Positions 1 through 54,574 of a stretch of 54,574 bases of DNA are shown here, piece after piece (within the stretch, counting starts at the first letter, position 1; the number at the start of each line of letters is the position of its first letter). The stretch is from contig JAAYYI010000074.1 of assembly GCA_012515445.1 (NCBI GenBank), forward strand, positions 1 through 54,574, written 5' to 3'. The notes under the pieces were generated by a model. It ran no database searches, had not been told where the DNA came from, and was given only the letters and a program-made list of their open reading frames with translations. The stretch comes from Candidatus Bathyarchaeota archaeon (GTDB lineage Archaea; Thermoproteota; Bathyarchaeia; Bathyarchaeales; Bathycorpusculaceae). Position numbers and translations under genes: made by a program.

Positions 1-383
1 TCGACGAAGCCAAACGAATCGAGCGACGGGAACGCTTCGCCAATGCGCCGTTGATAATCGTCGCCTGCCTGTCGATGGATGGCATGATGGCTTTTGCGGA
101 TGAGCAGCGGCAACGCATCGAACGCGACTTAGTAGTCGAAAGCTTAGCGGCGGCAATACAGAATATGCTCCTAACTGCGCATGGCTTGGGTTTGGGAGCC
201 TGCTGGTACTGTGCACCCGCCTTCTGCAAACCAACCGTCCGAAAAATGCTGCGTATACCCGAAACGGTTGAGCCCACAGCGCTGATCACTATCGGCTATC
301 CTGCTGAGTCGCCAGCTGCACCGCCGAAAAAGACGCTTGCTGAATACTGCTATGCCGACTGCTGGGGCAAACCGTTGCGCTGA
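1..383 (+). CDS. Nitroreductase family protein, C-terminal part (5' end outside window)
   Basis: The frame is open from base 3, so the gene begins upstream of the window; the TTG at 51 is internal. About 127 residues are visible. They show the end of the FMN-dependent nitroreductase fold: a run of small residues in an amphipathic helix (SLAAAIQNMLLTAHGLGLGA) followed by CWY and a closing GYP motif. This helix and the ITIGYP strand are typical of nitroreductases and of the C-terminal domain of FbiB-like F420 enzymes. The substrate cannot be named from this part. A copy of dispersed repeat 1 begins four bases after the TGA stop. Confidence 0.75.
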   Translation, partial: DEAKRIERRERFANAPLIIVACLSMDGMMAFADEQRQRIERDLVVESLAAAIQNMLLTAHGLGLGACWYCAPAFCKPTVRKMLRIPETVEPTALITIGYPAESPAAPPKKTLAEYCYADCWGKPLR

Positions 384-386
384 AAA

Positions 387-508
387 AATTTCAAATTAGA
401 AGAAGAGAACTCAGCCCTGCTACTTCAGCTTCCATAACTTTTTGCAGAAGATTGCTTTTTTGTTCTACTGTTGTTTTGGGTTGCAGGCTGGTTGAGGCGA
501 CAGTACAA
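387..508 (+). repeat. Dispersed repeat 1, copy 1
   Basis: About 120 bp that recurs at 40708-40836 in the same orientation and at 23811-23936 in the opposite one. It starts with AAATTAGAAGAAGA, then a CCCTGCTA core, TAACTTTTTGCAGAAGATTGC, and ends in GGCGACAGTACAA. In this copy the terminal hairpin seen in the other two is decayed (the right arm reads ACAAGG instead of ACAACC). It lies directly after the stop of the nitroreductase gene. Confidence 0.7.
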
Positions 509-593
509 GGTCCGTTTTATTTAACAGACGATTTTTCGATCTACTGCAAATATCAAATGTTAAAAGGGCGCTAATTAGCTTGAAAGAGGATAC

Positions 594-1100
594 TTAGCAC
601 ATCTTTCTAAAGTGCTTGTTCCAAAGGACCGTGGAGAGGTATCCGCCTATAGCGCCGCTGAAGATGCCCATAACCAGAATCGGCGCGGCAAGGCTTGTTT
701 CCATTGGAAGAACTGCCAGCAGGACTCCGGTTGTGTAGTAACTCAAAAAACCCACTAGCCCCGTACTAATAGCCAACGCCGTAACCATTCGACTGAGCTT
801 AACCTTCTCTTTTGAGTGTACTTTCAGAGTCGAAAAGGAAACGTCTATCAGTACACCGTATAAGAAGGCAAAGAGGAAAGCGAATAATCCTAAAGCGGGC
901 CTAAGAAACGCGGCTAAGACACCGCCGATTATGCCAACGTATGTTGCGCCGAACCGTCCTGTCATTAAGGCAGACGTTGCGAGTAGAACCGATTCAATTA
1001 TGATAAACATTTTATCTAGTGGAAAGGGCAGGAAGACTTTTGTTATGGCTATTATGGCCCCAAAAAGGGCAATTATGACTAGTAGTTTGGTTCTATGCAA
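594..1100 (-). CDS. Integral membrane protein, ECF transporter S-component-like
   Basis: The 168 residues are almost wholly hydrophobic, with about five membrane segments. Short glycine- and alanine-rich helices and the FPLDK loop after the first helix resemble substrate-binding S components of energy-coupling-factor vitamin transporters. No ATPase or EcfT partner lies next to it, so it would depend on a shared energising module elsewhere. The start at the ATG at 1100 gives a natural first membrane helix. The vitamin cannot be assigned. It could also be an unrelated small membrane protein. Confidence 0.6.
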   Translation of the reverse strand: MHRTKLLVIIALFGAIIAITKVFLPFPLDKMFIIIESVLLATSALMTGRFGATYVGIIGGVLAAFLRPALGLFAFLFAFLYGVLIDVSFSTLKVHSKEKVKLSRMVTALAISTGLVGFLSYYTTGVLLAVLPMETSLAAPILVMGIFSGAIGGYLSTVLWNKHFRKMC

Positions 1101-1448
1101 AGGTTTCTCCGCCGTTTAGATTAAGAAGAGTCTGGATGCGCCTGCTTGTTTTTGGAGTGCTATTTGCCCATGTCATTTAGCGCTACTGCCTTTTGCCAGT
1201 TAAGGCCTTGCTTCTTATAAAAAGTTTGCGAAATCAGCAAAATAAACGCTGATATATACCGAGTTTCGCAAATATCACCGTGCATATTAGGATGCCCAAT
1301 AGGAAAAAATGCGATATTACAGGACATTGATCATATAGAGCACTCGGGCAACACAAGCGAGTCTGAGTTAACAGGTTTGTTCATGGCTCAGGAGGTAATA
1401 ATTGAATACCAATTAGTATGGCGACGGCATGCACACAGCATTACGCAG
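1101..1448. other. Intergenic region with a nested inverted repeat
   Basis: No gene is seen in these 348 bases. They hold an inverted repeat: TTTGCGAAATCAGC at 1225-1238 faces GCTGAT at 1248-1253 and TTTCGCAAA at 1264-1272. The 9-base outer arms match perfectly and the inner ATCAGC/GCTGAT arms pair too. It sits upstream of the membrane protein gene and downstream of the TrmB-type regulator, so it could be an operator for the former or a hairpin in a transcript. Confidence 0.5.
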
Positions 1449-2267
1449 CTAGAGTGAATCCCAAATTCTTTGAAATGAGTTCTGTGCAAAGCCAACTAGA
1501 CACGGATGATTGGTTATTATTAATGGCGATTCTGCGATGCGTCTATCGGGGTAGTGGCTGAAGTTCATTTGTTCTTGGTCAAAAATAACCGAGTTCATTT
1601 GGAGACAGCCAACAACTTTTTTTACTGTAGTGTTTTCGTTGTTGTGCGCTCTGTTTATTTCAGACGGCAGGTCTTGCGAATGGTTAGGCATCCCAAGAAT
1701 GATTCGATATTTTACGCCCCTTTCTACCGCTTTTTTATAATTTTCCATACATCGATTAGCAATGTATAGAAATCTTGGTAAAAATGATATAATATCGATT
1801 GATGAGTTAGCGGCGTCGTGCTGCTGCTTAATTTTTGCTATGATTCTTCTTCGCCCCTCGATTGAGATTATCTTGTATTCACTTTCCAGGTCTGACTCTT
1901 GGTTGCTTTGAAATTGATTTGAAAAATAGCCCAATTCTGTTTGCAATAGACTAATGTCATGGAATTTTTCGTCAATACATGCTTGTAACCCCAAGGAGGG
2001 GGGCACCGCCTTGAATTTTAAGGGGCAACCTAATTCCCTATCAACTAAACCGATTTCTTGAAGTTCATTTAGTGCTCTATACACTTCTGTTCTGGGAGAG
2101 CCTGCCCAGTGGGCGATAATGCGGGCTTCAGCTTTGCCATTAAGAAGGAGATTAAGGTATATGTTGGCCTGCATTCCGGTTAGGCCTAGCTGTATTAAAT
2201 ATTGTAAGCCCTCGTTTTTTGATAGATGAAGGGTTTTTGCATTGTACTTTTCTTCTAGATCTTGCAA
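1449..2267 (-). CDS. TrmB-family transcriptional regulator
   Basis: A 272-residue protein with an N-terminal winged helix-turn-helix (about residues 25-90): LGLTGMQANIYLNLLLNG, then ARIIAHWAGSPRTEVYRALNEL as recognition helix, then a wing. This is the TrmB domain common in archaeal sugar and metabolic regulators. The C-terminal half (about 130-270) is an alpha/beta domain with a phospholipase-D-like or TrmB effector fold, containing a long region of alternating strands. It is divergent from the PQQ-repeat surface protein gene at 2512 and separated from it by about 245 bp, so it may control that gene. The effector is unknown. Confidence 0.8.
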   Translation of the reverse strand: MQDLEEKYNAKTLHLSKNEGLQYLIQLGLTGMQANIYLNLLLNGKAEARIIAHWAGSPRTEVYRALNELQEIGLVDRELGCPLKFKAVPPSLGLQACIDEKFHDISLLQTELGYFSNQFQSNQESDLESEYKIISIEGRRRIIAKIKQQHDAANSSIDIISFLPRFLYIANRCMENYKKAVERGVKYRIILGMPNHSQDLPSEINRAHNNENTTVKKVVGCLQMNSVIFDQEQMNFSHYPDRRIAESPLIITNHPCLVGFAQNSFQRIWDSL

Positions 2268-2440
2268 AAATATCCCTATTGAGTCTTATCGTTAATCTTA
2301 GTATATTAAATTAACTAACTATATTGCTGTAGAAACTTTTTAGCCCTCTTTTTTCTGGTGGTTTGGCATCAGGTTCTTCAGGGACAGCATCGAAAATTCC
2401 GGTTTTTATGGTCTTTTGTATTATTAGCATATTAAGACAA

Positions 2441-2450
2441 AATTATATTA
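2441..2450 (+). promoter_or_regulatory. Candidate TATA box for the surface protein gene at 2512
   Basis: An AATTATATTA stretch about 70 bases before the start would place transcription initiation near 2471 and leave a short leader with GGAG at 2506-2509. A second A/T stretch (TATTTATA, 2481-2488) is a competing candidate that would give an almost leaderless message. Confidence 0.35.
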
Positions 2451-2511
2451 GCGCTGACTTCGAACAAAAAATGTCTATGATATTTATAGACTAAAGTCAA
2501 AAAAAGGAGAA

Positions 2512-5076
2512 ATGAACTTATTGAATGAAAAACCAAAAATTTTTACAATAGCGCTAATTCTGCTACTGACGATGTCTGCAATGATTACCTTTGCCCCTGC
2601 ACAAGCTATCGATATCCCAACCTTTTTGTTCGTCACCGCTACACCAGACCCTGTAGGAATTGGACAAATCGTTTACGTCGGCATCACTTTCAGCAGACCC
2701 ACACCAACAGGCTCGGGTTACAGTGGCGATCTCTATGAAGGCATAACTCTCGAAATAACAGATCCAGACGGAAAAACAACCACTTCTGGACCATACCTTG
2801 CAAGCCCAGTCGCAGGCGTAGTCTATAACTTTACACCCGATAAACTCGGCAATTACACAATCCAAGCATTCTATCCTGGACAAGTATTAAAAGGCTATAA
2901 TCCAGAGAATCCCACCATCAGTAGCAGTAGTCGAAATCTGATTGGCAGTAAAATGTTACCAAGTGAAAGCAGTATAAAGACTTTGACAGTACAGCAAGAG
3001 CAAGTAAAACCAATATATCAGACTCCTCCTCTTCCAACTGAATACTGGACGCGCCCAATACATGGGCTTAACTGGAATTGGGGAGCAGAAATAGGGTCTA
3101 ACTGGTTTGGATTAGGTGGTTCCGGCGGATACGACGCAACCGGAAACGTCCAGCCAGTAGGTACAGCACCAAACTCACCACATATAATGTGGACAAAAGC
3201 AACACAATTCGGAGGCCAACCCGGATACCCAATCACCAGCGACACATCCGCCACTTACAGTTCAATCTCACTACTTCAATCATACTTCCAACCAATTTGC
3301 ATACTCAACGGAATACTCTATTACAATGTATATGACGGCAGCCCAAGTTCCAACCTGTTAGGTTGGAGAGCTGTAGACGTACGCACAGGAGAAGTAATAT
3401 GGGACAAACCCGCGGGCCAAACAGGCAAAGAGACCCTTGCATGGGGTCAAATAGTCAACTACGATAACTTCCAGGAGTACGGATCAAATGCATTCCTATA
3501 TAGTTCACCCGGAGGCGGAGGATTCTTCGGCTCTACAGCGCGTTGGTTCGGAATATACGATGCATATACTGGAAACTTTTTGGCAAATGTTACTGATGCT
3601 ATCAGCACAAGCAAGATAATGCAGTCCGTTGAATCATCGACAGAAACTGAAGGAATGATAATCGGCTACTACGTTTCTGGTGGCAATCTTTGCCTCTACA
3701 ACTACACTAAGCTAGTAAGTCCGGCTTCAGGTATGATGTCTGGTTTTATCCGTGCAACAGGCAATATTAACGGTTCCAATCCGGCAGCTACAGAATGGAA
3801 AACACCACTTCCGACAACATTCAACGGCGACACCATCAGTTTAAGCATTTCCATGGTAACCCCTGAAGTAATTCTTATGCGTCAAGTACCTAATGCGATT
3901 ACGTATCAAGGGGTCACAGCAGGCTATCAATACGTCGCAGGCTTCGATGCAAAAACAGGCGCTAAACTGTGGGGACCAATAAACCAAACACTACCCGCAT
4001 ATGAAGACACAAGTGTATTATGCGCCGGTCAAGGCTACTATGTAATGCATAACAAGGATAAGGATCTAGCATGGGGCTATAGTCTAACAACTGGTCAATT
4101 GCAATGGGGTCCAGTTCAACTCCAAGGAGGCGGCGATAGCTCTGTTTGGCGTGACGGTGAAATCGCTTACGGCAAAGTCTACATCTTTGACCTCGGCGGC
4201 TACGTAAATGCCATAGACCTTGAAACAGGACAGGTTGCATGGACATTCTATGCTGGAGATGCAGGCTATGACACTCCCTTTGAAAGCTACCCAATTTTCG
4301 GCTACAATCGACATATGATATCAGATGGAAAACTTTTCCTCTCAGAAGGATGTATGTACACCGTGCCATTACATCCGGCCTACCGACTTGCCATAAACTG
4401 CACTGATGGAACTCTAGTATGGAAAGTATTACAGTACAGCTCTACAGCTAGTTGTACTGTAGGCGACGGCTACTTGATTTCATGGAATAGCTTTGACAAC
4501 CAGATATACAGCTTCGGCAAGGGACCAAGCGCCACTACAGTTTCAGCATCTCCGAAGGTTTCAGTGTATGGCAGCAGCGTACTAATAGAGGGTACAGTCA
4601 TGGACATATCCGGCGGTACATCGCAGGACGTAATCACAACACGCTTTCCAAACGGACTTCCAGCTGTTTCTGGTGATAGCATGGAAGCTTGGATGGAATA
4701 TGCCTACATGCAGCAGATTAGGCCAACCGACGCAACCGGCGTTGAAGTGATGCTTGCTATAGTAGATGCAAATGGCAACTATCGTACAATCGGCACAGCC
4801 ACAAGTGATGCAGACGGCTTCTTTAGCTTTAACTGGACACCTGACATCGAGGGAAAATACACTGTATACGCAACTTTTGCTGGCTCTGAATCATACTACG
4901 CTTCACATGCTGTCTCGGCATTCACCGTTGACTCAGCGCCAGTCACTGCAACACCAATACCGACACCAGTGCCGTCAATGGCTGACCTATACTTCATGCC
5001 CGCAATCATCGGCGTCATAGTTGCCATCATCATCGTCGGCGCGGTACTAGCACTGCTCGTAACAAAAAAACCTTAA
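2512..5076 (+). CDS. Secreted PQQ-like beta-propeller surface protein with C-terminal membrane anchor
   Basis: An 854-residue exported protein. Residues 1-33 form a signal peptide ending in an alanine-rich cleavage region. An N-terminal Ig-like domain follows. The central region carries PQQ/pyrrolo-quinoline-type propeller blades, recognisable by repeated [A/D]-x-[D/T]-x-x-TG-x-x-x-W motifs (VRTGEVIWDKP, AKTGAKLWGP, TTGQLQWGP, LETGQVAW). A second Ig-like domain (about 690-810) precedes a short Thr-Pro linker and one membrane helix ending in TKKP. Start ATG has GGAG five bases upstream. These proteins are common in TACK archaea as cell-surface or S-layer-associated proteins; the ligand is unknown and a quinone cofactor is not implied. 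Confidence 0.85.
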   Translation: MNLLNEKPKIFTIALILLLTMSAMITFAPAQAIDIPTFLFVTATPDPVGIGQIVYVGITFSRPTPTGSGYSGDLYEGITLEITDPDGKTTTSGPYLASPVAGVVYNFTPDKLGNYTIQAFYPGQVLKGYNPENPTISSSSRNLIGSKMLPSESSIKTLTVQQEQVKPIYQTPPLPTEYWTRPIHGLNWNWGAEIGSNWFGLGGSGGYDATGNVQPVGTAPNSPHIMWTKATQFGGQPGYPITSDTSATYSSISLLQSYFQPICILNGILYYNVYDGSPSSNLLGWRAVDVRTGEVIWDKPAGQTGKETLAWGQIVNYDNFQEYGSNAFLYSSPGGGGFFGSTARWFGIYDAYTGNFLANVTDAISTSKIMQSVESSTETEGMIIGYYVSGGNLCLYNYTKLVSPASGMMSGFIRATGNINGSNPAATEWKTPLPTTFNGDTISLSISMVTPEVILMRQVPNAITYQGVTAGYQYVAGFDAKTGAKLWGPINQTLPAYEDTSVLCAGQGYYVMHNKDKDLAWGYSLTTGQLQWGPVQLQGGGDSSVWRDGEIAYGKVYIFDLGGYVNAIDLETGQVAWTFYAGDAGYDTPFESYPIFGYNRHMISDGKLFLSEGCMYTVPLHPAYRLAINCTDGTLVWKVLQYSSTASCTVGDGYLISWNSFDNQIYSFGKGPSATTVSASPKVSVYGSSVLIEGTVMDISGGTSQDVITTRFPNGLPAVSGDSMEAWMEYAYMQQIRPTDATGVEVMLAIVDANGNYRTIGTATSDADGFFSFNWTPDIEGKYTVYATFAGSESYYASHAVSAFTVDSAPVTATPIPTPVPSMADLYFMPAIIGVIVAIIIVGAVLALLVTKKP

Positions 5077-5094
5077 AAGTGAAAGAATGACCAA

Positions 5095-5112
5095 TCTTTC
5101 CCTCCCTTTTTT
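5095..5112 (+). terminator. Pyrimidine-tract terminator after the PQQ surface protein gene
   Basis: TCTTTCCCTCCCTTTTTT begins about 20 bases after the stop at 5076. A pyrimidine tract ending in six T is the usual form of an archaeal intrinsic terminator. Confidence 0.5.
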
Positions 5113-5268
5113 AGTCACAATAAGCCTTAAGCAGGGGCTGAGAGGCATCTGGACAAGTTATGTGGTTGCAGCCACTACAAATTTGCATAACTTCTTTTTT
5201 CCTCTCCTAATTCATTAATCCAGACGCCCCAGCAAACCCTGCTCTGCATAAAAAAAATTCTTGCATGG

Positions 5269-6639
5269 CTAACACAGCTTCTTTGGATTCCTAACTATAA
5301 CAGCGACTAACAGAACAACCAAGAGCGAGGTTAGAACTGCTAAAGCTGGCAACTCGGGAATTGTTGGCGAGGGTGATGGCATAGGTGAATATGATGGCAT
5401 CAGGCTTGTTGTGGGACTTGGAGATGCCGAAGTTGATGGCGGTACGGTTGGCGATGAAGTTGGCGTTGGTGCGGGTGTTGCTATTGGAGTCAAGGAGGGG
5501 CTGGGGGTGGGGATAGGTGTTGGTGGAGGTGGAGTTGGAGTTTGTGTTGGTGGATTTGGAGTTATTGTCGGTGGAATTGGAGTTGGAGTCGGCGGAGTGG
5601 GAGTTTGTGTTGGTGGGATTGGAGTTGGTGTTATTGGAATTGGAGTTGGTGTTGGTGTTGGACTCATAGTTACTACGGTTATTTGGTTATTGGTTCCTCC
5701 AATGTATAGCTTTGAAGTTGTCGGGTTCACTGTAGCCACTGTACTGAAACTGTCTAAGTACCAACTGAACTTCAAACTTGCCATGATACCCTGTGTGGAG
5801 CCGTCAAGCACATCCAGTGTATAGTAATCAGCGGTGTAAACGTAGTTGTGTACGGCATCGATTGCCAGTACATCACCGGGGTAAATTTGCCCAACCGCGG
5901 CTAGTGTGTCTCCGTTATAGATTGCCTGTTTCATATAGAGCAAGTTAGTGTAGGGATTAACGGTTATTTCCTCGCTGAAGGCGGTAAACGAAACGGTTGA
6001 TATTATGGTGTTGGTAGCTCCGTCGATGATATTGATGTTGTCTTTTCCAGTCCACGCGATGTACACCTTGTTAGTTACAGGATTAACTGCTCCGCTCATT
6101 GTTTCGATGTATGGATGAGTGTCGCTGCCGGGAATGTTCACCGTTGCCACCAAACTTAGCGTGGTACCATCATATACTTTAACCACGTCAAACTTGCCTG
6201 AAGTTGCAGTGCGAACGCAGTAGTATACCAGATTTGTCACGGGATTAACTAAGATAACATTGTCATATGAAATGTACACCCAGTCGGGAAGTGCTCCAGC
6301 TTGCTGGTTTGTGGCGCCGTCCAGCACCAAAACGTTGTTTCCTTCAACTACAGCGAACACACGATTAGTCTTAGGGTTGACTGCTATGTCGTCTACGCTG
6401 TCAACTGTTGGAATCTGAGTAACCACAGTATCTGTGGTTCCGTCGATAACTACAATGCCTGTATCGGTGCCTACGTAAATTCGATTGGTTTCGTCATTGA
6501 CTGCGATGCAATTCGGCGTGTTACTTAGGGAAATGGTTGCGGTGATGTTTAGGGATCCGTCGGATTTAACATTCGGCAATGCAAATGCAGAAAAAGCAAA
6601 AAGACCGAGCATCAAGATGCAAAAAGCTTTTTTCCTCAC
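5269..6639 (-). CDS. YVTN-family beta-propeller surface protein with Thr-Pro stalk
   Basis: A 456-residue exported protein. Residues 1-26 are a signal peptide. Residues 30-320 form a YVTN/40-residue-repeat propeller: repeated blades of the form I-A-V-N-x-x-T-N-R-[IV]-Y-V followed by V-[IV]-D-G-[AT]-T. Residues about 330-425 are a Thr-Pro/Ser-Pro stalk. The C-terminus is PELPALAVL, one hydrophobic helix and a basic tail (RNPKK), which resembles an archaeosortase-type PEF-CTERM sorting signal. It is convergent with the gene at 2512. The start ATG has the run AGGTG just upstream on its strand. Likely cell-surface; the partner is unknown. Confidence 0.85.
5400..5668 (-). repeat. Low-complexity Thr-Pro-coding tandem repeat
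   Basis: The stretch is made of imperfect short units rich in GGAGTTGG and GGTGTTGG on the plus strand, encoding the TP/PTPIP stalk of the YVTN protein. The GT-skew of this strand produces a long spurious Gly/Val reading frame on the opposite strand. Confidence 0.7.
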
Positions 6640-7113
6640 TTTTTCACCTCTATCCGGTTAATTTTAGAGAAAAATTAGCCAATTTTTTGATTATTAAACG
6701 AATCTACTAAAATGCCTGTCGCCATTAAGGATAATAAAATATTAAAAGTTATTCTCAACCGCTGAAATTTTGTTATCGCTTATGTTAAACTTTAGATACT
6801 GAAAACAGGCTATTTGTTTTAAAACATATTCAAAAGAGTAATTTAATAAACCGCCAGAGGGCTGGGATAGGAATCTAACCTGTATAAAGCAACTTTTACA
6901 GTCTACCGCCTCAGCGATTAAACCACTCTATTATAGCAAGCGTTTCTCCTAAGAGCAATAACGCATTAGGCGTTTAGGGAGTTTTTAATCGCATAATAAT
7001 GGTTAAGAAATCTTGCAGATTAGCAATTTTAGGTATTTCATGTGTTAAAATTTAGGCAAAATTTTTAAAGAAAAACAAACAAATAAGCGCTTACCAACCA
7101 AGGTGTATAAAAA
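6640..7113. other. Intergenic region between two surface-protein genes
   Basis: A 474-base, A/T-rich region between two divergent surface-protein genes. It holds a decayed tRNA at 6860-6932, a candidate TATA element TTTTTAAA at 7062-7069, and AAGGTG at 7100-7105 as the ribosome-binding site of the gene at 7114. No other gene is evident. Confidence 0.6.
6860..6932 (-). pseudogene. Decayed tRNA-Cys copy (tRNA pseudogene)
   Basis: Read on the minus strand this 73-base stretch follows the intact tRNA-Cys at 11538-11610 closely: the D-arm core ATCGCTGAGGCGGTAG and the GCTTTATA variable region are identical. It cannot fold as a working tRNA. The 5' acceptor strand reads AATAGAG and does not pair with the 3' strand CCCAGC. 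The anticodon arm has an extra base, and the T stem has a mismatch. The anticodon position reads GTA rather than GCA. It is best read as a duplicated and decayed tRNA-Cys. Confidence 0.75.
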
Positions 7114-7899
7114 ATGAGGAAAGCATTTTTGATAAAAAGTTGCATACTGATGCTATGCAGTGTATTCTTGCTATTAACCATAGAAACCGCCTTTGCAGCT
7201 GAACCAGGCTACACCTTAATAGAAGCATACCAAACCACCGCAGCCACTGTTGACGGAAAATGGACAACCGCTACAGAATGGAGCGACGCCTACATTTTGC
7301 CCATGACTGGCACAACCTTAGGCGCAAATGGCATATGGGCTTACAAAATGGATTCAAGCTCAACTTACCTGATGTCATTTCTCATAGAATCCCCTGACAG
7401 TACCAATGATGCAACCGACAAATGGGTAATTTGCATAGATGGCTCCAATGACGGCGGTACTGCTCCGAAGGCAGATGACGTAAAGATCGAGATCACTGGA
7501 CACACAACCTTGACGATGTATGTAGGAACCGGAACAGCCTGGAGTGTTATAGCAAACAAGGCAGTAACATGGAAGGACAGCTTAGCTACATCCGCCTATA
7601 ACTCCGCAAACCACTACATCCTAGAGCTGAAAGCAGATAAGGGCGCTTTAGGTGACTGGGGCGCGAACCCACCACCGCACGGAGTCTACGTTTCAATGTA
7701 TGACGCAAGCAATACAGCCGCTGGAACAGTAGCGTGGCCGCCTACTTCAGCTGACAACCCGAGCCGCTATGGACTGATAGCCTCCTATGATGCCACTGTT
7801 CCCGAGGGCACTTCAATAGCATTCATCACGGCACTATCGACATTCGCTGTTGCTGCTACGATATTTATGAAAAAACGTGTGAGCCTGCCTAAGCTGTAA
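7114..7899 (+). CDS. Exported protein with DOMON/CBM9-like beta-sandwich domain and PEF-CTERM-like tail
   Basis: A 261-residue protein with a signal peptide (residues 1-28, cleavage after AFA). The body is a single beta-sandwich beginning ATVDGKWTTATEW, the hallmark opening of CBM9-like and DOMON-like domains that bind sugars or haem. Aspartate-rich loops (DGSNDGG, KADDVKIE) could bind metal or sugar. The C-terminus reads TVPEGTSIAF, then a hydrophobic helix and KKR, a tripartite sorting signal like those of two neighbouring surface proteins. The ATG has AAGGTG eight bases upstream. The ligand is unknown. Confidence 0.75.
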   Translation: MRKAFLIKSCILMLCSVFLLLTIETAFAAEPGYTLIEAYQTTAATVDGKWTTATEWSDAYILPMTGTTLGANGIWAYKMDSSSTYLMSFLIESPDSTNDATDKWVICIDGSNDGGTAPKADDVKIEITGHTTLTMYVGTGTAWSVIANKAVTWKDSLATSAYNSANHYILELKADKGALGDWGANPPPHGVYVSMYDASNTAAGTVAWPPTSADNPSRYGLIASYDATVPEGTSIAFITALSTFAVAATIFMKKRVSLPKL

Positions 7900-7920
7900 A
7901 GAGATAGCTTGCCCATCATC

Positions 7921-7942
7921 TCTTCCTTCTTTTTTGTTATTT
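7921..7942 (+). terminator. Pyrimidine-tract terminator after the CBM9-like gene
   Basis: TCTTCCTTCTTTTTTGTTATTT lies about 20 bases after the stop at 7899, the same form as the tract at 5095. Confidence 0.45.
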
Positions 7943-7983
7943 ACCTATCGAAGATTGCTTTGTTGAGCAAGAATTAGTAAGTG

Positions 7984-8003
7984 GAGCTGGGTGGGAATTG
8001 ACC
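7984..8003 (-). repeat. Imperfect copy of the tRNA-Cys 3' end
   Basis: On the plus strand GAGCTGG-GTGGGAATTGA matches the T-arm and acceptor end of tRNA-Cys (11537-11562) apart from a two-base and a one-base deletion. No tRNA 5' half accompanies it. Confidence 0.55.
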
Positions 8004-8059
8004 TTCGATGAATTCTGGCGTTTTAAAATCCAAAATCAAATTTTGTTCTTTACTATAAA

Positions 8060-8718
8060 TTCGTCTTTGTCATCCCTACACCCAAGGTGTTGATGAGATT
8101 TCTCGATTAATAGTTAAAACTCTCGATTCTATCAAGCAGAAGGATGTTTGATCTTAAACTGAAAGAAAGAGTTGGCGGTGGCACCATAATTTTTTTTCTT
8201 CTCTTGAGTTACCAAAAGATTTGCCCAATGTAGAAGATTCACTTCGAATGTCACTGGCTACAGAAAAAGCTTCACAAGCTAACGGAAAAGGCATCAATAG
8301 AACTAATGGAGCCCGGTCCAGTGGAGATCAGCTTGGCAGTAGCTCGAGCGACATTCGCGCCAGCGCCAAGTTAACAGTCACAGGGCAGACACGCTTGATA
8401 AAATATGAAGATCGGGCTTTTCTTTCAACCGCGACAGTTAGCGCACAGTAACTTGGTTAAAGGGAGCACCAGAAATTTTTCGCAACCCGAAGCTGTTACA
8501 AAACCAAAATAGACTCGTGTTATTATTGGTAAGTCTTGAGGTGGTTGTTGTTGAAGGAGTGGAAATGCGTATTGGTCGGACATCATAACGATATCGGCAA
8601 GACAATCGAAGAATGGGAAAAGGCAGGTTGGCGTCTACACACCTACCAAGCAACGGGAACCGTAGGGGCTGCGTCAGCTTTTGTCAATCATTACCTTCTG
8701 TTCGGTAGAGGCGAGTAG
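8060..8718 (+). pseudogene. Zone of decayed coding fragments, including a DUF4177-like remnant
   Basis: No intact gene is present. Short coding-like pieces follow in changing plus-strand frames. The piece at about 8085-8150 encodes GVDEISRLIVKTLDSIKQKDV, and another at 8200-8450 encodes TGQTRLIKYEDRAF. At 8530-8718 the reading LEVVVVEGVEMRIG passes after a frameshift into IEEWEKAGWRLHTYQA and NHYLLFGRG. The last pattern (short strand, GW-L helix end, final hydrophobic strand with a basic residue) resembles the small DUF4177 family. The zone lies between copies of the tRNA-Cys 3' end, as expected of remnants from an integrated element. Confidence 0.4.
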
Positions 8719-8828
8719 GTAAGCGGATGCGGGGTAAATAAGTGAGGGGAAAGCAAGAAAAACGAAGAGTGAAAATATCGAAGAGTGAATGAGTCTCTGC
8801 TGAAAACGTGTCTGTGGATATATCCATG

Positions 8829-8854
8829 GAGCTGGGGATGGGAATTGAACCCAT
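8829..8854 (-). repeat. Exact 26-bp copy of the tRNA-Cys 3' end (att-like)
   Basis: Identical over 26 bases to 11537-11562, which is the T arm, acceptor strand and discriminator of tRNA-Cys. No 5' tRNA half is present; instead a hairpin TTTCTTT-CGCA-AAAGAAA (8860-8877) abuts it. Archaeal integrases commonly use tRNA 3' ends as attachment sites and leave such copies at the far boundary of an integrated element. Confidence 0.65.
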
Positions 8855-8859
8855 TGGAC

Positions 8860-8877
8860 TTTCTTTCGCAAAAGAAA
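8860..8877. other. Perfect 7-bp hairpin beside the att-like repeat
   Basis: TTTCTTT (8860-8866) and AAAGAAA (8871-8877) pair perfectly around a CGCA loop, six bases from the tRNA-Cys 3'-end copy. It might be part of a recombination site or of a lost tRNA-like structure. Confidence 0.4.
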
Positions 8878-9285
8878 TCCCAGTCAAAGAAAGGCTCTTA
8901 CTGGTTTGCTCATTGGGTTGGGTTTTCATTTATTGTCACTTTTATGGTCCTACCTTCAAGTTGCTTAAAAGGGTTGTTTTTATCCTTATTTTATAAATTA
9001 AGGCTTGAATTGGGATTATTTACATAGAGGCTTTTTAGCAATCGTTAATTGTTAGATAGTATTCACTAAAAATATCTATATCTTTTACTCAACTGTGTGC
9101 TTGGTGTCAGTAATTATTAGGTTAAGCAATTGATTTTCTTACCAGTAACTGCTTAATTGGAAAGATTACTGTCTGTTTTTTACCCTTGATTACTGCTGAT
9201 AACGTGATTGAAAAATTTTTAACAGTAGATTATTGCGGAAAAATTACAAAGGGGCAGGGTATAAACTTGCTTGGGAAAAGGTATT

Positions 9286-9300
9286 GAAAAAAGAAGAGGG
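9286..9300 (-). terminator. Pyrimidine-tract terminator after the gene at 9308-10195
   Basis: On the minus strand CCCTCTTCTTTTTTC follows the stop codon within about eight bases. Confidence 0.45.
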
Positions 9301-9307
9301 GCTAACT

Positions 9308-10195
9308 TTAATTTTCGTTAGCTTGTTTCTTTAGTTTAACTGCAACTGCACCAAAAAGTATCAGTGTAAGCATCGGTAAGAGAAGTATAGCTGTTAATTC
9401 TGGAACGGTAGGTGTTGGTGCGGGCGATGATGTTATGCTTGGGGTTGGTGCGGTTGTTGGGTTATTGGTTGGTGCTTGAGTGGGGTTTGTAGTGGGGTTT
9501 GCTGGCTGAGCAGTGGGGTTGGTTGTTGGGTTAGTTGTTGGATTGGATGTTGGTTGAGTAGTAGGATTGGCTGTTGGACTACTTGTTGGGGTAGGAGTTG
9601 GAGTTGGGGTTATGGTTGGATTTGGTGTTGGTGTTGTTCCGTCTGTTGATATAAACCTGTTAGCTTCATTCCAAAGATAACTATAATACGGTGAAGACTT
9701 TGAAACAGTTGATGAGCTACCACCACCAAAAGTACCACCGTACATCGTTTCATAGTAATTATAGCCATATTCTAAGTCATCGGGAAATCCATCTTTATCT
9801 GAATCTTCAAAGATACTTACTCTAAATAGTTCAGCATTTGGGAATGCTTTAGCAAGTGTATCATTACCTAGTTGAAGTTGTAACTTTTGGGTATCTGTGA
9901 GTTGACCATTTTTAGCGTGTTCAAAGCTTCTCATAGCTACAATTGCCATATCTTCATAGTTTCTAGTGTAGGTCTTGTTGCTTCCAAAATAAACGAATGT
10001 AACATCAAACCCTTTGCTTTCTAAGCTATCAACAACAAATTGGGCTTCTGCTGATATAGATTCAGGGATAGCTGTTGGCGTTGGTGTTGGGTCTTGAGTG
10101 CCAGTTTGTGCGTTTACCGTGATTAAATTCAGAGTAAAAACAGACGAACAAATAATCAATGCAATGAATAATAGACTAATGATTGTCTTTTTCAT
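9308..10195 (-). CDS. Exported surface protein with calcium-binding-like loop and Thr-Pro stalk
   Basis: A 295-residue protein: signal peptide (1-29), a short TPTPT stretch, a globular alpha/beta domain (about 45-185), then a Thr/Asn-Pro stalk (about 190-262) and a C-terminal [10 protein letters not shown], hydrophobic helix and KLKK tail. The globular domain holds [10 protein letters not shown] (about residue 131), a DxDxDG loop of the type used to bind calcium in thrombospondin type 3 and EF-hand-like repeats. The tail matches the PEF-CTERM-like tails at 5269 and 7114. AAGGAG lies upstream of the ATG. Its promoter region is shared with the next gene (see 10218). Confidence 0.75.
9403..9634 (-). 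repeat. Low-complexity Pro/Thr/Asn-coding repeat
   Basis: Imperfect units built from GGTTGG, GGGTTG and TTGTTGG on the plus strand encode NPTTNPT-type repeats of the stalk. It is coding, not a mobile repeat. Confidence 0.65.
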
Positions 10196-10217
10196 TAGGA
10201 CTTAAACTCCTTAACGT

Positions 10218-10285
10218 GTTACCGCTTAGACGCTTGTTATGGCTTTTATAATTTTGCTCAAAAACCGAACCCTGAAGTAGAAGCC
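10218..10285 (-). promoter_or_regulatory. Promoter block 1, shared with the neighbouring gene
   Basis: Some 68 bp upstream of the gene ending at 10195 match the block at 11343-11410. On the minus strand the shared parts are AGGGTTCGGTTTTTGA, a TATA-like AAAATTATAAAAG (10243-10255), and AAGCGGTAAC at the leader. The TATA box would start transcription near 10220, leaving a leader of about 25 bases. Confidence 0.55.
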
Positions 10286-10349
10286 CAATTAAGGGTGGGT
10301 AGCATCTATCCGCGGGAAAAGGTCTTTTTGTTTATAAAAAAGAAAAGGG

Positions 10350-11321
10350 TTAGGAGCTTGGAATTTCTACTTTCCATAGTAATGCAGTTGATGGCGGCTG
10401 GGAGCCAAAGAATACATCAGGACCGTACGCTAATGTACCAAATGGCTTAGTTTTAAGTTCCTCAAAGATGTAGCTTCGGGATATTGTTTGGTTGTAGAAT
10501 AGTGAGCCAAACATGCCGTATTGTGGTAATCCACCTGAACCGTCTTTGTAATACATCTTGAATGTTGATTCGTCGATTTTCGTGTCAGGGTTCTCGTTTT
10601 TCAATGTGTAAGTGATTGTGTATTGATAACTGCCAGCAGTTTCTATGACTGTTAAGCTCGTTAATGTGACTGTTAAATTGTCTGAAGCCTTGTATGGAAC
10701 ATTAAGTTGTAGGTATGTTGGGGTCGGTGTAGGTGAAGGAGTGGGAGTAGACGTAGGGCTTGTAGTTGGATTAGGTGTAGGTATAAAGGTTGGTACTGAG
10801 GATGGCGGAGGTTCAAGGTCAGCAATACGCACTAAGTTAAGATTGATTGTCTGGTCTGGGTATTCTCCATTATAGATTAATTTGTAGTCAGAGGGTGTTA
10901 TGTTTTCGACAACACCAAATGTTAAGTTCATTCCCGATACAGTATTTACCCCTAACCCGTGGGAGCCAATTTCAAATAATTCGCCGTTAGGTTTAACCAA
11001 GGTGAAGTTATCGGCTGACAGGTTTGGAAGCTTGGTAGTATCATACATAAGCTCTATACTTACCCAACTAACGAAAGTGCCGTCGTCATAGTTTCGGTAT
11101 TCTATCCCTGTTGTCCTGTATTGAATAGAAACCGTTTCAATTGAAGGGGCAGGTGTTGCAGTTGGGGTTACTGTTGGTTGAGGCGTTGATTGTGTTGGTT
11201 CTGGTGTGGGCGTTGCAGAAGGTTGAGCTTTAGGTGCTAATGCTTGGTAAGCTACTGTTCCGCCTATCGCACAGATAACAACAATTACTATTGTTAGAAC
11301 AGCTATGATTTTCTTGTCCAT
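10350..11321 (-). CDS. Membrane-anchored surface protein with two beta domains and Thr-Pro linkers
   Basis: A 323-residue protein. Residues 5-28 form an uncleaved signal anchor. A Pro/Thr stalk (30-60) leads to a first beta domain (about 62-170). A second Pro/Thr linker (174-205) joins a second beta domain (206-323) whose strand pattern and position after a linker resemble DUF4352/telomeric-repeat-binding-like extracellular beta sandwiches. There is no C-terminal membrane helix, so it is anchored by its N-terminus, unlike its neighbours. The ATG follows AAGGA at a spacing of six. It shares its upstream sequence with the gene at 9308-10195. Confidence 0.7.
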   Translation of the reverse strand: MDKKIIAVLTIVIVVICAIGGTVAYQALAPKAQPSATPTPEPTQSTPQPTVTPTATPAPSIETVSIQYRTTGIEYRNYDDGTFVSWVSIELMYDTTKLPNLSADNFTLVKPNGELFEIGSHGLGVNTVSGMNLTFGVVENITPSDYKLIYNGEYPDQTINLNLVRIADLEPPPSSVPTFIPTPNPTTSPTSTPTPSPTPTPTYLQLNVPYKASDNLTVTLTSLTVIETAGSYQYTITYTLKNENPDTKIDESTFKMYYKDGSGGLPQYGMFGSLFYNQTISRSYIFEELKTKPFGTLAYGPDVFFGSQPPSTALLWKVEIPSS

Positions 11322-11342
11322 TTTATTCCTTCATTGTCTAAA

Positions 11343-11410
11343 GTTACCGCTTAGGTGCTTGGTTGTTCTTTTATGAGTTTTGTTCAAAAACCGAACCCTA
11401 ACAGAAAGCC
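11343..11410 (-). promoter_or_regulatory. Promoter block 2, shared with the neighbouring gene
   Basis: This block repeats the sequence at 10218-10285 with about 75% identity: TCAAAAACCGAACCCT, the TTTTAT box and GTTACCGCTTAG all recur at equal spacing. It lies just upstream of the gene ending at 11321. Confidence 0.55.
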
Positions 11411-11537
11411 AGATATTGTTAAGATGTTATCCCCCACCATCATACGCCAAATGGCACCCATTTCCATAGAACACCCAAATAGTTCATAAAATGCAAGAGT
11501 TGGGTCAAGTTTTGAATTATATGTGTTGAGTTAAAAG

Positions 11538-11610
11538 AGCTGGGGATGGGAATTGAACCCATATAAAGCAGCTCTGCAGGCTACCGCCTCAGCGATTCGG
11601 CCACCCCAGC
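11538..11610 (-). tRNA. tRNA-Cys (GCA)
   Basis: A complete cloverleaf on the minus strand. The acceptor strands GCTGGGG and CCCCAGC pair fully. The anticodon stem GTAGC/GCTGC encloses loop CTGCAGA with anticodon GCA. The T stem ATGGG/CCCAT encloses TTCAATT, and the discriminator is T. CCA is not encoded. Its 3' 26 bases recur at 8829, imperfectly at 7984, and within the decayed copy at 6860. Confidence 0.93.
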
Positions 11611-11687
11611 GTATATTCTAGGCTAATGCGTAACATAAAAGATTTATCTATATTAACATTCTTTCTGCCAATCAAGCCGCGGCACGG

Positions 11688-12053
11688 TTAAGCCTTCTTG
11701 TATGCCACACCTGAAAAGAACGCCACAAGCTTTTCCCCATTTTTGACTTCAACATGGTAGAGCCCAGTGGTTCTGCCGTCCGAAATACGGTTAGCTTCCG
11801 CAATCAAAACATCACCAACCGCGCTGGGGCGAAGATAGTTTATGCTAGCCTGCAACGCAACCGCAACGTTGTCACCATAATTGCAGGCGTGGGCAAACGC
11901 GTAATCCGCCAACGCAAAAATAGCTGCGCCATGTGTGAATCCTAACGCGTTAGTGTGGATTTTCTCTACTTGCATGCTGGCTTTGCAGTGGCCGTCTTGT
12001 GATTCCAATACTTTTATGCCTAATGCTTCGGCGAGGTGGTCTGTGCCCTTCAT
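11688..12053 (-). CDS. paaI: PaaI-family hotdog-fold thioesterase
   Basis: A 121-residue single hotdog domain. It has the family signature HGAAIFALADYAFAHA (about residues 41-56; the Asp is the usual catalytic or near-catalytic acid) and the strand LRPSAVGDVLIAEA. PaaI-type enzymes hydrolyse aryl- and phenylacetyl-CoA esters. It is the last gene of the transport and indolepyruvate-oxidoreductase cluster, and its ATG overlaps the livM stop by four bases, so the two are translationally coupled. Its place fits a CoA-recycling role alongside PaaK and IorAB. The exact acyl group is inferred from context only. Confidence 0.85.
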   Translation of the reverse strand: MKGTDHLAEALGIKVLESQDGHCKASMQVEKIHTNALGFTHGAAIFALADYAFAHACNYGDNVAVALQASINYLRPSAVGDVLIAEANRISDGRTTGLYHVEVKNGEKLVAFFSGVAYKKA

Positions 12054-13156
12054 TTCTTCTTTTCCTCAGGGGCTTTCTTCTTTTCTCTCTCGCCGGACGA
12101 GTTGAACTTGTCATAGAGCGATATAACGCCTTTAGGCATGAAGATGACGATTAACACCAGTATTACGCCGATGATGATCAGACTAAGAGGTGGACCAACA
12201 TCAGCGATTCCCGGGAAGAACCCTCCTAAAGCGCCATGCAACCCCTCTGAAACGGAAGGCAAAGCAAGTAGCTGCTGAACAGATATGAGGATACCTGCAC
12301 CGATGATTGGCCCTATAACTGTTCCTAAGCCTCCGATTACAGCCATGATTAGAGGCGCAAACGAGTTCGCGGGCGCAAAAATCGAGTTGTCCACATAACG
12401 GATGAAGTACACGTATAAGCTTCCAGCCATACCCGCGAAGAATGTGCTGATAACGAAGGCTATGAGCTTGTACTTGGCGGTGTTTATACCAATCATCTTT
12501 GCTTCCGCTTCGTTGCCATGAATAGCACGGAAAGCTAAACCCAAACGGAACTTGTTCATGATAAGATACATAATCAGAATAGACGCGAAAGCTGAAGCTG
12601 TTACCAGTATATAGAACGGGTAACCTTTAGGCACAAGTGTCGCCGGAGCGAAGCCGTCTATTCCGTGGGTTAAGAAGTCAAGCTGGCTAGAGACACTCTC
12701 CACGATCACGGAGAAGCCGAATGTAACCATTGCGAGGTACCATGCTTTTAGTCTAACACACGCTAAACCGATGAGTAAACCCAGGCCAGCTGAGATTAAG
12801 CCGCCCAGAATCATCACCAGCACCTGCAGTGTTACAGACGCTACGCCAATGGGTAAGCGATCCAATCCGGAGAGAGCAGCTAACGCAGTCGCGATTGAGC
12901 CGCCGATCATAGCTGAAGCGAAGCCGCCGATGCCTAAGAAGACAGCGTGTCCAAGTGAGCCCTGCCCCGAACTGGCAAGCAGGTTCCAGCTGCTGGCGTA
13001 GATAGAGAAGATAATGATAAGTGTCAGTAGTGTCAGGAAGAAGTTATCTGTGATGAATAGCGGAACTAATGCAAGTATTGCGAAGCAGCCGACGATGACT
13101 AGGAAGGCTTTGGAGCGAACGAATTGAGAGATTTTTTGCGTATTCATGTTATTCAC
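12050..13156 (-). CDS. livM: Branched-chain amino acid ABC transporter permease LivM
   Basis: A 368-residue membrane protein with about ten helices. It matches LivM in length and in the motifs GQGSLGHAVFLGIGGF near helix 2 and GGLGTVIGPIIGAG near the C-terminus, the region that contacts the ATPases. The lysine-rich tail EKKKAPEEKKK is unusual and lies on the inner side. It overlaps livH by eight bases. It would import branched-chain, aromatic or related small acids together with LivH, LivF, LivG and the binding proteins of the same cluster. Confidence 0.93.
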   Translation of the reverse strand: MNNMNTQKISQFVRSKAFLVIVGCFAILALVPLFITDNFFLTLLTLIIIFSIYASSWNLLASSGQGSLGHAVFLGIGGFASAMIGGSIATALAALSGLDRLPIGVASVTLQVLVMILGGLISAGLGLLIGLACVRLKAWYLAMVTFGFSVIVESVSSQLDFLTHGIDGFAPATLVPKGYPFYILVTASAFASILIMYLIMNKFRLGLAFRAIHGNEAEAKMIGINTAKYKLIAFVISTFFAGMAGSLYVYFIRYVDNSIFAPANSFAPLIMAVIGGLGTVIGPIIGAGILISVQQLLALPSVSEGLHGALGGFFPGIADVGPPLSLIIIGVILVLIVIFMPKGVISLYDKFNSSGEREKKKAPEEKKK

Positions 13157-14021
13157 CTTTTACTCCAAAGATACCCTTTGGTCTAACGATTAACACTACG
13201 ATCAGTAACGCGAAGGCAACTGCACTGCCCCAGATACCACCCAGAAACAGCGTCGCCAACTGTTCAGCTATACCGTAGAGTAAGCCTCCTACGATGGCGC
13301 CTTTAATGCTACCTAAGCCGCCCAGGATGATTATGGCAAAGCCGATTATGGTTGGCATTGCGCCTATCTGGTAGTTGAAGGAGAATATGATGCCGTACAA
13401 TCCGCCGGCACACGCCGCTAACGCAGCGCCCAACGCGAAGGTTATCATATAGATTTTTTCGATGTTAACGCCCATAAGCTGAGCCGCGGTGTCTTTCTGG
13501 CTTGTAGCCTGCATCGCTAACCCAATTTTTGTCTTCTTAATTAGAAGACCAAAAGCAACAAGCGCCAACACAACCACAACCACTGCGACCACGCGGTCAT
13601 AAGTAATAGATATGCTTGACAAATCCAGAATCATGTTGTTGAAGGGGCTGATGATCTGTTTTGAGCGGTCACCCCAAATCAGCAGTGCAACGTTCTCGAA
13701 GATATAAATTAAGCCTAAGCTGATGAATATTTCGTTAAGCTTATCCGTGCCAAGTATACGCCTAAACGTCAACCGCTCAACAGCTATACCTAGCACCGCC
13801 ACGATCGGCATAGTGAACACGATCGCGAGGTACGCGTTTAAACCGAAAGTGACAGTTAAAGTCCACGTCAAGTAGGCGCCGATCATGAGCAGTTGGCCGT
13901 GAGCAAAGTTGACCAGTTTCATGACACCGAAGATGATGTTCAGTCCGGTTGCTAGCAGGATGTAGACGCAGCCTATCGCAACGCCCCATACTAACGTAAG
14001 GATAATTGTAGAGATGTCCAT
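13149..14021 (-). CDS. livH: Branched-chain amino acid ABC transporter permease LivH
   Basis: A 290-residue membrane permease. It opens with the usual GCVYILLATGLNIIFGVMKL and NFAHGQLLMIGAY stretch of LivH and has the coupling motif GGLGSIKGAIVGGLLYG near residues 230-248. It is the partner of LivM in the Liv (HAAT) family. It lies between livK1 (105-bp gap) and livM (overlap). Confidence 0.93.
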   Translation of the reverse strand: MDISTIILTLVWGVAIGCVYILLATGLNIIFGVMKLVNFAHGQLLMIGAYLTWTLTVTFGLNAYLAIVFTMPIVAVLGIAVERLTFRRILGTDKLNEIFISLGLIYIFENVALLIWGDRSKQIISPFNNMILDLSSISITYDRVVAVVVVVLALVAFGLLIKKTKIGLAMQATSQKDTAAQLMGVNIEKIYMITFALGAALAACAGGLYGIIFSFNYQIGAMPTIIGFAIIILGGLGSIKGAIVGGLLYGIAEQLATLFLGGIWGSAVAFALLIVVLIVRPKGIFGVKGE

Positions 14022-14099
14022 CTTGGGCCGTTTCCTTTCACTGGTTTGGCGGTTGCATTACTTTCTCAAAATGACTATTTAAAATATAGGTTTTAAAGA

Positions 14100-14118
14100 T
14101 AAAAAAGAAAGAAAAAAG
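14100..14118 (-). terminator. Pyrimidine tract after livK copy 1
   Basis: On the minus strand AACTTTTTTCTTTCTTTTTT follows the stop of livK1 within about ten bases. It lies inside the cluster and may lower expression of the permeases relative to the binding proteins, an arrangement common in ABC importer operons. Confidence 0.4.
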
Positions 14119-14126
14119 TTGGGCTA

Positions 14127-15491
14127 CTATGGGTGCCCGGCTACATAATTGTCCGGCAGAACAAAGTCTGTCTGCTTAAAGTTACTTATGCCCGGTGCAG
14201 TTGCTGGCCAAACGATTTGTGCTCTTAACGTATCCATTGGAGCATTCCAAGTGAGTTGCTCCATGAAGGTTAACGCGTTGATTTCGTGGTAGTTTATGCC
14301 TGTGTCAAACTGTATTCTGCCTGTTTTAGTAATTAGCAGACTCTGCGGCAAGTTGGTTGCTTCAAGCGCATCTCTAACTGCTGCCTTATCGAGGGTTCCT
14401 GCGCGTTCAATAGCATCTTTTGCGATAAAGAATGCGTCATAGGTGACTGCACCGTTTACACCAGGCATTACATCGTATGCCTCGGTGAAATTCATCAGGT
14501 AGGTCTGTATCGCCGGCAAATATGATGGATTCTGGAATGGGTCTGATTTAGCTTCGAGCATTTGCTTGTCGCCTGTACTGCCTAGCAGTGAATAGAATGT
14601 TGGATCTTGATTGTTTTCAACTGCAAAGTAAACAGTTTTAAGGCCCACATCGTTTAAGCCCTGCTTGATGATCGTCGGTGTCTTGTCGGGGTTATCTACT
14701 ATGAGCACTGCGTCTGGATTATTGTCGGCTATTGCGGTTATGTCTGTCTGGTAAGTGGTCGCTTTAGGATCATATGCACGTTCAATAAGCATGATTGGAA
14801 GATTTTCGGTTTCAATCCAGTATTTTGTTGCTTTCTCTACACCTGTTCCGAAAGCGTCATTACGGTATAATATTGCAAGTCGGAAGTCACGATCAGGTGC
14901 AACCATTGGCTTCATAACTTCGTTGCAGAAGTCAACGACGGTTTTGCCATAGTCATATGTTACTGTGCAGTAGTGGAATATGTAGCTCATTCCATCTGCG
15001 TCAGTGATTGCCTGCGAATCAGTTGAGCTTAAACCGCCATAGTTACCCTGTGGGCCTCTTCTTGTAACCAGTGCATTGGATGCGCCTGTGATAATGTATG
15101 GAACTTTGTTATCGATTGCTATGACTTCGTTGGCTAAGGTACCTGCGCTGCCGTATCCTCCGATCAGCAAATCAACATTTCCTGATTCAACTTCACGCTT
15201 TACGGGTGTAACAGCGTTTCCTGGAGAATCATCCACTGTATCGATACTGATCAGTTTGATAGGTGCGTAAGCGCCCCACGCTGCCACGTAGATGCCGCCT
15301 GCAGCGTTGATTTCATCTACTGCAAGCTGAGCGGCACGCGACATGTCCTGACCGAGTGGCTGACCCGAAATTGGCGCCACCAAGCCTATTCTGATTTCGC
15401 GAGCACTAGTCTGAGGTACAAGCTGCCATGCGGCTACTGCGGAGACTGCGATTATTAAGACGACAACTATTGCTAACAGTTTTTTCTGCAA
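14127..15491 (-). CDS. livK: Liv-type substrate-binding protein, copy 1
   Basis: A 454-residue periplasmic-binding-protein type I. An N-terminal signal anchor (residues 1-30) has no lipobox cysteine. The two lobes show EIRIGLVAPISGQPLGQDM, INAAGGIYVA and YGSAGTLANEVIAIDNKVPYI, the amide-ligand-binding signature of LivK/LivJ-like proteins. It is about 60-65% identical by eye to the adjacent copy 2, so the pair is a tandem duplication. The ligand is probably an amino acid or an aryl or short organic acid. Because the receptors are two, substrate range could differ between them. Confidence 0.9.
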   Translation of the reverse strand: MQKKLLAIVVVLIIAVSAVAAWQLVPQTSAREIRIGLVAPISGQPLGQDMSRAAQLAVDEINAAGGIYVAAWGAYAPIKLISIDTVDDSPGNAVTPVKREVESGNVDLLIGGYGSAGTLANEVIAIDNKVPYIITGASNALVTRRGPQGNYGGLSSTDSQAITDADGMSYIFHYCTVTYDYGKTVVDFCNEVMKPMVAPDRDFRLAILYRNDAFGTGVEKATKYWIETENLPIMLIERAYDPKATTYQTDITAIADNNPDAVLIVDNPDKTPTIIKQGLNDVGLKTVYFAVENNQDPTFYSLLGSTGDKQMLEAKSDPFQNPSYLPAIQTYLMNFTEAYDVMPGVNGAVTYDAFFIAKDAIERAGTLDKAAVRDALEATNLPQSLLITKTGRIQFDTGINYHEINALTFMEQLTWNAPMDTLRAQIVWPATAPGISNFKQTDFVLPDNYVAGHP

Positions 15492-15606
15492 GTTATCCTG
15501 CTCCCTTTAAAGCTATATTTGCGTTTTTACAGCTAATAAAACTAACTGCTAAGCCACATTACACTCTACTAACCGTTTAAAAAAACAAGCACAAACAAGC
15601 TAATCT

Positions 15607-15624
15607 TGAAAAAGAAAGTAAAAG
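15607..15624 (-). terminator. Pyrimidine tract after livK copy 2
   Basis: On the minus strand CTTTTACTTTCTTTTTCA follows the stop of livK2, in the same place as the tract after copy 1. Confidence 0.35.
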
Positions 15625-15633
15625 GGAGGCTAC

Positions 15634-17001
15634 TTATGGGTAGCCTGCTTGGTAGCCTTCAGGCAGAACAAAATCAGCCTGCTTCAATGTTCCGATTCCC
15701 GGCGCTGTTTGAGGCCAAATAATCTTCGCTTTCAGTGCGTTTGCTGCTTGATCCCAGTAGGTCTGCTCAATGAAGGTCACTGGCTGAATCTCGTGGTAGT
15801 TTCCGCCTGTGCTGAACTCGATTTTGCCTGTCTCCGTCATGATAAGCATCTGGTTCATATTACAGTTTTCGATTGCTTCCCGAACTGCTGCCTTATCAAC
15901 TGTCCCTGCGGTTTCAATTGCATTTTTAGCGATATAGAAGGCGTCGTAGGTTCCTGCGCCCATCATACCCGGCATTACACCGTAGGCAGCGTAGAATTTC
16001 TCTGTGTACTCCTCAACTGCAGGCAGATAAGAAGGCACCATGAATGGATCCATCTTTGACTCTAACACTTGACCTGCACCTGTACTGCCAAGTAACTGAT
16101 AGAAAACATGGTCTTGATTATTCTCTACTGCCATATAGACTGTTTTTAAGCCTACTTCGCTCCAGCCCTGCTTCATAATCAGCGGCGTCTTATCAGGGTT
16201 GTCAACGACGAATACTGCGTCGGGATGTGCAGCAGCGATAGCGGTCAAGTCAGTTTGGTAGTTAGTGGTTTTAGGGTCATAGCTTCTGTCAGCTACAACT
16301 TCGATCGGCAGGTTTCCGTCAGCTATCCAGAAAAGCGCAGCCTTTTCTACGCCTGTTCCGAATGCGTCGTTGCGGTAGAGTATTGCTAGCCGGAAGTCTC
16401 TGTCTGGCGCAACAATCGGCTTCATAACTTCATTGAAGAAGTCAATGATAGTTTTGCTGTACTGATAAGTTGTGGTGCAGTAGTGGAAAACGTAACTCAT
16501 TCCCTCTGCATCAGCGATCGCTTGAGGGCTGGTTGGATCTAAACCTCGATAGTTACCCTGTGGACCTCTGCGTGTAACAAGGTCGTTTGAAGCGCCTGTA
16601 ATGATGTAAGGCACTTTGTTTTCTATAGCCACGACCTCGTTAGCTAGTGTTCCTGCACTGCCGTATCCGCCGATCAGCAAATCAACCTGATCAGTTTCAA
16701 TAGCTCTAGTAACTGGTGTAACTGCGTTTCCGGGTGCATCATCCACTGTGTCTGCAGTTACAATCCTTACTGTTGCGTAAGCATTCCATGACGCCACATA
16801 GATTCCGCCTGCATCGTTGATTTCTTTTACTGCCAACTCTGCAGCCCGCAGCATGTCTTGACCAATCGGCTGCCCAGAGATAGGTGCGACTAAACCGATT
16901 TTGATTTCATGCTTAGTGGTAGTGGGGTAGAATTGCCACGCAGCAAAGGCCGCGATGACTACTATTACAACCGCTATGATAGCGAGAATTTTCTTTTGCA
17001 A
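15634..17001 (-). CDS. livK: Liv-type substrate-binding protein, copy 2
   Basis: A 455-residue tandem paralogue of the preceding gene with the same layout: signal anchor, lobe I opening EIKIGLVAPISGQPIGQDM, the YGSAGTLANEVVAIENKVPYI hinge, and a shared C-terminal FVLPEGYQAGYP. Differences gather in the ligand-facing loops after residue 220. It lies directly after iorB, which links the transporter to the oxidoreductase in a single transcription direction. Confidence 0.9.
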   Translation of the reverse strand: MQKKILAIIAVVIVVIAAFAAWQFYPTTTKHEIKIGLVAPISGQPIGQDMLRAAELAVKEINDAGGIYVASWNAYATVRIVTADTVDDAPGNAVTPVTRAIETDQVDLLIGGYGSAGTLANEVVAIENKVPYIITGASNDLVTRRGPQGNYRGLDPTSPQAIADAEGMSYVFHYCTTTYQYSKTIIDFFNEVMKPIVAPDRDFRLAILYRNDAFGTGVEKAALFWIADGNLPIEVVADRSYDPKTTNYQTDLTAIAAAHPDAVFVVDNPDKTPLIMKQGWSEVGLKTVYMAVENNQDHVFYQLLGSTGAGQVLESKMDPFMVPSYLPAVEEYTEKFYAAYGVMPGMMGAGTYDAFYIAKNAIETAGTVDKAAVREAIENCNMNQMLIMTETGKIEFSTGGNYHEIQPVTFIEQTYWDQAANALKAKIIWPQTAPGIGTLKQADFVLPEGYQAGYP

Positions 17002-17057
17002 ATTATTTCTCCTCTGCCCTTTTGGGGTGCTAATATGCTATGTGAGAGCTAATAAGA

Positions 17058-17645
17058 TTAACTCTTTAAGACGCTTTCTCGTCCGAGCTGGAGGGCTTGC
17101 AGGTTTAAGTTGATAAATCGCTCTTTTATTTTTCCCGCAATCGCCTGCTGGAACGACTCCACCTTAATGGGTATCTCTGGAAGCGCTGAAAGTGCACCTA
17201 AAAGAACAGTGTTAACAACAAGCATGTTACCGAGTTTCTGAGCAATCCCAAAACCATCAACTTTATGCACACTTGCCCTAGTTTCAAGCAATGTAATGAG
17301 TTCCTTCTGGGATTTGGGTTTCACACTCAACGGCATACAGCTTGGCTGAATAAGTTTCAAATTAACAATTACGTTACCGCCTGGTTTAAGCATAGGCAAA
17401 GATCGGGCGGTCTCCAGAATCTCGAAGCCAACGATCACGTCTGCTTTACCTGTTTCGATGAGTGGTGACTCAACTTTTTCGCCGATGCGTGTATACGCCA
17501 CAATGCTGCCACCACGTTGAGCCATACCGTGGATTTCGGCTTTTGCGACATCGAATCCTTCTAGCATAGCGGCTTCACAGTAAATGTCGCTGAGTACAAC
17601 TACACCTTGACCGCCGACACCACTAAAAACAACATCTAGCTTCAA
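17058..17645 (-). CDS. iorB: Indolepyruvate ferredoxin oxidoreductase, beta subunit
   Basis: A 195-residue gamma-domain subunit of the 2-oxoacid:ferredoxin oxidoreductase family. It opens DVVFSGVGGQGVVVLSDI, followed by AEIHGMAQRGGSIVAYTRIG, both standard for IorB and for POR gamma. It joins IorA to form the enzyme that oxidises aryl-pyruvates, from Trp, Phe or Tyr transamination, to aryl-acetyl-CoA with reduction of ferredoxin. It starts on the base next to the iorA stop, a coupled pair. Confidence 0.94.
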   Translation of the reverse strand: MKLDVVFSGVGGQGVVVLSDIYCEAAMLEGFDVAKAEIHGMAQRGGSIVAYTRIGEKVESPLIETGKADVIVGFEILETARSLPMLKPGGNVIVNLKLIQPSCMPLSVKPKSQKELITLLETRASVHKVDGFGIAQKLGNMLVVNTVLLGALSALPEIPIKVESFQQAIAGKIKERFINLNLQALQLGRESVLKS

Positions 17646-19835
17646 CTACTCTCTCCTCCTGATACAGCTAAAAGCGCATACATTCTTACATACACCGCAG
17701 CCATTGCATAGTGTAGTGTCGATTTTAGCTTTGTTATCAACTACCGAGATGGCGGGGCAACCGAGTACTTTATGGCAAACGCCGCAGTTGTTGCATTTGT
17801 CCGTTACCTCGTAGGGTTCCCCCTTCTTTACCAGCAGCGGGCAGGTGCGTTTAGAAATTATTACCGAGGGACCCTTGTAGTTGACCATCTCTTTGATGGC
17901 GGTAGTTGTCGCTTTTACGTCGTAGGGGTCTACGGTTACTATTTTTTCTATACCGACTGCGCGTACGATGTCCTCGATTTTCACGACTTTTGCAGGGTCA
18001 CCCATGGCTGTTCGTCCTGAACCCGGCGTAGGCTGGTGGCCCGTCATCGCGATTATGCTGTTATCCATAATGACGACGCATACGTTGGCTTTGTTGTAGA
18101 CGATGTTTAGTAATCCGGGCATTCCGCCATGGAAGAACGTGGAGTCGCCGATAACCGCGAACACTTTATCCTTAACGCCGGCGTGCATCATGCCTGCACC
18201 CATGCTAATACCGCCACCCATACATAGGCAGCTTTGGACTGCGCTTAGCGGCGGTAAAGAGCCCAGCGTGTAGCATCCGATGTCGCCTGCAACAATTTTG
18301 TCGTTAGGTCTACCGACGAAGCTTAACGCGCTTTCTGGACATACGGAGACGCATTTAGGGTTGCCTCCGCAGGTGTCGCAGACTTGGGGTTTCTTGGTTT
18401 CTGGGTGAAGCGTAATTGCACCAAACTGGCAGGCTTCTATGCACCAGTCGCAGCCTTTGCATTTAGTCTGGTCAACTGTGATTGTGCCTGTTTCCCTTGA
18501 CTGGGTTATTGCCTCTTCTGGGCACGCTGCAGCGCATGGCGCGTTTATGCATGCTTTACAGGTGATAGCTGTATTATAGGTTAAATTCATGCGGATGGGG
18601 TGAATTCTTGACTTCAGAGGGTTAAAGACGCCTTCTTTTTCAAAGGAGCAAGCATATTCGCATATGTTGCAACCTACGCATTTGTCGCTGTTGCACTCGA
18701 TGTGCTGGTTAGCAGTGTTTAGGGCGTAGTAGAAGGCGCGGTGGGGGCAGCCCGGGCAAAGCGCTGGGGGTCTAGGCGGCAAATCGGTTCTTATTGCAGC
18801 TGCACACTGCTCGGTTAATCCGTAGTTTGCTAGTGCTTGCCGTACCACATCTGGCGTGTACTCGCCGATTTCTTCTAAACCTAACTCGTTTTTGCCGACG
18901 ATATGTAGCCCTAGGCGCTGCAGGTTCTCTTCAAGGTAGGGTCGTAATTCCTCGAGTACTATTAGCTTCTTTACTTTTAGAGCAAAGCGCCTGACCATTT
19001 CATGCGGAAAAGGGTGGATAAAACCGAGTTTAAGCCAAGAGTACTTCTTTGTATCTAGCACAGACCGAGCGTAATAGTATGCTACTCCGCTTCCGATGAT
19101 TCCGATTTCGCTTCCGTTATCCTCTATGGTGTTGAATTTTGAGTGGTTAACGATTGTTTTTGCCTGTGATAACCTGACTTCGAGTACGCGGTGTTGGCGG
19201 ATTGCGTTTGCGGGTACCATGACCCAGCGGTTGCCGTTCTTGTCGAACTCTACGTGGCGTTTTATTTTGCTGAGGCTGCCAAGCTTTACTTTGGCTTTTC
19301 CGTGAGCAACGCGTGTTGTTAATCTTAGGATTACGGGCAGGTGGAGTTTTTCGCTGATTTCAAAGGCTTCCCGTGCCATATCGTGGGCTTCCTGAGGGTT
19401 GCCTGCGTCCAGCAGCGGCAGTTTTGCGTGGACCGCGAAGTAGCGGGTGTCCTGCTCGTTTTGGCTACTGTGAAGCGCTGGGTCGTCGCATACCACGATC
19501 AATAATCCGCCTTCAACGCCAGTGTAGGCGAGCGTCATAACGGCGTCTGCGGCTACGTTCAGGCCTACATGTTTCATGGAGGTTAATGCGCGTACACCAG
19601 TCATTGATGCGCCGGCGGCAACTTCAGCTGCGACGATCTCGTTTATACTCCATTCCGAGTAGATACCGAGTTCCTTAGAAACAGATGCAATGGTCTCCAA
19701 GATTTCTGTAGATGGCGTGCCGGGGTAGGCAGCTGCGACTTTCAGTGACGCCTCGATTGCTCCACGTGCGACTGCTTCGTCTCCGTTAAGTAGGGCGTAA
19801 CTGCCCGGCTTATCTAAAGCGATCTTGGAAGTCAT
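17646..19835 (-). CDS. iorA: Indolepyruvate ferredoxin oxidoreductase alpha subunit with inserted polyferredoxin domain
   Basis: A 729-residue protein, longer than the usual ~600-650. Residues 1-350 are the pyrimidine and domain II parts. The TPP-binding part starts at CPGCPHR (360-366), is broken by an insert (about 378-510), and resumes at GDIGC (517-521) and GDSTFFHGG (564-572) with NxI Mg-site residues. The C-terminal ferredoxin has CxxCxxC patterns at 681-693 and 710-720. The insert carries 16 cysteines (386/389/392/396, 426/429/434/438, 459/462/465/469, 486/489/495/499), enough for four [4Fe-4S] clusters, and its ACPEEAI and CDTCGGNPKC motifs match the iron-sulfur partner of aldehyde:ferredoxin oxidoreductases. 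The protein therefore may bind six clusters. Confidence 0.93.
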   Translation of the reverse strand: MTSKIALDKPGSYALLNGDEAVARGAIEASLKVAAAYPGTPSTEILETIASVSKELGIYSEWSINEIVAAEVAAGASMTGVRALTSMKHVGLNVAADAVMTLAYTGVEGGLLIVVCDDPALHSSQNEQDTRYFAVHAKLPLLDAGNPQEAHDMAREAFEISEKLHLPVILRLTTRVAHGKAKVKLGSLSKIKRHVEFDKNGNRWVMVPANAIRQHRVLEVRLSQAKTIVNHSKFNTIEDNGSEIGIIGSGVAYYYARSVLDTKKYSWLKLGFIHPFPHEMVRRFALKVKKLIVLEELRPYLEENLQRLGLHIVGKNELGLEEIGEYTPDVVRQALANYGLTEQCAAAIRTDLPPRPPALCPGCPHRAFYYALNTANQHIECNSDKCVGCNICEYACSFEKEGVFNPLKSRIHPIRMNLTYNTAITCKACINAPCAAACPEEAITQSRETGTITVDQTKCKGCDWCIEACQFGAITLHPETKKPQVCDTCGGNPKCVSVCPESALSFVGRPNDKIVAGDIGCYTLGSLPPLSAVQSCLCMGGGISMGAGMMHAGVKDKVFAVIGDSTFFHGGMPGLLNIVYNKANVCVVIMDNSIIAMTGHQPTPGSGRTAMGDPAKVVKIEDIVRAVGIEKIVTVDPYDVKATTTAIKEMVNYKGPSVIISKRTCPLLVKKGEPYEVTDKCNNCGVCHKVLGCPAISVVDNKAKIDTTLCNGCGVCKNVCAFSCIRRRE

Positions 19836-19845
19836 CGTTCATCCT

Positions 19846-21165
19846 TTACATTTTACCCTTGCGTAGGTCCACTACACGTTTGGCTTTACCCTCGGTTCTT
19901 GGGAGTTCGCCTGACTTAACAATCTGCACATCGGCAGAGATACCTGTGACTACCGAGATTTTTTTGCCTATTTCACGCTTAAGAGCGTTAACATCTAACG
20001 CGGGGTTGTTGGCTGCTTTTTCTGTTAATTCAACTTTAACTACGAATGTATCTAGCGCGTCTGGGCGGTCGACTACGATTAGGTACTGGGCTGCGAGTTC
20101 AGAGAAGCACATTACAGCATATTCCACCTGTGATGGGAAAACGTTGACGCCTCGGATAATGAGCATGTCGTCGCTTCTGCCTGTTACACGCATCATGCGT
20201 GCGTGGGTGCGTCCGCATTTGCAGGTTTGGGTCTCTACCTTGGAGATGTCGCGTGTGCGGTACCTAAGCATCGGCATGCCCTTCTTTGTCAGGGTGGTGA
20301 AGACGAGTTCGCCTTCTTCGCCGGGGGCTAATTGTTCACCTGTGTCTGGGTTGATTGTTTCAACTATGAAGTGGTCTTCCCAAACGTGCAGGCCGTCGTG
20401 TTCCTCGCATTCGATGGATACGCCGGGGCCGCAGAGTTCAGTTAAACCGTAAATGTCATAGGCGTCAAGGCCTAGTTCTGCTTCGATTCGCTCGCGGATC
20501 TTGTTTGACCATGGTTCAGCGCCGAATATGCCTTTTTTTACTTTAAGCTCTTTTTTTGGATCCAAGCCCTCTTTAACCATTGTTTCTGCGAGGTAAACGG
20601 CGAAGCTTGGCGTGCAAGCAAGTATTGTGGCGCCGAGGTCTTTCATGAGTTTAATCTGGCGTTCTGTGTTGCCGCCGCTGGCTGGAACCACGCGTGCGCC
20701 GAGTTTCTGTACGCCATAGTGCATTCCTAAGCCGCCGGTGAATAAGCCGTAGCCGTAGGATACGTGGATGATGTCTTGCGGTCGGGCGCCTGTTGTGTAC
20801 ATGCATCTGGCCATGAGTTCTGACCACATGTCCATGTCGCTTTTGGTGTAGGAGCCAACTATTGGGTTACCTGTTGTTCCGCTTGAAGCGTGGATCTCCA
20901 CGATTTCTTCAGGTTTGGTGGTGACCATACCGTATGGGTAGCTGTCTCGTAGGTCACTTTTTAGGGTAAATGGAATCTTTACGATGTCATCTAGGGTTTT
21001 GATGTCTTCGGGTTTTAAGCCGACTTCATCAAATTTTCTGCGGTAAAAACTGCTGTTCTCGTAGCAGTATTTAACTTGTTCTTTAAGTTTTTCAAGTTGG
21101 GTTTTTTGTATGTCGGTTCGCGGCATAGTTTCGATTTTCTGGTTCCAGTATTTGCCAGCTACCAA
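19846..21165 (-). CDS. paaK: Phenylacetate-CoA ligase
   Basis: A 439-residue adenylate-forming enzyme. The P-loop HASSGTTGNPIVG (about 92-104), the YGLTELCGPGVS adenine site (about 238) and the YRTRDIS and GRSDDMLIIRGVNVFP hinge (about 335-350) are typical of PaaK. It converts phenylacetate and similar aryl acids plus ATP and CoA to aryl-acetyl-CoA, or runs backwards to make ATP and aryl acids in fermenting archaea. It lies between iorA and livF, so import, oxidation and activation of aryl acids are clustered. Confidence 0.94.
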   Translation of the reverse strand: MVAGKYWNQKIETMPRTDIQKTQLEKLKEQVKYCYENSSFYRRKFDEVGLKPEDIKTLDDIVKIPFTLKSDLRDSYPYGMVTTKPEEIVEIHASSGTTGNPIVGSYTKSDMDMWSELMARCMYTTGARPQDIIHVSYGYGLFTGGLGMHYGVQKLGARVVPASGGNTERQIKLMKDLGATILACTPSFAVYLAETMVKEGLDPKKELKVKKGIFGAEPWSNKIRERIEAELGLDAYDIYGLTELCGPGVSIECEEHDGLHVWEDHFIVETINPDTGEQLAPGEEGELVFTTLTKKGMPMLRYRTRDISKVETQTCKCGRTHARMMRVTGRSDDMLIIRGVNVFPSQVEYAVMCFSELAAQYLIVVDRPDALDTFVVKVELTEKAANNPALDVNALKREIGKKISVVTGISADVQIVKSGELPRTEGKAKRVVDLRKGKM

Positions 21166-21182
21166 TTCCTTTTTCCTCTCTC

Positions 21183-21890
21183 TTACAGACCTAAGTACAC
21201 TTCTTTAATGTGACTATTAGATAAAAGTTCCCTACTCTTTCCTTCCAATACGATACTGCCTTCCTCTAATACGTAGCCTCTGTCAGCTATGCCTAAGCTG
21301 TCATGTATGTTCTGCTCAACCAAAAGTACGGTAACGCCTTCGTCGTTTATTGTTCGAACGGTATCGAGTACTTTCTCCACGATTATAGGCGCCAGCCCCA
21401 ATGACGGCTCATCTAGAATCAGCATCTGGGGATTAGACATGAGGCTTCGGCAGATAACCAGCATCTGCTGCTCTCCGCCGCTCAGTGTTTGAGCCAGCGC
21501 TTTGTCTTTCTTTTTAAGTACTGGGAAAATCTCGTACACTTTTTCTTTTGTCTGCTTGATCTTCGCTTTATCCTTGATTGCGTATGCACCGAGCTGTAGG
21601 TTCTGCTCGACAGTCATGTGGGGGAAAATCTCTCGGCCCTCGGGAGTCATAGTGAGTCCTTTTTTAACTATCTCGGAGGTGGCTGTTTTATCGATGTTTT
21701 CACCGTTGAATTTGATTGAACCAGTCTGGGGTTTGAGGAAGCCCATGATTGTCTTTACAAGGGTGGTTTTCCCTGCGCCGTTGGGTCCGATGATGCTGAC
21801 GATTTCTTTCTTTTCAACTTTAAAGCTTACGTTACGCAGAATCTGAACCATTCCGTATGCGGCTGAGATGTTTTCTACTTCAAGCATCAC
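21183..21890 (-). CDS. livF: Branched-chain amino acid ABC transporter ATP-binding protein LivF
   Basis: A 235-residue ATPase: Walker A GPNGAGKTT (about 35-43), signature LSGGEQQ (about 138-144), Walker B LILDEPSLGLAP and a switch His in VLLVEQNIHDS. The C-terminus lacks the long tail of other ATPases, as in LivF. It overlaps livG by four bases. Confidence 0.94.
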   Translation of the reverse strand: MMLEVENISAAYGMVQILRNVSFKVEKKEIVSIIGPNGAGKTTLVKTIMGFLKPQTGSIKFNGENIDKTATSEIVKKGLTMTPEGREIFPHMTVEQNLQLGAYAIKDKAKIKQTKEKVYEIFPVLKKKDKALAQTLSGGEQQMLVICRSLMSNPQMLILDEPSLGLAPIIVEKVLDTVRTINDEGVTVLLVEQNIHDSLGIADRGYVLEEGSIVLEGKSRELLSNSHIKEVYLGL

Positions 21891-22636
21891 TGTTCGTTCT
21901 CTCCGAAGTCGAAGCGTTTTCCTAAATACACTTTTACGACGTTTTCGTCATTGCAGACTGTTTTGGGTGGTCCTTCGCAGATTTTTTCGCCATGCTGCAG
22001 CACTATAACTCTATCGCAGGTGCCCATGATTACACGCATGATGTGCTCTACAATTAGGACGGTTACGCCCTGCTTGTTTATGCTTTTGACCAATTCTATG
22101 GCTTCGTCGCATTCTTTAGGTGTTAACCCGGTGAGCAACTCGTCGAGTAGGAGCAGCTTTGGGTTTGTAGCCAGCGCTTTCGCCAGTTGGATACGGCGCA
22201 ACTCAACGACGTTTAGGCTTTTTGCTTTAACGTCGAATTTGTCTTTGCTTAAGCTGACCAGAGCTAAGAGTTCATGTGCGCGGTCCAAGCCCTGTATTTT
22301 TTCTGATTTTTTCTTGTTGAAGAGTACACTTGTTAGCACGTTTTCTGTAGCCGTCATCTCGGGGAAGGACTGCACGGTCTGGGCTGTTTTTGTTACTCCC
22401 TTCGCGCAGATAACATGTGGCGGCAGCTTTGAGATGTCTTCGCCTGATAGAAGGATCTGTCCAGAATCAGGTTTGTATACGCCGCTGATGAGGTTTAGCA
22501 GTGTTGATTTGCCTGAACCGTTAGGCCCCACTATGCCTACTATCTCGCCTTGGTTCACGGTGAAATCTACGTTGTTTAGTGCTTGAAGTCCCCCGAATCG
22601 TTTTGATACTCCGCTGCACTTGAGCAAAACAGCCAT
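21887..22636 (-). CDS. livG: Branched-chain amino acid ABC transporter ATP-binding protein LivG
   Basis: About 249 residues: Walker A GPNGSGKSTLL, signature (here LNVVELRRIQLAK, with the LSGG replaced by LNVVE) and Walker B LLLDELLTGLTP. The unusual signature is a deviation from the consensus LSGGQ and may lower activity or reflect LivG paralogue divergence. I chose the ATG at 22636, which gives the family-like start MAVLLKCSGVSKRFGG. A longer frame begins at ATG 22696 and adds 20 hydrophobic residues, preceded by AAAGG. First gene of the transporter/IOR cluster. Confidence 0.88.
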   Translation of the reverse strand: MAVLLKCSGVSKRFGGLQALNNVDFTVNQGEIVGIVGPNGSGKSTLLNLISGVYKPDSGQILLSGEDISKLPPHVICAKGVTKTAQTVQSFPEMTATENVLTSVLFNKKKSEKIQGLDRAHELLALVSLSKDKFDVKAKSLNVVELRRIQLAKALATNPKLLLLDELLTGLTPKECDEAIELVKSINKQGVTVLIVEHIMRVIMGTCDRVIVLQHGEKICEGPPKTVCNDENVVKVYLGKRFDFGENEQ

Positions 22637-22792
22637 TCTCCCTATTAGCAAGAAAGTTATCTGAGTTGAAATATAAAGGTTGGTTCCAAACGGCATGTTA
22701 ACCTTTCTTTTCAGAATGAGGTTAATTGAATTTAGAAATAATTTTGGAACGATATTGATATAATAGTTTTAGTTCAGCAATTCACAGGTTCA

Positions 22793-22860
22793 TCGATTCT
22801 ATAGCTGTTTAGCTATCTGCTCTATTAGGGGTTCTATACAGAAACCAATAGAGGGGGTCA
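22793..22860 (-). repeat. Dispersed repeat 2, copy A
   Basis: On the minus strand this 68-bp stretch matches 41481-41549: CCCCCTCTAT, TATAGAACCCCTAATAGAGCA and AAACAGCTATAGAAT recur in order. It contains a perfect hairpin, ATAGCT-GTTT-AGCTAT, at 22801-22816 on the plus strand. Confidence 0.6.
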
Positions 22861-22883
22861 TTATAGAGCACCGTTTTTAGTTA

Positions 22884-22981
22884 GGTAGGGAGTGGGTCCT
22901 CACTCTGAGACGGGTAGGTCCCTGCCTTGGCTGTTTCTTATAGGGTATAGGGAGTAGCTGGCAAAGCCAGAGAACAGCCAA
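22884..22981. ncRNA. Candidate structured RNA with two contiguous stem-loops
   Basis: GGTAGGGA (22884-22891) pairs with TCCCTGCC (22919-22926), one G-T pair, around an inner GTG/CAC hairpin. The very next base starts TTGGCTGTTTCT (22927-22938), which pairs with AGAACAGCCAA (22971-22981), and inside it CTGGC-AAA-GCCAG (22958-22970) forms a perfect hairpin. Two long nested stems side by side are more than expected by chance. The strand is uncertain and either transcript could fold. No known RNA family is recognised. Confidence 0.45.
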
Positions 22982-23077
22982 CCGCTGGTTCTTTACTTTT
23001 AACGCTAAGAGGCAAGTTACGACATACGCGCGCTCTTAAAAGACAGCCCCGTTATAGTACAGTAAACTGTTTGACTG

Positions 23078-23751
23078 ATGGGTATGAGATTATTATCCTC
23101 CGTTATGGTGCGGCTGCTTGGGGCACAACCATTTGAGGTGCCGGCGCTTGACGCTTTAGCGGAGCATATGAGGGCTGCGTCTATCCTCAAAAAAGACCGG
23201 TTTCACCGTTACTATAAATCGAGCATTCTTCCTATTCCCTGCTTGGCTTATTCTGATGCGCTTGTCTTTAACGAGAACTATCTTCAGATGCTATCAGCCG
23301 ATGGGGTTTTGGCTGTTGGCGCCCACGAGTTTAACCATATAGCAAAGAAGCACATCGTAAAGAGGTTGCCGCGGACGGTTCTTCCATCTGCTGTGCTTGC
23401 TGCTGTGGTGGGTTACATAGTTTCTAATTCTGCCTCGCTTCTTCTCGCCGCATTGGCTGTGGGTTTGTCGTTCTTTGCGTTCTTACTTGGTTCGTATTAT
23501 GCTAACGCTAAATATTTAAGAAAACAAGAAACTGAATCGGACCTCAGCGCCGTCGAATACGTTAATGGCGCCGCCATGATATCTGCATTGGCGATTCCCG
23601 CCCACAAAAAACAGGTTGGCTCACTAAATTATTACCCCATATCCATCCAACAATAGAGCAGAGAATACACGATATTCAAGCGGCGATGGGCAGTGGAAAC
23701 TCGTTTAACGTTACTGTTACATACGGTGATGGCACTATAGGCAGTAGCTAA
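23078..23751 (+). pseudogene. M48-family zinc metallopeptidase, frameshifted
   Basis: The first frame (23078-23656) encodes HEFNH (an HExxH zinc site), two membrane helices and ETESD, which supplies the third ligand of M48/HtpX-like peptidases. At the six-A run near 23605-23610 the coding sense moves to another frame: TGWLTKLLPHIHPTIEQRIH continues, matching the expected HP..EERI end of the family, and stops at 23751. One more A would restore the frame. It is a broken gene, a sequencing error in the A run, or a slippery site. There is no clear ribosome-binding site. Confidence 0.7.
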
Positions 23752-23810
23752 ACCCGAAGAAGTTGCCTTTTTGTCTGCTCTGCTTGCAGAAGACGCTTTA
23801 ACCAGCTGCG

Positions 23811-23936
23811 TTGGTTGTACTGTCGCCACAACCAATCTGCAACCCAAACCGACTGCCGAACTAAAAAAGGAGGTTCTGTAAAAAGTTGTAGAAGATGAAG
23901 TAGCAGGGCGGTGTTCTCGTCTTCTTCTAATTTAAA
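23811..23936 (-). repeat. Dispersed repeat 1, copy 3
   Basis: The minus strand repeats the element seen at 387 and 40708 (AAATTAGAAGAAGA, CCCTGCTACTTCATCTTCTA and the end TTGGTTGTGGCGACAGTACAA). The terminal hairpin TTGGTTGT/ACAACCAA is perfect here. It starts about 20 bases after the stop of the moaC gene, on the same strand, and overlaps the tail of the M48 region. Confidence 0.7.
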
Positions 23937-23956
23937 AAATAAAGTATAGAAAACAG

Positions 23957-24871
23957 CTAATGTCCATGGCCCTCAATCATCTTATACACATGGGAAATTC
24001 CCGGAAAAAGCGCAGTTAAGCATTCGCTGACGGCTTTCGGGCTACCCGGAAGGTTAACAATAACGGTTTTACCTCTAACGCCGCAGACGCCACGTGATAG
24101 CATGGAAAGCGGTGTTCGCTTCTGTCCGTAAGCTCGGATTGCTTCGGAGACGCCCCTGACTTCTCGTTCGATTACTTTCTGTGTGGCTTCTGTGGTTACG
24201 TCTCTTGGTCCAAGGCCGGTTCCGCCGCAGGTAACGATGAGGTCGACTTTTTGGCTGTCGCAGAGCTGCTTTAATTCTGCTTGGATCAGAGCTGCATCGT
24301 CCGGAAGTATCTTGTAGTGCTCCACTGCAAAACCGTTCTGCTGAATTAATTCAGTGGCTACTTTTCCGGTTTTATCCTGCCGCTCACCCTTTGAAGCTGA
24401 ATCGCTGACCACAACTACAGCAGCTTTAAGCGCTTTAGTGTATTTTTCTTGGAAGCTTTTCAGTCCACCGCTTTTCTTAATGAGTGTGACTTGACCGATT
24501 GACATCGATTCGTCAACTGGTTTTAGCATGTCATAGACTGTTAGGGCGGCTACTGAGGCTGCTGTGAGCGCTTCCATTTCGACGCCGGTTTTCCAGACGG
24601 TTTTTACGTAAGTTTGGACTTCGATAGTTGACTCTTTTAGGTTGACATCGATTTTGATGTAGTCGATTGGGATTGGGTGACAGTAAGGGATTATTTCAGA
24701 GGTTTTTTTAGCAGCCATCGTCGCGGCGATTCTTGCGTTTTCAACGATGTCGCCTTTGGGTGATTTTCCCTCTTTGACCAGCTTTATAGTTGCTGCACTA
24801 ACGTGGACAGTTGCCTGCGCGTAAGCTTCACGCAGAGTCTCTTGCTTGTCAGCTACATCAAACATTCCCAT
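23957..24871 (-). CDS. moaC: Bifunctional MoaC-MoaB/MogA fusion for molybdopterin synthesis
   Basis: A 304-residue fusion. Residues 1-143 are MoaC, cyclic pyranopterin monophosphate synthase: IIPYCHPIPID at 60-70 and KTGVEMEALTAASVAAL at 94-110. Residues 148-304 are a MoaB/MogA molybdopterin adenylyltransferase: VVVSDSASKGERQDKTG, TCGGTGLGPRDVTTEAT (214-230) and LPGSPKAVSE (274-283). Both act in the same pathway. The order is last in a five-gene operon, with ATG overlapping moaE by one base. Each domain has its usual length. Given the anaerobic setting, the cofactor may be tungstopterin. Confidence 0.94.
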   Translation of the reverse strand: MGMFDVADKQETLREAYAQATVHVSAATIKLVKEGKSPKGDIVENARIAATMAAKKTSEIIPYCHPIPIDYIKIDVNLKESTIEVQTYVKTVWKTGVEMEALTAASVAALTVYDMLKPVDESMSIGQVTLIKKSGGLKSFQEKYTKALKAAVVVVSDSASKGERQDKTGKVATELIQQNGFAVEHYKILPDDAALIQAELKQLCDSQKVDLIVTCGGTGLGPRDVTTEATQKVIEREVRGVSEAIRAYGQKRTPLSMLSRGVCGVRGKTVIVNLPGSPKAVSECLTALFPGISHVYKMIEGHGH

Positions 24872-25299
24872 TACTTGGTACTCTCCAGTTTCACGCCTTT
24901 AACCCACCTAGAGCCCGAACCTGATATTTCTTTCTTCCACAGAGGCACCGTCTTTTTGATTGTGTCGATGGCGTATTGGCATGCTTCGAATGCTTCTTTT
25001 CTGTGTTCTGCTGAGACGGCGATGGCTACGCTGACTTCCCCGACTTGCATGGTGCCGACGCGGTGGATTGCAACGAATTTTTTGAGTTTCCAGCGCCTTA
25101 TTGCTTCGTCTTCAATTTCTTTGAGGGCTGCCTCCGCCATTTCTGTGTATACTTCATAGTACATTTCCGAGACTTGGCTGGTTTCGTCGCTGTGGTCGCG
25201 GACGGTGCCGAGGAAGAGAACCGTTGCGCCTGAACCGTCGTCTGCTACGCTATCTGTTACTGCTGATACGTCGATTGGGTCCTGGGTTATCTTGATCAA
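24871..25299 (-). CDS. moaE: Molybdopterin synthase catalytic subunit MoaE
   Basis: A 142-residue MoaE. Motifs include GATVLFLGTVRDHS, YEVYTEMAEAALKEI, VAIHRVGTMQVGEVSVAIAV and the conserved VPLWKKE with its catalytic lysine. It transfers two sulfur atoms from thiocarboxylated MoaD to cyclic pyranopterin monophosphate. The gene lies between moaC-moaB and moaD. Confidence 0.94.
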   Translation of the reverse strand: MIKITQDPIDVSAVTDSVADDGSGATVLFLGTVRDHSDETSQVSEMYYEVYTEMAEAALKEIEDEAIRRWKLKKFVAIHRVGTMQVGEVSVAIAVSAEHRKEAFEACQYAIDTIKKTVPLWKKEISGSGSRWVKGVKLESTK

Positions 25300-25305
25300 C
25301 TGTGT

Positions 25306-25554
25306 TTAGCCTCCTGAAACAAGTGGCAACAATGCCAATTCATCTGTTGATGTTACTGTTGCTGTGTCATCGGCGACTTTTCTGTTTACAGCCACAACAA
25401 GGTAGCCTGCGCCTGAAACTAACGCGGGGTAAACTGTATAGAGGGTGCTTTTTAGTTCAGTTACCGTTATAGGCTCATGATTAAAGGTGACTTCGGCTTC
25501 CTTTTGCCCTACTGCTTCGCGGGTTGACCCAAATAGCTTGATTTTGAATTTCAC
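25306..25554 (-). CDS. moaD: Molybdopterin synthase sulfur carrier subunit MoaD
   Basis: An 82-residue beta-grasp protein. It has the ubiquitin-like FKIKLFGSTREAVG start and the obligate C-terminal SGG, whose last glycine is adenylated and thiocarboxylated. The small size and place next to moaE are typical. Confidence 0.92.
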   Translation of the reverse strand: MKFKIKLFGSTREAVGQKEAEVTFNHEPITVTELKSTLYTVYPALVSGAGYLVVAVNRKVADDTATVTSTDELALLPLVSGG

Positions 25555-25557
25555 GTG

Positions 25558-26556
25558 TTAGCCTCCTATTGTGTTCATCTTGTTTAAGCCGGCGTTAAGA
25601 TTTTTGCTTCGTATTATACCGACTACGCCCTCGGGTTTCATGCGGTAGCACTCAGCTATGTACGCCTCTATTTCCTTATCTAATTTGCCGCCCCGCAACA
25701 GCGCCTTGACGTCATATGTGGGCTGCTCAAAGAGGCAAGTTAAGAATTTACCGTCCGAAGTCAATCGGACACGGTCGCAGGCGCTGCAGAAGGGTTCACT
25801 CATTGAAGGAATAAAACCCACCACCCCCTTGCCGCCTTTAAACGTGTAAAGCCGGGCGGGGTCTGATGGATTATTGTTTTGCGGCTCGAGCTCCGCCACG
25901 TTTCTTGTTATCCTCTCTATCATTTCATGCTTCGGCACTACAGCAGACGGATCCCATATTCGTGAGCCATCCAGAGGCATAAACTCGATAAATCGGACAG
26001 TGAAACCTTCATTTAGAGCGAGTTTGGCGAAGTCTTCGATTTCACTTTCGTTGTGACCTCTCATTACTACAGTGTTGATTTTTACTTCAAAACCCGCATC
26101 CTTCGCATCCTCAAGTGAAGCCCGTACGCTTTTGAAGCCGTCGATCCCAGTAATTGCTTTAAACCTATCCTGATTTAATGTGTCGAGGCTGACGTTAACG
26201 CTCCGTAGCCCTGCGTCTTTGAGCAGGTCTACTTTTTCGCCGAGCAGCAGACCGTTGGTTGTTAAACTTAGTTTTTTTAATCCCTCTATCTTGCCAAGTG
26301 AACTGATTAAAGTCTCGATTTGGGGTCTGACCAACGGTTCGCCGCCAGTGACTCTGATCTTTTCTATGCCTAAGCCGACGAAGATTTTGGCCAGCCGCGT
26401 TATCTCTTCGTAGCTGAGTATTTCGCTTCTTGGTCGCCAAGAGAATTCTTTCTGGGGCATGCAGTAGATGCAGCGCATGTTACATCGGTCGGTGACAGAA
26501 ATGCGCAGCTTGTGCGGCGTGCGATTAAAGCCATCGGTTAGTCTACTGCCAGCCAT
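25558..26556 (-). CDS. moaA: GTP 3',8-cyclase MoaA
   Basis: A 332-residue radical SAM enzyme. N-terminal CNMRCIYC (25-32) binds the SAM cluster. The C-terminal set CSACDRVRL and FLTC binds the second cluster that holds GTP. The protein ends in NTIGG, and the double-glycine tail is required for activity in MoaA. It makes 3',8-cyclo-7,8-dihydro-GTP, the substrate of MoaC. Confidence 0.96.
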   Translation of the reverse strand: MAGSRLTDGFNRTPHKLRISVTDRCNMRCIYCMPQKEFSWRPRSEILSYEEITRLAKIFVGLGIEKIRVTGGEPLVRPQIETLISSLGKIEGLKKLSLTTNGLLLGEKVDLLKDAGLRSVNVSLDTLNQDRFKAITGIDGFKSVRASLEDAKDAGFEVKINTVVMRGHNESEIEDFAKLALNEGFTVRFIEFMPLDGSRIWDPSAVVPKHEMIERITRNVAELEPQNNNPSDPARLYTFKGGKGVVGFIPSMSEPFCSACDRVRLTSDGKFLTCLFEQPTYDVKALLRGGKLDKEIEAYIAECYRMKPEGVVGIIRSKNLNAGLNKMNTIGG

Positions 26557-26568
26557 AGATACGTCTCC

Positions 26569-27888
26569 TTAAACTCCAGACGCGGCACTTTCTAATGCTC
26601 TTAGTAGGAGGACCTCAACTTTTTGGCCCTTCACAAGTCGGTTTTTACTCACTATTACTACTCCATCTGAGCCTGTGAGTGTGCGCTGTATACTTGCGGC
26701 GGCTGCACTTACCGGTTCAGCTAAGTACTGCAACTCGCCCTTTTTGTTGGCGGCTACGTTGATTTTTACACGCAGGAAAGTTTGCATACCGCTGTGCAGT
26801 TTGATTCCAGACGCCATTTTCGCGGTTAATTTCGCTTCTGGCAAGCCACTGGTGCCAAGCATTCTATGGAATAATGGTCTGCCGAATGTGTAGAACGCAA
26901 AGTATGATGCTACTGGGTAGCCGGGGGTTGAAATAACTGGTTTCCCGTTAACTATAGACAGCGCTGTCGGGGAACCTGGACGCATCGCGACACCATGGAT
27001 TACTACGCCGGGCTTACCTGCCCGGTTTACAACGTCAGGAACATAGTCTTTCTCGCCGACAGATGAGCCGCCGGACATTACTACCACGTCATACTGCAGC
27101 GCCTGCTTAAGCGCGGCTTCGATTGTGGCTTCGTCGTCTTTGCAGATGCCCAAGTTGACTGCTTCGCCGCCGGCTTCAGCTATTAAGCCTTGGAGCATGT
27201 AACGGTTGCTATCATAGAGGACCACATCTGTTTTCAGTTCAGAGCCGGGCTCAACGAGTTCGCTTCCCGTTGAGAAAACTGCTACTTTGGGTTTGCGTAG
27301 GACCTTTACGGTTTTGGCGCCGACGGAAGCGATTAAGCCGATGTCTTGTGGCCTAAGCCAGGTACCGCGTTGAAGTATAATTTTGCCTTTCTGTATGTCC
27401 TCGCCTTTTACTGCAACGTTCTTGCCGCGTTCGATTTCTTTGAAAATCTGCACCTTTTTTACGGTGGCGTCTTCTCGTGTGTATTCTACCATGACTACGG
27501 CGTCTGCGCCTGCGGGGATTCTTGCGCCTGTGGCTACTGCGACGGTTTGGCCGGAGCAGATTTTGTAGGTTGCGGCGTCGCCGGCGTAGGTTCTGCCCAG
27601 CACTTCAAGAGTGACTGGCTGTTTTTGTGTGGCGCCTTTGGTGTCGCTTGCTATAACGGCGTAGCCATCCATCGCTGAACGGTTGAAGGGGGGTATGTCG
27701 ATTGGGGCGGTGAAGTCTTCGGCTAAGACTCTGTTTACTGCTTCCAGCAAACTGACTAGTTCATGCTTTTGGGTTGGGGTGCAGTTTTTTTGGTATGCGG
27801 ATAGGAACTGCTCGATGGCCTCGGTTACTGTCGTGTATTTTTTGAATATTTTATAGCTGGACCGTTTATCGCACTTGAGGTTTGAGAT
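26569..27888 (-). CDS. moeA: Molybdopterin molybdenumtransferase MoeA (possible AUC start)
   Basis: MoeA with the standard signatures: PPFNRSAMDGYAV (about residues 66-78), ATGARIPAGADAVV, SGGSSVGEKDY and GYPVASYFAF. From the first canonical start, TTG at 27750, it would have 393 residues and lack its N-terminus. The same frame carries homologous sequence (YKIFKKYTTVTEAIEQFLSA, LVSLLEAVNRVLAED) for another 46 codons upstream to 27888, where ATC lies eight bases after GGAGG (27897-27901); no ATG, GTG or TTG occurs there. Using ATC gives 439 residues. A point mutation, sequencing error or true AUC start are all possible. Confidence 0.88.
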   Translation of the reverse strand: MSNLKCDKRSSYKIFKKYTTVTEAIEQFLSAYQKNCTPTQKHELVSLLEAVNRVLAEDFTAPIDIPPFNRSAMDGYAVIASDTKGATQKQPVTLEVLGRTYAGDAATYKICSGQTVAVATGARIPAGADAVVMVEYTREDATVKKVQIFKEIERGKNVAVKGEDIQKGKIILQRGTWLRPQDIGLIASVGAKTVKVLRKPKVAVFSTGSELVEPGSELKTDVVLYDSNRYMLQGLIAEAGGEAVNLGICKDDEATIEAALKQALQYDVVVMSGGSSVGEKDYVPDVVNRAGKPGVVIHGVAMRPGSPTALSIVNGKPVISTPGYPVASYFAFYTFGRPLFHRMLGTSGLPEAKLTAKMASGIKLHSGMQTFLRVKINVAANKKGELQYLAEPVSAAAASIQRTLTGSDGVVIVSKNRLVKGQKVEVLLLRALESAASGV

Positions 27889-28076
27889 TTTAGGTTCCTC
27901 CGCTTTTAGGTTAAGAGGTTACGATGTTATTATTTAATAATATCCCCTGTTGGGAGAATAATAAATGTTCTAGACTACAGTTAGCCTAAAATGATTAGAA
28001 CAATTGCACAATAAGGAGAATATCCAGCGTTTAGACCTAGGCCACTAAGGCATCAAGGTTGTATGCGGTAGCTAAC

Positions 28077-28472
28077 TTATCGCGTCACTATCACTGGACA
28101 AGGAGCCTTCTCTAGTACGCCATGACTGACGCTGCCCAGTAGCAGTTCCTCGAATTTGCTTAGTCCCCTTGCGCCGACAATGATTAATTCAGAGCCCGTG
28201 TCCTTGGCTGTTTTTACTATTTGGTCAACGACATTGCCCTGAAGCAGAACAGTGTTAACGGCGATTCCGGCGTCTTGTACTATTTTTTGAGCTTCATTTA
28301 GAGGTTTATTCTGCTCTACGCGGCCATTCGATGCTGTTGCTGCCGATGGATTTGTTTGGACGTTTAGTAACGTAATGGTTCCATCGGTCATTTTTGCGAG
28401 GTTTATAGCTTCTTGCAGAGCACGTTTAGAATGCTCAGAGCCATCTACTGGTACCAGTATTTTTTGATACAC
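28077..28472 (-). CDS. Universal stress protein UspA
   Basis: A 131-residue single UspA domain. It starts KILVPVDGSEHSKRAL and ends with the ATP-binding motif GARGLSKFEELLLGSVS (G-2X-G-9X-GS). UspA proteins bind ATP and respond to stress. It is divergent from the CooC-like ATPase. Confidence 0.92.
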   Translation of the reverse strand: MYQKILVPVDGSEHSKRALQEAINLAKMTDGTITLLNVQTNPSAATASNGRVEQNKPLNEAQKIVQDAGIAVNTVLLQGNVVDQIVKTAKDTGSELIIVGARGLSKFEELLLGSVSHGVLEKAPCPVIVTR

Positions 28473-28660
28473 GATTGCACCAGCTTCTTACTCGGTTGAA
28501 TTACTTTATAATTTTTTCTATGCAACTTAAAAATACAACAAGCGATAACTTCTTTAGCAAACCCCAAAAAAGTGTCATTAACTGTATTAGGTTATGTGTA
28601 GAGTTATGCTTAAGGCAAGTAGAGACGTTAAGTAGATAACAGCGTAAAGGGACATGTGGA

Positions 28661-29440
28661 ATGAAGATTCTAGTCTGTGGCAAAGGCGGCAGCGGCAAAA
28701 GCACAATCACCGCTGTACTAGCAAAAAACTTGATTGACAGCGGCTACCGCGTCTTAGTCGTTGACGCTGACGAATCAAACTTTGGCTTAAGCGCACAACT
28801 TGGCCTCGCAGACCCCAAGGAACTAATGGAGCAAATCGGCGGAAAAACCGAGCTAAAAAGCAGGATGGGAAGAGTCAAAGGCGACGGACACAAAGCACCA
28901 GTTTTTAGTGAAGTCTGGCGAATTGAGGGTATACCCCACGATATACTCTCAGAGAAAGGTAACCTGTACCTGCTACGGATCGGAAAAGTCAAGCATTATG
29001 GTGAAGGCTGCGCTTGCCCCATGGGTGTACTCTCTAAGGATTTCCTGATGCACCTATCTCTGGCGCCAAAGGACTTTGCGATTATCGATACCGAGGCAGG
29101 TGTGGAGCAACTTGGCCGCGGAGTAGCTGAGGGCGTAGACCTGATACTGGCAGTAATCGATCCGTCCTTTGAATCGATCAAGCTATCAGAGAAAATCTCA
29201 GCCATGGCTAAAGAAAGCAACAAACCATGCTATTTTATCATCAACCGAGCGGAAGGCATTACCGCAGAGAAAATCGCCGCTAAAATCGGTAAAGCACAGG
29301 TTGTCGGCGTTTTACCTTTCAGCGCGTCCGTGCAGGAGAAGGGGTTGGCGGGTGACGTTCTTGATGCGAGATCGCTTGATGTTTCGTCTGTCACTAGCTT
29401 TGTCTTGCGTTTGCTTGACAAGAAAAAAGCAAATGCGTAA
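28661..29440 (+). CDS. CooC-like maturation ATPase
   Basis: A 259-residue MinD/NifH-like ATPase. It has a deviant Walker A, CGKGGSGKST (about 6-15), two signature Asp (VVDADES) and a CAC motif near residue 119 (GCACPMG). CooC-family proteins insert nickel into carbon monoxide dehydrogenase, and the CxC motif is the metal-binding site. In archaea with CODH/acetyl-CoA synthase it often occurs near the cluster. Here no CODH gene is in view. It is convergent with the CbiA-like gene six bases away. Confidence 0.88.
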   Translation: MKILVCGKGGSGKSTITAVLAKNLIDSGYRVLVVDADESNFGLSAQLGLADPKELMEQIGGKTELKSRMGRVKGDGHKAPVFSEVWRIEGIPHDILSEKGNLYLLRIGKVKHYGEGCACPMGVLSKDFLMHLSLAPKDFAIIDTEAGVEQLGRGVAEGVDLILAVIDPSFESIKLSEKISAMAKESNKPCYFIINRAEGITAEKIAAKIGKAQVVGVLPFSASVQEKGLAGDVLDARSLDVSSVTSFVLRLLDKKKANA

Positions 29441-29446
29441 GAGCGG

Positions 29447-30820
29447 TTAGGGTTTCCAATTTCGGCATTTATCTGTGAAGGTCTGTGCTATCGTGGGGTC
29501 TTGGGCAAACTGGATATGCATGTAGGAAGCGATAGTGCTGTTTTTTATCCAGCCGTCTTTTTTGTCTTTGATTCCTTCGCCCATCAGCATGTGGTAGGCG
29601 AATTTTGCGTCTGGCGGGATGTCGGTGATTAAGGAGTTGTGGAATTCGTGTCCATGGATGACTGCGTCGGGTCCGCTTAGAATGTTTGGGTTGATGACTT
29701 GGGCTTGGCTGTAAGTGACAAGTGTACTATTGGTCATATGGGTGTTTCCGTCGAGTGCCCCAACCATCTGGTAGCTTTTGCCGTCGAAGTCCGATACGGT
29801 TTTTGTGAGGTACATGAGGCCTGCGCATTCAGCGTATACGGGCATGCCGCTGTCGATGGCTTGCAGGATCGATTGACGCATGGTTTGGTTGGCTTCAAGT
29901 TGCTCAAGGAACATTTCTGGGAAGCCTCCGCCGATGTATAATCCGCAGATGCCCTTTGGGAGGGTTTTGTCATGGATGAGGCTGAAGCGGATGATTTCTG
30001 CGCCGAGGGTGCTTAGCAGGTTCAGGTTGGACGGGTAATAGAAGTTGAAGGCTTCGTCGAATGCCACTGCGATTCTGACTTTTGCCTTCTGTATTTTCTG
30101 TTTAACTTTCTTTACTTTAGCCTTGGGAAGTGGCCCCGCTAATTTGGCTAACTCATAGATTTGGTTGATGTTGAGTCTCTGTTGGATGAAGTTAACGATT
30201 TCTTGGTAAACGGACGCCTCGTTTTTCTCCGGTGTCGGAATCAAGCCCAGATGCCTCTCAGGCATGGTGATTTTCTTGTTTACTGGCAGCCACCCGACCA
30301 CTGGCAATCCTACTTTTTCGATGGCGTCCATACACCAATTAGCGTGAACTTCGCCGGCTACGTTGTTGAGGATTACTCCGGCTACTTTGACTTTTGGGTC
30401 GAAGTTTTTGAATCCGGCTGCTATGGCTGCGGCGCTTCTCACCATGCATTTAACGTCGATTACGAGGATGACTGGGCAGTTTAGTAGTTTAGCTATTTGG
30501 CTGGTGCTTCCTGTTTCGTCTACTCCGCTTAATCCGTCGAAGAGTCCCATGACGCCTTCGATTACTGCTACGTCGGCGTCTTTGGTGTTTTGGTTGAATA
30601 CTTCAAGGATTTGGCTCTGCGGAACCAGCCATGTGTCTAGGCTTTCGCTTAAGCGTCCAGTTACGGCGGTGTGGTAGCTTGGGTCAATGTAGTCTGGCCC
30701 GACTTTAAAGCCCTGCACGGTGTAGCCTGCGTTTTTCAGTGCGCCCATTAAACCTGTGGATATGGTTGTTTTGCCTGCGCCGCTGTGTGTGCCTGCAATG
30801 ATTATTCGTGGGATGCCCAT
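29447..30820 (-). CDS. cbiA: Cobyrinate or Ni-sirohydrochlorin a,c-diamide synthase (CbiA/CfbB family)
   Basis: A 457-residue enzyme with an N-terminal P-loop domain, AGTHSGAGKTTISTG (9-23), and a C-terminal class I glutamine amidotransferase-like domain. The catalytic Cys lies in YAECAGLMYL and the His in HGHEFH. It amidates the a and c side chains of cobyrinate in B12 synthesis, or of Ni-sirohydrochlorin in F430 synthesis (CfbB). Which substrate applies cannot be told from this gene alone, and no neighbouring gene decides it. Confidence 0.88.
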   Translation of the reverse strand: MGIPRIIIAGTHSGAGKTTISTGLMGALKNAGYTVQGFKVGPDYIDPSYHTAVTGRLSESLDTWLVPQSQILEVFNQNTKDADVAVIEGVMGLFDGLSGVDETGSTSQIAKLLNCPVILVIDVKCMVRSAAAIAAGFKNFDPKVKVAGVILNNVAGEVHANWCMDAIEKVGLPVVGWLPVNKKITMPERHLGLIPTPEKNEASVYQEIVNFIQQRLNINQIYELAKLAGPLPKAKVKKVKQKIQKAKVRIAVAFDEAFNFYYPSNLNLLSTLGAEIIRFSLIHDKTLPKGICGLYIGGGFPEMFLEQLEANQTMRQSILQAIDSGMPVYAECAGLMYLTKTVSDFDGKSYQMVGALDGNTHMTNSTLVTYSQAQVINPNILSGPDAVIHGHEFHNSLITDIPPDAKFAYHMLMGEGIKDKKDGWIKNSTIASYMHIQFAQDPTIAQTFTDKCRNWKP

Positions 30821-30937
30821 TTTTGTTCGCCGCTGTATGGAGTATACTTTTGGGGGGGTTTGTTTTATGTGTTTGGTGAAGCTAAAAATGGGTGTGTTGT
30901 TTGCTAAGCGGCTGGCGCAGGCGGAATCGCTATGGCG

Positions 30938-31210
30938 TTAGTATAGGAAGAATATTTCTGCGCCCCTGTGACGTTGATTGTATTTCTGGACGATTTGTTC
31001 TCCGAATTCGCGGGTGCAGACTGGGGTGTGCTGGCAGTTTTGGCAGCAAAGCGGCAGAATCAGCGAGAGCGCACTGTCTCCGATGAAGTATCCAACAGTT
31101 AGGCGGCAGCGGGTTTGGGATTCAACGTTTGCAATGCCGAATACTGCATCTTCAGGTTTGTAGCGGCTTATGTACTCCAAACTTTGGCACCATCCTTGTT
31201 GATTAACCAT
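30938..31210 (-). CDS. Small cysteine-rich protein, unknown function
   Basis: A 90-residue frame with ATG at 31210. Cys residues gather as CCQNCQHTPVC (about 55-65), plus two earlier ones, enough for one zinc or iron-sulfur site. No family is recognised. It stands alone between the amidase and the tRNA-Lys gene. No strong ribosome-binding site precedes it, so the support is the compact size and the clustered cysteines. Confidence 0.5.
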   Translation of the reverse strand: MVNQQGWCQSLEYISRYKPEDAVFGIANVESQTRCRLTVGYFIGDSALSLILPLCCQNCQHTPVCTREFGEQIVQKYNQRHRGAEIFFLY

Positions 31211-31279
31211 ATTCGGGGATTTGATGAATAAAAGATCGTGTGACTGTGATGTTGTAGCAACAAAGGTGACTGTAATTGG

Positions 31280-31354
31280 CGGGTCCGACGGGAATTGAAC
31301 CCGCGACCTAAGGATTAAGAGTCCTCCGCTCTAGCCTGACTGAGCCACGGACCC
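31280..31354 (-). tRNA. tRNA-Lys (CTT)
   Basis: A full cloverleaf of 75 bases. The acceptor GGGTCCG/CGGACCC pairs fully. D arm GCTC...GAGC, anticodon loop CTCTTAA with anticodon CTT, T stem GCGGG/CCCGT with loop TTCAATT, discriminator G. The CCA end is encoded (31277-31279). A TATA-like TATATTT lies about 30 bases upstream of its 5' end. Confidence 0.94.
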
Positions 31355-31531
31355 GCAAGTGCGCTCTAAAATGGTTCCACAGCCAAATATAGAGATTGCG
31401 GTTCACAAGCTGAAAACTCGTTAATACTTAGGTTCAGCCAAGTCCTTTCATCGCAGTTTAGCTTATAATATTTTATTGCTTGGGTTGGTTGATAAGTGGA
31501 TTAATACTACTCTAACAAATAGTGATATGTG

Positions 31532-31776
31532 ATGGCTGAACTTAAGACAGTAAAAATTAGCAGAGAACAACGCTGAAATTAAGCGCTATCGCAAGCGAAT
31601 TGCAAGCGGAAAGGAAACGTCCCGTATCCATCGACGAAGCGGTAAAGTACCTCATACATCGGAGCAAAAAAGGAAAAACGATTTTGGACCTCACTGGTTC
31701 TTGGAGTATGACTGAAGAGGAAGCAGGCAAACTTAAAGCGTCCATAGGTAAGGCGTGGGAAACATGGAAAACGTAA
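31532..31776 (+). pseudogene. VapB-type antitoxin, frameshifted, without a toxin partner
   Basis: The first frame encodes MAELKTVKISREQR and stops at TGA near 31574. The second frame, entered just before, continues LSAIASELQAERKRP, SIDEAVKYLI and LTGSWSMTEEEAGKLK and ends with TAA at 31776. Together these match archaeal VapB antitoxins: a short strand, a ribbon-helix-helix-like region, a long helix with EEA and a final WETWK. One inserted base restores a single frame of about 82 residues. No PIN-domain VapC gene follows, so the module is an orphan remnant. Confidence 0.7.
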
Positions 31777-32081
31777 AGACAATTTTCAAGCAATCGACAT
31801 AGCCGCAAGTGGTTTATCCATCTTCCCTAAACAGCCAGAGCGGCCAAAAAAGGAGCCACATATACGCCATATTAGAACAGCAGATCTTGCAGGTTAAGAG
31901 GTACTCCTATCAATACTATCGACATAGCCCCCTCTTTTAATGTAAAAAAATAGCATATGTGAATTGTTTTATCGGATTACTTTCAATGGAAAGATCCAGA
32001 CTTTACCGAGGTGTTAAAGAAAAAATTTTCAAGCGTCACCCTTTTATTTGCCGCCTCGCCATCTTTTTGTGGTGAACTTTT
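31777..32081. other. Intergenic region, no gene seen
   Basis: About 305 bases after the antitoxin remnant. The motif ATCGACATAGCC occurs at about 31796 and again at about 31919. A short open frame at 31986-32075 (29 codons) has no supporting feature. Confidence 0.4.
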
Positions 32082-32453
32082 TTGTCTGCTTCTCTTAACG
32101 TTGAAAGCGGCTGGAACTTCCGCACGCTGGAAAAGCGCCTTGTTGCAGTGAAGAGTAAAGCCGAGAACGTCGGCAAAATCGCTGTCCAAGACGTCCTGAC
32201 GAATTTAATGTTCACGGTTGAGGTGCACAAAGACGTTTCCGCTATGCCCATCACGGAGTTATCGGCGGGAAAAGAGTACCTGCTAAACCTAAAAGTCCTG
32301 ACATCCAAAAACCTCGACGACGTGAAGGCAGATGCAATCAGCTTCTTCCAAGCAGTCGACATCGAGCAATCAATGGATGACTACATCAAAGCGTACTGGC
32401 TCTACCCAAGCAAAATCCGCTTCCAGCTAGTCGAAGCCGAACAACCAACATAG
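32082..32453 (+). CDS. Hypothetical protein, 123 residues
   Basis: A single open frame with TTG start (32082); an in-frame TGA lies nine bases upstream and no better start exists. The sequence has several helix- and strand-like stretches and balanced composition (LTNLMFTVEVHKDVSAMP, KAYWLYPSKIRFQL) and does not look like a shadow of another gene. It is convergent with ftsY and ends seven bases from it. No family is recognised and no function is proposed. Confidence 0.6.
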   Translation: MSASLNVESGWNFRTLEKRLVAVKSKAENVGKIAVQDVLTNLMFTVEVHKDVSAMPITELSAGKEYLLNLKVLTSKNLDDVKADAISFFQAVDIEQSMDDYIKAYWLYPSKIRFQLVEAEQPT

Positions 32454-32459
32454 CGCCCT

Positions 32460-33365
32460 TTAGCGGAGCACCATGTTAACGAACCTGTTTGGATCAAAAA
32501 GCTCAAGATCCTTATACGACTGACCCACACCGATAAACAGAATCGGCTTCTGAGTCGTAAACGTCACACTTAACGCGGAGCCGCCTTTCACGTCGGCATC
32601 CACTTTCGTGAGAATGGTTGCGTCGATTCCGACAGCTTTGTTGAATTCCTCAGCCTGCATAACTGCATCGTTACCGATAAGCGAATCCACAGTGAATACC
32701 GTCAAATCAGGCTTCACAACCCGCTTAACTTTGCAGAGTTCATTCATCAAGTTCTGGTTAGTCTGCATACGACCGGCAGTATCAATCAAAACCACGTTGA
32801 TCCCATGCGCCTTAGCGTGACTAACAGCGTCAAAGGCAACAGCCGCCGGATCACCACCATACGTACTCTTGATAACTCGCACACCTAAACGACGTGCATG
32901 CTCCTCTAGCTGCTCAATGGAACCCGCACGGTAAGTGTCTGCGCCAGCAAGCACAACCGAGTAACCTTTATCCTGGAAGAACTTGGCGACTTTCGCGATC
33001 GTAGTCGTTTTCCCGGTGCCGTTGATGCCGACAAACATCAGCGTCAAAGGCTCCTTCTTCGCCCTACGCTCCTGCGCCTTCTGCAGCAAATCAATGCTGT
33101 CCTTAGTTAACATGACTTCAAGCAGCACCTGACGCAGATTCTCATCAACCAGCTTCGTACGGTCATCAAGACGCTTAACTTGAACGCCGTCTAGCCGCTT
33201 GACGAGGTCATCGCAGATTTTGTCTGCAACCGGAAAAGCCACATCGTTCTCGGCTAAACTCATTTTAAAATCGGATAAAATTGGTGTTAAACTTTCAGCT
33301 TTAAGTTCGGTGGTAGTTACCTTAGTAACTAAGCCTTTGAAACCGGACTTAAGCTTATCAAACAT
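32460..33365 (-). CDS. ftsY: Signal recognition particle receptor FtsY
   Basis: A 301-residue SRP GTPase. An N-terminal four-helix N domain (about 1-95) is followed by the G domain: GINGTGKTTT (113-122), DTAGR (195-199) and TKVD (253-256), then the closing G-specific GVGQSYKDLELFD. It lacks the acidic A domain of bacteria, as archaeal FtsY commonly does. It docks SRP-ribosome complexes at the membrane. It follows pfdA in the conserved aIF6-LX-pfdA-ftsY order. Confidence 0.97.
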   Translation of the reverse strand: MFDKLKSGFKGLVTKVTTTELKAESLTPILSDFKMSLAENDVAFPVADKICDDLVKRLDGVQVKRLDDRTKLVDENLRQVLLEVMLTKDSIDLLQKAQERRAKKEPLTLMFVGINGTGKTTTIAKVAKFFQDKGYSVVLAGADTYRAGSIEQLEEHARRLGVRVIKSTYGGDPAAVAFDAVSHAKAHGINVVLIDTAGRMQTNQNLMNELCKVKRVVKPDLTVFTVDSLIGNDAVMQAEEFNKAVGIDATILTKVDADVKGGSALSVTFTTQKPILFIGVGQSYKDLELFDPNRFVNMVLR

Positions 33366-33370
33366 TATCT

Positions 33371-33808
33371 TTACTGTTTCCCTGCTCTTTGAGCCAGCAT
33401 CGACTCAAGTCGGTTTCTGCCAGATGCTATGCGTTCGGCGATTTGGCTGAACTGCTGCTGAGCAGAAGTCATGGTCTTTTCTAGCTCGTCTAGGCGTTCT
33501 TTAAGGGTTACTTTGGCGTCAGTAAGGTTCTTTTCCACGGAGACTCCTGAACCCATGTTAATGAGTATTTTGTCGGAGTCAGCGAGTTTAACTTTAACGT
33601 ATGAGCTTCCACCGATTGGGACAAGCATTTCAGTGTTCTCTTTCTCTTTCTCGATGCCGTCGAGTGTAGCGTTGGCGTATGATAAGTCAGTGAGGGCTGC
33701 ATTCACCATGCTTATGCGTTGCTGTAGTGCTTCAGCTGTCTGCTCGAGATAACGCATTTCCATGCTGAGTCTACGGAGTTCTTCTTCGGATGGAGCTCTC
33801 TGAGCCAA
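33371..33808 (-). CDS. pfdA: Prefoldin alpha subunit
   Basis: A 145-residue protein with two long coiled coils (about 5-50 and 90-140) around a beta-hairpin centre containing VPIGGSSYVKVKL. This is the alpha (Gim5-type) prefoldin subunit, which forms a hexamer with the beta subunit and hands unfolded proteins to the thermosome. Confidence 0.94.
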   Translation of the reverse strand: MAQRAPSEEELRRLSMEMRYLEQTAEALQQRISMVNAALTDLSYANATLDGIEKEKENTEMLVPIGGSSYVKVKLADSDKILINMGSGVSVEKNLTDAKVTLKERLDELEKTMTSAQQQFSQIAERIASGRNRLESMLAQRAGKQ

Positions 33809-33809
33809 T

Positions 33810-34040
33810 TTATTCTTCTCCGGTTACTACTTTTTTAACGACCGGATCCTCAATTTCGTCAGCTTTAAGCTCTTTTGTGCTGATGATTTTAATGTGGCAA
33901 CGGCGGACACGGTGTCTGCTACCTATGTCAGCGTATATTTTCTCAACAGCATGCTCGCTTTTGTCTGCTATGACTTCGCGTGCGAATGGAGTCTTAAGTT
34001 CTGGCTTGTTGATTTCACCGGTTACTTTGAAAGCTTTCAT
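33810..34040 (-). CDS. rpl18a: Ribosomal protein LX (L18a/L20a family)
   Basis: A 76-residue LX protein. It opens KAFKVTGEINKP and has IGSRHRVRRCHIKI at 40-53, characteristic of the archaeal LX/L18a protein of the large subunit. Its end lies one base from pfdA and its start overlaps the aIF6 stop by four bases. Confidence 0.95.
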   Translation of the reverse strand: MKAFKVTGEINKPELKTPFAREVIADKSEHAVEKIYADIGSRHRVRRCHIKIISTKELKADEIEDPVVKKVVTGEE

Positions 34041-34720
34041 GATTTCTCTTCCTGCACAACATCCAGTGCATTCCCAATTATAAACATCTCGGGTCCAGTT
34101 GTCATAGAACCAGCTACTGCTGCTTGACTATTAGCGATTAAGCCTGTACCAACGTATGGGATACCGCAGTTTATGGTGCCGACTTCCACTGGGACTTTTA
34201 GTGCGCTCTCTAAGATTTTCTTTTCTTCTTCTTTAAGCATCGGATGGGCTAAAACGCCCTTGTTGGTTACACATGCAAGTGAACCGACGTATGGCAACGC
34301 GGCGATTTCAGTTGGCACCACTTCGACGCCCAGCGTGTCTGAGATAATTTTTAAATCGTTGGGTTTGAAGCGGGGATCAACCGCTGCGCCTTTATCGTTG
34401 CAAAGGACTAGGTTGCCGTATGCAGTTTTCTTGGTTTCCATAACTGTAATGTTGCCCTTGTAGACGGCTTTTATACGCTCTAACTCTTCGGCGCGTACAG
34501 AGTGAGGGAGTAGCATGCCGTTGGAGTTGGCGCATACAAACGAACCGACTAGGACTGAACCTGCGACTGATGTGTAGATTAAGTCCGCTTTGAGCCAGGT
34601 TGCGAATTCCTGTGCTTTATCCTGCGGAACCATGACTGGAATAACCACGACGTTCTCAGTCGCAATTGAGTAGACGCCGATGCTTGGGCTTCCAACAATG
34701 CTGGATAAGTAAACAGTCAA
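34037..34720 (-). CDS. eif6: Translation initiation factor aIF6
   Basis: A 227-residue pentein-fold protein of five repeats. Examples are VGSFVCANSNGMLLP, YGNLVLCNDKGAAV and VGSLACVTNKGVLAHP, each a short beta-beta-alpha unit with a VG-[A/T]-N pattern. It binds the large ribosomal subunit and prevents premature joining. First of the four-gene operon ending in ftsY. Confidence 0.96.
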   Translation of the reverse strand: MTVYLSSIVGSPSIGVYSIATENVVVIPVMVPQDKAQEFATWLKADLIYTSVAGSVLVGSFVCANSNGMLLPHSVRAEELERIKAVYKGNITVMETKKTAYGNLVLCNDKGAAVDPRFKPNDLKIISDTLGVEVVPTEIAALPYVGSLACVTNKGVLAHPMLKEEEKKILESALKVPVEVGTINCGIPYVGTGLIANSQAAVAGSMTTGPEMFIIGNALDVVQEEKS

Positions 34721-34814
34721 AATTGATTTCTCCTGAAACGATTATCGATTAGCGGAAATTGTCATGCAATCACCCTTTTTTAGATTGCGGTGAAGACAAA
34801 AGAATGAAATGTGG

Positions 34815-36077
34815 TTAACCAGTTTTTCGCATATCCAACGGAACCTTTACGATAAATGAGGTGCCGTCTCCCGGTTGACTTTCAAAAGTCGCAGTGCCTT
34901 TTAGGGCTTCTGTTAGACGTTTAACTACGGCTAATCCGAGTCCTTGGCCTTTGGCTTTTGTAGTGAATAGCGGCTGGAAAATATTTGGTTTGACATCGTC
35001 AGGTATGCCTGGACCTGTGTCTTTTACTGCTATTGATACATGTTCATCGGTGTAATCTGTTCGTATCGTTAATTTTCCCCCGTTTGGCATAGCCTGCAAA
35101 GCGTTGGATACAAGGTTAACAAGGATACGTTTGAGGTACAATGGATCACTATAGATTTTTATTTTATCCCTTAAATCCAAGTTAACGGCAGTGGATTGGG
35201 GGATTACTATACTTAAAAGCGATTCTTTGATGGTTGAAGCCAACTCAATGGGTTGCGGTTTAGGCGTTAATGGTTTAGTGAAGTCCTGTAGATCAGCTAC
35301 GATTTTGTTAATGTAGAAAGTCTGTTCCTCAATCATCTGTACAGAGTCTTTCAAAGCATTCCTTGCTGCACCCTCAGGTAACCCTTCAAGTTCCTCACGT
35401 GCCAGATACAATTCGCTTACTATGGACTGCAGCGGATTGCGTATATCATGGCCTACCATGCTTGCGGTTTGTCCTATAGCTGCAAGTCGTTCTTTGTCTT
35501 TAAGCTGGTTTGTTCGTTCCCGGACTGTGGCTTCTAAGTCCTGAGTGTACTGTTTAAGATCATCTTCCATATGTAAAGAGAGGTCCGTAACGACAATGAA
35601 TACTGTAGTTTTTTCTTCAGTCCTTAAAGAGCTGGCTGATACAAACGCGGGTACAATCTTGTTCGCTTTTGCTTTGAAAGTTATCTCTTTGGAAATTGAG
35701 CGTTTGCCTTGGCGGCACGCTTCGATAAGCTGCCTGAAGTTCCCAAGATGCTCAGGAGCAACTACTTCTTCAATGTTGCTACCCATGAGTCTGTCCAGAG
35801 GAACCTGCACCATCTGCGCGAAGCCTTTATTGCAGTAAAGAACAGTGTTGTCCTCACATAACATCACTGCACCTTCACGCATTTCCTCAATTAATAAACG
35901 GTAAGGGGTTTCTGCCCCACTCAATGTATAGGTACGTGGACCTTCCGGCGTGTTAATGACTAAAGCATCAACTTCGCCCTGCCGTATTGCCCTTAAGGTC
36001 TCTTGGGCTTCGATTAGCTGGTCTCGTAGGGCTTGGTTTTCTGATAGCAAAGATTCTTTTTTGTTTTCAGTTATCAT
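34815..36077 (-). CDS. PAS-domain sensor histidine kinase of the Kai cassette
   Basis: A 420-residue soluble kinase. Residues 25-50 form the lead helix with RAIRQGEVDALV; a PAS domain spans about 60-165. HisKA carries the phospho-acceptor H210 in GHDIRNPLQ; the HATPase domain has N325 (NLVSNALQAM), DTGPGIP at 353-359 and FTTKAKGQGLGLA. It has no membrane segments and no KaiB-like sensor domain. Its ATG lies 11 bases inside the upstream kaiB, so the two are coupled. It could act like the output kinases SasA or CikA of cyanobacterial clocks; no response regulator is in view. Confidence 0.9.
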   Translation of the reverse strand: MITENKKESLLSENQALRDQLIEAQETLRAIRQGEVDALVINTPEGPRTYTLSGAETPYRLLIEEMREGAVMLCEDNTVLYCNKGFAQMVQVPLDRLMGSNIEEVVAPEHLGNFRQLIEACRQGKRSISKEITFKAKANKIVPAFVSASSLRTEEKTTVFIVVTDLSLHMEDDLKQYTQDLEATVRERTNQLKDKERLAAIGQTASMVGHDIRNPLQSIVSELYLAREELEGLPEGAARNALKDSVQMIEEQTFYINKIVADLQDFTKPLTPKPQPIELASTIKESLLSIVIPQSTAVNLDLRDKIKIYSDPLYLKRILVNLVSNALQAMPNGGKLTIRTDYTDEHVSIAVKDTGPGIPDDVKPNIFQPLFTTKAKGQGLGLAVVKRLTEALKGTATFESQPGDGTSFIVKVPLDMRKTG

Positions 36078-36453
36078 TGATTTTACGGCTCACCCTTTCG
36101 CTTTCTTTCTTAGGGACAATATCGAGTCCCACGAGGATGCGGTCTTCGTTTGACATATCACCGATGAACTTTCGAAGCGGCAGTGGCAGCTTTTTGATGA
36201 GGGTTGGGGCAGCGATTAACTGTTCGGTTTTTGCATAATCAGGTTGCTGGTAGATGTCAATAACTTCCAGTTCGCATCTGCCCTTCAAGTGCTCGTTGCA
36301 GATTTTTTTGACGTTATCTATGGCACGGAGTGACTTTGGAGTCATGCCAGTAACGTACAAACGGAGAATGTAGCGTTCTTGGTTTTCATCTTTTAGAGCT
36401 TTTTCGAATTCAGCGGTTACATCAGCAGGATCTTTTTTCGGCATTATCGGCAA
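36067..36453 (-). CDS. kaiB: KaiB-like protein 1
   Basis: A 128-residue KaiB-family protein. The core from about residue 27 reads YILRLYVTGMTPKSLRAI, then CELEVIDIYQQPDYAKTEQLIAAPTLIKKLPLPLRKFIGDMSN, matching KaiB in order (LYV-G-TP-S, IDI, ATPTL, P-P-RRIIGD). An N-terminal extension of about 25 charged residues precedes the core. It is next to the histidine kinase. KaiB is a thioredoxin-like protein that changes fold to bind KaiC; whether this one does is not visible in the sequence. Confidence 0.88.
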   Translation of the reverse strand: MPIMPKKDPADVTAEFEKALKDENQERYILRLYVTGMTPKSLRAIDNVKKICNEHLKGRCELEVIDIYQQPDYAKTEQLIAAPTLIKKLPLPLRKFIGDMSNEDRILVGLDIVPKKESERVSRKINDN

Positions 36454-36466
36454 ACATCCTTGGGAT

Positions 36467-36784
36467 CTAAATATTCTCCATTTGATGAGGAAGGATATCT
36501 AAGCCTACTAGAACCTTCTCTGTGTTTGAAAGGTCCCCGATTATTCTTCTAATCGGTTCAGGTAGCTTACGTACTAAAGTAGGTATAGCAAGAATTTGGT
36601 CTCCTGCAGCTAATCTGGGATTTTTTATTAAATCAATTACTTCTATGTGGCATTTGCCCTTCAGGTGCTCGTCACATAGTTTTTTTAGGTTCGAGAAGGC
36701 TGCTTGAGACTTCGGCGTTTGACCAGCGACGTAAAGGCGTAGATTCCAAAAATCACCTTCGCTCTGGGCATTTTGAGTGCTCAT
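36467..36784 (-). CDS. kaiB: KaiB-like protein 2
   Basis: A 105-residue protein and the most canonical of the three: [52 protein letters not shown] and [13 protein letters not shown] chose the ATG at 36784, preceded by GGTGA, over an upstream start at 36883 that would extend into kaiC and add 33 residues unlike KaiB. The kaiC stop lies 22 bases upstream. Confidence 0.9.
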
Positions 36785-36806
36785 AAAATCACCATAAATA
36801 TCCGTC

Positions 36807-38516
36807 CTATCCTTTAATTGTTTTTTCCTGGGAACCTCTTGCCTTAGACATTCTGGCGCGATTTTGAGATAAGATTGATTCACGCTCTTTTGATTGCAAA
36901 ATTAGCTGTTTGATTTCTTCAGCTTTAGCTTCATACTCAGCAGTTATCGCTGCCACCTGCGCCTCCATGATCTTCCGTCTACGATCCAAATCACGGGAAA
37001 ACCGTTCAATTTCTTCCCGCCGAAGGGTTTTTTCCGCTTGCTCCTTCTCTTCTTGAGCAGCACGCGCCGAACCAGTGAGTACACCAGAAGGTCCTGCATA
37101 AACGTCTATGATGTCAACACCTTTGTTAGTCAGCAAGAATTCACGAATCTGGTTAGAGTGCGGCATGCCTCTCGATTTAAGAACATAAATACCTCTGTTA
37201 CGTTCACCAGCTATTTCTATATCTCTAACCAGCAACCAAGTATCCATAACTGAGGAAACTTCAGTCTCTGTGGCCTCCAATCGTTCATGAGTGAGGTTTG
37301 TAAATACAGCCGTGATCTGCTTGCTTTTCAGATAATCGATTAACCGCGTAAGCATAGACCGGACATCAGATGACTCGCCCACATTAATCAAGTTACTAAT
37401 AGGGTCGACAATAACAGCGTTCGGCTTAAAATCATCGATTTGACGCTGCATAGTTACCAGATGAGTTTCTAAACCATATAGTGACGCTCTAGCAGAGTGA
37501 ATTTTAAGGCGTCCCTTGTCAAGCCATTGCTGCAAATTTAATCCTACCGAACTCATGTTTCTAACTATCTGATCAGGCGACTCTTCAAACGCGAAGTATA
37601 GAACGCGTTCGCCTCTTCGACAAGTGGCATCAGCAAAGTGAGCGGCAATTGTGCTTTTCCCAGTGCCCGCACTTCCAGTAACTAAGATGCTGCTGCCACG
37701 GTAGAAGCCTTTGCCGCCAAGCATCATGTCGAGTCTTGGTATACCGCTTGATATACGTTCGTTTGATACCTTATAGTCGAGTGCTAAGGATGTGATGGGC
37801 ATTATGGAGATACCGTGCTCGTCAATTAGGAAGGGATACTCGTTGGTGCCATGCCTTGAGCCACGATACTTTACTATTCTCAGGCGCCTAGTAGAAATCT
37901 GGCCTGTGACGCGGTTATCGAGTAAAATAACGCAGTCTGAAACATATTCTTCTAAACCGTAGCGAGTTAACTCGTTGGATCCCCGCTCGGCTGTTATGAT
38001 TGCTGTTACACCTTTATCTTTTAACCAACGGAATAATCTGCGAAGTTCAGCGCGCAATATCGCCTGATTCTTCAAACCCGCAAAAAGCGACTCAATCGTA
38101 TCCAAAACAACCCGCTTGGCCCCAATTGAGTCAATTGCGTAACCTATACGGATGAATAAACCTTCAAGGTCATATTCGCCTGTTTCTTCAATTTCACTTC
38201 TTTCAACGCGTACAAAGTCAATAATTAACTTTTTTTCTTTAATCAGTTCTTCAATTTCAAATCCAAGTGAAGCAACGTTTTTCGCTAGCTCATCAGATGT
38301 CTCCTCAAAAGCCATGAAAACGCCTGACTCACCGAATTCTATGGCGCCTCTGACTAGAAATTCCATGGACATCAGGGTTTTGCCGCTTCCTGCGCCGCCA
38401 GCTATTAGGGTTGAGCGTCCTTTTGGTAGTCCGCCGAAGGTTATTTCGTCTAATCCTCTGATTCCTGTTGGGGCTTTTGGTAATTCCTCTGTGGATTTTA
38501 TGGTCGTATGCTGCAT
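36807..38516 (-). CDS. kaiC: KaiC-family double-domain ATPase
   Basis: A 569-residue KaiC. CI has GGAGSGKT (40-47) and the catalytic pair E70/E71; CII has [10 protein letters not shown] (279-288) and E310/E311. In CII the sequence [12 protein letters not shown] places T415, S420 and S421 where cyanobacterial KaiC has T426, S431 and T432, its phosphosites. [13 protein letters not shown] and [12 protein letters not shown] follow as in KaiC. The C-terminus (about 485-569) is a charged coiled coil in place of the short clock tail. Many archaeal KaiC-like proteins have one or two domains without a known rhythm; the surrounding kaiB genes support a Kai-type circuit here. Confidence 0.93.
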
Positions 38517-38569
38517 TTAGTGTTCAACTCCAAGATAAAAAACTGAATAGAAAGCTCGCCCATCGACAT

Positions 38570-38848
38570 CTACTTCAATCCTAGTTTTAATATAATACTT
38601 TCGGTGTTTGACAGATCGCCTATTAAGGTACGTTCAGGCAATGGACGCCTCAGTATTGTTGTGGGGTTAGCGGTTATTTGGTTATCTGAGGCTGCTTTTG
38701 GGTTTAAAATTAAATCGTAGACTGTTATCATGCATTCGCCATTAAGGTGCTCTTTGCAGAATTTTTTCAGGTTGGCGTATGCAAAACGGGCTTTTAGCGT
38801 TCCGTCGACAATATAGAGGTCAAACTCCCATGTAGAAGACTGAGCCAA
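38570..38848 (-). CDS. KaiB-like protein 3 (divergent)
   Basis: A 92-residue KaiB-family protein starting at TTG (38848) after AAGGA. The pattern FDLYIVDGTLKARFAYANLK, MITVYDLILNPKAASDNQI, ANPTTILRRPLPERTLIGD and LSNTESII keeps the KaiB core, but GxTP and the ATPTL site are changed. It is the first gene of the cassette, upstream of kaiC. It may have a distinct partner or be a non-switching KaiB. Confidence 0.82.
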   Translation of the reverse strand: MAQSSTWEFDLYIVDGTLKARFAYANLKKFCKEHLNGECMITVYDLILNPKAASDNQITANPTTILRRPLPERTLIGDLSNTESIILKLGLK

Positions 38849-38934
38849 ACGTGTGTTTCCTTCTTATTGGTAGTGAACCCTAAAGACAGATAAAACTTTG
38901 CACAAAATAACTAAGGCGTCGGTGCTGGGTCAAC

Positions 38935-38945
38935 TTATAAAAAGT
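38935..38945 (-). promoter_or_regulatory. TATA box for the kai cassette
   Basis: CTTTTTATAA on the minus strand lies about 90 bases upstream of the first KaiB start, leaving room for a leader of about 60 bases. It separates the cassette from the ribosomal protein gene upstream. Confidence 0.45.
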
Positions 38946-39044
38946 CTACATAGTATTTTGGTTATTACTAAAAGTTAACGTTCAATCGTTTCTAAGTTAT
39001 ATTAGAAAATGAAATGAAAATGTTGAAATGGGAAAAGATTGGTT

Positions 39045-39494
39045 TTACTGGTTTTCTGCCAGATAAACAGTGACGTTGCCGTCTTTGTCTTTGGTTACGC
39101 GTGTCTTAATCTTGCGTGGTGGCTTCTCAATTCCGCGTCCCCAGATCTTCTCATTAATTTCTTGGCTAATGATCAACTGTGGAAGCTCTTCTTCCTCTTC
39201 TTCTTCGCTGACCTTCATGCTCATTTTCATGTGTTTAACGATGAAGATTTTGACTAACTGCATGGCGCGTGGAGCGCGTTTCTTTGGTGGGCGAATCAAG
39301 GCTTTCTGGAGTGGTATGGTGTAGAATCTTTCTTCGACGAATTCTTCGGTTTTCTTTTTCTGTTTTGCTTTGGCTTCTTCGACTGGTGCTTCTGCTGGTG
39401 TTGCTTCTGCGGTTTGTGGCTGTTCTAGTTCTTGTGGTGCTTGTGCTAGTTGGGTTTCTTCTTCCTTTGTTAGTTGTTTGGTTTCTTGTGACAT
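39045..39494 (-). CDS. rpl31e: Ribosomal protein L31e with acidic N-terminal extension
   Basis: A 149-residue protein. Residues 55-149 are L31e, starting ERFYTIPLQKA and ending VYLAENQ. The first 50 residues form an Ala/Glu/Gln/Pro-rich extension not found in most L31e. The core part is basic (KKRAPRAMQLVKIFIVKHMK). It closes the S19e-PDCD5-L39e-L31e block. Confidence 0.94.
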   Translation of the reverse strand: MSQETKQLTKEEETQLAQAPQELEQPQTAEATPAEAPVEEAKAKQKKKTEEFVEERFYTIPLQKALIRPPKKRAPRAMQLVKIFIVKHMKMSMKVSEEEEEEELPQLIISQEINEKIWGRGIEKPPRKIKTRVTKDKDGNVTVYLAENQ

Positions 39495-39507
39495 AGTGAT
39501 TTTTCTC

Positions 39508-39666
39508 CTATGGCTTTATTTTTGTTGTGCGCCAGTTGCGTCGCTGCTTGGGGTTAGTTCGTACTTTGCCGTCTGTTCGGGCGATTACCCATGTTGGTAC
39601 GGACTGTGATTCTCTGCCTGCTTTTGCTAACCGAAGCTTTTTCGCGGTTGGTTTTACTCTTGCCAT
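39508..39666 (-). CDS. rpl39e: Ribosomal protein L39e
   Basis: A 52-residue basic protein starting [19 protein letters not shown] and ending [17 protein letters not shown], the L39e pattern (SHKT-type K-rich start, conserved P-W and N-RR-WR-T). ATG at 39666, TAG at 39508. It lies between L31e and the PDCD5-family gene and is shorter than most gene-finder limits. Confidence 0.93.
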
Positions 39667-39669
39667 TTT

Positions 39670-39999
39670 CTATATCCTTCTTATTGTTGTCTCTTTCTTC
39701 CTTGATTGAAGCTGTATTAGGATCGATTTTAGCTGCGCATCTTGGAGCGGTATCGGCAGTCTGCCGGCCTGCGCCATTTCGATGAGCTGCAATTCAATTT
39801 GCTCGGTGAAGTCTTTTTTAACCATTTTTAGGTTATTTAGTCTTTGCCGGGCTTCAGGCGTTAATATTTTTGCTAGGAGCGCCTGTTTCTGGTTCTCGTA
39901 TTGTTGTTCTGCTTGAGCTTGCCTCTGCTCGTCGCTTGCGCGGCTCTGCATAGACATAAGCTTACGTTTACGTATTTGCTCAAGCTCGTCATCTGACAT
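39670..39999 (-). CDS. PDCD5-family DNA-binding protein
   Basis: A 109-residue all-helical protein of the archaeal PDCD5/TFAR19 family: an N-terminal basic helix (LEQIRKRKLMSMQSRASDEQ), then ILTPEARQRLNNLKMVKKDF and a three-helix core. The family was described as double-stranded DNA-binding in archaea. It stands next to S19e and L39e, its usual neighbours. Confidence 0.93.
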   Translation of the reverse strand: MSDDELEQIRKRKLMSMQSRASDEQRQAQAEQQYENQKQALLAKILTPEARQRLNNLKMVKKDFTEQIELQLIEMAQAGRLPIPLQDAQLKSILIQLQSRKKETTIRRI

Positions 40000-40006
40000 A
40001 TGCTAA

Positions 40007-40471
40007 TTATTCGCCTTGATACTTCTTAAGTTCAGGGACACTCTTGTATAGCTCTTTTGAGAGGTCGCTTGCGACTTCCTGCATGAGCTTGCGGCCTTTG
40101 GGTGTTACGATTCTGCCTTTTGGCTTTACAGTTTGAACGAAGCCTGCGCTTTCGAGCTGCTGGAGGGCTTTTCTGATGCCACTTCCGCCTGCTTTGCATG
40201 CGTGGTTTTTGTGTACGCCGTTGTTTTTGCGTCCGCCGTAGTCGCTGCGGAGGTTCTCAAGGCCGATTGGGCCGTGAATGTAGACTTTACGCATTATGCT
40301 TGCGCTTCTTGTGAACCACCAGTTTGGGTTCTGCGGTTGCTTCTCAACATGAGTGCCTGTCTTTGCGAAGCTAGCCCATGGTAATGGCTGGACTTCGTCA
40401 ACGTTTTCCCTAAGATACTTTGCTAAACGATCGATGAATTCTGATGCTGGAACGTCATGAGGAGTCGTCAA
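40007..40471 (-). CDS. rps19e: Ribosomal protein S19e
   Basis: A 154-residue S19e with the family start DVPASEFIDRLAKYL, the WASFAKTGTHVE motif and KVYIHGPIGLENLRSDYGGRK. It is essential for small-subunit maturation. First gene of its block. Confidence 0.96.
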   Translation of the reverse strand: MTTPHDVPASEFIDRLAKYLRENVDEVQPLPWASFAKTGTHVEKQPQNPNWWFTRSASIMRKVYIHGPIGLENLRSDYGGRKNNGVHKNHACKAGGSGIRKALQQLESAGFVQTVKPKGRIVTPKGRKLMQEVASDLSKELYKSVPELKKYQGE

Positions 40472-40552
40472 AGATACTCTATCCTTTAGTTTTTCCTTGC
40501 ACTAAAACAATGAGGACTAATATAAATATGTCTCTAAAGCTCTGTGCAAACT

Positions 40553-40693
40553 TTAGTGCTCGCCGCATTTAGTAGCAGCCGCAGCCATGCCAAAGCACTT
40601 ACAACATTTGGGGTCAGCGCGGGTAGCCGCAACTGGCGCTTTTCCACTTTGAACAGCAAATAAGTGGGTTTGGGGTGTTAAATTGTTTTCCAT
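40553..40693 (-). CDS. Small cysteine-rich peptide, 46 residues
   Basis: A 46-codon frame. The C-terminal part ends CCKCFGMAAAATKCGEH, a CC-x-C...C cluster that could bind one metal ion or an iron-sulfur centre. ATG at 40693 with no strong ribosome-binding site. Dispersed repeat 1 (copy 2) lies immediately upstream on the same strand, so the region between could carry a promoter. It may be a metallothionein-like peptide or spurious. Confidence 0.4.
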   Translation of the reverse strand: MENNLTPQTHLFAVQSGKAPVAATRADPKCCKCFGMAAAATKCGEH

Positions 40694-40707
40694 AAGACGC
40701 GCGTTTT

Positions 40708-40836
40708 AATTTTCAAATTAGAAGAAGAGAGTCACACCCTGCTAGTTCATCTTCTATAACTTTTTGCTAAAGATTGCTTTTCTGAATCAGCAGTTGGGAA
40801 GCGTTGCGGTTTGGTTGTGGCGACAGTACAACCAAA
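40708..40836 (+). repeat. Dispersed repeat 1, copy 2
   Basis: This copy matches 387-508 and the reverse of 23811-23936. It ends in a perfect 9-bp hairpin (TTTGGTTGT, nine-base loop GGCGACAGT, ACAACCAAA). An outer perfect 8-bp inverted repeat, GCGTTGCG at 40801-40808 and CGCAACGC at 40853-40860, brackets the hairpin. Confidence 0.7.
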
Positions 40837-40860
40837 CTAACACCGTTCAGGACGCAACGC
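40801..40860. other. Nested hairpin with outer 8-bp inverted repeat
   Basis: GCGTTGCG (40801-40808) and CGCAACGC (40853-40860) form the outer pair; inside is TTTGGTTGT/ACAACCAAA. Such a nested structure resembles a recombination or processing site. It is unique to this copy of the repeat. Confidence 0.5.
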
Positions 40861-40938
40861 AACTCTAGCAGTTTTTAACAAAAATATAAGAATGCAAGCT
40901 ACCGATTGAATAAGGCAAGACAAAACAAGGCGGCTCCA

Positions 40939-41253
40939 ATGATTGGAACAGTGAAAATCAAAATAACCGTCCTAAAACGCACAAACCCAACCGAAGTATT
41001 CCAAACAAGCCCGGTAACACTAATCGGACCCACAGGACCATGCGACGTATTCCGAGACGGCCAAGAATTCACAGTAGAAAACTTAGTCATGCCCCAAGGC
41101 TTCTTCCCCATGGCCTGGATCGCCCTAGTCGGCAACGTCCGACTGCTAAGCTACGGCTGCAACTTCCCCTGGATCAAAGAAGAAGGCGTAACCATAAACT
41201 GCTGCACAGACGGCCTAAGACCAGTAATATTCAAAATGGAACGTATCAAGTGA
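40939..41253 (+). CDS. TIGR04076-family protein
   Basis: A 104-residue protein that opens VKIKITVLKR. It has GPCDVFRDGQEF, a WIALVGNV segment, YGCNFPWIKEEG and the characteristic CCTDGLRPVIFKMERI end. This pattern is the TIGR04076 family, found in many anaerobic bacteria and archaea and of unknown function. I chose ATG 40939 (after GGCGG) over the earlier start at 40906, which adds 11 residues not found in the family. Several conserved cysteines suggest redox or metal binding. Confidence 0.85.
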   Translation: MIGTVKIKITVLKRTNPTEVFQTSPVTLIGPTGPCDVFRDGQEFTVENLVMPQGFFPMAWIALVGNVRLLSYGCNFPWIKEEGVTINCCTDGLRPVIFKMERIK

Positions 41254-41728
41254 GTGGCCTCCTATAGCGTCAGCATGTGATCACTTCGGCTTCCAAACAA
41301 GCCTTGAGGTCAACTGCGATTTTCATCTAGACCCCCTTATTTAAAGGCACAATAAGGCGCTTCTGCTGCTCTCACGGAGACCCCCTCTCCCTATAAAAAG
41401 CGGTAAAAGTTGAGGTACCCCCTCTATAGGTGCAGTGCATAGATCGGATATTAGGATGCTAATAGGTTGGTAGTATTCACCTACCCCTCTATAGTTTCAA
41501 CATAGAACCACTAATAGAGCATATAGGTAAACAGCTATAGAATTCCCTGTTTTACTGAGTGTAACAGCTAATCTACCTCAGCAGCACTTCCGCCCCACAA
41601 AAGTGAAAAGGAGTGAATCAAAAACACTCGAATATTAGAAAAATAATGCAGGTACCTGAACTAACCTGTTTTCAAACAGACTGGCGATGTCTTAACTGTA
41701 AACCAAGAGAAAAGAAAGGATACGCCAA
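41254..41728. other. Intergenic region with repeat 2 and repeated C5 motifs
   Basis: About 475 bases. The motif ACCCCCT(C/T)T or its variants occurs near 41330, 41382, 41416 and 41483 with unequal spacing (about 52, 34 and 67). The last lies inside dispersed repeat 2 copy B. A hairpin GGTAG-TATTCAC-CTACC occurs at about 41469-41485. No gene is supported. The 77-codon plus-strand frame from 41613 covers a real minus-strand gene and is a shadow. Confidence 0.55.
41481..41549 (+). repeat. Dispersed repeat 2, copy B
   Basis: This copy matches 22793-22860 in reverse orientation at roughly 80% identity over ~68 bp. The hairpin AT-AG-x-T AAAC A-x-CT-AT (41523-41538) is kept with one internal mismatch while its loop AAAC is unchanged. 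Confidence 0.6.
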
Positions 41729-41893
41729 TTATTTGACGCGACCTGTTTTTTGGGTGGCCTCATTGGAAATGGGCAGGAAAGTGTCAACTCGTTTTGTGTT
41801 CTGTGTTTTCTTTTTTGCCCCTTCTTTAGGTTTAAACTTTGTATAATCCGTTTTACGAATCAAATCGTTATGTTTAGCTTTTTTCGATGTCAC
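41729..41893 (-). CDS. Small basic protein, 54 residues, unknown function
   Basis: A GTG start at 41893 has GGAGG nine bases upstream, a strong ribosome-binding site. The product is Lys-rich (about one residue in four; NDLIRKTDYTKFKPKEG, KGAKKKTQN) and ends in KTGRVK. It lies 39 bases after the zinc-ribbon gene, same strand, so they may form one transcript. No family is recognised. Confidence 0.6.
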   Translation of the reverse strand: MTSKKAKHNDLIRKTDYTKFKPKEGAKKKTQNTKRVDTFLPISNEATQKTGRVK

Positions 41894-41932
41894 TTCTGGT
41901 TGCCTCCAAAGAGTTCAGGTTTGGGAACCTGT

Positions 41933-42052
41933 TTAGCGTTTACCGTCCAAATATTTGCCCATTCCGCAGTCCCCGCATCTCACTTCTTTCTCTGAGCGCT
42001 CAATACTGCTGCTTCCGCAATAAGGGCAAACGTTCGAAAATTCTTTAGACAT
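41933..42052 (-). CDS. Small zinc-ribbon protein, 39 residues
   Basis: The product holds CPYCGS (9-14) and CGDCG (26-30), i.e. two CxxC knuckles 13 residues apart, forming a single zinc ribbon as in archaeal transcription and translation factors. ATG at 42052 follows GGAGA at about 12 bases. It is followed by the small basic protein gene. The two together could act as a nucleic-acid-binding pair, which is inference. Confidence 0.65.
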   Translation of the reverse strand: MSKEFSNVCPYCGSSSIERSEKEVRCGDCGMGKYLDGKR

Positions 42053-42220
42053 AATAAATCATATTCTCCAGAGTAACCATAGCGGCATGTCTTGCTGTTA
42101 AAGATGTGGGTAACTATTGTAGAATTAATAACACGAGGACGACGAGAAAAAACTGGGCGGGCTTGCGGACCCTAAGTAACTTAAATTATGAACGCATAAC
42201 AGTCTTGGGGCTGAGCCGTA

Positions 42221-42802
42221 TTGAAGAAGGAGCGGATACGCGAAAAGACACTTGCTGACCTAAAAAGGGCTAAGCAGGCCACGTTTGACAATCTGCCCAA
42301 AACCGCCGACGCTCCGAAGGCTAAACCCGAGAAATCCATAGTTATCCAGCTTACCCACGCAGCAAAAGAGGATGAACTCGACTTAGCCATCAGTTTCCGC
42401 CTGCTGCCCTCACGAATGCACTTCTCCAACCTCCAGCTGGATTTGCACTTCGACGGTGACAAAGTCAACACCTACCGGGTAGCGATTCCTCCTAGCAGGC
42501 TGCTTAGCGACGAATTAGAGTTCCCCATCGCGCTGGACATGACGGGGATAAGCGCAGGCGAGCACGTCATTAAAGTCGAACTCTCGGAGAAGTGGATGAC
42601 AGGCGAAGTGTTGGCGTACGCTTCAGAGTATGTGGTGGTGCAGTATTCGCCGGTTCGTAAAGAAGACCGCTACGTCAAGGTGCCACTGGTACGCAAGATA
42701 GACGGCGCGTTCCGTATTGTACTGCCAGAGGAGAAGGAACTCTATGACGCGCTTGAGAAGGGCAACCGAGAGGAAGCAAACGCGAAAAGAGACAAATACT
42801 AA
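42221..42802 (+). CDS. Hypothetical protein, 193 residues
   Basis: TTG start at 42221, directly after a TGA, with no other upstream start. A charged N-terminal helix is followed by a beta-rich domain with alternating strands (LDLHFDGDKVNTYRVAIPPS, ISAGEHVIKVELSEKW) and a short helical end. The strand pattern resembles a beta-sandwich used for binding. No family is recognised. It is convergent with the membrane protein gene at 42828. Confidence 0.65.
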   Translation: MKKERIREKTLADLKRAKQATFDNLPKTADAPKAKPEKSIVIQLTHAAKEDELDLAISFRLLPSRMHFSNLQLDLHFDGDKVNTYRVAIPPSRLLSDELEFPIALDMTGISAGEHVIKVELSEKWMTGEVLAYASEYVVVQYSPVRKEDRYVKVPLVRKIDGAFRIVLPEEKELYDALEKGNREEANAKRDKY

Positions 42803-42827
42803 AAAAGAAAAAGCTGCAGAGGCCGAT

Positions 42828-43448
42828 TTAGGTTGGCGGCGGAGGCGGCATATTCTGGTATTGGGGCGCTCCAAGGTTCATCTGAGTTACGGGTTTCTCT
42901 TGGACTTTTCTGTGGTATATTCTTGCTGCGATGCATAACGCGGCGACAGCGATTGAGAGGTAGAATGGCCAGTTAAGCGACGACTGCACCTTAACCGACA
43001 CACCCACGCCTACGTCGCCGATTGCTTCCGGCAGACCCATCGTGCCCGGCCCGTTGATTGGCACATTCATGCCGCCCAAATAAGTCGCCGAGAAATACAA
43101 CGCCAACAAAGCGATGCCGAACAGTATCACTGCGTAGAGCGGTTTCTTGTAGCCGAAGCCCAGAAGCTGCTTAGAGTAGGACCTATTGGGAAACACCGAG
43201 TAGATGAGCATTATTACTCCGCCGGCAGTTAGGGTTAACATGCTGCCCAAGGTTAATGCGTAGACAAGCGGCATAGTCAAGATTTTGCCGAACAGCGCCA
43301 GGTTGTAGGTGACAGGCGAGAGGCTCATCTGGGCGATCGCTGGGTCGCCGACGGTGAACTGCCACCACGGCACAAACATGGAAACAGCAATCAAGACAAG
43401 TGTTAAGACGCCGGCTACCAACGCAACGACGTTAATTTTGCGTTGCAC
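42828..43448 (-). CDS. Four-helix membrane protein with Pro-rich tail
   Basis: A 206-residue protein with about four membrane segments (8-28, 70-95, 102-125, 160-180), a small extracytoplasmic loop and a cytoplasmic tail ending PPPPPT. It follows the exported protein gene at 43452 by three bases, so the two are probably one unit. Function unknown. Confidence 0.7.
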   Translation of the reverse strand: MQRKINVVALVAGVLTLVLIAVSMFVPWWQFTVGDPAIAQMSLSPVTYNLALFGKILTMPLVYALTLGSMLTLTAGGVIMLIYSVFPNRSYSKQLLGFGYKKPLYAVILFGIALLALYFSATYLGGMNVPINGPGTMGLPEAIGDVGVGVSVKVQSSLNWPFYLSIAVAALCIAARIYHRKVQEKPVTQMNLGAPQYQNMPPPPPT

Positions 43449-43451
43449 AGA

Positions 43452-44021
43452 TTACCCTTCCAGATTCAGGGGGACGTCGATGGTGATTGGGTCAGGCAGC
43501 GTTATGGCGATGCCGTTCACGTCGATAGTGGTGTTTACCATCTGAATACTAATCGACGATTGACCAACATAGTTTTCGATGAAGTAAGCCTCCGCCACGT
43601 CGGTCCATACGCCGACCACAACCACTCTTGCGGTGCCGCCCGGCGTTAACGTAACCGGCGGGTTGCTGAGCTCAACTGATACCAATTGATAATTATCCAT
43701 AGTGCTGTAGACATCAGTGCTAAGAGTGTTTAACGAGAATGTATAGTTCACGTTGTTGGTTACGTCTACAACTACTGTGAATGTGTTAGCGTCGCTATCG
43801 ATGTCTGCGCTTACGAATTCGGGGATGATCAAGGAGCCTAAGTCGGTTGAGCCACCCTCACTGAGAAAAAGACCGCCGTCGCCGCCTGTGATGAGGCTAC
43901 CGATTTCGGGGGGAATAACCAGCTCAGTGAGGTTATCCTGATACATCAACGCCACCGCACCTACGGGCGCGACAACCAAGGTTATACTGAGTAAAGTTAG
44001 GATTACGCCAACCACTTGCAT
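43452..44021 (-). CDS. Exported beta-domain protein, possible LEA/WHy-like
   Basis: A 189-residue protein. Residues 1-25 form a signal anchor. The rest is beta-rich with the pattern DIDSDANTFTVVVDVTNN, a turn, then VELSNPPVTLTPGGTARVVVVG. This resembles the WHy/LEA14-like domains that archaea export for stress or adhesion. Such a call is tentative. It pairs with the downstream membrane protein at 42828. Confidence 0.6.
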   Translation of the reverse strand: MQVVGVILTLLSITLVVAPVGAVALMYQDNLTELVIPPEIGSLITGGDGGLFLSEGGSTDLGSLIIPEFVSADIDSDANTFTVVVDVTNNVNYTFSLNTLSTDVYSTMDNYQLVSVELSNPPVTLTPGGTARVVVVGVWTDVAEAYFIENYVGQSSISIQMVNTTIDVNGIAITLPDPITIDVPLNLEG

Positions 44022-44041
44022 GAATAATCAACCTTGATAGC

Positions 44042-44533
44042 CTATGTACCTGTTTGGGTTTTAAGGCTTGTTATTCTCTCAGCGGCACTTAGTTCTGCCT
44101 TCATGATTTCGTCGAAGCGCTTACCGAAGCCTGCCCAGTCAGCTTCAGAGAAATAATCCAAACCGAAAGGCGTCAACTGCTCCTCCTCCTTTTACCAGTG
44201 CGCATGCATAATATCATAGATGGAAGCAAGCTTGTACTTCCAGACTTCTGTGGCAGCGTTAGCGGTTTTAAGAGTCTCAAAGAGCCGCTTCATGTCACTG
44301 TGCTCCACTTCCAATTCAAAAGCTAACCCTCGCATTTCGGAAACCTTCATCATCGCGGGGAAAACCGTTAACTCCTCGGCTTTGTGATGAGCATAAAGTT
44401 GAGCCATTAAGTCTTTTAGTGCTTTAACCCTTAAGTCGCCGTCTTTTTCCGTTGTCTTTGCCATTTTCGCAAAAAAGCGCCTGTAAACGTCGTGATCCTG
44501 TTTGATAGATTCATCTAAACCCAAAACAACCAC
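44042..44533 (-). pseudogene. Hemerythrin-like HHE protein broken by an in-frame TAA
   Basis: The N-terminal 113 codons encode an HHE domain: DHDVYRRFFAKM, HHKAEELTVFP and EVEHSDMKRLF, with the histidines and glutamates of a diiron four-helix bundle. After HAHW an in-frame TAA (44192-44194) cuts the frame, but the same frame reads on as KEEEQLTPFGLDYFS and a further helix to TAG at 44042 (163 codons). TAC or TAT in place of TAA would give an uninterrupted protein. The lost part holds the last metal-binding helix. Confidence 0.75.
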
Positions 44534-44547
44534 CTGAAAATCTAATG

Positions 44548-44566
44548 TAAAAAGAAGAAAAGAAGG
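44548..44566 (-). terminator. Pyrimidine-tract terminator after the beta-helix gene
   Basis: On the minus strand CCTTCTTTTCTTCTTTTTAC follows the stop of the gene at 44588-46012 by about 20 bases. Confidence 0.45.
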
Positions 44567-44587
44567 CTATTTATGCCAATTGACACG

Positions 44588-46012
44588 CTACGGCTTGGCG
44601 GCTCTTCTACGCATATAGAGGATGTTCACGGCAAGCAGAACGGCGACCACTGCGAGAAGCGCAATTACTACGGCAGTAGCCCAATCGATACTCAAGGGGA
44701 CCTGCGGTGTGGGTTCTGTTGGGTTGCTTGTTACTGTCGGGTTTTGGGTGGGCTGCGTTGTGGGTTGAGCGGTAGAGTTTGAATGAGGCTCTGCCGTGGG
44801 TGTGAGGGTTGGTAGAGGTGAGGTAGAGGGGATTGGGACGCTGGAGTCAGGGTAAGCCGCCGTGTTCTCGGAGGTTAGGATTGGCGTGTAAGTGACTTTT
44901 CCCAAGTTGAAGTCGTCGTTAAAATCATAGATGGATTGATCAATCGCTGAGGTGCTTGTTGTTCCCCACCAGTTGTTGGGTATAGAAATATCCGCTGACT
45001 GACCCGAGTAGTCAGTCACCATTTTAACGCTTACCACGTTACCTACGATGTTGTTTCCTGTAACCGTTGGGTTATAGCGGTTAGAAACATAGAGCCCAAC
45101 TTGGTTATTACGAATAGCGTTGTCCTTAACCGTTAAGGCAGTGTTGAGGTTAGCGAAGTTTGGGCTAAAGATTTGGATACCATAATAGCAGTCCGTTATC
45201 AGGTTTTTCTCTACCAGAACGTGGCCACCTCCGCCCCAGCTTCCACCAAACCACAAACCGGCTGCGCCCCCAGATACCTCTGAGGGTTTCGAAATCACAT
45301 TATTAGAGATGACAACGTTCTCCTGTCCGTTATCTCCATAGAAAGTAATGCGTCCGCCATCAAACGTGTTAGCCGTGATGGTCGGTGACCCCCCGGTTAT
45401 GCTGAGTGCCGCTTTTATGGTGTTCTTGTAGATTATGGGTGAATCATTCTTGGATTCGATCGTGGTATCGATAACGTTGTTGGCTAATTTCAGCGAGGTA
45501 TCTATAGTTATGACTGTAGAGTTGATTACCGAGTACTCTATTATTGAACCTGACTGTGACTGCTCATTCCAGCCAGTGCTTAGAGCAGAAAACTGTATAC
45601 TCGAATATACTGGGGGAGCTATCCAAACCGTGTAGGCTTCTGCACCGTAAATATGAATGGGATTTGCGCTTGTACCCCTTGCACTAAAGACACCGTTTAC
45701 TTCTATATGACCGCTCTGGGCTTGCGTGTTTATCGTCACACCCGGCTTAACAAGCATGGTGCCATTTACTCGTATGTAGTATCCGTTGAGGTTTACTACG
45801 GCGCCGTCTTCAACAGTAACTGTGACTCCGTTTTCGATGAGTACATTTCCAGTTAAATTCCAAGGGCCAGCCTCCCGAGACCAAGTTGCATTCGAGCTTA
45901 TAATACCGCTTACAGAACTAGAAGCGATTGCACCCTGAAAACCTAAACTGCTGACTATCGATAAACTGATTAGGACTGCAATAAGAAATAGAGCCGATTT
46001 CTTCATGATCAC
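44588..46012 (-). CDS. NosD-like right-handed beta-helix surface protein
   Basis: A 474-residue exported protein: signal peptide (1-30), a capping region (40-110), then parallel beta-helix repeats of about 23 residues (ISNNVIS, VKDNAIRNNQVGLYVSN, TGNNIVGN) and NNWWG, typical of the NosD/beta-helix family, ending in a Thr-Pro stalk (about 395-440), one membrane helix and RRRAAKP. Such proteins bind or degrade polysaccharide at the cell surface, though no catalytic residues were identified. Confidence 0.82.
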   Translation of the reverse strand: MIMKKSALFLIAVLISLSIVSSLGFQGAIASSSVSGIISSNATWSREAGPWNLTGNVLIENGVTVTVEDGAVVNLNGYYIRVNGTMLVKPGVTINTQAQSGHIEVNGVFSARGTSANPIHIYGAEAYTVWIAPPVYSSIQFSALSTGWNEQSQSGSIIEYSVINSTVITIDTSLKLANNVIDTTIESKNDSPIIYKNTIKAALSITGGSPTITANTFDGGRITFYGDNGQENVVISNNVISKPSEVSGGAAGLWFGGSWGGGGHVLVEKNLITDCYYGIQIFSPNFANLNTALTVKDNAIRNNQVGLYVSNRYNPTVTGNNIVGNVVSVKMVTDYSGQSADISIPNNWWGTTSTSAIDQSIYDFNDDFNLGKVTYTPILTSENTAAYPDSSVPIPSTSPLPTLTPTAEPHSNSTAQPTTQPTQNPTVTSNPTEPTPQVPLSIDWATAVVIALLAVVAVLLAVNILYMRRRAAKP

Positions 46013-46075
46013 ATGCTGAGTACTGGTTGCTTATACAGTTTGGCTGTTTAAGGAAAAATAAGTAATAAAAGAAGC

Positions 46076-46441
46076 TTAGGGAGAAGTCGAATCAGGCTCA
46101 TCTGCCTCTTCGGGCTCTGGCACCTTGGCCTCTTGAGCCTTCGGAACTTGCCCATCAGTTCGGCGTTTCCTAAACAAAATAAACACGTGACCGCGAACTT
46201 CAACCAGCGCCGCCTCCGTTGCATTAGCTGCTTTCTTGGCGATTTCCTCAGCGGTGGTTAGCTCTTTTAGCGCTGCGGGCAGTATTCTGACCTTTACCAT
46301 CTTGTTCTTCTGAAGCTGCTTCTCAATCTCAGCCACAGATTGAGCTGTTAAGCCGTCTTTACCGACCCAGATTGTCGGGTTCTCGTCCTTTAGAACGTGC
46401 CTAACATGGCGCTTCATTCTTGTAGTTATCTTGATACTCAA
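46076..46441 (-). CDS. YhbY/CRM-domain RNA-binding protein
   Basis: A 121-residue CRM protein: HVLKDENPTIWVGKDGLTAQSV and VKVRILP are the classic motifs, followed by the GHVFILFRK end of the fold. The acidic tail (about 100-121) is extra. YhbY-family proteins bind pre-ribosomes and group II-like RNAs. The gene overlaps the RNase P component gene by 41 bases. Confidence 0.92.
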   Translation of the reverse strand: MSIKITTRMKRHVRHVLKDENPTIWVGKDGLTAQSVAEIEKQLQKNKMVKVRILPAALKELTTAEEIAKKAANATEAALVEVRGHVFILFRKRRTDGQVPKAQEAKVPEPEEADEPDSTSP

Positions 46442-46763
46442 TTGCTTTTTGCACCTTTTTCTTCAACATATAACGGGTTTGTTTCCCGCAGTTTAAACAT
46501 GTTACTACGACGTGAGGCTCCCTTTTCTGCTTTACCCTAACTCTGCAGTTAACTCCATGCATAAACAGCGCATTGCATTCCTTGCAGGTTTCCCGTCGGA
46601 ACTCGAGCGGTAACCTGATCTTAGCCGCCATAGCAATCCGCCTTGCTGAAGAAATGTACTGTGTTGTCAGCTTAGGGTTGGCTTTAGCTACGCTTTTAGC
46701 TTGAGCGAACAGTATCTCAACGCGTTGCCTTGCAATGTCTTTTATGCTGCCCTGTTTCATCAT
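46401..46763 (-). CDS. rnp4: Ribonuclease P protein component 4 (Rpr2/Rpp21)
   Basis: A 120-residue Rpr2 protein. A helical N-terminal half (RQRVEILFAQAKSVAKANP and YISSARRIAMAAKI) is followed by a zinc ribbon: CKEC (about 60-63) and CLNCG (about 89-93). It is one of four or five protein cofactors of archaeal RNase P. Confidence 0.93.
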   Translation of the reverse strand: MMKQGSIKDIARQRVEILFAQAKSVAKANPKLTTQYISSARRIAMAAKIRLPLEFRRETCKECNALFMHGVNCRVRVKQKREPHVVVTCLNCGKQTRYMLKKKVQKAIEYQDNYKNEAPC

Positions 46764-46817
46764 AGTTCTTAAACAGTGCAGAAAGAAACGCTTCGCTTAC
46801 ATAACAATTGCGCTACA

Positions 46818-47717
46818 CTAAGCTTGTTTCTCGTTTAGTTCGCGTTTCAGCTGCTCAAGAGCCTTATCCATAGTAAGCGGTTTACACTTAAACGCACGCT
46901 GTGCCAACGAAGTATCAAGCGAAGAATCCACAGGACGCAGTGCAGGCCAACTAAACTGCGAAGCAGACACCTTATCAATCAAGCTCTTATCTAAACCGAA
47001 ACAGTCAGCGATCTTCTCCGCAAACTCAAAGCGGCTAACCCTTGTTGCACCACAAGTATGATACACACCGCTTAAGCGGCGTTCAACCACTTCAAGAGTC
47101 ATATCCGCCAAGTTAGTATTAAGCGTGGGCGTATTCCACTGGTCAGTAACGATTTTTATGCGTTCGCCCTTGCGCAGGCTCTCAATTACCCAAAGCGCAA
47201 AATTCACTTTCCCAGCCGCCGGAGTAGAGCCATACATAACGCTTGGTCTACCGATAAAGAAGTCAGACTCAGGCATCATACTCATGACCACTGTCTCAGC
47301 TTCAAGCTTCGTTAAACCATAATAGTTGACGGGATCTGGCGAGTCCGATTCAACGTAGTATCCCTTCTCGCCGCTAAAAACGTAGTCAGTGGAGATGTAG
47401 ACGAGAAAAGCACCGAGGCGTTTTGCGGCTTTAGCGATGTTTATTGTGCCGTCAACGTTGATTTTCCATGCGAGCTCCTTGTTAAGTTCACACTTATCAA
47501 CATCAGTTAAGGTAGCGGCATGGACAACCACATCAGGTTTTATCCCATCAAAGACCTCACCTACCTGCGCTCTACCGGAGATATCCAGCTTGACAAAGTT
47601 GCCAGAGATAGATGTATCTTGGATGTCAGATGAGTAGACTTCGATGCCGCGTTCAATCGCAAGTTTAGCAAGCTTTGACCCATACAGGCCGCTTGCGCCG
47701 GTAATGAGCAGCTTCAA
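46818..47717 (-). CDS. rmlD: dTDP-4-dehydrorhamnose reductase
   Basis: A 299-residue SDR. GASGLYG at the N-terminus binds NADP(H) and YYGLTKLEAE is the YxxxK active site. It makes the last step to dTDP-L-rhamnose. I chose TTG at 47717, which overlaps the rmlB stop (TTGA) and gives the family-like start KLLITGASG, over ATG 47738, which would add seven residues. Confidence 0.9.
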   Translation of the reverse strand: MKLLITGASGLYGSKLAKLAIERGIEVYSSDIQDTSISGNFVKLDISGRAQVGEVFDGIKPDVVVHAATLTDVDKCELNKELAWKINVDGTINIAKAAKRLGAFLVYISTDYVFSGEKGYYVESDSPDPVNYYGLTKLEAETVVMSMMPESDFFIGRPSVMYGSTPAAGKVNFALWVIESLRKGERIKIVTDQWNTPTLNTNLADMTLEVVERRLSGVYHTCGATRVSRFEFAEKIADCFGLDKSLIDKVSASQFSWPALRPVDSSLDTSLAQRAFKCKPLTMDKALEQLKRELNEKQA

Positions 47718-48721
47718 CGTAAACCGCCTAGCTTCCATGGAGTCGGATGTAGTATAACGTCAGTGGCAAATGGAGTCCACCAGTGCTCATTCTTAAGGTA
47801 CCACTCAACTGTGGATTGCAATACCTGCTCAAACGTGGCTTTAGGCATCCAGCCTAGCTCCCTACGCAACTTGGAAGAGTCTAAACTGTAGCGAATATCG
47901 TGTCCCGGTCGGTCTTCAACAAACGTGATGAGGCTCTCGGGTTTCTTGAGCTGAGCAAGGATTGTCTTAACGATATCAATGTTAGTTTTCTCGTTAGATG
48001 CGGATACATTATAGATTTCGCCCGGTTTACCCTTCTCAAGCACAGTGCCAATCGCTTCACAGTGATCACCGACGTAAATCCAGTCACGGATGTTAGTGCC
48101 CTTACCATAAATCGGCAGCGGCAAATCACGCAATGCACGGATAACCGTTTTAGGAATCAACTTCTCAGGCAACTGATAGGGCCCAAAATTGTTTGTACAA
48201 CGAGTAATAGACACATTCAAGCCATACGTACGATGGTACGAGAGAACAAACATGTCAGCAGCAGCTTTAGACGCGGAATACGGGTTAGACGGTCTAGGCG
48301 GAGTTTCCTCAGTGAATGAACCCTCAATTGCTTCACCGTAAACCTCATCTGTTGAAACCTGCAGAAGCCGCGCCTTATGATTATGACGCCTAATAGCCTC
48401 AAGAATCGTAAATGTGCCCAAAGTGTTGTTTTGGAGAAACATGTTGGGATCAGCGATACTTCTATCCACATGCGTTTCGGCAGCAATGTTGACCACCGCG
48501 TCAACCTGGTGGATAAGCCTGCTCATCAACTGCGGATTGCAGATATCGCCCTTGATGAACGTGTAGCGGCTATCATTCTCTATATCATGCAAGTTAGCGG
48601 GGTTAGCGCCGATACCAACCTTATCAACATTAATCAACTCGTAATCAGGGTGCTTCTCCAGCATGTATCTGCAGAAGTTGCTTCCGATGAATCCTAAACC
48701 GCCAGTCACTAACACTTTCAT
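47714..48721 (-). CDS. rmlB: dTDP-glucose 4,6-dehydratase
   Basis: A 335-residue extended SDR. TGGLGFIGSNF binds NAD. The active site has STDEVYGE (T-D-E) and NPYSASKAAADM (YxxxK). The RRCTNNFGPYQLPEKLIPK substrate loop is standard. It makes dTDP-4-keto-6-deoxyglucose. It overlaps rmlD. Confidence 0.96.
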   Translation of the reverse strand: MKVLVTGGLGFIGSNFCRYMLEKHPDYELINVDKVGIGANPANLHDIENDSRYTFIKGDICNPQLMSRLIHQVDAVVNIAAETHVDRSIADPNMFLQNNTLGTFTILEAIRRHNHKARLLQVSTDEVYGEAIEGSFTEETPPRPSNPYSASKAAADMFVLSYHRTYGLNVSITRCTNNFGPYQLPEKLIPKTVIRALRDLPLPIYGKGTNIRDWIYVGDHCEAIGTVLEKGKPGEIYNVSASNEKTNIDIVKTILAQLKKPESLITFVEDRPGHDIRYSLDSSKLRRELGWMPKATFEQVLQSTVEWYLKNEHWWTPFATDVILHPTPWKLGGLR

Positions 48722-48732
48722 TCTGTTTCAAC

Positions 48733-49236
48733 TCACTTATGTGGTGGACTATTCCAGTCCCAAACTTTACCGACACGTGCATCAGTTTTTTTACCATTAA
48801 CACTTTTCGGGATAAGTGTCGGGTCATCCCATGCACGCCGCTCCTCATCAGGGTTAGAAGAGTCATACAGGTTGGTGGTGAAGTAAACCAGCATCGCCGG
48901 CTCATTACCTACCGCTTTAAAGCCGTGCCAGTAGTGGCCCGGTATACGTACAACCTGTAAATCTGAACCGCTCGAAACCACCTCGTCAAGCTCGCCTGTT
49001 TGGTCGTCATAAGCGCAGATTTTGATGGCGCCCTTAAGCAGCAAGAAGTAATCCATCTGACCACGCAGATGGCGATGCCAAGCGCGGATTACAGTGGGAT
49101 AAGTAAACGAGTGGTTAACCTGCGCTACTTTGTCTTCGCCGAAAAGCTCCTTCCAGTCATTACGCATAGCTTCACAGAAGTAGCCTCGCTCGTCAACGTT
49201 ACGCTTGATCGGCTTTATTTTTATCCCGTCTAACAT
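48733..49236 (-). CDS. rmlC: dTDP-4-dehydrorhamnose 3,5-epimerase-like protein
   Basis: A 167-residue cupin of the RmlC family: IKPIKRNVDERGYFCEAMR, RAWHRHLRGQMDYF (the catalytic His region) and VVRIPGHYWHGFKAV. Compared with canonical RmlC, the HxR-G motif is shifted (WHRHLRGQ) so the precise product could differ. ATG at 49236 follows GGA at 8 bases; a TTG at 49293 would add 19 unsupported residues. Confidence 0.88.
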   Translation of the reverse strand: MLDGIKIKPIKRNVDERGYFCEAMRNDWKELFGEDKVAQVNHSFTYPTVIRAWHRHLRGQMDYFLLLKGAIKICAYDDQTGELDEVVSSGSDLQVVRIPGHYWHGFKAVGNEPAMLVYFTTNLYDSSNPDEERRAWDDPTLIPKSVNGKKTDARVGKVWDWNSPPHK

Positions 49237-49301
49237 CAAAGTATCCTTGCCTGCTTCAAAGTATCCATTTAAATTATTTATAATATTCCCCAATTATCTG
49301 A

Positions 49302-50363
49302 TTATACCTGTAATTCCGAGTAGTCGCCTACATGCAGCTTTATCGTTCTACATCGCTGGTTACGGCTAACCTTAGCGTTTTTACCGATCAAACTGTCCTC
49401 TAAGCGCTCAATATCAGTTATCGTAACGCACTCCTGAACTACACAGTACTCAATGTTTGAGTTACAAACCCGAGAGCCATTGCCAATACTGGTGTATGGC
49501 CCAATAAACGAGTTTTCAACGACTACATCCTTACCGATTACACATGGACCGCGCACCGTGCTGTTGATGATCTGCGAATCCGGCGCCACTTGAACACGGC
49601 CATCGATGGTGCTGTTAACTACTTTTCCCTTCACATCCGCCTCTATGTATTCGTCTAGGATTTTAGCATTAGCCGAGAGAATATCATCCTTTTTACCCGT
49701 ATCAAGCCACCATGAACGCAGAATCTCAGCCTTCACAGTGAAACCCATGTTAATCATCTCTTGAATCGCGTCAGTGATTTCCAACTCGCCGCGCCAAGAG
49801 GGCTTAATCCGCTCTATAGCCTCATGAACCTTATTGGAAAACAGGTAGGTGCCGATAATCGCGAGTTTGCTACCTATCGACGTTTTAGGCTTCTCAACAA
49901 GCCGAATAATGTTCCCTTCATCGTCTAGCTTGGCGATGCCGAACGCTGAGGGATTATCAACCTCTTTTAGTATAATTAATGCATCGAGATGCTCATTCTT
50001 GAACCGTTTAACAAACGACTCCAACCCTTGCCCAGTAACGTTATCGCCTAGGCACATGACAAAGGAATCCTGACCCAGAAACTTGCGTGCTGTCTTCACT
50101 GCATGCGCCAACCCCAGCGGCTCCTGAGGAATATATGAAGCCTCCATGTTCCAGGCGGATCCATCAGCGACGTATTCCTCAACGAAGTGACCTGTCTCAT
50201 GCGCGGTGATGATGCCCACTTTCTTTATTTTTGTCGCCGCAACCTGATCCAGAACGTATCCTAAGACGGGTTTGTTAGCTACCGGTATTAGCTGCTTTGC
50301 ACAGGTAAAAGTCAATGGACGAAGCCTTGTGCCTTTACCGCCGCTGAGGACGAGCGCTTTCAT
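49302..50363 (-). CDS. rmlA: Glucose-1-phosphate thymidylyltransferase (long form)
   Basis: A 353-residue nucleotidyltransferase. LSGGKGTRLRPLT is the nucleotide loop and CLGDNVTGQ, VEKPK and WLDTGKKDD are the sugar-binding motifs. The C-terminal 110 residues form left-handed beta-helix repeats (VNSTIDGRVQV, IINSTVRGPCVIG), which mark the long form common in archaea. A GTG nine bases upstream (50372) is an alternative start. It is divergent from the small gene at 50520. Confidence 0.94.
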   Translation of the reverse strand: MKALVLSGGKGTRLRPLTFTCAKQLIPVANKPVLGYVLDQVAATKIKKVGIITAHETGHFVEEYVADGSAWNMEASYIPQEPLGLAHAVKTARKFLGQDSFVMCLGDNVTGQGLESFVKRFKNEHLDALIILKEVDNPSAFGIAKLDDEGNIIRLVEKPKTSIGSKLAIIGTYLFSNKVHEAIERIKPSWRGELEITDAIQEMINMGFTVKAEILRSWWLDTGKKDDILSANAKILDEYIEADVKGKVVNSTIDGRVQVAPDSQIINSTVRGPCVIGKDVVVENSFIGPYTSIGNGSRVCNSNIEYCVVQECVTITDIERLEDSLIGKNAKVSRNQRCRTIKLHVGDYSELQV

Positions 50364-50519
50364 AGTATTCACATAGTCAAGAGATTAAATGTAGTATTTT
50401 TAACTATCCAAAAACACATGCATCTGTCATTGTGGCTGTGTTAATACAACCACAAAGTAGTATTAACTTTCCCGATGATAGGTATATCATACGCTCACCT
50501 GCCAAGCGGGAGGATTATT

Positions 50520-50708
50520 GTGAAAACAAATTTTATTATACCAACCATTCCTAAAAGAAAGAACAACTGCAAGTACAAGCCAATCTGCACTTTATTCTCC
50601 GATAACAGCTATACCTGCACCCACACCGGCGGAAGTTACTGTGGAAGTTACAGAAAACTCAGCGGAAAACCAGCTAAAAAAGACTATTTGATAGAAATGC
50701 CTCAGTAG
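50520..50708 (+). CDS. Small four-cysteine protein, 62 residues
   Basis: GTG at 50520 follows GGGAGG at six bases, a strong start. The product holds CKYKPIC and TCTHTGGSYCGSYR, giving C-x5-C and C-x7-C, enough for a single zinc or iron-sulfur site. The frame runs between divergent rmlA and the convergent flippase gene. A TATA-like GGTATATCA lies about 35 bases upstream of the start. Function unknown. Confidence 0.7.
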   Translation: MKTNFIIPTIPKRKNNCKYKPICTLFSDNSYTCTHTGGSYCGSYRKLSGKPAKKDYLIEMPQ

Positions 50709-50709
50709 C

Positions 50710-52305
50710 TTAAGACTCAGGTACGTTTTCCTTTTTAGGTTTAGGCATAAACTTTTCAAGCAACACAAGCAGCCAACCTAAAGGTTTACGCAAGGGACCT
50801 AAACCGCTTACTATCTGCCGGACATTCTCAACATCACCGCGACCAATTGTTCTTGTACCGAGCGCAACTGTCAGAAACACGAACACGAACAGTATTAAAC
50901 CCAAGATTAACTCGACAGGGGCACTTAATGAAACCCAACTAACGAAGAGGTAAGTGGCTACTGCCGCGATTGATGAAGAAGCCAAGATTTTAGCGGATGA
51001 CATCCAATCAACGGAGACACCGTAGCGTTTTCTGATAAAATACAGAGAGCAAACTAAAGCAGGAACCGCGACGATGGTGGTTGTAGCTATTAGTCCGATT
51101 ACACCGAATTTTGAGATCAACACGAAGCTAAGCGGGAAACCTATTGCTGCATGAAGCAATGAAAGTTTAAGAGTGAACTTTGTGTCGCCCTGACTGTTAA
51201 TCAAGTTACCGTAACTTAAACTACCGAAAATCGAGAGAAGGTAAACTATTCCGGATAACGCAAGATAAAGCGGCGCTTCAGTATACCTGTTCTGGAATAT
51301 GGTTGCTATCGCTGGCTGAGCAAGCGACATCACGATAAATGTAACTGGAACAACGAGCAGCGAAGCATACTTAACGGAGTACTGGAAGACGTTTTTTAGC
51401 ACTTCCTTATCCTTTTTGTAGTCAAGCTTGGAGAAAGCCGGCAGCAACATCGTTGTAACCGGAGTTGCCACGAACGAAATCAGAACAACAAAGTTCACAG
51501 CCACCGAGTAGTTGCCTATCAAACTGTTATCAGTTACGAATACTGCTAGGATGTTGCTGTAGAAAGTCGTGAGGAAACCGGTCAGGATTGTGCCTATAGA
51601 CAGGGGTAAACCGTACTTCAGCATGGTTTTGATTGTTGAAATTATCTCTAGTTTGCCATCGGTGGGTTTAGGCAGTGACCGATACATCGTGTACATGAGC
51701 AGGATACCGGTTATGCCCGCAACCAGCACAGCGACGGAGAAGCCGATTACTGCACCCATAGTTCCTAAACCCAACAGTACCAGCCCAATAATTACGGCGG
51801 TTTTCACTATCGACTGAATAATCAACATAACGCTGTTTAGGTGCATCCGTTCTAGCCCAGTGAAGGCTGCTGTGGCAGTGTTAACTAATCCGCCTGTGAG
51901 AATAAACAGGGATGTTACTTGGATCAGTTGAGTTATCGCGGGCCGGTTATAGACTTCAGCCAGAAAGCCAGATATGCTTATTGAAAGAACCGACAGCAAG
52001 AGGCCGACGATTAATTGGAAAGCGAGCCCAGAGACGAATATCGCGCGAATCTTATCAGGGTCATTCTGTTGATTGTACTGGGCGCTGTAGCGTACTATAG
52101 CGGTTGTGACGCCCCAGTCGCGGAAGTTAGCCAGAAGGTTAGGCGCAGCTACAGCTACATAGTAGATGCCCATGTTGTCTTCGCCGAGGAAGAAGGCGAT
52201 CGCGATGGTTCCAAGCGACTGGATAACCGTTGATAGTACCAGTCCCCAAAGTAGGTGGAATCCACCTTTAGCTGAAACCTTCGCCATCTCTGCCGCTTTT
52301 GCCAT
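50710..52305 (-). CDS. Polysaccharide flippase, Wzx/MATE-like
   Basis: A 531-residue membrane protein with about 12-14 helices. The opening KGGFHLLWGLVLSTVIQSLGTIAIAFFLG, then YNRPAITQLIQV, matches the oligosaccharide flippase family (RfbX/Wzx), which moves lipid-linked glycans across the membrane. The end (about 480-531) is a cytoplasmic basic tail. It lies in a rhamnose and glycosyltransferase locus. Confidence 0.9.
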   Translation of the reverse strand: MAKAAEMAKVSAKGGFHLLWGLVLSTVIQSLGTIAIAFFLGEDNMGIYYVAVAAPNLLANFRDWGVTTAIVRYSAQYNQQNDPDKIRAIFVSGLAFQLIVGLLLSVLSISISGFLAEVYNRPAITQLIQVTSLFILTGGLVNTATAAFTGLERMHLNSVMLIIQSIVKTAVIIGLVLLGLGTMGAVIGFSVAVLVAGITGILLMYTMYRSLPKPTDGKLEIISTIKTMLKYGLPLSIGTILTGFLTTFYSNILAVFVTDNSLIGNYSVAVNFVVLISFVATPVTTMLLPAFSKLDYKKDKEVLKNVFQYSVKYASLLVVPVTFIVMSLAQPAIATIFQNRYTEAPLYLALSGIVYLLSIFGSLSYGNLINSQGDTKFTLKLSLLHAAIGFPLSFVLISKFGVIGLIATTTIVAVPALVCSLYFIRKRYGVSVDWMSSAKILASSSIAAVATYLFVSWVSLSAPVELILGLILFVFVFLTVALGTRTIGRGDVENVRQIVSGLGPLRKPLGWLLVLLEKFMPKPKKENVPES

Positions 52306-52381
52306 TTTCTCTCTTTGCCGCTTGTTTATGGTGTTGGTGCTTTGCTGTGTTTTATCGGTTACGGTTAAACAATGCTATTTC

Positions 52382-52527
52382 GTCGAGTATAGAGGTGTGC
52401 TAGATAACCCCATAAGACGTCACTCTGATACATCTAAGCTTGAGGGGCTTGTTGGGTGGAAGCCTGATGTCCGCTTGATTATGGGCTTAAGCGGACTATA
52501 GAGTGGTTTGCTGGAAAAGCCGAGTAG
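52382..52527 (+). pseudogene. NDP-sugar epimerase C-terminal remnant
   Basis: VEYRGVLDNPIRRHSDTSKL and GWKPDVRLIM in one frame change to GLKRTIEWFAGKAE in another (52483-52527), together a typical C-terminal end of extended-SDR epimerases or dehydratases (R-D-T-K-L, GW-P, GL--TI-WF). A frameshift lies near 52482 and no N-terminal part is present. It is a decayed relict in the glycan locus. Confidence 0.6.
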
Positions 52528-52529
52528 CG

Positions 52530-53894
52530 CTAATTGCTTTTGCCTTTTTCCTCTGGTTGCTTGCTTAGGTGCCACACTGATAAGAACAACAACAGAGAAA
52601 ACAGGCATGCGGAGATTACTAGAACTGCAATCCTTACTGATTCCCCTGACCAAATAAAATACACCATGCCTAAGAGAGTATCAGTTGCCCAAGGCGCTAT
52701 TGGTAAAAAGAAGAATGGCAGAGGACAATTCAGAACAGCGTACAACAAGGCGAACGCTGACAGCCCCAGAAAGATACTCTTGCGCACTCTGCCCGTTACA
52801 CAAAGGATAACCAGAAATGGAATTGCCCAGATAACCCACTGCTCACACACGATCCTGTAGGATAAAAGCAGAGCGGCTACACAGAACAGCATAGCCATGC
52901 TCAAGTCGGAAACTGGAGATTTAAACGAGAGCTTGCTGCTTCGCCAGTAAACCAGCAGTAAAACGGCAGCAAAAAGAACAAGGGAAGCTACAGAGACAAA
53001 CAGGATGCCACCGCTGCCTAAGTTAAGGTGGCTTGCAAGGGACCAGTAGGTTAAGCCAAAAGTGAATGGCCCCAGCGGTATAATTGTTTCCACGTTGCCC
53101 CCGCTTCCCAGCAGAAAGAAATCAGATATAAAATTGCTGGCGGTTCCCAGATAGGGCAAAAACAGCAGCAGTGAAGAACCCACGAACACACCGACGAATA
53201 CGCCGAGGTTTCTGAGGCGCAGGCTAGGGTTCGATGTTTTATAGAGGTAAAAAATCAGCGGCACTAAAAAGACTGCGGGGTATAATTTGGCGGCTATCCC
53301 CAAGCTTAAGCTTACCGCGGAGAGGGCAAAGCGTCGCTTGATTATCAGGTACATAGCTGCAAGGGAAAACAGCGCGGGCAGTGTGTCCCACATTCCCCAA
53401 GATGCCGATATCCAGATTACGAAGGGATTAACAAACCACAGGAGCGCAGCGGATTGGGCAAGCGATTTTTTGCCTGTGTATTCACCGACAAGTTTGTAGA
53501 GCAGAAAAGCGACCAGAACGTCTGATATTAAAAAGGGGATTTTCACTATAAAATTAAACAGCAACCCCGGAACTACGGTTATGTTGTATGAGGGGTAAAA
53601 GTCGAGCGCCGAGGGCAGAGTAGACATCGGAATTGTGGCTGTAGGCAACAATACTGAGAGTCCGCTATAGAGATAGGAGACTGGAACCATCAGGTAATGG
53701 TACCATAGCGGCGGAAATCCCTGTAGGTACAGTGGTCCATTGGTTAAGATACTTTCCGAGTCATTGTACCATACGTACATATCGAAGGGGTGGGCGCTGA
53801 TAGGCATCAGAAGTAGGCGCACCGCTATGCCGACAGCTAGAATTAGCGCTAAGCCATGTGAACTGAAAAAGTTACACATTCGCCCGAGAATCAT
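52530..53894 (-). CDS. GT-C-fold membrane glycosyltransferase
   Basis: A 454-residue protein with about ten membrane helices. The first extracytoplasmic loop has HPFDMYVWYND (about 35-45) with the GT-C acidic motif. WFVNPFVIWISASWGMWDTL and IAAKLYPAVFLVPL are the conserved arrangement of PIG-M/DUF2029-like mannosyl or arabinosyl transferases. The donor is a lipid-linked sugar. It is upstream of the flippase on the same strand. Confidence 0.8.
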   Translation of the reverse strand: MILGRMCNFFSSHGLALILAVGIAVRLLLMPISAHPFDMYVWYNDSESILTNGPLYLQGFPPLWYHYLMVPVSYLYSGLSVLLPTATIPMSTLPSALDFYPSYNITVVPGLLFNFIVKIPFLISDVLVAFLLYKLVGEYTGKKSLAQSAALLWFVNPFVIWISASWGMWDTLPALFSLAAMYLIIKRRFALSAVSLSLGIAAKLYPAVFLVPLIFYLYKTSNPSLRLRNLGVFVGVFVGSSLLLFLPYLGTASNFISDFFLLGSGGNVETIIPLGPFTFGLTYWSLASHLNLGSGGILFVSVASLVLFAAVLLLVYWRSSKLSFKSPVSDLSMAMLFCVAALLLSYRIVCEQWVIWAIPFLVILCVTGRVRKSIFLGLSAFALLYAVLNCPLPFFFLPIAPWATDTLLGMVYFIWSGESVRIAVLVISACLFSLLLFLSVWHLSKQPEEKGKSN

Positions 53895-54053
53895 CTTGTT
53901 TCTATCAAATACTGTTCGCAGAAGGGGTATTTAACACTCACAATATCCGAGGGTGCTTTAGTTTCTGCCTGAATGGACAGGGAAAAGTTTGATAAGCAAA
54001 CACTGCCCAAGTATTAATTAGCAGTCTTTTTAACCAACCGAGCAAAAACTAAG

Positions 54054-54574
54054 TTGACAGAAACCAAAACAGCCCAGAGTATTCTAAACAGAAACCCCAG
54101 CTTAAACGCCACAGCAGTAGACTTCAACCAAAACCTCAGGTTCCAGTACATCATAAAGAACCTCAAACAGCAAACCCAAGCAACAGAGAACCCAACAGTC
54201 CTTGACGTCGGCGCAGGCATGGGCACACTCTCAAACTACTTAAACCAAAACTGCTGGGTAATCAATTTAGAAACAAACAGAAAGCGTAAGCTGAAGAATC
54301 AGGTAATCGCTGACGGCAGAAGCCTGCCTTTTAGCGACAAAGCGTTTGACGTTGCAGTCTCAAGCGACGTACTGGAGCATATAGCAGAACGGGACAGAGA
54401 TAGGTTTCTGCTTGAGATGATACGATGCTCAAAAACTGGGGTAATCATCACATATAGCAAAATCCATGCAGCCAACCCGAATAGAATCGGTATTAAAATT
54501 TTTGAAGCACTCACAAGAACGCAGCCTGATTGGTACAGTGAACACAATAGCAACAGCATAGTAAAAAACAGGAA
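54054..54574 (+). CDS. Class I SAM-dependent methyltransferase (3' end outside window)
   Basis: The frame runs past the window end and has about 173 visible codons. LDVGAGMGTLSNYL is motif I of Rossmann-fold methyltransferases, then ADGRSLPFSDKAFDVAVSSD and VLEHIAERD (motif IV region). The TTG at 54054 is the most probable start; an in-frame TAA lies at 54015-54017. It is in the glycan locus and may modify a sugar or lipid. Confidence 0.8.
   Translation, partial: MTETKTAQSILNRNPSLNATAVDFNQNLRFQYIIKNLKQQTQATENPTVLDVGAGMGTLSNYLNQNCWVINLETNRKRKLKNQVIADGRSLPFSDKAFDVAVSSDVLEHIAERDRDRFLLEMIRCSKTGVIITYSKIHAANPNRIGIKIFEALTRTQPDWYSEHNSNSIVKNR

Follow-up and report, generated by a model that had tools for sequence, protein, structure and literature searches.

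The window analyzed here, the whole stretch of DNA under study, is positions 1-54,574 of contig JAAYYI010000074.1 (GCA_012515445.1), from a Candidatus Bathyarchaeota archaeon (Bathyarchaeia; Bathycorpusculaceae). Its minus strand carries, at 34815-38848, a cassette of five open reading frames in the transcription order kaiB-kaiC-kaiB-kaiB-histidine kinase (Table 1). This is the layout reported in an initial annotation of the DNA, down to the overlap of the last two genes, kaiB-beta and the kinase gene, which share 11 nt. A longer GTG-start form of kaiB-alpha would run into kaiC. Ahead of the cassette lies TTTTTATAAG, a candidate TATA-like sequence read by eye against the archaeal TATA consensus.

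Table 1. The cassette, its candidate promoter and its borders, in window coordinates
Feature	Position	Strand	Remarks
kaiB1 (diverged extra KaiB)	38570..38848	-	92 aa from TTG; opens the cassette, ahead of kaiC
kaiC	36807..38516	-	569 aa; predicted double ATPase/autokinase of the KaiC2 type; coiled-coil tail at the C-terminus
kaiB-alpha (canonical KaiB)	36467..36784	-	105 aa from ATG; PF07689
kaiB-beta (second KaiB paralogue type)	36067..36444	-	125 aa; PF07689
PAS histidine kinase	34815..36077	-	420 aa; PAS, HisKA, HATPase_c
TATA-like sequence TTTTTATAAG	38934..38943	-	Candidate promoter of the entire cassette; upstream sequence, ~90 nt before kaiB1
L31e gene	39045..39494	-	Upstream border of the insertion, by synteny; PF01198, E 1.5e-9
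aIF6 gene	34037..34720	-	Downstream border of the insertion, by synteny; PF01912, E 1.5e-64

The genome has three PF07689 matches, all in the cassette, and all pass the Pfam cut-off of 27 bits (kaiB-alpha 96.7, kaiB-beta 86.3, KaiB1 47.3) with E-values of 1.7e-12 or less, far beyond chance. None of the three reaches the equivalog models NF006798 (102.1, 94.9 and 39.5 bits; cut-off 110) or TIGR02654 (94.7, 88.5 and 37.0 bits; cut-off 145.3). They are KaiB-family members, not equivalogs of the NF006798/TIGR02654 type. The initial annotation's trio of a KaiB with an N-terminal extension, a canonical KaiB and a divergent one is correct when the genes are taken by rising coordinate (36067, 36467, 38570), but in its own gene-list order KaiB 1 and KaiB 3 are swapped. 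In kaiB-beta, 27 residues precede the Pfam match.

KaiC and the gene module around it

KaiC passes PF06745 in two stretches and scores 757.8 bits against NF006799, an NCBIfam equivalog model for KaiC with a cut-off of 408. Its closest solved relative is Rhodobacter sphaeroides KaiC (8dba; phmmer E 8.6e-193, residues 13-562 of 569), to which it is 51.6% identical (291/564). Both Walker A sites and both Glu pairs are intact, as had been claimed (K46, K287, E71/E72 and E311/E312). Among the matches listed, the equivalents of S. elongatus K52, E77, E78, K294 and E318 are present in 83/83 aligned KaiCs and that of E319 in 82/83. The phosphosite-equivalent residues are T416, S421 and S422; alignment to cyanobacterial KaiC confirms the register proposed in the initial annotation, but its numbers (T415/S420/S421) are off by one. 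The pattern T..SS occupies these positions in 66/83 KaiCs among the matches listed. S421 and S422 align with R. sphaeroides S413 and S414, giving the two-serine phosphosite characteristic of the KaiC2 type. R. sphaeroides S413, S414, W419, residue 421, Y436, L438 and R450 are identical in the window protein, and V449 is replaced by isoleucine.

After the position equivalent to S. elongatus 487 the tail is 93 residues long, against 87-111 across the 83 aligned KaiCs among the matches listed, and it includes the predicted C-terminal coiled-coil extension of KaiC2 proteins, for which the criterion is about 50 residues. This coil, first described as unusual, is the ordinary tail of the KaiC2 group, since the solved R. 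sphaeroides protein aligns through it. The two intact ATPase sites, S421/S422, the coupling residues known from R. sphaeroides (one of them conservatively changed) and the tail can all be read from the sequence, on which the protein is a KaiC2-type KaiC. By analogy with its R. sphaeroides relative, it may form a dodecamer and autophosphorylate without KaiA.

We mapped 83 loci, the window and 82 others; 80 of the loci are the best 80 of at least 499 confirmed relatives, and the counts thus describe the near relatives of the window KaiC. Within these bounds, the exact order kaiC-kaiB-kaiB-kinase recurs at 66/83 loci and 71/80 of the KaiC relatives kept are labelled bacterial, so the cassette cannot be called specifically archaeal, as it had been. 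The window contains the module as we define it (alpha KaiB first, beta second, and a kinase sharing the N-terminal region) plus one KaiB. In the KaiC tree of these best 80 of at least 499, the nine archaeal-labelled rows form one group separate from the 71 bacterial rows, and the tree therefore singles out no donor. Among the matches listed, its host labels include Methanoperedens, Bacteroidota and Thermodesulfobacteriota, which are non-phototrophic groups.

Nor are three KaiBs around one kaiC new, as the initial annotation had supposed: L046 and L060 also have three and L050 has four, among the matches listed. What stands is the oddity of the upstream copy, as a KaiB upstream of kaiC is absent from the 82 other mapped loci among the matches listed; at L089 and L057 (<330 nt) and L071 (365 nt) there is so little sequence upstream of the KaiC match that one would hardly be visible. 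A kinase of the cassette type is missing at five loci. At L106, L091 and L108 the sequence stops 216, 327 and 1 nt past the last KaiB, while L062 and L057 continue beyond it and carry a kinase matching the catalytic part only.

KaiBC-kinase operons and the kaiCBB arrangement are already in print. In the relevant passages of the Ramlibacter tataouinensis genome paper, almost all non-cyanobacterial kaiC-kaiB clusters have a histidine kinase or GGDEF/EAL gene directly downstream, and the kinase N-terminal domain is proposed to interact with KaiC; the cluster with its downstream kinase is like that of the window, and those passages do not describe two KaiB types (PMC3164672). The kaiCBB section on Thiodictyon syntrophicum Cad16 likewise has kaiC with two kaiB genes, but the neighbour it names is a diguanylate cyclase, and it neither mentions an upstream KaiB nor analyzes two KaiB types (PMC5944118). 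New here are the extra upstream KaiB and the alpha/beta KaiB pair tied to gene position.

Three KaiBs and a histidine kinase

At two-KaiB loci among the matches listed, the first KaiB falls on the alpha side of the KaiB tree and the second on the beta side in 71/71 cases. The alpha side also holds the Rhodobacter and cyanobacterial (T. elongatus) KaiBs. The split has support of 100/99 and appears in 100% of 200 bootstrap trees (IQ-TREE, 83 rows, 92 columns), in a run for which the program warned of an unsettled bootstrap. Alpha is still a clade (97/92) after divergent plasmid KaiBs are included. By their sequences, the downstream KaiBs belong to two paralogue types tied to gene position, and the window has one of each.

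KaiB1 is, on its sequence, a very diverged KaiB and the cassette's surviving unusual feature. Of the 44 positions with >90% conservation among 81 alpha KaiBs, it deviates at 16 (alpha median 1); at these positions the diverged extra alpha-side KaiBs of L046 and L050 lose 8 and 12. It has the longest end branch in two KaiB trees, exceeded by two plasmid KaiBs once those are included, yet it keeps IGDLSN, the conserved C31 and G77, and a full open frame. Placement with KaiB-alpha (p-AU 0.333), with the extra KaiB of L046 (0.374) or with beta (0.259) is not rejected. A recent duplication of the window's own KaiB-alpha is neither supported nor rejected by the tree test. We considered an archaeal family uniting KaiB1 with the L046 copy, as the two pair in two trees (0.61 and 80/83), and dropped it: only 3 rare residues are common to both, while KaiB1 has up to 4 in common with other KaiBs, and forcing the pair gives no better tree. 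The second-best PDB match of KaiB1 is Legionella pneumophila KaiB 4kun (Lpp1115; E 4.2e-10). Its AlphaFold2 model, built on an alignment of 46 sequences drawn from part of the alpha set, is confident in its first part and has pLDDT <50 from residue 59 onward, which makes it uninformative on fold state. Phage records gave no match to KaiB1 relatives, and in viral contigs searched with an alignment headed by KaiB1 (A1), 43 stretches fit the pattern and 0 encode a relative. Plasmid records matched in 16/72,556 cases, all below 60% identity (best 41.9%).

In the kinase, Pfam identifies PAS, HisKA and HATPase_c domains. Motifs lie at 209, 321, 353 and 377, which we take to be the H box (H210) and the N, G1 and G2 boxes. 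Its N-terminal leader (about residues 1-55) is conserved and common to kinases at the equivalent position in other loci, in an alignment of 27 sequences chosen from the mapped loci. AlphaFold2 (mean pLDDT 86.5, pTM 0.56) predicts a helix at 4-32 and a hairpin at 38-51, then the PAS domain, with block pLDDT of 56-68 over residues 31-60. A KaiB-like domain of the SasA type at this end is not supported: the kinase has no KaiB match, its match to the SasA-type model PRK09303 is confined to residues 164-414, and the predicted structure lends the idea no support either.

Origin of the cassette in its host

In the host class, KaiB rises above the cut-off in 3/256 genomes. The refuting test proposed initially, a lack of the linkage in related genomes, points in two directions: 253/256 class genomes are without KaiB over the cut-off, but the linkage is kept in the four phylum genomes found to have KaiB (G000, G084, G125, G458). 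The phylum survey gave matches at E ≤0.001 in 22 genomes; 19 of these stay under the curated cut-off and are not counted as KaiB. One class-survey match below the cut-off (G070, L010) reads as a thioredoxin, its translation containing WCAPC, which we take to be the thioredoxin motif. The L31e and aIF6 genes lie 61-1,156 nt apart in 22/29 genus-mate loci, and in the window the cassette sits between them. Because KaiB is rare in the class and this usually close pair is split, the cassette was probably acquired by the host lineage. Its genes are slightly lower in GC than the five flanking genes (0.41-0.45 versus 0.45-0.50), also at third positions (0.36-0.49 versus 0.44-0.54). Contamination was discarded as the source, as GC is only slightly below the flanks and archaeal-type ribosomal and translation genes flank the cassette on the same contig. 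The window extends a short list of KaiB-bearing archaea, given as four genera in the pertinent part of a 2017 survey (PMC5520375).

What the cassette may do

The observations of the initial annotation are thus confirmed and its interpretation is partly supported. With moderate confidence, we read the cassette as an acquired KaiC2-type KaiBC-histidine kinase module, acting independently of KaiA as a phospho-timer or energy switch whose state the kinase reads; its role is probably that of a simple molecular timer or of a switch set by energy state, and not that of a full daily clock. This reading rests on the KaiC sites and tail, the kaiC-kaiB-kaiB-kinase module, the alpha/beta split, the signs of acquisition, the nine receiver domains in the genome and R. 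sphaeroides biochemistry. Counted against it are the score to the cyanobacterial-type model TIGR02655 (382.3 bits, under the cut-off of 546.25), the long KaiC branch (0.61, versus 0.20-0.40 for the three nearest archaeal kin), the non-alpha (beta) KaiBs, which form no single tight clade once divergent plasmid KaiBs are added, and the lack of a receiver gene within the cassette.

The best analogy for a full KaiBC set with kinase in an hourglass-like role, as initially suggested, is the R. sphaeroides KaiBC-kinase operon (8DBA, 8FWI, 8FWJ), which the parts of its description concerned with mechanism present as an hourglass and not a true oscillator (PMC10076222). It shares the KaiC2 type, two-serine phosphosite, coiled-coil tail, gene order kaiC-kaiB-histidine kinase (there on plasmid pB) and an alpha-side KaiB like the window's first downstream one. 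The differences are a single KaiB beside kaiC, where the window has alpha, beta and the upstream diverged copy, and a kinase that is HWE-type by record annotation. If the analogy holds, KaiC would assemble as a double hexamer via its tail and autophosphorylate without KaiA to a level tracking the ATP/ADP ratio. A fold-switched KaiB, likely KaiB-alpha, would reset it by binding the CI ring after ATP hydrolysis. KaiB-beta, a second, long-separated type, probably differs in the fold it prefers or in its partner, and may engage the adjoining kinase or compete with alpha on KaiC. The kinase would read the KaiC/KaiB state and signal to receiver protein(s) encoded elsewhere in the genome, the outcome being a one-shot hourglass or a switch set by energy state rather than a clock that sustains itself. 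KaiB1, a fast-changing extra copy, would most likely modulate or compete with KaiB-alpha.

It is rather unlikely that KaiB1 is instead a decaying duplicate without a role, leaving the work to the ordinary four-gene set. Its many changed conserved positions, long branch and status as sole upstream KaiB among the 83 loci (among the matches listed) would suit decay, but the frame is fully open behind the candidate TATA-like sequence, the conserved motif and residues and the 47.3-bit match persist, and L046 and L050 also have diverged extra alpha-side copies. We also consider unlikely a module that switches on stress or energy state without a timing role, in which KaiC senses ATP/ADP, the kinase signals and duration is irrelevant. 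Many module hosts among the matches listed do bear labels of the non-phototrophic groups named above, and 4kun is presumably the L. pneumophila KaiB that, in the relevant part of its description, was crystallized fold-switched and tied to stress responses, not rhythms (PMC10808063). Against this, KaiC of the window carries both serines together with the coupling residues that go with the hourglass in R. sphaeroides, and KaiB-alpha lies on the side of KaiBs with known KaiC-resetting function.

Within the preferred timer-or-switch reading, a bolder proposal, which we consider unlikely, is that the alpha/beta pair is an ancient two-KaiB switch with divided labour, passed down as one unit in bacteria and archaea alike, whose delay is tuned in the window by a third, newly specialized KaiB. 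For example, a ground-state KaiB might reset KaiC while a fold-switched one addresses the kinase. If the two types differ in job, the common non-cyanobacterial KaiBC systems would be two-input devices and not pared-down clocks with one KaiB to spare, and the R. sphaeroides system that has been studied, with its single KaiB, may represent a reduced version. The window offers a testable case, with all KaiB types together in one archaeon, and KaiB1 may reveal how a fold-switching protein gets retuned.

That this archaeon runs a self-sustained circadian clock is very improbable: the phosphosite triad and KaiB are present, but no cassette protein matches a KaiA model, the kinase lacks a KaiB-like domain, and the nearest of the studied KaiC2 systems is presented, in the parts of the paper cited, as an hourglass (PMC10076222). 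Unlike the cyanobacterial KaiABC of Synechococcus and Thermosynechococcus, the cassette has neither KaiA nor SasA, and its KaiC has an S-S instead of an S-T pair and a long coiled-coil tail. The KaiC fold, Walker and Glu-pair residues and phosphosite register are common to both, and T. elongatus KaiB shares its side of the tree with KaiB-alpha.

Gene order of the Kai cassette

The five cassette genes are one unit, as was claimed when a five-gene, one-strand cassette with an overlapping last pair was first annotated: in order, the genes are separated by 53, 22 and 22 nt, and the last two overlap by 11 nt. A candidate promoter, the TATA-like TTTTTATAAG, lies about 90 nt upstream of kaiB1. All three KaiBs exceed the Pfam cut-off for KaiB (PF07689), and no further match to this family was found in the 2.44-Mb assembly, rated 92% complete. 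The type names "alpha" and "beta", for the first and second KaiB downstream of kaiC, were coined in this analysis.

Genes of the Kai cassette in the window
Gene	Coordinates	Strand
kaiB1	38848-38570	minus
kaiC	38516-36807	minus
kaiB-alpha	36784-36467	minus
kaiB-beta	36444-36067	minus
histidine kinase	36077-34815	minus

Scanning the KaiC protein against one genome per species (84,980 species) confirmed at least 499 relatives. Gene order was mapped in 83 loci, namely the best 80 of these relatives, the window, and two host-lineage loci (L013 from genome G125 and L014 from G084), with HK denoting an ORF that matches the first 165 residues of the window kinase. The order C-B-B-HK (kaiC, kaiB, kaiB, histidine kinase) occurs in 66/83 loci, C-B-HK in seven and C-B-B in four; C-B, C-B-B-HK-HK, C-B-B-HK-B (L060), C-B-B-B-HK (L046) and C-B-B-B-B-HK (L050) are found once each, and B-C-B-B-HK in the window alone. 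Thus near relatives as a rule carry the four-gene module, and a kaiB preceding kaiC is exceptional. G458, the fourth genome of the phylum with KaiB, also has C-B-B-HK. In G084, from the same genus, kaiC and kaiB-alpha are separated by an opposite-strand gene (L014 4070-4729), whose product carries DNA methylase and restriction-endonuclease-like domains. The accessible passages of earlier work mention histidine kinase genes adjoining kaiC-kaiB (PMC3164672), the name kaiCBB (PMC5944118), and up to four KaiBs in some bacteria (PMC10808063). Titles, abstract starts and passages of the open-licence literature yielded no description of a KaiB ahead of a KaiC2-type kaiC, nor of a position-tied pair of KaiB types.

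Two KaiB types and the diverged KaiB1

In a tree of 163 KaiB domains and two references, KaiBs divide by position. At the mapped loci with exactly two KaiBs (n=71, spanning eight named phyla), the first KaiB falls on one side in 71/71 cases and the second on the other in 71/71, with a support of 0.97 for the split. A slower analysis of 83 rows with IQ-TREE gave the identical split of 33 + 33 labelled rows (support 100/99), present in 100% of 200 bootstrap trees, with few columns and a bootstrap that had not settled; shuffled labels on this tree gave a mean of 22.3 changes. The alpha (first-position) side includes the KaiBs of R. sphaeroides and T. elongatus. In the window, gene 36467 is alpha and gene 36067 is beta. 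After divergent plasmid KaiBs were added, the alpha clade was kept (97/92) and the remaining KaiBs formed no tight clade. Two solo KaiB genes on Hymenobacter plasmids (L158 3483-3776 and L159 3426-3761), neither of which has an annotated kaiC closer than 3.5 kb, are placed outside the alpha clade, and one of them adjoins a response regulator.

In 81 alpha KaiBs, 44 positions are more than 90% conserved; KaiB1 deviates at 16 of these, against a median of 1 for the alpha KaiBs, and is followed by the third KaiB of L050 (12/44) and the first of L046 (8/44). These two extra-KaiB loci each hold one strongly diverged alpha-side copy (L046 7698-8015, L050 7231-7785), which suggests that extra KaiBs may evolve fast. 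The sequences closest to KaiB1 share 47% identity with it, and none of its placements beside the window alpha, beside the L046 extra KaiB, or in beta was rejected (p-AU 0.333, 0.374 and 0.259, respectively). Its AlphaFold2 model is confident only to about residue 58 and gives no fold state. KaiB1 and the L. pneumophila KaiB of PDB 4kun have a PLPER stretch in common, whose Glu is replaced by Ile or Val in the two other KaiBs of the alignments shown.

KaiC, the kinase and a proposed cycle

The kinase has PAS, HisKA and HATPase_c domains, confirming the PAS histidine kinase first proposed, and its H, N, G1 and G2 motifs are all present. Its first ~55 residues match no Pfam family and are similar to those of kinases at the equivalent place in other loci, with G34, D37, Y59 and R60 invariant in 27 aligned sequences. 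A KaiB-like domain is not supported here; the structure model predicts, with modest confidence, a helix and a hairpin instead. Searching solved structures with the whole kinase model ranked LOV/FixL-type PAS kinases first. There is no receiver gene within the cassette, and nine receiver domains are encoded elsewhere in the genome.

The window KaiC passes the NCBIfam KaiC model NF006799 and fails TIGR02655. Among solved structures, that of R. sphaeroides KaiC matches it best (E 8.6e-193), and the plasmid copy of that protein is identical to it at 291/564 aligned residues. Because the alignment to the solved protein covers residues 13-562, the C-terminal coiled coil, initially called unusual, is the same tail that makes the double hexamer in R. 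sphaeroides; according to the passages available, this ~50-residue extension occurs predominantly in the two-serine KaiC2 subgroup (PMC10076222). The phosphosites had been matched to S. elongatus T426/S431/T432 in the correct register and numbered one residue off: they are T416/S421/S422, with S. elongatus KaiC as the ruler. The R. sphaeroides two-serine site aligns with S421/S422. Among 83 aligned KaiCs, the pattern is T..SS in 66, S..SS in 12, T..SA in three, and A..AS and T..TS in one each. Of six further R. sphaeroides residues in the coupling network, W419, residue 421, Y436, L438 and R450 are identical and V449 is replaced by I; residue 421 is Leu in both aligned sequences, and Val421 in the available text of the paper (PMC10076222).

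As described in those passages, R. sphaeroides KaiC needs no KaiA to autophosphorylate, KaiB attaches to the CI ring once ATP has been hydrolysed and favours the dephosphorylated state, and the KaiBC system is an hourglass (PMC10076222). Since these residues and the tail are conserved, the window KaiC is likely to cycle in the same way, and KaiB-alpha would be a candidate for the resetting role; the role of KaiB-beta, the input of the kinase and the effect of KaiB1 are points that we infer. An energy or stress switch with no timing function is a serious rival to this cycle.

Origin and probable insertion site

KaiB exceeds the cut-off in 3/256 genomes of the class and 3/398 sampled genomes of the phylum, which together make four (G000, G084, G125 and G458). 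Four archaeal genera with KaiB are mentioned in the accessible part of an earlier survey, in which archaeal genomes containing KaiB2 always have KaiC2 (PMC5520375). In the KaiC tree, built on the best 80 of at least 499 relatives, the window KaiC joins those of G125, G084 and archaeon Maxine3 in one group (SH-aLRT 100), which lies within a larger group that includes Methanoperedens-type archaea (support 95); G458 is placed elsewhere, on a long branch. The open-licence literature seen in part yielded nothing on KaiB together with Methanoperedens.

The cassette is flanked by L31e and aIF6 genes (Pfam), which lie 4,324 nt apart (window 34721-39044). Searching 31 other genomes, two of which yielded no locus, gave 29 genus-mate loci: the distance between alignment ends is 61-1,156 nt in 22 of them. 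In longer stretches of the other seven, the two genes are 1,520, 1,560 and 1,639 nt apart in three, and in three more L31e was not found within ~9 kb. In the seventh, G085, the distance reaches 8,300 nt, occupied by archaellum genes. In G084, the Kai genes and aIF6 are on different contigs. The junction, mostly a short gap, is insertion-prone in the host genus. Acquisition of the cassette at such a spot fits these data; it may instead have been lost from most relatives. The G085 junction (L168 754-9054) includes genes for a flagellin (PF01917), a KaiC-family ATPase and a type II/IV secretion ATPase.
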